Positions 1 to 21,518 of a stretch of 21,518 nt of DNA are shown here, in pieces. The number at the start of each line of letters is the position of its first letter. Position 1 is the first letter of the stretch. A model generated the notes under the pieces. It saw only the letters and a list, made by a program, of their open reading frames with translations, was not told the origin of the DNA and did no database searches. The position numbers were made by a program, and so were the translations under genes. The DNA comes from a virus: positions 1 to 21,518 of the IMG/VR virus record IMGVR_UViG_3300014839_000045, one strand, 5' to 3'.

Positions 1-179
1 AATTCAGAATCCAACTCTCCGTATGTCTCTATCATCTTCTGTTCATCACGCTTCATGTCTTCTATAAGACAATCAAAGCATACAGGCCAGTTTTTGTCGG
101 CATCCTTGCCGCAAAAAATACACGGCTCCAAGCCTTTCAACCACCACCTGATGGTTTTATATAGATATGACAAACTCAT
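1..179 (-). CDS. Small Cys-rich protein, C-terminus off the left edge
   Basis: This reading frame starts at 179 and stays open to the window edge, giving 59 visible residues. The start is supported by an AAGGA ribosome binding site a few bases upstream. The protein has two CxxC pairs (Cys21/Cys24 and Cys36/Cys39), a spacing typical of a small zinc-binding knuckle. A Trp/Lys-rich segment (RWWLKGL) precedes them. Function is unknown; zinc binding is inferred from the Cys spacing. It is the last visible member of the minus-strand operon and follows the membrane-protein gene by 26 bases. That gap contains CCCGCC followed by an A-rich run leading into the ribosome site, a pattern seen before other genes of this block. 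Confidence 0.7.
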   Translation of the reverse strand, partial: MSLSYLYKTIRWWLKGLEPCIFCGKDADKNWPVCFDCLIEDMKRDEQKMIETYGELDSE

Positions 180-205
180 GTTATTTTCCTTTTTTCTGGC
201 GGGAA

Positions 206-568
206 TTAATCAACTACTGGAACAACTACTCCTTTACTAGCTTGATAATTCTTCCCATACTCAGTCAAAGCCTTCTTAAGCTCTACTAGCTTTTGAGTTA
301 GATACTCTTTCATATCCGTAAGGTATCCAAACTCATCAGGATGATTAGCTACATAAAGCATACAGGTCACAAATAGAACAATGAGACCTGCTGCCATATG
401 CGCTAGGATTGTAAATCCCAAAAACGCATACATGAATATCAATACGAAGATATCTGTAAACAACGGATGATGTTCAAGAAACTTCCTGATACGACGGGGA
501 AGCTTCTTATAGATTGAGGTAAAACCAAGAGTTGTAATACCGGCTAGAACAGCAGCTTCACCGATCAT
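206..568 (-). CDS. Small membrane protein with two predicted transmembrane helices
   Basis: The 120-residue product has a short N-terminal Gly/Ala-rich helix (residues 1-16) and a basic stretch (KKLPRRIRK, 21-29). Two adjacent hydrophobic segments follow, about 36-54 and 56-73. The C-terminal half is charged and probably helical (80-108). This suggests a hairpin membrane anchor with the tail in the cytoplasm, topology inferred from the positive-inside rule. An AGGAG sequence precedes the start. I do not recognise a family. Its place in the early-type block makes host takeover or superinfection exclusion possible, but the sequence shows neither. It follows the 139-residue gene after a gap holding a GC/A-rich inverted repeat. 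Confidence 0.75.
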   Translation of the reverse strand: MIGEAAVLAGITTLGFTSIYKKLPRRIRKFLEHHPLFTDIFVLIFMYAFLGFTILAHMAAGLIVLFVTCMLYVANHPDEFGYLTDMKEYLTQKLVELKKALTEYGKNYQASKGVVVPVVD

Positions 569-596
569 TGGATAAATCTCCTATGTTTGAGATTAG

Positions 597-622
597 CCGC
601 CTTTATTTTTTTTAATCGGCGG
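597..622. repeat. GC-armed inverted repeat with A/T loop
   Basis: CCGCC at 597-601 and GGCGG at 618-622 bracket a run of almost pure T on the plus strand. The right arm overlaps the last codons of the 612-1031 gene. No T-run follows on the transcript, so it is not a classical terminator. A similar element lies at 1505-1533. Confidence 0.55.
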
Positions 623-1031
623 GATTAACCTTCAACATGTTCATCATTGGTGCGAAAAGCTCATCAAGCTTTGCTTTCATCTTGAGCTTATCTTCATCAG
701 AAGGCTCAGGACAAAGCCTTTCTACTTGAGTAGAAAGACAATGAAGCAAGCCATCAGTTTCCCAATCATCAGCTACTTTTGTAGCTTCAATATCGAGAAT
801 AGCTGTTGCTGCTTCAACTGCGCATTTCTTTGCCTTTGAAGACTCCTTTTGAGTCTCTTCGCACTTCTTCAAAACATCACGACTACGTTGAAGAGCATTT
901 GTGGCTTGAATAAGCTCAGGATTATTGAGCTTAAATTCAATCAGATTGTGAAGATCTGTAAATGGTTGAGTAAGAACAAGCAAAGCTTGATTCAACTTCT
1001 CACTCAGTGATGAATTGATGAATGAAAGCAT
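612..1031 (-). CDS. Unknown helical protein
   Basis: The 139-residue protein has no family I recognise. It looks wholly alpha-helical. The central part (about 40-75) is rich in Lys, Glu and Ala with heptad-like spacing, so a coiled coil is possible. It has no signal peptide and no membrane segment. The start has TGAGGA upstream. Its last residues (NPAD) are encoded by a copy of the AATCGGCGGG element on the opposite strand, so the element reaches into the coding end. It lies between a 43-residue candidate gene and the two-helix membrane protein in the same operon. Confidence 0.75.
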   Translation of the reverse strand: MLSFINSSLSEKLNQALLVLTQPFTDLHNLIEFKLNNPELIQATNALQRSRDVLKKCEETQKESSKAKKCAVEAATAILDIEATKVADDWETDGLLHCLSTQVERLCPEPSDEDKLKMKAKLDELFAPMMNMLKVNPAD

Positions 1032-1052
1032 GAGTTCCTCAATCTTTCTTTG

Positions 1053-1184
1053 CTAGTAATGAAGTTCGAAATAATATTGACAGATAACAATTCGAATCCA
1101 CCTGCCGATATATTTATCCTCTCCCCATGAAAGAATGGGAAGTTTATGCGTGAAAAAAGAACGTGTTCCATGTAGAAACTTCAT
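1053..1184 (-). CDS. Candidate 43-residue protein, unknown
   Basis: An ATG frame fills most of the gap between two minus-strand genes and encodes a 43-residue basic, aromatic-rich peptide with WGEDKYIGRWIRI near its middle. Fit to the gap and protein-like composition support it. Against it, the start lacks a good ribosome site: only the purine run AAAGAAAG lies upstream, in a poly-A leader. No family recognised. Confidence 0.45.
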   Translation of the reverse strand: MKFLHGTRSFFTHKLPILSWGEDKYIGRWIRIVICQYYFELHY

Positions 1185-1206
1185 GTTTTTTTTCTTTCTT
1201 TTTTAA

Positions 1207-1389
1207 TTACTCACAATCGTCTTCATGAAGAGTTTCCAACGCTTCGTCAGTAAGATCCTCTTCTTGAAATCGCTTAATAACTTTTTGATCTAGTGTTGGA
1301 ATCTTATCTGACAAGTCAGAATTCCAGCACTTCTTATGAGCAAGTTTAGTTCCTTCAACCTCTTCATCGCAAATAACGCAAAGGCTCAT
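1207..1389 (-). CDS. Small zinc-finger-like acidic protein
   Basis: The 60-residue product begins with Cys4 and Cys7 (CxxC), followed by HKKC (His18, Cys21). These four ligands fit one small zinc site. The rest (about 24-60) is strongly acidic and helical. This is a common architecture for small phage proteins that bind nucleic acid or host proteins, but no specific role can be read. Its ATG overlaps the TGA of the upstream 30-residue gene (ATGA), which indicates translational coupling. Confidence 0.75.
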   Translation of the reverse strand: MSLCVICDEEVEGTKLAHKKCWNSDLSDKIPTLDQKVIKRFQEEDLTDEALETLHEDDCE

Positions 1390-1478
1390 TTGTTTTTCCT
1401 TGTTAAGATAATAGCGATAATTGCTGCTATCATAAGTCCTACATCTACGCCCATAGCGAAGATAGCTAGATTAAACAT
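1386..1478 (-). CDS. 30-residue single-pass membrane peptide
   Basis: This short gene has an excellent ribosome site (AAGGAG, seven bases before ATG). It encodes a nearly all-hydrophobic peptide ending in TRKNK: one transmembrane helix (about residues 4-25) with a short basic tail. Its stop overlaps the start of the zinc-finger-like gene as ATGA. The strong SD, coupled stop/start and clean membrane-helix composition support a real gene despite its size. Function unknown; small single-pass phage proteins include holin-like and membrane-modulating peptides, which is only an analogy. Confidence 0.7.
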   Translation of the reverse strand: MFNLAIFAMGVDVGLMIAAIIAIILTRKNK

Positions 1479-1504
1479 TAATTTCTCCTTGAGATTGAAT
1501 TAAC

Positions 1505-1533
1505 CCGCCTTTTATTTTTCTTTTTTTTGGCGG
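1505..1533. repeat. GC-armed inverted repeat with T/A-rich loop
   Basis: CCGCC at 1505-1509 and GGCGG at 1529-1533 enclose 19 bases that are nearly all pyrimidine on the plus strand. It lies just after the stop of the kinase gene (1535-1957) and before the ribosome site of the 30-residue gene, in the same relative place as the element at 597-622. It could be an RNA hairpin between cistrons. Confidence 0.55.
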
Positions 1534-1534
1534 A

Positions 1535-1957
1535 TTACATCTCAAATCTTTGAGCTTGTTTCTTGATACTCTCAAGTGGAACATTATGCGTATTACGCAT
1601 AGCATACAATTCCACATCTTGAGAATTACCTACAATAATCTCCTCGACTTCATAATGCATACTTACAGCTTTCTTCAGATAATAGTAATACTCCCACTTC
1701 TGAGTATTAGTATTATCTAGAATGACGAGATTAACATCATCAATCAATGCATTAACAAAAACCAATTGACAAGCTGTATGACATTGCTGAAGCTTCTTTG
1801 GATTGAACTCGTATTTTCCCAAAGCATTAATCATATAATCATCAGCACTACAGATGATACATGATTCTCCGTTTACACAGGCACTATGAAACAACTCATG
1901 TGCTTTTGTTGATTTACCAGAACCACTTACTCCGCGAAGAATAATCACCTTATGCAT
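1535..1957 (-). CDS. P-loop kinase, polynucleotide-kinase / N4BP2L-like
   Basis: The 140-residue protein carries a Walker A motif GVSGSGKST at residues 9-17. A downstream SADDY (37-41) occupies the place of the substrate-binding Asp in polynucleotide-kinase-like P-loop proteins. LVILDNTNTQKWE (78-89) is a hallmark of the AAA_33/N4BP2L group. RNTHNVP (121-127) with the C-terminal QAQRFE matches the lid/arginine region of that group. Members phosphorylate nucleic-acid ends or small substrates with ATP; the substrate here is not determined. At 140 residues it is essentially one kinase domain, without the phosphatase of T4 Pnkp. Phages use such enzymes to repair RNA or DNA ends, which fits the early-type block. 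Confidence 0.85.
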   Translation of the reverse strand: MHKVIILRGVSGSGKSTKAHELFHSACVNGESCIICSADDYMINALGKYEFNPKKLQQCHTACQLVFVNALIDDVNLVILDNTNTQKWEYYYYLKKAVSMHYEVEEIIVGNSQDVELYAMRNTHNVPLESIKKQAQRFEM

Positions 1958-1974
1958 TGTTTTTCTCCCTTGGA

Positions 1975-2268
1975 TTAAATCTTGCCTTCATACACTCCTC
2001 CTCCAATAATACACAATGGAAGAGTCAATGGAATAGCTAAAGCAGATAGCGGAGCAAACGGAACTAGAACTACTCCAAGTCCAGCTCCTACTACTGCTCC
2101 AACTATTGGATGATTCCTATCATGTCCATAGCAATAACCATTCACAGCCTGAATAACTGGGAAGGTTACAGGAGCAGCAATATGAACTGTTACCTGTATT
2201 GGAATCAAGACTGAACCAACAACACCACCGATAGCAGCACCAAGTAGAGCTCGATTCAATGTTTTCAT
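1975..2268 (-). CDS. Glycine-zipper hydrophobic membrane protein
   Basis: The 97-residue product is hydrophobic throughout. It has a glycine-zipper-like N-terminus (GAAIGGVVGSVLIP, residues 10-23) and a second Gly-rich hydrophobic stretch (GAVVGAGLGVVLVPFAPL, 57-74). A short polar loop (YCYGHDRNHP, 45-54) separates them. The pattern suggests two or three membrane segments that may oligomerise. AAAGGA lies upstream of the start, preceded by the CCCGCCGA-plus-poly-A leader. No family recognised. The three Gly-rich proteins of the late operon share the style, but I see no clear homology. Confidence 0.7.
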   Translation of the reverse strand: MKTLNRALLGAAIGGVVGSVLIPIQVTVHIAAPVTFPVIQAVNGYCYGHDRNHPIVGAVVGAGLGVVLVPFAPLSALAIPLTLPLCIIGGGVYEGKI

Positions 2269-2391
2269 AGCACTTTCCTTTGTTTTTTTCGGCGGGATAT
2301 CTAGACTAGGCTCTTAACCTATTATATTAACAACAATATAACAACATATTCTATTAACAGACTATAGGAAATATCCCCTAACTATTGAATA
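2269..2391 (-). other. Intergenic A/T-rich gap
   Basis: This 123-base gap separates the 253-residue gene from the glycine-zipper gene. It contains TATAAT-like sequence inside a run of TTGTT and TTAAT words and a TCGGCGGG copy at 2289-2296 (read on plus). A promoter for the downstream minus genes is possible, but I cannot pair a convincing -35 with it. Confidence 0.3.
2289..2296 (+). repeat. TCGGCGGG motif, intergenic copy
   Basis: An exact copy directly preceded by seven T residues. In the transcript it reads CCCGCCGA followed by poly-A and the ribosome site of the 1975-2268 gene. Confidence 0.6.
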
Positions 2392-3153
2392 CTAGAAAGA
2401 TACTTCCATCTGCTTATCCATCTCAACTCCCTCAAGATACCAACTAGTGATATCATAAGAAGGAGATGAGCGAACTGACTTATCCCAGAGTCCACGGACC
2501 GAAGCCGAGGAAAGTGAGGGAATAGAGGATGTAGAGGAGAGGTTCCCTTCCTCTTCCTTCATGTGAGATTCCTCAAGCATTTCAATGGCTTGCACAGCAC
2601 CCTCTGCCAAACCCTTCTCGCTGAACTGCTCGTCAACGTCCTCTGAATCGCCTGTGCAGAAGTACTTATTTACCTCTGTATCGGCCAAATCGAAATACTT
2701 TCCCCACAACCAAGTATTCTCACCAATGATGCTAGCACATTGATCCTTCAGTTGATTCCACTTATCCCAGCAACGTGCTCGATATTGGAACCACTGAGCT
2801 AACTGCTTGTTATTAGGATGGTTTAGGATACTATTAGCCCGCCGATTATCAGAAATCTTTCCTGAAAAGGCGGACCATACCAATCCTGCGTAGCTATTTC
2901 TCTGCCAAAGGGCGGAAATAGTCTTATTAGCTGACTGAATCAGCTTCATTCCACGAGCCATACGCTCTTGGATATCAATGATGCTATTAAACTTCACTTC
3001 CCAGTCTTCCTCTAGAAGACACATACGAGCAACGCTTGTGTTCCACTCCTTGACTTCGAGCATTGCTTTCTCACACAACATCTGGAAGAGCACTTGCTCG
3101 ATCTCAGGGGTTACTTCTTGATTCAACGTAGCCACTTGTGAAGATGTAAACAT
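2392..3153 (-). CDS. Unknown 253-residue protein
   Basis: This is the longest gene of the minus block, and I do not recognise it. The first ~150 residues are probably helical and rich in Trp, with several W-x(n)-W clusters (for example QWFQYRARCWDKW around 120-132). An acidic stretch follows (about 168-205), then a Ser-rich low-complexity segment (SSTSSIPSLSSAS, about 206-218), which suggests a folded head with a flexible tail. No signal peptide or membrane segment is visible. The start is supported by AGGAG six bases upstream. Its length and folded N-terminal part make it a reliable gene. Confidence 0.8.
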   Translation of the reverse strand: MFTSSQVATLNQEVTPEIEQVLFQMLCEKAMLEVKEWNTSVARMCLLEEDWEVKFNSIIDIQERMARGMKLIQSANKTISALWQRNSYAGLVWSAFSGKISDNRRANSILNHPNNKQLAQWFQYRARCWDKWNQLKDQCASIIGENTWLWGKYFDLADTEVNKYFCTGDSEDVDEQFSEKGLAEGAVQAIEMLEESHMKEEEGNLSSTSSIPSLSSASVRGLWDKSVRSSPSYDITSWYLEGVEMDKQMEVSF

Positions 3154-3184
3154 GAACTTCTCCTGTGGTTGGAAAGAACACTAA

Positions 3185-3391
3185 CTACTTGTTTTCTTTA
3201 TCTATTTTATATTTCACAATGCTAGATATATCCCGCGGATTGAAACGTTTTTGCTTAATCCAGCGTAGAACATTTCGCGTAGCAGTATTGAAAAACTTAG
3301 CTAGGTACTCAGTGTCTATCTTATCTATATAGATCTTACTCTGAGCACCATCGCAGTATCTGTTTCTATCATATCCTTCCTTAAAGATCAT
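3185..3391 (-). CDS. Small helix-turn-helix candidate
   Basis: The 68-residue protein contains a helix-turn-helix-like region at about 27-50: TEYLAKFFNTATRNVLRWIKQ, resembling the 'AKFFNVSTRTVLRWI' form of excisionase/MerR-type DNA-binding helices. A short basic tail follows. It could regulate the operon or assist recombination; no integrase is in view, so a regulator is the simpler reading. The start has AAGGAG upstream. The fold is inferred from the motif only. Confidence 0.65.
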   Translation of the reverse strand: MIFKEGYDRNRYCDGAQSKIYIDKIDTEYLAKFFNTATRNVLRWIKQKRFNPRDISSIVKYKIDKENK

Positions 3392-3439
3392 CGTATTACT
3401 CCTTATTTGGTATCGTGACTATAATACCCAAGATACCTT

Positions 3440-3559
3440 TTAAGCTATCATCTGTGGTTGAGTAGTCAAATACTTCTTGACATGTACCCTCCACGCTATT
3501 ATATAATGGGAGCAGACCACGCCGGGATTAAAGAATTTATTTTTTATTCTATAAGTCAT
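3440..3559 (-). CDS. Candidate 39-residue protein, unknown
   Basis: An ATG frame of 39 codons fills the 190-base gap upstream of the helix-turn-helix gene. The peptide is basic and aromatic (MTYRIKNKFF at the start, AWRVHVKKYL in the middle). Its only ribosome-site candidate, GAAGG, lies three bases from the ATG and within the GC hairpin at 3560-3572, which is weak. A GTG inside the frame at 3538 is an alternative start. The frame also overlaps a promoter-like sequence, so chance remains possible. Confidence 0.35.
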   Translation of the reverse strand: MTYRIKNKFFNPGVVCSHYIIAWRVHVKKYLTTQPQMIA

Positions 3560-3572
3560 CCGCCTTCGGCGG
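3560..3572. repeat. Tight GC hairpin CCGCC-TTC-GGCGG
   Basis: A perfect 5-bp inverted repeat with a 3-base loop lies between the stop of the 3583-3768 gene and the next frame. On the minus transcript it is followed by an A/T-rich stretch without a run of U, so rho-independent termination is unlikely. It contains a TCGGCGG motif core. Confidence 0.6.
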
Positions 3573-3582
3573 TACTCACTAG

Positions 3583-3768
3583 TCAGTAGTTGATTCGATC
3601 AACATTGATACCAACTGATTCAGTTACTTTATTTTTATTGGCGGTTAATACCTTTACAGCTAAACCTCTTTCTCTGAAGTAGTTACTATGTTTAATCACT
3701 GCTTCATTAGTTCTAGCAGTAAAAGACATGATTTGTTTCCCGCCTTGAAAAACAAGCACTGTAAACAT
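3583..3768 (-). CDS. Unknown 61-residue protein
   Basis: I chose the ATG at 3768 because GGAGG lies five bases upstream. A start 15 codons earlier is possible, but it has no ribosome site and would overlap the upstream 38-residue gene. The product has a beta-rich start (FTVLVFQGGKQIM) and a central amphipathic helix, compatible with a small alpha/beta fold. No family recognised. Its SD overlaps the stop codon of the upstream gene (GGAGGTAG), which suggests the two are translated in a coupled way. Confidence 0.65.
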   Translation of the reverse strand: MFTVLVFQGGKQIMSFTARTNEAVIKHSNYFRERGLAVKVLTANKNKVTESVGINVDRINY

Positions 3769-3770
3769 AA

Positions 3771-3887
3771 CTACCTCCAAAGAGTTGATTCCTTCAACTT
3801 CGCCATGTACCACGCCATATAGGCAGGCATACCAGCCTTCCTATACTCAAAGTAGAATACCAACAACCGAGAGTAGGTAAGAGACAT
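3771..3887 (-). CDS. 38-residue basic aromatic peptide, unknown
   Basis: This short frame has a perfect AAGGAGG five bases before ATG. The SD overlaps the TAA of the preceding gene, and its own TAG overlaps the SD of the next. It encodes a Tyr/Met-rich, basic peptide (YSRLLVFYFEYRKAGMPAYM near the start, AKLKESTLWR at the end). The seamless chain of stop and ribosome signals is the main reason to accept it. Function unknown. Confidence 0.65.
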   Translation of the reverse strand: MSLTYSRLLVFYFEYRKAGMPAYMAWYMAKLKESTLWR

Positions 3888-3897
3888 AACAGCCTCC

Positions 3898-4098
3898 TTA
3901 TCTCACCGCTTCAATGCTGTAGAGAGTTTCGCCTGCCAGGAACAACTTCACTGCCAGTGAACGCATCTGCCACACACTATTAACATACGTGTTGCCAAGC
4001 TCCTCTCCGTACTTGCCCTTCCTCCAAGCAACGTGAAGGCATGAAGCGCCTTGATCGAACAAGCACAATGCATACCGAAGATTCATCTTGATAGACAT
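3898..4098 (-). CDS. Unknown 66-residue protein
   Basis: GAGGAG precedes the ATG. The product is compact with a basic centre (WRKGKYGEELG, about 25-35) and a hydrophobic C-terminal helix (MRSLAVKLFLAGETLYSIEAV), and two Cys residues (12 and 20). No known family. It is followed without a gap by the 38-residue gene, so they share a transcript. Confidence 0.65.
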   Translation of the reverse strand: MSIKMNLRYALCLFDQGASCLHVAWRKGKYGEELGNTYVNSVWQMRSLAVKLFLAGETLYSIEAVR

Positions 4099-4151
4099 GA
4101 CTCTCTCCTCAAAGTAAAGGTTGCTATTAGCTATCCTATCCTATTAGTTGC

Positions 4152-4472
4152 CTACTCTTTATTCAGCCAGTCAATCACAGCACTGTCATGCTGTTCAATC
4201 GTGATACTGCTCTCAGGATCGTCCTCCTCGGACTCATCGAACTGCTTGGCTGTACCGAATCGAAGAACACACCCATATGGTGGTTCTTGTACATTCTCCA
4301 GCCACACTTCGGCATACGTCTCCTTCACGTGCTTAACAAGTTTAGCAAGCACTACTGTCTCATGCTTATCAAGCAGACGACCAACCAGAGCCTTCAACTC
4401 CTCCTTCTTAGTCGGATCAACCGTACAGAAAGGAACAAGAACCGAACCGTCAACATACATAAGCTCGTACAT
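4152..4472 (-). CDS. Unknown acidic 106-residue protein
   Basis: I chose the start at 4472 because AAAGGAG lies six bases upstream; the frame extends 24 codons further without a ribosome site, overlapping the upstream gene. The protein begins with beta-like segments (MYELMYVDGSVLVPF). A Lys/Glu-rich helical middle follows (about 19-50). The C-terminal third is acidic (FDESEEDDPESS, about 77-88) and ends in DWLNKE. Acidic small phage proteins are sometimes DNA mimics or host-factor inhibitors; nothing here proves that. Confidence 0.7.
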   Translation of the reverse strand: MYELMYVDGSVLVPFCTVDPTKKEELKALVGRLLDKHETVVLAKLVKHVKETYAEVWLENVQEPPYGCVLRFGTAKQFDESEEDDPESSITIEQHDSAVIDWLNKE

Positions 4473-4483
4473 GACACTCTCCT

Positions 4484-4627
4484 TTAGTTGTAAAGACACG
4501 CCAAGAACGTCGTGTGATGATGGGTAATAACCATCCGAACACAATGAATCCAGACACCAAGTCCAAATCCATGGATGATGGCTATACCATGTAGGAACAA
4601 GTCCTTCGTTGTAATAACACCACTCAT
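4484..4627 (-). CDS. 47-residue membrane peptide, unknown
   Basis: The start at 4627 has AGGAG upstream (AGGAGCATGCTATG). An earlier ATG at 4684 would overlap the DUF4258-like gene and has no ribosome site. The peptide has one hydrophobic segment (about 11-33: HGIAIIHGFGLGVWIHCVRMVI) and a His-rich turn (THHHT) before a hydrophobic end. Single membrane pass is likely. Its stop TAA overlaps the SD of the next gene (TAAAGGAG). Confidence 0.6.
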   Translation of the reverse strand: MSGVITTKDLFLHGIAIIHGFGLGVWIHCVRMVITHHHTTFLACLYN

Positions 4628-4668
4628 AGCATGCTCCTGTTGTTTGCGGCGGGTAATATCTACCCTAC

Positions 4669-4899
4669 CTAGTACACTGTACACACAACAAAACCGATAC
4701 TATTAGCAGCTATTACTACACTAGTTCTATTATGAGTTACTACTACCTTCCCATCAGCATCTTGCCTTACTAGCCCATACAGCAAGGCATTCATCATAGC
4801 CGTCCTATTAATCCGCCTTTCACGCAGTCTCTCCATGACATGCCATGAGAACGATACCATATTAGACTTCACACACTTGGTAATCTCCATGCGTGACAT
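4669..4899 (-). CDS. DUF4258-like protein
   Basis: The 76-residue product matches the outline of the DUF4258 family. It has a His in 'FSWH' (His20), then MERLRERRINR (22-32) in place of the usual 'ale-R-xx-R-gi', a helix with a Gly (ALLYGLV, 38-44), and strands ending in VVCTVY (71-76). Members are small standalone domains often grouped with RelE/BECR-type toxins, although RNase activity is not shown for most. AAGGAG lies five bases before ATG. It is the first well-supported gene of the minus operon after the control region. No antitoxin-like partner stands out, so a toxin role is uncertain. Confidence 0.65.
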   Translation of the reverse strand: MSRMEITKCVKSNMVSFSWHVMERLRERRINRTAMMNALLYGLVRQDADGKVVVTHNRTSVVIAANSIGFVVCTVY

Positions 4900-4926
4900 G
4901 ATGTCTCCTTGGTTTCGTGTTTCTTT

Positions 4927-4934
4927 TCGGCGGG
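4927..4934 (+). repeat. TCGGCGGG motif, intergenic copy
   Basis: An exact copy preceded by TTTCTTT. On the minus transcript it lies in the leader of the DUF4258-like gene as CCCGCCGAAAA, about 20 bases before the ribosome site. Confidence 0.6.
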
Positions 4935-4956
4935 ATAATCCACACCAATAGTTCTA

Positions 4957-4992
4957 CTACACTAGATAATAGAACTTAAAGCATACATACAT
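4957..4992 (-). CDS. Possible 11-codon leader ORF
   Basis: A perfect AAGGAG lies six bases before an ATG that opens only 11 codons (MYVCFKFYYLV, then TAG), 57 bases upstream of the DUF4258-like gene. It could be a regulatory leader peptide. The same SD lies inside the end of the overlapping 35-residue frame, so the signal may also be accidental. Confidence 0.3.
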   Translation of the reverse strand: MYVCFKFYYLV

Positions 4993-5083
4993 GATCTTCT
5001 CCTTGTTTGGTAACTAAACAGTTACCGTTGTTGAATGCCTTCCTCGATGACTCGGAAGTGAAAATGACTACCCGGCCCTTCAC
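4976..5083 (-). CDS. Candidate 35-residue protein with GTG start
   Basis: A frame starting at GTG 5083 encodes 35 residues with a beta-strand-like opening (KGRVVIFTSESSRKAF). The frame is open without ATG back to 5134. GGGGAGG lies about 11 bases upstream of the GTG, at the far end of useful spacing. It overlaps the 11-codon ORF out of frame. The protein-like composition argues for it and the poor start against it. Confidence 0.35.
   Translation of the reverse strand: MKGRVVIFTSESSRKAFNNGNCLVTKQGEDHVCML
5009..5026. repeat. Inverted repeat GGTAAC-N6-GTTACC
   Basis: Two perfect 6-bp arms separated by TAAACA lie near the upstream end of the minus operon. This could be a repressor operator or a small hairpin. 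It also falls inside the 35-residue candidate frame. Confidence 0.5.
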
Positions 5084-5131
5084 TACGAAAGGGACCTCCC
5101 CTACCTCCTCTCTAATGCACTCATAGGCTCC

Positions 5132-5155
5132 CCTTCAGAATAACCTTCAGAATAA
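5132..5155. repeat. Tandem 12-bp direct repeat
   Basis: CCTTCAGAATAA occurs twice back to back (5132-5143 and 5144-5155) in the divergent control region. Paired binding sites for a regulator, or a replication slip, are both possible. Confidence 0.7.
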
Positions 5156-5202
5156 CTCTCCTCAAAATCTCTATCCGGGGTATGCCCTATTGAATTCCCG
5201 AC

Positions 5203-5238
5203 TTGTTGTCAAAAGCTCTACTTTTAATAGAAAATAAT
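5203..5238. promoter_or_regulatory. Weak divergent promoter candidates
   Basis: On the plus strand, TTGTTG (5203-5208) and TAATAG (5225-5230) are 16 bases apart and would fire into the structural operon. On the minus strand, a perfect TTGACA (5212-5207) points at the early-type operon, but its -10 at 17 bases is poor (TAGGGC). The location between divergent operons is right. The individual boxes are weak, and a phage or alternative sigma factor would not show as this consensus. Confidence 0.25.
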
Positions 5239-5270
5239 TCCAATTTCACTCCCTAATGGACTTTTCCTTA

Positions 5271-5278
5271 TCGGCGGG
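5271..5278 (+). repeat. TCGGCGGG motif before the first plus-strand gene
   Basis: An exact copy preceded by TTTTCCTTA, 13 bases before the preferred ATG at 5292 (or inside the gene if 5256 is the start). No SD is present there, so GGCGGG may stand in for one or act otherwise. Confidence 0.5.
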
Positions 5279-5291
5279 TTATACTCCCCTT

Positions 5292-5528
5292 ATGGCAAAC
5301 AACTTGCTTGAATCTCTAGAGAAACTTCGGAATAGATTAAATAACTCAGGTCTTCAACGCACAGAAGGCGTACGCACTGCGATGGATCTGGGTAAAGATT
5401 GTTACTTGTATAAGAAGTCCCTTGATATCTTTCTTCGGGATGACTTTGACCCAATCAAAAAGTTATTTCTTGAAGTGCTGGAACAGTATCGAATAGTTGA
5501 TCCTGTTTCTTTTAAAGGCGGGACCTAA
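5292..5528 (+). CDS. Unknown 78-residue protein, first gene of the late operon
   Basis: The product is helical (MANNLLESLEKLRNRL at the start, LFLEVLEQYRIVDP near the end) with no membrane segment. The frame opens 12 codons earlier at 5256, but that extension (DFSLSAGYTPL) is encoded by the TCGGCGGG element region and looks unlike coding sequence. Neither start has a clear SD. The stop and the next ATG share a base (TAATG), so it is coupled to the Cys-cluster gene. No family recognised; size and place before the packaging genes would suit a small head or packaging accessory protein, which is inference. Confidence 0.6.
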   Translation: MANNLLESLEKLRNRLNNSGLQRTEGVRTAMDLGKDCYLYKKSLDIFLRDDFDPIKKLFLEVLEQYRIVDPVSFKGGT

Positions 5529-6334
5529 TGGCAGATAAAGAAAAATCAGTAGCTCTGACTCGTACTGATACTAATAAAGTAACTAGAGCTGAATACTTTA
5601 AATTTATTGATCACAATTTGGATGATTACTCTCAGATTACTTTCACTCTAGAAGAAGCCAAGCGATATACGATGGTGATGAAGAAGCTCTCTACTGGAGC
5701 TACTGCCATGATTCCTCTCACTTGTCTTGGACCTGCTTGTCCGTTGAGACAAGGATGTCCATTAGCAGAAATAGGAAAGTATCCAATCGCCAAACAATGC
5801 CTCGTTGAAGTGAATTTACTTAATACTTGGGTAGTTCAGTATATGAACGAGTACGAAGTAGATCCTGAGAACTTTACCGAAATTGGTTATTGTAACGAGT
5901 TAGCCGAAATAGAAGTTATGATGCGGCGGCTTAATATCTCTCTAGCTAAACCAGCTAATGCCGAATTGATCATAGACCAAGCAGTAGGCGTTGCTAATAA
6001 TGGAGAGCCTATTATACAGAAACAGTTATCTCCTTTTATGGAACAACGAGAGAAACTACTCAATAGAAAGAGTAAGATTATCAAGTTAATGGTTGGAGAT
6101 AGACAAGAGAAGTATAAGAAAGAAGCAGCTCTCAAGACTAAAGAAGATAAAGATCCATCTTCCAAGATGTCAGATATCCGTCGGAAGATCGAAAAGCTTC
6201 AGCGAGATCTTGATATCAATCCAAAGGCTACCGTAGATTCAATCTCTCCTCTTCAAGAAGGCGGAATATCTACTCCAGTAGAAAAGAAAGTAATTCTTAC
6301 ACCTGATGCTATACTAGATAGCGATGAAGAATAA
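5528..6334 (+). CDS. Cys-cluster protein, possibly terminase-small-like
   Basis: The 268-residue protein has a distinctive four-Cys cluster, CLGPACPLRQGCPL plus AKQC (Cys66, Cys71, Cys77, Cys91), fit for zinc or an Fe-S centre. A conserved-looking helical domain follows (about 92-150). A long charged region (about 165-230), probably coiled coil, leads into a flexible acidic tail. The layout of binding domain, coiled coil and acidic tail, and its place ahead of the terminase operon, would fit a small terminase or DNA-recognition subunit. No sequence match proves this. The ribosome site is weak (AAAGGCGGGACCTAATG). It overlaps the next gene by 11 bases. Confidence 0.6.
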   Translation: MADKEKSVALTRTDTNKVTRAEYFKFIDHNLDDYSQITFTLEEAKRYTMVMKKLSTGATAMIPLTCLGPACPLRQGCPLAEIGKYPIAKQCLVEVNLLNTWVVQYMNEYEVDPENFTEIGYCNELAEIEVMMRRLNISLAKPANAELIIDQAVGVANNGEPIIQKQLSPFMEQREKLLNRKSKIIKLMVGDRQEKYKKEAALKTKEDKDPSSKMSDIRRKIEKLQRDLDINPKATVDSISPLQEGGISTPVEKKVILTPDAILDSDEE

Positions 6335-9300
6335 TCCTCTCTTTTTCAATATCGGCGGTGGAAAATTATCTTTTGCTCAAGGAGTAGAAGAAAGAGGACG
6401 AACTCTACCTACTAACAAAGCAGGACTAGAGAACTTTCTCTCTGTCCTTGAAAAACAGAAAGAAATAGCCGGATGGAATATCGGAAGTATTTCTTCTGAA
6501 ACGGGCGGTATACCTTCTTTACTAGCCGAAGCAAAGAAACACGGACTACATCAAAGATATCAATCAGTATTATCTAATATTACTACTAGAGATATTGGTA
6601 GAGAATATGCTCTCAATATAGCTAAAGCAGTAGAACCTCACCGTAACTTACTAGATGAGGATCTATGGAGACAAGCAGAAAAATACGCTTCAGTAGGTAG
6701 AGGATTTGAATCAGTTCCTGGTCAACTCCCTGCTTCTCAAGCACTAGCTGCTGGTCAATATCAATTCTCTGGTTGGAAACAAGAAGACGTATTCCGCTGG
6801 AAATATGGTAAACAACCAAAGAACTCTCTGGAAGCTCTCAGAACACTCGCTACGCAGCCTGGAAGGGCACTAGCAGGTCCAGAATTCGCTAGTGAATGGA
6901 ATAAGACCGCCCTTCAAAATAAAACGATAGCAAGGGCAATGACAGGCGCTAACCCTTGGGAGAACAAGAAAACCTTCTATCAAGATCTGATTAGTAAAGC
7001 TCAGAAGTGGGGTATTTCAGAAGATGTAATCACTTCAGAAATAACTAGTCAGGGTGGGAATCTTGATAGTATCAAACAAGGTCTAGGTAAAGTCAGTAAA
7101 GTAGAAAAGGGATTTTTATCGGCGGGCAGTGCCCCAACGTCCAGAAGACTTACGAATCTAGGGGCACAACTAGTAAAAGAACATCCATGGTCAGTAGGAA
7201 TAGGAATAGGATTAGCTTCACTAGTAGCTATCAATAAAATCTCTTCTAAAGATGATGACTATAACACCATAGAAGGATTGCCTCACGGTGGTCAAGCCGA
7301 GATTATGCGTAAGGCTATGACTCACTTCGGATCTGGTTATCAGGGAGATAAGAAGGAAAGAAGTCACTCTCTACTCCCTGTTATCGCTGGAGCAGGTATC
7401 GGAGTAGGGCTTGGGTGGGGAGCAGTTGAGAGATTATGGGGATACTCGGGAATTGCTTCTGATCTTTCTAAATATCCCAGATTAGCAGCGATGAGGGCTA
7501 TAGCTTCTAAACACGAAATGACTATAGTTTCTCCCATGCTAGCTAAACACATTAAGAGTAAAGGGCCTATTGGCAAATTAGCTTATGCCGGAATAGATGT
7601 TCAAGAAAATTGGGGAAAGCATGGCAACTCTAAGAGACTTATTTATAACTACGATACACTCCCAGGAAGCAAACATTGGATAGACAAGATACCAGAACAT
7701 AATGTCAATTTTGGTAACTGGAATATTGGAGTAGATAAGTTACGAACTCAAGAATATCTTTTCTTTAAAGGACAAGGAAGACATTTACCTGAAACTTTTT
7801 CAGCAGGGGAGTTGTTTGAGTCAACTGCTGCTTGGCAAGAAGCAGGATTAGCGTCATACAAGAGACAAGAGACATTTATGCCTTCAGTCGCTAGAGGAAA
7901 GCTTTTTCGGAATCCTCGCGCAAAAAGTATAGCGAAAGAATGGGGTGGTTACGGGAATCTAATTATTAAAGATACTGGAGCCGCTCTTTCAGAAGGTGTT
8001 TGGATGGGTCCCAGTAAAGTCCCAGCAGCAGATCTCGAAAATATGCTTCTTCATCCTGCGGATTATATAGTCCAAAGGAAAATACCTTTAGCTGCCGAAT
8101 TTCGAACTATCTCGGTTGGAGGTAAGCAAGTTTACGCAGCGCATAGATTCGGGAATTCTCTTACAAAGAAGGTTCTCGGGAAATTAGAAAAACATTTTCC
8201 TGATTTGGCCGGCAATATCAAGAAACACCATTTACATGAAAACGTTATCCCCGTATCAGATCCCGAAGTGTTAAAAGGATTAACTTCTTTTACAGAGAAT
8301 CTGGCGAGTAAATTACCTAAAGGTCTAGATATCGCTGCCTACGATATAGGAATGACTGCCGAGAAAGAATTTAAACTAATAGAAATACAGAGAAGTTTCG
8401 GCACTATAAGAAATCCTCTTGTATCTAAACGTATTGTCGAGAATATTACAGGTAAAAAGATTGGTCATTCTAAGGCTGCGATAATAGGATTAGGTATACT
8501 CGGAGCAATAACGGGAGCGCTCTTTTCTGGCAAAGATGATAGTTACAATACTATCGAAGGACTAGAGCATAAAGGAGTAGCAGGGGCAACTCGTAAAACT
8601 AATACTGATTTCGGATCAGGTTTCCGTTATCTCGCTCAAGAAATTCTAGAACAAAGCTTAAATCAGTATCTTCATTATTCTAACAAACCTTTCTTCTCTA
8701 TCTCTAGCAAAGACGACAACTACAATACCATCGAAGGTCTTCGCCATGGATGGTACGGGAAGCAACGAGTAAATAATACCGACTTCGGTTCAGGCTGGGA
8801 TGCTCTTCGCGGACTTACTAGAGCCGGCGAAATATTCGAAGAGATGCTTGAAGGTAAAGAATTCAAAGCCGCTCTCTCTGGTGCGAAATCAGTTAAGTCT
8901 ATCGGTAATGGAAGATTCGGTGAAGTATTCCAGATGAAAAGTTCTTTCCGAGGAAAAGAATTTCAATTCGCTAGAAAAGTCGGAGATATAGGAGAACACG
9001 AAGTAGAAGCGCAAAGAGCATTTCAGGACTGGTTCTCTCCTACAGTGTATGGCAGCAAAGAGAATATGATGGATATGGAACTTATCCACGGAGAGACTCT
9101 GAAGAGTAATATGGCTCATAATACCTACGGATTTGAACCTCATGAAAGAGCCACTTCAGAGCTTCTAGATTTCATGAAGACTCAAGGGTGGGAACACGGA
9201 GACACTCATCTCGGGAATAGGATGCTTGTACCTAAGAATCATTACGCGATTATTGATTTTGGTAAAGCACATCGAATATCTGGGTTTGATGATGTTCATA

Positions 9301-9881
9301 ATACTATAGAAGGATTGAGACATACTGGACTAGCGGGATTATCTAGAAAAGGGAATACAGATTTCGGATCTGGTTTACAGCGTTTAATGTCCTCAATTAA
9401 ATCAGTTTTCGGCGGGGTAGAAAAGAAAGGATGGACTCTTGGAGTTGACGAACTCAAGAGTATGTCCAATACCGAATTCTACAGTTTCTTAGCAAAGAAA
9501 GGTTCTATTACTAGAGAACAGCTTAAAGATACTTTACAAGGTTTCGCTGAAAGAAGAGGGTCAGTCGTTGGTAGACCGATTTCTATTACGGAGATAGAAG
9601 CGGGAGAAATAGCAGCCGGCCGAATTGAAAAACCTTTTATAAAGGAATACAGACTAAAACAAGATATAGAACGGGCTAAACTAGAAAGAGTTAATGGAAG
9701 ACCTGAAGATAAGACTAATCCTTTTGGAGTAGGACCTGTGATGATACCACCGATTAAGAAAGACATTACTCAGTCAGTCTCGGTATCCGTAGACAAGGTA
9801 GTGTGGAATAAGAATCACCTGAGAGCTATGAAAGATGCGGCTAAAGCTGCGCATAGAGCCGGTCGTAGACACGCAGGCTAG
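6324..9881 (+). CDS. Giant multidomain protein with ATP-grasp-like and kinase-like domains and four NTIEGL/FGSG repeats
   Basis: The 1185-residue protein is modular. Residues 1-290 are unrecognised and helical. An ATP-grasp-like domain spans about 400-700: Lys549 in NLIIKD, a Gly-rich loop (552-561), VQRKIPLAAEFR (583-594, with Glu592 and Arg594), Asp674 in AAYDIG and Glu687 in KLIEIQ as likely ATP and metal ligands. A protein-kinase-like domain spans about 855-985: P-loop GNGRFGEV (861-868), Lys885, Glu893 or Glu895, catalytic HGDTHLGN (958-965) and DFG (978-980). Four ~31-residue repeats (NTIEGL ... FGSG) start near 307, 735, 794 and 986, next to the enzyme domains. Hydrophobic Gly-rich segments lie at 291-304, 350-366 and 718-734. 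The C-terminus is basic. The start lacks an SD and depends on the 11-base overlap with the upstream gene. Substrates are unknown. It may be a virion-borne polyvalent protein delivered with the DNA. Confidence 0.8.
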   Translation: MKNNPLFFNIGGGKLSFAQGVEERGRTLPTNKAGLENFLSVLEKQKEIAGWNIGSISSETGGIPSLLAEAKKHGLHQRYQSVLSNITTRDIGREYALNIAKAVEPHRNLLDEDLWRQAEKYASVGRGFESVPGQLPASQALAAGQYQFSGWKQEDVFRWKYGKQPKNSLEALRTLATQPGRALAGPEFASEWNKTALQNKTIARAMTGANPWENKKTFYQDLISKAQKWGISEDVITSEITSQGGNLDSIKQGLGKVSKVEKGFLSAGSAPTSRRLTNLGAQLVKEHPWSVGIGIGLASLVAINKISSKDDDYNTIEGLPHGGQAEIMRKAMTHFGSGYQGDKKERSHSLLPVIAGAGIGVGLGWGAVERLWGYSGIASDLSKYPRLAAMRAIASKHEMTIVSPMLAKHIKSKGPIGKLAYAGIDVQENWGKHGNSKRLIYNYDTLPGSKHWIDKIPEHNVNFGNWNIGVDKLRTQEYLFFKGQGRHLPETFSAGELFESTAAWQEAGLASYKRQETFMPSVARGKLFRNPRAKSIAKEWGGYGNLIIKDTGAALSEGVWMGPSKVPAADLENMLLHPADYIVQRKIPLAAEFRTISVGGKQVYAAHRFGNSLTKKVLGKLEKHFPDLAGNIKKHHLHENVIPVSDPEVLKGLTSFTENLASKLPKGLDIAAYDIGMTAEKEFKLIEIQRSFGTIRNPLVSKRIVENITGKKIGHSKAAIIGLGILGAITGALFSGKDDSYNTIEGLEHKGVAGATRKTNTDFGSGFRYLAQEILEQSLNQYLHYSNKPFFSISSKDDNYNTIEGLRHGWYGKQRVNNTDFGSGWDALRGLTRAGEIFEEMLEGKEFKAALSGAKSVKSIGNGRFGEVFQMKSSFRGKEFQFARKVGDIGEHEVEAQRAFQDWFSPTVYGSKENMMDMELIHGETLKSNMAHNTYGFEPHERATSELLDFMKTQGWEHGDTHLGNRMLVPKNHYAIIDFGKAHRISGFDDVHNTIEGLRHTGLAGLSRKGNTDFGSGLQRLMSSIKSVFGGVEKKGWTLGVDELKSMSNTEFYSFLAKKGSITREQLKDTLQGFAERRGSVVGRPISITEIEAGEIAAGRIEKPFIKEYRLKQDIERAKLERVNGRPEDKTNPFGVGPVMIPPIKKDITQSVSVSVDKVVWNKNHLRAMKDAAKAAHRAGRRHAG
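7242..7337 (+). repeat. NTIEGL/FGSG repeat, copy 1
   Basis: Codes for residues 307-338 of the giant protein: SSKDDDYNTIEGLPHGG, then 10 variable residues and THFGSG. Lies just before the ATP-grasp part and after a hydrophobic Gly-rich segment. Confidence 0.85.
8526..8621 (+). repeat. NTIEGL/FGSG repeat, copy 2
   Basis: Codes for residues 735-766: SGKDDSYNTIEGLEHKG, then a short link, RK and NTDFGSG. Follows a hydrophobic helix (718-734) at the end of the ATP-grasp part. Confidence 0.85.
8703..8795 (+). repeat. NTIEGL/FGSG repeat, copy 3
   Basis: Codes for residues 794-824: SSKDDNYNTIEGLRHG, then NNTDFGSGW. One residue shorter in the middle than copies 1 and 2. Stands immediately before the kinase-like domain. 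Confidence 0.85.
9279..9374 (+). repeat. NTIEGL/FGSG repeat, copy 4
   Basis: Codes for residues 986-1017: SGFDDVHNTIEGLRHTG, then RKGNTDFGSG. Begins six residues after the kinase DFG, so copies 3 and 4 bracket the kinase-like domain. Confidence 0.85.
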
Positions 9882-9916
9882 CAAATTCACCTAATAGTTG
9901 TAAAGTAGAGGAATAA

Positions 9917-10555
9917 ATGAGTTTTATAATAGATACCCTTCTTGGAGCAGGAAAAAGAGTCGGACTTAGTGCCGGTAAAAGCGCTATTGGTGGAACTTTC
10001 CGTAGAGCTGCTCTTGGAGCGGCAATTGGTGGCGGATATGAAGCGATTACCAGCGATTCTCAGAATACCGGAAGTTACTTATCGGATATTGCTCGTGGTG
10101 CTTTAATCGGCGGGACTATTGGTGCTGCTAGTAGACTGGTTACTCCTGCTCTAGTCAGAGGAAAGTTTAAAGGTCCCGGTATACTTTCTCTTGCTAGAAA
10201 AGCAGGATATAAACCCACTTTAAAAAAGTTTGCGAAAAAAGGATATCAAGTAAGTAAATTTGGTATTAAAGGCGGGATGAATCTTGCTCTCTTCGCTGCT
10301 GAACATCCAATAATAACAGTAGCAGGAGCGACTCTTGGAGTCTATGCTCTTTTTGGTAATAAAGCTCCCTACTCTTCTCCTAGTAGCGATGTAAATCTTA
10401 AAGCTTCATATAATCAAGAAGCTAGAGCATTAGACAGGATGGAAACGGGTATTGCTCCTCAAGGCGGATTATCTACAGGTATCGCTCTAAGACAGAATAG
10501 ATTACAACAGAGCACGATGGGAATGGTTCAGGGAATGTGGCAAAGTCGCCACTAA
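9917..10555 (+). CDS. Glycine-zipper hydrophobic protein, first of three
   Basis: The 212-residue protein starts with Gly/Ala-rich amphipathic segments (LLGAGKRVGLSAGKSAIGG, about 8-26; ALGAAIGGG, 32-40; GALIGGTIGAASRL, 61-74). A basic region follows (about 80-115), then a hydrophobic helix (PIITVAGATLGVYALFG, about 130-146) and a polar tail rich in Gln and Met. Such zippers pack closely in membranes and occur in phage internal or ejection proteins that form channels. That role is inferred from composition and from the late-operon position. AGAGGA precedes the start. It may work with the giant protein, which shares Gly-rich hydrophobic segments. Confidence 0.7.
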   Translation: MSFIIDTLLGAGKRVGLSAGKSAIGGTFRRAALGAAIGGGYEAITSDSQNTGSYLSDIARGALIGGTIGAASRLVTPALVRGKFKGPGILSLARKAGYKPTLKKFAKKGYQVSKFGIKGGMNLALFAAEHPIITVAGATLGVYALFGNKAPYSSPSSDVNLKASYNQEARALDRMETGIAPQGGLSTGIALRQNRLQQSTMGMVQGMWQSRH

Positions 10556-10564
10556 GGACAATAA

Positions 10565-11332
10565 ATGGCATTTGAGAACGTAAATTGGGCACATAATCAA
10601 GCAAAAAGTGCTTATCAGTTTGGAAATTCTTGGTCCCAACGATTTGGGAAAACTGGTATAGGTAGAGCTACCCAGCAAGGCATAATGGAAACCCTTGGCT
10701 GGAATTATCGAAAAGATAAAATTGGAGGCGGATACACTTCTCAAGGTTTTATGGGCCTTGGAGAAAGAGAAGTATCAGAAGGTGTATTCGAGAAAACTGC
10801 TTTTAGCAAAGCATATGAAACTGAAAAATGGCTTCAAGGTGGAGGAGTTCGTGGAGGAGCAAGAGCCTTAAGACAGACTCTTCCCGCTTTCGCTCGTCAA
10901 GCAGGAGCTAGGGGGATAGCAAAGGGTGCTTGGGGAGTTATCAAACATGGCGGATTTCTTAATGCCGGCTTTACTGCCTGGAATGCTATCGAAGGTTATC
11001 GAGAAGACGGAATAGTAGGTGCTGCTAAGAGTGTAGCAATCGGTGGAGCAATTCAGATAGGTATGGATTACGCTATGTCGACTCTTGCCCTTGGTGCTGC
11101 TTTTGACGTTGCTGCTCCTCTTGCTGCTATTGGGTATGGAGCATATAGAGTAGGCAAAGCTTCAATTGCTAGAGGTAAGAGATATCGTAATCTTGAAATG
11201 GGCACTCCATTTGTTGATACTTTCGGTACAGCAGCTACAATAAGACAAAGAAGCTTACAGGCTATACAGAACTCGCATATTGGAGGAAGGATGGCTCTCG
11301 GAAACGAAGGAGCCTTGATGCACTACAGGTAA
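10565..11332 (+). CDS. Gly/Ala-rich protein with hydrophobic C-terminal half
   Basis: The 255-residue protein has a soluble, Gly/Trp/Gln-rich first half (about 1-100) and a second half rich in Gly and Ala with hydrophobic stretches (GAAKSVAIGGAIQIGM and LALGAAFDVAAPLAAIGYGAY, about 152-199). The style matches both neighbours. No enzyme motif or signal peptide is visible. AAGGA lies upstream of the ATG, ten bases after the previous stop. Probable virion or membrane-active late protein; family not recognised. Confidence 0.7.
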   Translation: MAFENVNWAHNQAKSAYQFGNSWSQRFGKTGIGRATQQGIMETLGWNYRKDKIGGGYTSQGFMGLGEREVSEGVFEKTAFSKAYETEKWLQGGGVRGGARALRQTLPAFARQAGARGIAKGAWGVIKHGGFLNAGFTAWNAIEGYREDGIVGAAKSVAIGGAIQIGMDYAMSTLALGAAFDVAAPLAAIGYGAYRVGKASIARGKRYRNLEMGTPFVDTFGTAATIRQRSLQAIQNSHIGGRMALGNEGALMHYR

Positions 11333-11346
11333 TGGAGTAAATCGTC

Positions 11347-11730
11347 ATGATGTATCCGGCTAGATCGTTTCTACAAAGAGCAGCAGGAGCTATCGGAAAT
11401 GTTTATACTTCCGCTACTCATACGGCTACGGGTGGTTATGGACGAACTGCCGCTGGAGCACTTTGGGGTGCTGCGGTCGGTGGAGTGTATGGCGCAATGT
11501 CGGATAATACTTCTATTTTGGGCGGGGCAATGAAGGGAGCAAGTATTGGTGCCGTTGGTGCTCGATATGGAGCATACGGAATATCTGGAGCCTTAGGAGC
11601 AAAAGCAGCAGGAAGAGGAGCACGTATTAGAGGTTTTGGCCATGGTATCGCTAATCAGATACATAATGACTATAAAGGTGCTAGAATGATGGCTAATAAA
11701 GCATATACCAAAATACGAGGTATATTCTAA
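11347..11730 (+). CDS. Small glycine-zipper protein
   Basis: The 127-residue product is almost entirely Gly/Ala-rich. It has zipper runs such as TAAGALWGAAVGGVYGAMS (about 34-52) and GGAMKGASIGAVGARYG (about 58-74) and a basic C-terminus (AAGRGARIRGFG). The runs resemble those at the start of the 212-residue protein, so the two may be paralogous segments. GGAG lies upstream and a second ATG follows the first directly. Likely membrane or channel component, by composition only. Confidence 0.65.
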   Translation: MMYPARSFLQRAAGAIGNVYTSATHTATGGYGRTAAGALWGAAVGGVYGAMSDNTSILGGAMKGASIGAVGARYGAYGISGALGAKAAGRGARIRGFGHGIANQIHNDYKGARMMANKAYTKIRGIF

Positions 11731-11740
11731 AGGATAACTA

Positions 11741-14700
11741 GTGGATCTCAATCTCTGTTCTGGTGATTGTCTTAATTGCGTTAAAGCCTACAAGAAGAAA
11801 CATTCCGCCTCAAAAGGCGAAGGATGGAAGATTTCTTGTAAAGGTATTCCCAAAGATTATCTTTCAGAAGCACTACAAGCCGGCCTTTCAGAAGAAACAA
11901 CTGATGCGATGCTCACCATCGTCGATCCTGTTCGTTGGGCGGCGGAAAATCTAGACTGGCACTGTATTGATCCAGATAGTGAAATATGGAAACGTAAAAA
12001 TCCAGAAGAATATTATTCTTGGATAGCAGATCATCCTGGAGAAGATATTTCAGGTCACTCTCGATATCATCGCCCATATCAAGCAACAATGTTACTATGT
12101 AGCGCAAAACGAAAAGTATTTCGGATAGGAAGACAGTGTATAGAAGAGAATGAGTTCGTTTATACGCCTAAAGGACTTATCAGAGTTAAAGATATTAAAG
12201 AAAATGATACTATCTTAGGTGGTCAAGTAACAGATCTCTACTCATTCGAAGACATCATTTACAAAATTACATTTCAAAATGGGATTACTTTAAAAGTAAA
12301 TAAAGAACATCCTTTTTTTGTAAAAGGAAAAGGTTGGATTAAACTCAAAGATCTAGAATTAAAAGATCAAGTAGAATTTTTACCTTCAGAAACTCTTTTA
12401 GAGGAGAATGGAGATATATCTCCAGATCAGGCGAAATTACTAGGTTATATTTTATCCGATGGATATTTTGCCGATAAGCAATCAGTCAAATTTACAAATA
12501 ACAATATCTATTATTTAAGTGAAGTAGAACGATTAGCGACTCAGTTATTTCCTACATTAAATCCCCATAGATTACCAAAAGGTAACGGATTTGACACTTA
12601 CTTAATTACGAAGTGTGGAACTAATCTACCTAATCCTCTGGCAATTTATCTAAAAGAAGTAGGTGTATTCCATAAAGATACGTTTGGTCAAATATTAACC
12701 GCTAAAAAAGAAAGTATAGAAGCTTTTATCTCTACATATTTTAATGGAGATGGTTATCTTTGGCATTACAAAAGACCTGAAAGAAAAAACGGGTATCGAA
12801 GTGAAATCGGATTTGCTATTGGAATTAGCGAAAAAAAGGCAAAAGAATTTCAATACTTGTTATGGAAATTAGGAATTGGTTCAATAGTCAAAAAAGAATG
12901 GATGTTAAAATCAACTTGTCCTTTTTATAGAGTTTTAGTTTCTCGGAAAGAAGACCAACTTAAACTATTAGAGTTTCTTGATCCTTCAAAATATCCAGAA
13001 AAATTTATTTCTCATAGAGAAATTCTTAATAAAATCGGGAATAAGAGGAATAGCAAACAAGATAAAAATTTTAGTACAATTACTTCAATTAAAAAAGTTG
13101 GAACAGGCATAGTTTATGGTTGGGAAACGACAAGTCACGAGATAATTAGTTATTGTGGCATGAGAACGCATAATTGTGGAAAAAGTGAGAGTATCTGTGT
13201 ATCGATTCTCTTTAATATGTTTACTAAACCTGGCAAAGCAGAAGATCAGGGATTTAACGTAATCCTTATTACTCCTTATCAGACTCAAATCGACTTAATA
13301 TTCAAGAGACTTAATGAGTTACTAGAAGGGAATCCTGATTTACATAATTCAATCAAAAGAGCAGTAAAAGCTCCTAATTATACTTTGACTCTTCATAACG
13401 GTTCAGAGATCAAAGGTTTTACGGCTGGCACGAAGTCAGGAAATAACGCAGGAGCCGTCCGTGGACAACATGGCGATATGCTTATTTTCGACGAGGCGGA
13501 TTTATTGTGTGCGTCAGATATAGATGCTGCTCTTTCAATTGTAACTAACCAACCTAACGCTACTATTTGGATGAGTTCAACTCCAACTGGTAAACGTGAA
13601 AAATTCTTTCATAATTGTTTTTCTAAGGCGTATAAAGAATTTCACTATCCTTCTCAGGCGAATCCTATGTGGAATAGCGAACTTGAAGCTACCTTTAAAG
13701 AAGGATTAACTGCTTTAGGATACAAGCATGAGATTCTTGCGGACTTTGGCGAGCAAGAAGAAGGTGTATTTCAGAACTCTTACGTCCAAGCAGCAAAAGG
13801 TAAATTTGGATACAGAAGCCTTCCTTGGAAGGAAAATTGGATCTATACGATGGGTGTAGACTGGAACGATGTAAAGAATGGAACAACTATAGCTATTACT
13901 GGATATGATCCAGTAGCTAATCACTTTTATATAGTAGATAAAGCAATAGTATCAAAGGAAGGTTGGAATCAATCCGCCGCCTGTGAAAAAATTCGAGATA
14001 TGAATAGATTCTGGAGACCTACTGCTATTTACCTAGATAGAGGATTTGGTGGTTATCAATGGGAAGTCCTTAAGAAAGAAGGATTCGATGCTCTTTCTGA
14101 TCCGAAGAGAGGACCCAATCATCCAGATTCAGCTTTACGTAATGTTAAGCAATATGACTTTGGATCAAAAGTAGAAATTCACGATCTGTTTACTAAGCAA
14201 CCTATTCAAAAGGCGGCTAAACCTTTTCTAGTAGAAAATGCTGTCCGCCGATTTGAAACAAGAAGTATTAGTTTTCCTGAATCAGATACTTCTCTTGAAG
14301 CTCAACTCTCAGGATACGTAATAGATCACATATCTATTAACGGTAATCCGACTTATAAAGCCAATGAAGAGACAGTAGGAGATCACTTACTAGATGCCGT
14401 AATGCTTTCATTAATAGCTTTTACTCTCACAAAGACGCCTTTCGGCAAACCGACTATCGATATGAGTATTGCTTTTGCCGGCAAATTTGGACAAAAAATA
14501 GACGTAGATCTTCAAGACGGTGGAACGGTTTATAAATCTGATAAAAAGGTTAATCCCAATGAGGATCACAAACCTTCATTGACTAGAACCGAGGGACTTC
14601 AGGGAAATAATCGCATTATTGCCTCAAGTGAGAAGCAAATGCCAGGTAATCATTTGAATAATGATCTAAATTCAGTTAAACTATGGTCCTACCCTGGATG

Positions 14701-14797
14701 GGAAAAAGATGCCAAAAGACCTCAGGCTCGACCTTTTTCTCAATGGGCGGGAAGTAAATTAAATCATTCTTCTAAACCAAGAAGAAAGAATATTTAG
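11741..14797 (+). CDS. terL: Terminase large subunit, interrupted by an intein
   Basis: This is the ATP-driven DNA-packaging motor and headful/cos nuclease. The 1018-residue precursor would give a 672-residue terminase after splicing. The N-terminus has a Cys cluster (Cys6, Cys10, Cys13, Cys33) not usual for the family. Walker A is rebuilt only after splicing: IGRQ (129-132) joins CGKS (479-482). Walker B is DMLIFDEAD (579-587), followed by the coupling motif SSTPTG (612-617). The RNase-H-like nuclease acidic residues are Asp707 (GVDWND), Asp766 (YLDRG) and Asp881 or Asp885 (GDHLLDA). The C-terminal ~100 residues are polar and basic. It uses GTG as start, with AAAGGA six bases upstream overlapping the previous stop. 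Confidence 0.95.
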   Translation: MDLNLCSGDCLNCVKAYKKKHSASKGEGWKISCKGIPKDYLSEALQAGLSEETTDAMLTIVDPVRWAAENLDWHCIDPDSEIWKRKNPEEYYSWIADHPGEDISGHSRYHRPYQATMLLCSAKRKVFRIGRQCIEENEFVYTPKGLIRVKDIKENDTILGGQVTDLYSFEDIIYKITFQNGITLKVNKEHPFFVKGKGWIKLKDLELKDQVEFLPSETLLEENGDISPDQAKLLGYILSDGYFADKQSVKFTNNNIYYLSEVERLATQLFPTLNPHRLPKGNGFDTYLITKCGTNLPNPLAIYLKEVGVFHKDTFGQILTAKKESIEAFISTYFNGDGYLWHYKRPERKNGYRSEIGFAIGISEKKAKEFQYLLWKLGIGSIVKKEWMLKSTCPFYRVLVSRKEDQLKLLEFLDPSKYPEKFISHREILNKIGNKRNSKQDKNFSTITSIKKVGTGIVYGWETTSHEIISYCGMRTHNCGKSESICVSILFNMFTKPGKAEDQGFNVILITPYQTQIDLIFKRLNELLEGNPDLHNSIKRAVKAPNYTLTLHNGSEIKGFTAGTKSGNNAGAVRGQHGDMLIFDEADLLCASDIDAALSIVTNQPNATIWMSSTPTGKREKFFHNCFSKAYKEFHYPSQANPMWNSELEATFKEGLTALGYKHEILADFGEQEEGVFQNSYVQAAKGKFGYRSLPWKENWIYTMGVDWNDVKNGTTIAITGYDPVANHFYIVDKAIVSKEGWNQSAACEKIRDMNRFWRPTAIYLDRGFGGYQWEVLKKEGFDALSDPKRGPNHPDSALRNVKQYDFGSKVEIHDLFTKQPIQKAAKPFLVENAVRRFETRSISFPESDTSLEAQLSGYVIDHISINGNPTYKANEETVGDHLLDAVMLSLIAFTLTKTPFGKPTIDMSIAFAGKFGQKIDVDLQDGGTVYKSDKKVNPNEDHKPSLTRTEGLQGNNRIIASSEKQMPGNHLNNDLNSVKLWSYPGWEKDAKRPQARPFSQWAGSKLNHSSKPRRKNI
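12137..13174 (+). mobile_element. LAGLIDADG intein in the terminase Walker A motif
   Basis: The insert is 346 residues (terminase residues 133-478) in frame. It begins with Cys133 (CIEENEFVYTPKG, block A). Block B has NKEHPFF (His190). Two LAGLIDADG homing-endonuclease motifs follow: LLGYILSDGYF (233-243, Asp240) and FISTYFNGDGYL (329-340, Asp337). Block F contains VYGWETTSHEI (His465). The end is MRTHN (His477, Asn478), followed by Cys479 as the +1 residue. All splicing residues and both endonuclease acids are present, so splicing and homing activity both look intact. The stretch is visibly more A/T-rich than the terminase around it, which suits recent transfer. Confidence 0.93.
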
Positions 14798-14806
14798 GAG
14801 TATCTA

Positions 14807-15241
14807 ATGCCAGTAGGACTAAAAATTTATAGCGCCGCTACAGGGGTAGAGCCATTCAGTGTTAACGGGAGTATGCTTAATCCTCTCGTATTGTCTATAG
14901 ATGGTCGCCTAGGTGGCGCAAGTGAGACTCTTCTGTATGTTGCCAATGACGATCCGAGTAATTCTTTTACTAATATCGTAGTATCTTTTGCTCAGAATCC
15001 CGGACAAGATATCGTCAATGGCACTAATAGTTATTCCTGGAAACTGATAGCAGGGGCTACTCAACCTATAGAGCAACAATGGGCAGTAACGGATGCGGGT
15101 AGTTCTATTACTCTCCCAGATATTTCAGATATTGTCACTTTTTCTCCTTTCTGGTTGAGAATCGAAGTTCCTCTTGGAGCGCCTGTAGATAATTTTAATC
15201 ATGTTTCTCTTGAGATTGATGCGGTAGCAACTCCTGTATAG
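14807..15241 (+). CDS. Beta-rich structural protein, unknown
   Basis: The 144-residue product alternates short beta strands with Ser/Thr/Asn/Gly turns throughout and has no Cys. Trp occurs in the 'SWKL' and 'QQW' strands. The pattern suggests an Ig-like or beta-sandwich head, decoration or neck protein. Position between terminase and portal supports a virion role; the exact one cannot be given. GGAG lies six bases before ATG and the spacing after the terminase is nine bases. Confidence 0.65.
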   Translation: MPVGLKIYSAATGVEPFSVNGSMLNPLVLSIDGRLGGASETLLYVANDDPSNSFTNIVVSFAQNPGQDIVNGTNSYSWKLIAGATQPIEQQWAVTDAGSSITLPDISDIVTFSPFWLRIEVPLGAPVDNFNHVSLEIDAVATPV

Positions 15242-15250
15242 GATTAATTA

Positions 15251-15964
15251 ATGGCTAACGAATTAGATACAAAAAGCCGGAATCTTCTTTCTTTTCGGCC
15301 GAATATTCATTATGTAGAGCCTCCTCAAGAACCAGTAGCTCCTAATCCTATTTCTATCCCAGTAGTAGATGATGGAGCTAATAAAGTTACTGAATTAAAT
15401 AACCTAGCAGGAGCAGTAGGAATTCTTGCTGCTGCTGTTCAAGAGCAAATAGACACTGTATCGGCTAATATTGTAATTAAATTAGATCCTAGAGTAGATG
15501 CTGCCGCTATGTCGGCAATTGGAAGACAATTCCCAGGAGCAGATACTAACTACATTACTTATCCTCAGTATAAGCAGATGAGAGATTTAATTCAGGCGTA
15601 TGGAGAAGAAGCTGCTTCAGATGCGATTACTCCTGATGGAACAACTCCTGTTCCTGTTTTTGGTTCTGCCGCTGCGGCCGATGGAAGTCTTCGTCCTGAA
15701 TTGAATGTAAAAGCTCAGGTCATTCAGCCGATAGATATGCAGTCATTTCAGGCAGATCTTCTTGAGATGTTAGCTAATATGCTTTGGAAGATGTTGATTT
15801 ATAATCCACTTAACCCTATTGTCTCGACAATATCGTTTGGTGCAGCATCTATTCCTGAGAATATGCCAGGATATAAGACATCTTCTGCTACTGCGGCTAA
15901 TGCTGCTAATAGTTCAGTAAAGTCTACTCAAGCAGCAGGACAAAGTGCTCCAGGTGCCACATAA
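15251..15964 (+). CDS. Unknown structural-type protein
   Basis: The 237-residue protein has a proline-rich N-terminus (EPPQEPVAPNPISIP, about 23-37), helical middle segments (about 45-75 and 105-125) and an Ala/Ser/Thr-rich low-complexity tail (about 210-237). The tail and lack of enzyme motifs fit a virion assembly protein. AGGA lies upstream. Its stop shares a base with the next ATG (TAATG), so it is translationally coupled to the 595-residue protein and they may act together. Family not recognised. Confidence 0.65.
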   Translation: MANELDTKSRNLLSFRPNIHYVEPPQEPVAPNPISIPVVDDGANKVTELNNLAGAVGILAAAVQEQIDTVSANIVIKLDPRVDAAAMSAIGRQFPGADTNYITYPQYKQMRDLIQAYGEEAASDAITPDGTTPVPVFGSAAAADGSLRPELNVKAQVIQPIDMQSFQADLLEMLANMLWKMLIYNPLNPIVSTISFGAASIPENMPGYKTSSATAANAANSSVKSTQAAGQSAPGAT

Positions 15965-17751
15965 TGCGCAATACACTCGATCTATGTGACGCTAATGCGA
16001 TTAGTAAAGTTTTTGAGCGGGGATGTCATTTCTCTCTTACTCAGGAATCGGTATTCGCAGTAATGACACCATATCTAGGAACTCTTCAGAGTATGTCTAA
16101 AAATACTCAGATGATCCTAAATAACAATCCAACTTCAGGTGTAGCAAGTTCTTCGGTTACATCAAACGCCTCTTCGTTATCAGGTAGTCAAGTTGGAGTT
16201 CAACCCGATAGTTTGTCATTAAGTAGCTTAGGGACTTCAGGAGCTTTAGTTTCGAGAACTACAGCAGATGGCGCTAACGTGGTAGGATCTCCTGCGGTAG
16301 GATCAAACTCTACAACTCTTACTCCAGGGGGAACTCCTCAAACTCCTGCTCAAGTAAATCAAAGTATAGCCGATCGTCTTGCGAATCAGTTTACAAATAC
16401 TGGAACAAACGATAGTTTAGGCGGAATTCTTAATAGCAAGTGTATTCCTTGTAGTTTGCGTATTAATCTAAAAGAACAGTTAAACTGGAAAAGTTTACTT
16501 GAGAATCCTCTTATTACTATTTTAGGAACTGATCTCTATAAGGCTTTTATTAAGTTTTATAATGATGCTCTTTCTTCGTTAAATACTATTATTGGAATGC
16601 TAAAAGGAACCAATAACTACGTAGATATATGCGCCTTTTTAAAATTTCTTCAAGATTTCGTATGCGTGCCTGACCTTGAACGTATTCTTGCTGGATTAGC
16701 TGCTTTATTAATTCAACTAGGATTGGAACTGAGTAGCATGTTTGATTTGGTTATTCAGTTAATTGGTCCTCTGCTTATGCCATTCCTTACAGCATTACTA
16801 GATCAAGTTACTAAATTTTTATTGGCGGCGATAATGCCCCTTCAATGTATTGTTAATTCAATACAGGTAATGCTCTCTAAACTGAATTACTCAGTCCTAT
16901 TCCAGAATATGTCAACAATCGAAAAAGGATTTCAACAGGCCGGATCTAATATCGCTAATATGGCAAGTAAGACAGCAGGTGCTGTAAGTTCGGCATATGA
17001 CAAACTAACAGGGGCTCAAACAACAGCTCAAACAGTAGATCAGAATAATCCTACAGCCGTTCAAGTTGCTCAAGTTAATCTTGTTCAAGCTCAAAAAGGC
17101 TATTCTCAGGCTAACCAAAATCAGGACTTAACTGCTATTGATAAAGCTCAAGCAGCAATGACTTCTATGATGACAGGAGTGAAGGGAGCGCTTAGTTCGC
17201 TAATTAATTATCTTCAAAGACTCGTAGATAACGTTAATAAGTTCTGGAATAGCCTGATATCTGAAATTATGAAATTACTTCAGAAGTTTATGGGTTCTGG
17301 GACAGGAATGCTCTTTTCCCTACAAGATAAACTAGCAATCCTCCAAATAGTAGGGATGGTTACGGCAATTATTAAGGCTATCCAAAATGGTCTTCATTGT
17401 AGCGATACCAGTGGAATCGATACGGCAATCAGTCAGATACCCTCAACTCCTGGTCTGACAATTATGAAGAATAATGACGGAACTTTCACATTTTCCAATC
17501 CAGGTTCTCCAATTTCTAATGCTTTATCCAATATTTCATTGAATTCTCCAAATTCCGACGGTAATACTAGCCAAAATTCAGGTTCACTGATAAAATCTAC
17601 AGGAAATCCTGTTCTTGATTCTAATATTTCTAAGACGGTGACAGCATTGACTACTCCAGTAAAAGTTACCTTTAAGTGTTCAATGCAAACAACAGTAGCA
17701 AACGCAGAGCAGGTTAATACTTGGATTACAGAATTAAACAGTATTAAATAG
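15964..17751 (+). CDS. Large unknown virion-type protein with hydrophobic core
   Basis: The 595-residue protein has a small N-terminal domain (1-52) with Cys8 and Cys21. A Ser/Thr/Gly low-complexity linker follows (about 55-130). A helical segment with Cys160/Cys163 (CIPC) and Cys223/Cys234 comes next, then a strongly hydrophobic stretch (about 240-305: LAGLAALLIQLGLEL, LIGPLLMPFLTALL, FLLAAIMPL). Further helices (about 315-475) and a second polar linker (about 510-560) lead to a beta-like end. This is not a standard capsid or tail layout. It could be an internal or membrane-penetrating virion protein. Start has only a weak AGGTG and relies on coupling. Confidence 0.65.
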   Translation: MRNTLDLCDANAISKVFERGCHFSLTQESVFAVMTPYLGTLQSMSKNTQMILNNNPTSGVASSSVTSNASSLSGSQVGVQPDSLSLSSLGTSGALVSRTTADGANVVGSPAVGSNSTTLTPGGTPQTPAQVNQSIADRLANQFTNTGTNDSLGGILNSKCIPCSLRINLKEQLNWKSLLENPLITILGTDLYKAFIKFYNDALSSLNTIIGMLKGTNNYVDICAFLKFLQDFVCVPDLERILAGLAALLIQLGLELSSMFDLVIQLIGPLLMPFLTALLDQVTKFLLAAIMPLQCIVNSIQVMLSKLNYSVLFQNMSTIEKGFQQAGSNIANMASKTAGAVSSAYDKLTGAQTTAQTVDQNNPTAVQVAQVNLVQAQKGYSQANQNQDLTAIDKAQAAMTSMMTGVKGALSSLINYLQRLVDNVNKFWNSLISEIMKLLQKFMGSGTGMLFSLQDKLAILQIVGMVTAIIKAIQNGLHCSDTSGIDTAISQIPSTPGLTIMKNNDGTFTFSNPGSPISNALSNISLNSPNSDGNTSQNSGSLIKSTGNPVLDSNISKTVTALTTPVKVTFKCSMQTTVANAEQVNTWITELNSIK

Positions 17752-17763
17752 TAGGAGCCTGAC

Positions 17764-20481
17764 TTGAAAACTTTTTCTGACGATGTGCAGGTATTTCGTG
17801 GCAATCAACCATTGCGCACCGAAGAAGTCAAAGATGTCATTCCTGATATCGGGTTTATCCCGCCTGGAAATAAAAGACCACCTAATGTTCCTCGAATAAT
17901 TTCTCCTGCTCTTAACTATGCTACTTCTAAAACTATCGGTCGTGGCGCATTTATGCCCGCTGAATACGACCTCTCAGAAGTGGGTCGTGTCGAAGATACC
18001 GAAAGTTACGTAAGGCAATCATTCAGTAAGAAATTAGCTCTTATGTTTAAAGAGGGATATACCTTTATTGGTAAGAATCCTAAAACTATCAGATATATCA
18101 AGACTCGTTTCGCTCAAATTGCCAGAGCTACTCAATTACCTACTCTAGAGTTTATGCGATTAATTGGTAGTTCTCTAGTCAAGAAATCTAACGCTTTTAT
18201 TGTAAAAGTTAGAGACGAAGATGCTTCAGGTGGAAGAATTCGTAAAGATCCTAATACAGGGGATGATATCCCGCCGATTGCTGGATATTTTTCAATGCCG
18301 GCTGAAACGGTAGAGTTCTCAGCTTCAGATAATATCCTTATTATGTATCGTCAGAGAACACCTATTGGTCAGATGCGTCAATTCTTGCCAGAAGATGTAG
18401 TTCACTTCTACTTTGACCGAAAAGACGGATTCTTTTACGGAACGCCTACTATTATTCCAGTTCTAGACGATATTCGTGCTCTTCGCAAGATTGAAGAAAA
18501 TATAGAATTACTGGTATATCAATATCTCTTTCCTCTTTATCAATTCCAGGTAGGAACTACCGAGATTCCTGCTGGTATCGACGAACACGGAAATCGAGAA
18601 GTCGATGTAATGCGTAGAGAGATACAGTTTATGCCTTCAGAAGGTGCGATTGTAACTACTGAACGTCATAAAGTTACTTCTCTTGGGGCGGAAGGGAGAG
18701 CCCTTAAAGCTGACGGTTATCTAGAACATTTTAAAAAGCGGGTAATAGCTGGCCTTGGACTTTCTTCAGTAGATCTTGGTGATGCCGATTCGAGTAATCG
18801 ATCTACTGCTGACAATATGTCACGTAACCTTGTTGATTCAGTTAAAGACTTTCAGCAAGTATTCGAGTATTTTTTCAATGACAATATCGTTAACGAACTT
18901 CTTCTAGAAAGCACTTTTGGTCCAGAAGTCCTAGATGAAGAGAATATCGTCAGGATGAAGTTCAAAGAAATTGATATTGATACTCAAATCAAGAAAGAAT
19001 GCCATTATGCCGATCAATTCAATAAGAACCTTATTAATTGGGAAGAAGGTAGAATGGCTATTGGACTAGAGCCAATTCAGCTTCCTTCTCTTGAAGAGAT
19101 TGCTTCAGACGAAGACTTATCTCAGAAATATCCAGAATGGTATCACACTTTCTTCAAGTTGTTTAAAGAGCCAGAATTACTGATTATGGCTACGAAAGAA
19201 CCTTACTCTCCTCTTGCTATGGCAAATACTCGCAATCCTTCTACTGAACTCCGAAAAGGCGACGTAGATGAATCATTTGAGAAGCAAAAAGAGATATTTA
19301 AGCAACAAGCTCAGATGAAGATGCAGCAAAGAGGCGGAAAAGCGAAAGATGCCTTCTTGTCAGAACGTTTCGCAGAAGTTCAGCAAGGTATCGCTTCGTA
19401 TGTATCTATTAAACAAGTTCTCGATCACGGTTGGGTTAATCAACTTATTAGAACTTCAATAACTCCAACTATCGACTATATGATAGCTGCCCAGATGGCG
19501 TCATTTAAACAAGGATACAGTGAGCATGGGGATGCTTATTCTACTAAATTCTTGGATGCTTGTAGATTAGCAAGAATCCATTTTAGAGAACGCGCGGAAA
19601 ATTATATTAATAAACTGATTGAAGATATTAACGGAACACTTAAACGTAATATCTCGGAAGACTTACCAGTCGAAGAAATCGTATCCAGAACTCAAATTGT
19701 TTTTGATACCCTTAAATTCCGCGCTAATTTTATTGAAGACGTAGAAATGCGAAAAGCTCAAGAAGCAGGTAGTTCTTTAGCTCTTAGAGATCAAGGCAAT
19801 AGATACCTAGAAGTTACTAAAACTGAAAAATGCGACGAAGGATGTAAGACTTGTAATAGCAAGAGGGGATCTCTTCTTGATACAGCCAATATGTCCTTAG
19901 AAGACGTTCCTCCATATCATAGTGGCTGTACTTGCGGATTAAAAATTTCTGAAGGCGGGGAACTTATTACTAATGCTACTCCTGCTACACCAGATGATCC
20001 GAGAGAATTTAAGCGGACTTATGGGTTTGAAACAACTCCACAATGCCTAGATGCCGAAGCTACTAAAATCCGCCAAAAAAATCCAGATTGGAGTGCTTCT
20101 CAAGTAACAGCAGAAGCTGCTCGTATTTGTAAGAGCAAGAGAATGGAAAATGCGCCAGAAAAGAGAGACGTAGGAACAGGTGAGACTAAAGATGCTCAGA
20201 CTCCTCCTCCTCCAGGTCCTGGCGGTCCACAACCTCTAGATCCATCGAATCCTCCGTGGCCTCCTGATACAGAAGTAGATAAGAAAGTAGGCGAAGCTCA
20301 GAGAGCAATGCCTGCTAATATACAATGTCCGAAATGCGGATATAATGCAGAGAGAAAGAAGAATTCAGCGGACAAGTATCACTGCGATCGTTGTAATGTA
20401 ACTTTCAGGAGAGCTTGGACTAGAAGATATCCAGGTGATCCTAGTGAAGAACAAATGGCAACATCGAATCCATACGTTTAG
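17764..20481 (+). CDS. Portal protein with MuF-like and zinc-ribbon C-terminal extensions
   Basis: This is the ring at the capsid vertex through which DNA passes. At 905 residues it is roughly twice a usual portal. Residues 1 to about 480 are portal-like: a PAEYDL N-terminal region, a wing around 120-230 (LPEDVVHFYFDRKDGFFYGTP), the long helix DDIRALRKIEENIELLVYQYLFPLYQ (235-260) and GLGLSSVDLGDADSSNRSTAD (330-350). A second unit (about 525-730) has a MuF/minor-head-like end: Cys690, Cys694, Cys697 and PPYHSGCTC (716-724). A Pro-rich linker (814-833) leads to a zinc ribbon (Cys855, Cys858, Cys874, Cys877). The start is TTG with AGGAG six bases upstream; no ATG is near. Confidence 0.88.
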   Translation: MKTFSDDVQVFRGNQPLRTEEVKDVIPDIGFIPPGNKRPPNVPRIISPALNYATSKTIGRGAFMPAEYDLSEVGRVEDTESYVRQSFSKKLALMFKEGYTFIGKNPKTIRYIKTRFAQIARATQLPTLEFMRLIGSSLVKKSNAFIVKVRDEDASGGRIRKDPNTGDDIPPIAGYFSMPAETVEFSASDNILIMYRQRTPIGQMRQFLPEDVVHFYFDRKDGFFYGTPTIIPVLDDIRALRKIEENIELLVYQYLFPLYQFQVGTTEIPAGIDEHGNREVDVMRREIQFMPSEGAIVTTERHKVTSLGAEGRALKADGYLEHFKKRVIAGLGLSSVDLGDADSSNRSTADNMSRNLVDSVKDFQQVFEYFFNDNIVNELLLESTFGPEVLDEENIVRMKFKEIDIDTQIKKECHYADQFNKNLINWEEGRMAIGLEPIQLPSLEEIASDEDLSQKYPEWYHTFFKLFKEPELLIMATKEPYSPLAMANTRNPSTELRKGDVDESFEKQKEIFKQQAQMKMQQRGGKAKDAFLSERFAEVQQGIASYVSIKQVLDHGWVNQLIRTSITPTIDYMIAAQMASFKQGYSEHGDAYSTKFLDACRLARIHFRERAENYINKLIEDINGTLKRNISEDLPVEEIVSRTQIVFDTLKFRANFIEDVEMRKAQEAGSSLALRDQGNRYLEVTKTEKCDEGCKTCNSKRGSLLDTANMSLEDVPPYHSGCTCGLKISEGGELITNATPATPDDPREFKRTYGFETTPQCLDAEATKIRQKNPDWSASQVTAEAARICKSKRMENAPEKRDVGTGETKDAQTPPPPGPGGPQPLDPSNPPWPPDTEVDKKVGEAQRAMPANIQCPKCGYNAERKKNSADKYHCDRCNVTFRRAWTRRYPGDPSEEQMATSNPYV

Positions 20482-20491
20482 GAGCTTTTAG

Positions 20492-21518
20492 ATGTTTAAT
20501 GACAAATATCTCAAATTTTACGGTTATGATGTCACTCTAAAGATTAGTGATGCTGACAAGATCAGAATTCGCGATGGATTTGAAGGTCCAGGTCCGCAAG
20601 CTCAAGCTATTAACGGGAATGCCATGGACCCTCCATCTGCTGCCAATGTAGAGATGCAACGTAAGAAACTTCACGCTCGCATTGCTGCTTCTCATGCGGG
20701 TATTATTAATCGGAACAATATGTTCTATCTGCCTGATAAAATGAAGGCGGGTATAAAGACTTTTACTGAACCGTATCCTAAGCCTATTCTCGTTAATCAC
20801 GATGAAAAAGGCGAACCTATTGGTAGAGTTATCGAATCTAGATATGTAGATACTACTGATGGTGGTATTAAGATTAGAAATGCCAGAGATAGCTACGTTA
20901 AAGATGTTCTCCGCGAATTAGAAAAACCTTTTGAGCAATTCGTGAATGGCTCGATGTCGTTTAAAGATCAAGTAGATTTCGTTCGCGATGCTCTTTCTAC
21001 TACGATTCTAGATGATCCAAGTTATCAAGGTTTGGGTTATGCTGAAATTGTAGCAAGTATTACGAACGATGAAGCTATTGAAAAATTTCTTGATGGAAGA
21101 TACTTAACAGGTTCCGTAGCTGCGGCTACAGATCACGCCATTTGTTCAGTTTGTAAGACCGACTGGACAGAAGGCGATGGTCAATGCGATCATAAACCGG
21201 GTAAAACTTACGATAAGAAGAAAATGTTTCTTATCGCCGGTAATTTTTCTTATGAGCATTGGGCAGTAGTCAACACACCAGCCGATGGTCACTCAAAACA
21301 ATTAGAACTTATACTTAATAGTGCCAAAACCGATTTCTCTGTTGATAATACTGAGCTATCAGGTAAACTCTATGAAGTTAGTGTCAATTTCCCAAAAAAT
21401 AAACAGGAGGAAATCGTGGAAGTTAAAGACAATACATCTGAAGGGGCAGTAATCGTTCCTCCAGTTACAGACCCAGTAAAGACTGCTGATGCCGTTTTAC
21501 CAGCAGATCTTAATCCAG
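20492..21518 (+). CDS. Prohead protease, probably fused to scaffold; C-terminus off the right edge
   Basis: The 342 visible residues resemble phage head-maturation proteases that cut scaffold and capsid proteins during assembly. Supporting motifs are KPILVNHD followed by PIGRV (about 98-113, His103 as candidate catalytic His), LTGSVAA (205-211, Ser208 as candidate nucleophile) and YEHWAVVNTPAD (254-265), like the 'E-xS-vv-PA' end of the fold. Between these lies an insert with Cys218, Cys221, Cys232 and His234, a likely zinc site. The tail after about 300 is polar and acidic like a scaffold. AGGAG precedes the ATG. An internal SD and GTG lie in frame at codon 309. Confidence 0.8.
   Translation, partial: MFNDKYLKFYGYDVTLKISDADKIRIRDGFEGPGPQAQAINGNAMDPPSAANVEMQRKKLHARIAASHAGIINRNNMFYLPDKMKAGIKTFTEPYPKPILVNHDEKGEPIGRVIESRYVDTTDGGIKIRNARDSYVKDVLRELEKPFEQFVNGSMSFKDQVDFVRDALSTTILDDPSYQGLGYAEIVASITNDEAIEKFLDGRYLTGSVAAATDHAICSVCKTDWTEGDGQCDHKPGKTYDKKKMFLIAGNFSYEHWAVVNTPADGHSKQLELILNSAKTDFSVDNTELSGKLYEVSVNFPKNKQEEIVEVKDNTSEGAVIVPPVTDPVKTADAVLPADLNP
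21405..21418 (+). promoter_or_regulatory. Internal ribosome site and in-frame GTG inside the protease gene
   Basis: AGGAGG at 21405-21410 lies five bases before GTG at 21416-21418. The GTG is in frame (codon 309) and begins just where the sequence changes from protease fold to polar tail. A nested scaffold product made from an internal start, as in lambda C/Nu3, would look like this. Confidence 0.55.

Follow-up and report, generated by a model that had tools for sequence, protein, structure and literature searches.

A repeat-punctuated modular protein in the late operon of an uncultured phage, with a separator that may serve as a delivery tag

Little is known, to our knowledge, about how several enzymes come to be loaded by a tailed phage for immediate delivery, and a gene that strings unrelated enzymatic domains on one chain beside the packaging genes raises the question of what such a protein does and in which cell. 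The gene was found at 6324–9881 (+ strand) in the window, namely the 21.5-kb stretch of DNA that is a whole IMG/VR record; its frame of 1185 amino acids is open throughout, and stop codons abound on the opposite strand. An earlier note described the protein as an ATP-grasp-like domain joined to a kinase-like domain and proposed it as a new member of the polyvalent proteins of phages and plasmids, which carry several effector domains per chain and are proposed to be delivered with DNA (Iyer et al. 2017, PMC5512222). From the open reading frame and domain mapping, we describe here a modular protein that is punctuated by a repeat.

The position among packaging genes was correctly recognized in that note, with the repeat gene lying upstream of the genes for the terminase large subunit (TerL) and the portal. 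The operon runs rightward in the order g5256, g5528, the repeat gene, three small Gly/Ala-rich genes (9917–10555, 10565–11332, and 11347–11730, +), TerL (11741–14797, +), three further genes, a portal fused to a head-morphogenesis-like region (17764–20481, +), and the prohead protease/scaffold, of which the N-terminal part is present and cut by the contig end (20492–21517, +). g5528 (5528–6334, +), which overlaps the start of the repeat gene by 11 nt, is a conserved upstream neighbour by comparison of the contigs and perhaps the small terminase subunit; in its product, for which Pfam gave no match, a Cys-rich stretch, CLGPACPLRQGCPLAE, leads into a helical part resembling small terminase subunits. 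TerL has a LAGLIDADG intein inside (Intein_splicing and LAGLIDADG_3 matches within aa 170–464), and ME3_9, the homologue of g5528 in phage ME3, also matches Intein_splicing. The small, Gly/Ala-rich product of 10565–11332, adjacent to the slot of the repeat gene, has a second common C-terminal pattern, roughly RQ.A...I....L..R..LG.E, which also occurs at the ends of L002 4828–5289, L004 7495–9135, KLEB27-3 gp009, and ME3_12; this product may be a further protein of the head interior that carries a tag of its own. In the leftward block, the gene at 1535–1957 (−) is predicted to encode a kinase-like P-loop protein with the motif GVSGSGKST, which is perhaps a polynucleotide kinase. Rfam and tRNA scans of the window gave none, and promoter and terminator scans gave matches no more than chance.

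The portal of the window is a distant relative (30–38% identity) of the portals of Bacillus phage KLEB27-3, Moorella phage MTATph1, and Acinetobacter phage ME3, the genomes of which are 177–235 kb. Tail-sheath genes, present in these three phages and most related contigs, point to contractile tails. Also, we noticed that the portals of L055 (127–3381) and L061 (280–3375) have more than 1000 residues with an alignment break of ~300 residues relative to other portals, which is perhaps an insertion or intein.

The ATP-grasp-like domain was mapped by alignment, AF2, and Foldseek to aa 516–733 (7869–8522, +) and is R2K-like. Its motif set is present, namely the strand-2 Lys (K549), ExR (E592-F-R594), D674, and E687-x-Q689, and K549, E592/R594, D674, and E687 are invariant in the four available sequences, i.e., the window protein and three relatives (L017, L071, and L102); the four residues that the earlier note had named (Lys549, Glu592, Asp674, and Glu687) were exact. 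The AF2 model is poor (mean pLDDT 44, about 65–77 in the core), but the order of strands and helices in the core is as in ATP-grasps, and a Foldseek search with the core matched the peptide ligases LysX/ArgX and MdnC, and also Ddl, at a probability of 1.00 as well as viral CDC123-like proteins, supporting an ATP-grasp fold. By sequence, the window domain gave no match to Pfam R2K_2, and the ATP-grasp profile gave no meaningful match in the PDB; the relative in L071 matched R2K_2 with E = 0.0023 and 18.3 bits, below the cut-off of 26.2 bits. The domain is like the R2K-clade ATP-grasps (CDC123/R2K.2, PMC4431377) in having the strand-2 Lys, ExR, Asp, and acidic Mg-binding motif, but it differs from that clade in ExQ for ExN (E687-I-Q689, with Gln for Asn in all four sequences), in Glu557 for the second Lys/Arg in the loop past the strand-2 Lys (Lys, Lys, and Arg in the three relatives), and in the context of a repeat-punctuated chain.

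The kinase is a minimal protein kinase at aa 833–985 (8820–9278, +), again by alignment, AF2, and Foldseek, and the full catalytic set claimed for it was found exactly: G861-G863-G866, K885, H958-G-D960...N965, and D978-F-G980. The Gly loop, K885, HxD..N, and DFG positions are kept across 14 kinase sequences, and AF2 gave a good model (pLDDT near 90 in the core), with RIO2, PKA, and DAPK as structural matches; Pfam gave weak matches only (ABC1/APH/Pkinase). Separate structure prediction and structure search thus recovered both folds, that of the ATP-grasp on a poor model. The kinase ends just after DFG, the next repeat starting at aa 986, five residues past D978-F-G980, and most of the C-lobe is therefore missing; the kinase nonetheless looks active. 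The pairing with an ATP-grasp, regarded previously as unusual, is real but not a one-off: all four ATP-grasp-bearing proteins (window included) also carry a kinase, which is suggestive only because about half of all members have one.

The N-terminal ~170 residues, a region without assignment in the earlier note, were found to be a degenerate DEDD (DnaQ/RNase T-like) exonuclease (6324–6821, +). DxE reads NIG, the Asp of GFDIP is lost, and the AH..D motif is lost; the catalytic acids are kept in five relatives (L007, L009, L021, L030, and L111). Judging from these residues, the exonuclease module of the window phage is dead.

Between these modules lies a repeat that had escaped the earlier note. 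The window protein has four copies of 33–34 residues (consensus SGKDDxYNTIEGLxHGGxAxxxRKxxTDFGSG) at domain junctions: aa 307–340 (7242–7343, +), 735–768 (8526–8627, +), 794–826 (8703–8801, +), and 986–1018 (9279–9377, +). Gly-rich hydrophobic segments stand ahead of the first (7182–7241, +) and the second copy (8475–8525, +), the latter overlapping the end of the ATP-grasp module; in the family, such a stretch precedes 31% of the repeats vs 3% of random positions. At the first pass, no whole-protein homologues were hit in phages or viral contigs, and a portal-based scan of viral contigs gave no match; relatives surfaced only with the repeat as a query, which hit 48 viral loci in a first scan and more in a second. 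After removal of duplicates, 49 distinct IMG/VR phage proteins carry the repeat in 108 copies (1–6 per protein), and in each of the 16 records tested (68–204 kb) it is confined to a single protein. No credible match was obtained in 84,980 bacterial and archaeal genomes (pattern scan), in cultured phages, or in plasmids. Neither the motif nor separators in polyvalent proteins were found in the open-access literature, which is weak evidence that the repeat is undescribed so far. A copy in L026 (5675–10819, aa 1203–1244) gave a sub-threshold Pfam match to Ntox37 (E = 0.0011), most likely by chance.

Placing the repeats at random would make 21.9 of the 108 copies overlap a mapped kinase, SNase, DEDD, or ATP-grasp domain; no such overlap was observed. 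This count of zero is partly favoured by construction, the seeds of the domain HMMs having been taken from the stretches between repeats; Pfam's own SNase and kinase coordinates agree with it, but the sub-threshold Ntox37 match in L026 does overlap a repeat. For identical residues in copies within one protein, the codons differ in 53% of cases vs 60% for random same-residue codons, and this near-random scatter indicates selection on the protein and not a recent copy of DNA. A repeat for recombination at the DNA level was considered and rejected, the silent sites being close to saturation. Beside the well-modelled kinase, AF2 confidence is low in the repeats, as would also be expected of a linear motif, although the thinness of the alignment, and not disorder, may be the cause.

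The slot of the gene is the same in nearly all contigs, with a homologue of g5528 upstream and those of g10565, TerL, g14807, g15251, g15964, and the portal downstream, and its content varies. Over 52 proteins, we counted 27 copies of the kinase, 22 of SNase, 10 of DEDD, and 4 of ATP-grasp; further modules between repeats are Cas4/RecE-like nucleases and one weak DnaJ match. One relative of 2411 residues (L033, 7838–15070) contains an intein-like stretch. Pairwise distances of the kinases, for which only the best-scoring one was used where a protein has two, were not correlated with those of backbone genes (r 0.06–0.12, p > 0.1), whereas backbone genes correlated with each other at r 0.66–0.77, and SNase and DEDD with the backbone at r 0.42–0.77; exchange of the kinase between phages is hence pointed to. 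That repeats move with kinases as units found no support, the similarity of pre-kinase repeats being 0.607 vs 0.587 for the others.

The chain is closed by a conserved basic C-terminal tag, ...AAKAAHRAGRRHAG (9795–9878, +), with a G/N..H core; other members have GQGHTKM, SPIGHHRM, and NNRTRHYIM. By a pattern composed after inspecting the sequences, the tag was found in 40 of 49 repeat proteins vs 11 of 150 neighbouring proteins. Similar basic C-termini were noticed in two proteins of cultured phages, ME3_11 (529 aa, Acinetobacter phage vB_AbaM_ME3), which ends NNRNKHYMY, and gp006 (257 aa, Bacillus phage vB_BauM_KLEB27-3), which ends ERIGHHKMGNSKFQ. Both occupy the slot between the g5528 homologue and TerL and have a Gly-rich hydrophobic segment, and ME3_11 is alike also in its DEDD-type N-terminus; unlike the window protein, they are short and have no repeats and no kinase or ATP-grasp. 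From the likeness in slot and tail, with no significant alignment, we read them as short, repeat-less relatives.

From the computed features, i.e., the modules and their residues, the repeats and their positions, the fixed slot, the module turnover, and the C-terminal tag, we infer with a probability of roughly 50% a polyvalent-type effector that uses the separator as a docking tag, is carried in the virion, and is passed to the host with the DNA; packaging, ejection, docking, and substrates are all part of this inference. The protein would be a modular effector of a lineage of large contractile-tailed phages, made late alongside the head and packaging proteins. It would probably be packaged in the head and enter the host with the DNA, as suggested by the late-operon position, the hydrophobic segments, and the C-terminal tag. 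In this chain of modules, each set off by the linear separator of ~34 residues and closed by the basic tag, the separator may be bound by a head or ejection component. Any module between two copies could then be carried and threaded, and the gene would be a cassette locus for incoming and outgoing kinases, nucleases, and ATP-grasps. Once in the host, the kinase may phosphorylate host (or virion) proteins, and the ATP-grasp may attach an amino acid or peptide to a target by ligation. Against virion carriage, it should be noted that SNase, DEDD, and Cas4-like modules would have to be kept inactive inside a head filled with DNA. More tentatively, we propose that the repeat is a transferable packaging/ejection tag by which a head gene has turned into a cassette array, with the enzymes flanked by it being loaded and delivered and kinases being exchanged independently of the backbone.

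The alternative that survives best, doubtful as it is, regards the repeats as processing sites, at each of which a polyprotein would be cut, perhaps by the prohead protease, with separate enzymes being released in the head. The repeats do lie at domain junctions, and TIE/GL (slash, site of cleavage) is reminiscent of the ...XE/ sites in T4-like and phiKZ-like phages, with Glu being the commonest residue at its position. Furthermore, a prohead protease was found in 14 of 14 related phages with the portal region read, and that of the giant phage SPN3US is known to cut ejected proteins after AXE (PMC10052503). Nonetheless, about 22% of the copies have another residue (D, Q, R, M, K, L, and others) in place of Glu, the most conserved part of the repeat, R....T.FGSG, is far from it, and a protease site alone would need fewer than 34 residues. 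Moreover, NTIEGL-like sites are missing from the major capsid proteins of the same phages, the N-terminal arms of which mostly read [VIL]x[DE]A[LI], and hardly occur in the other head proteins read; the true cleavage sites of these phages may differ.

A role of the protein late in packaging or head maturation in the producing cell (DNA trimming, assembly regulation), in place of that of an ejected effector, seems to us rather improbable. Such a role would be consistent with the gene directly upstream of TerL and portal and with the DNA nucleases in many members, but the module content varies freely while the packaging genes stay conserved, a kinase and a peptide ligase are ill-suited to DNA maturation, and the DEDD nuclease of the window is dead. 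Least of all do we expect the repeats to be inert flexible linkers left by duplication without a function of their own, which would account for their low AF2 confidence and their placement between domains, because they are too conserved (at least 90% at 16 of 35 positions among 25 copies selected from unrelated contigs) between modules often unrelated to each other, and their silent sites are near saturation; inert linkers drift.

Returning to the effector with a docking tag, a portable element that marks module junctions in a fixed slot would offer a way to study how cargo is loaded and ejected. Effector modules in uncultured phages might be predicted by position alone, with a delivery tag to test, and the R2K-like ligase and the minimal kinase are placed where modification of host proteins at entry can be probed.

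In comparison with known systems, the part of the polyvalent proposal that stands is the multi-enzyme architecture and the late position. As in the polyvalent proteins of PMC5512222, a phage-borne chain of unrelated enzymes with nucleases and cassette-like variation is present, two or more disparate activities are predicted on one chain, and the kinase has lost its C-terminal subdomain with the active-site residues kept. Unlike those proteins, the kinase has no His-to-Asp insert (H958-G-D960), the slot beside TerL is fixed, and no Pfam match to the hallmark domains (MPTase, ArdC-N, DarA, LPD, and RadC) was obtained in 41 family members, window included. The family is further set apart by its single 34-residue separator, no description of which was found on searching that paper. 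The E proteins of SPN3US (PMC10052503) are also large and packaged in the head, and belong to big myophages having a prohead protease, with packaging in our case being suggested by the neighbouring genes; they differ in their cleavage after AXE, and they are not presented there as chains of enzymes punctuated by a separator. If the present reading is true, the transferable tag would be a phage counterpart of modular secreted effector systems.
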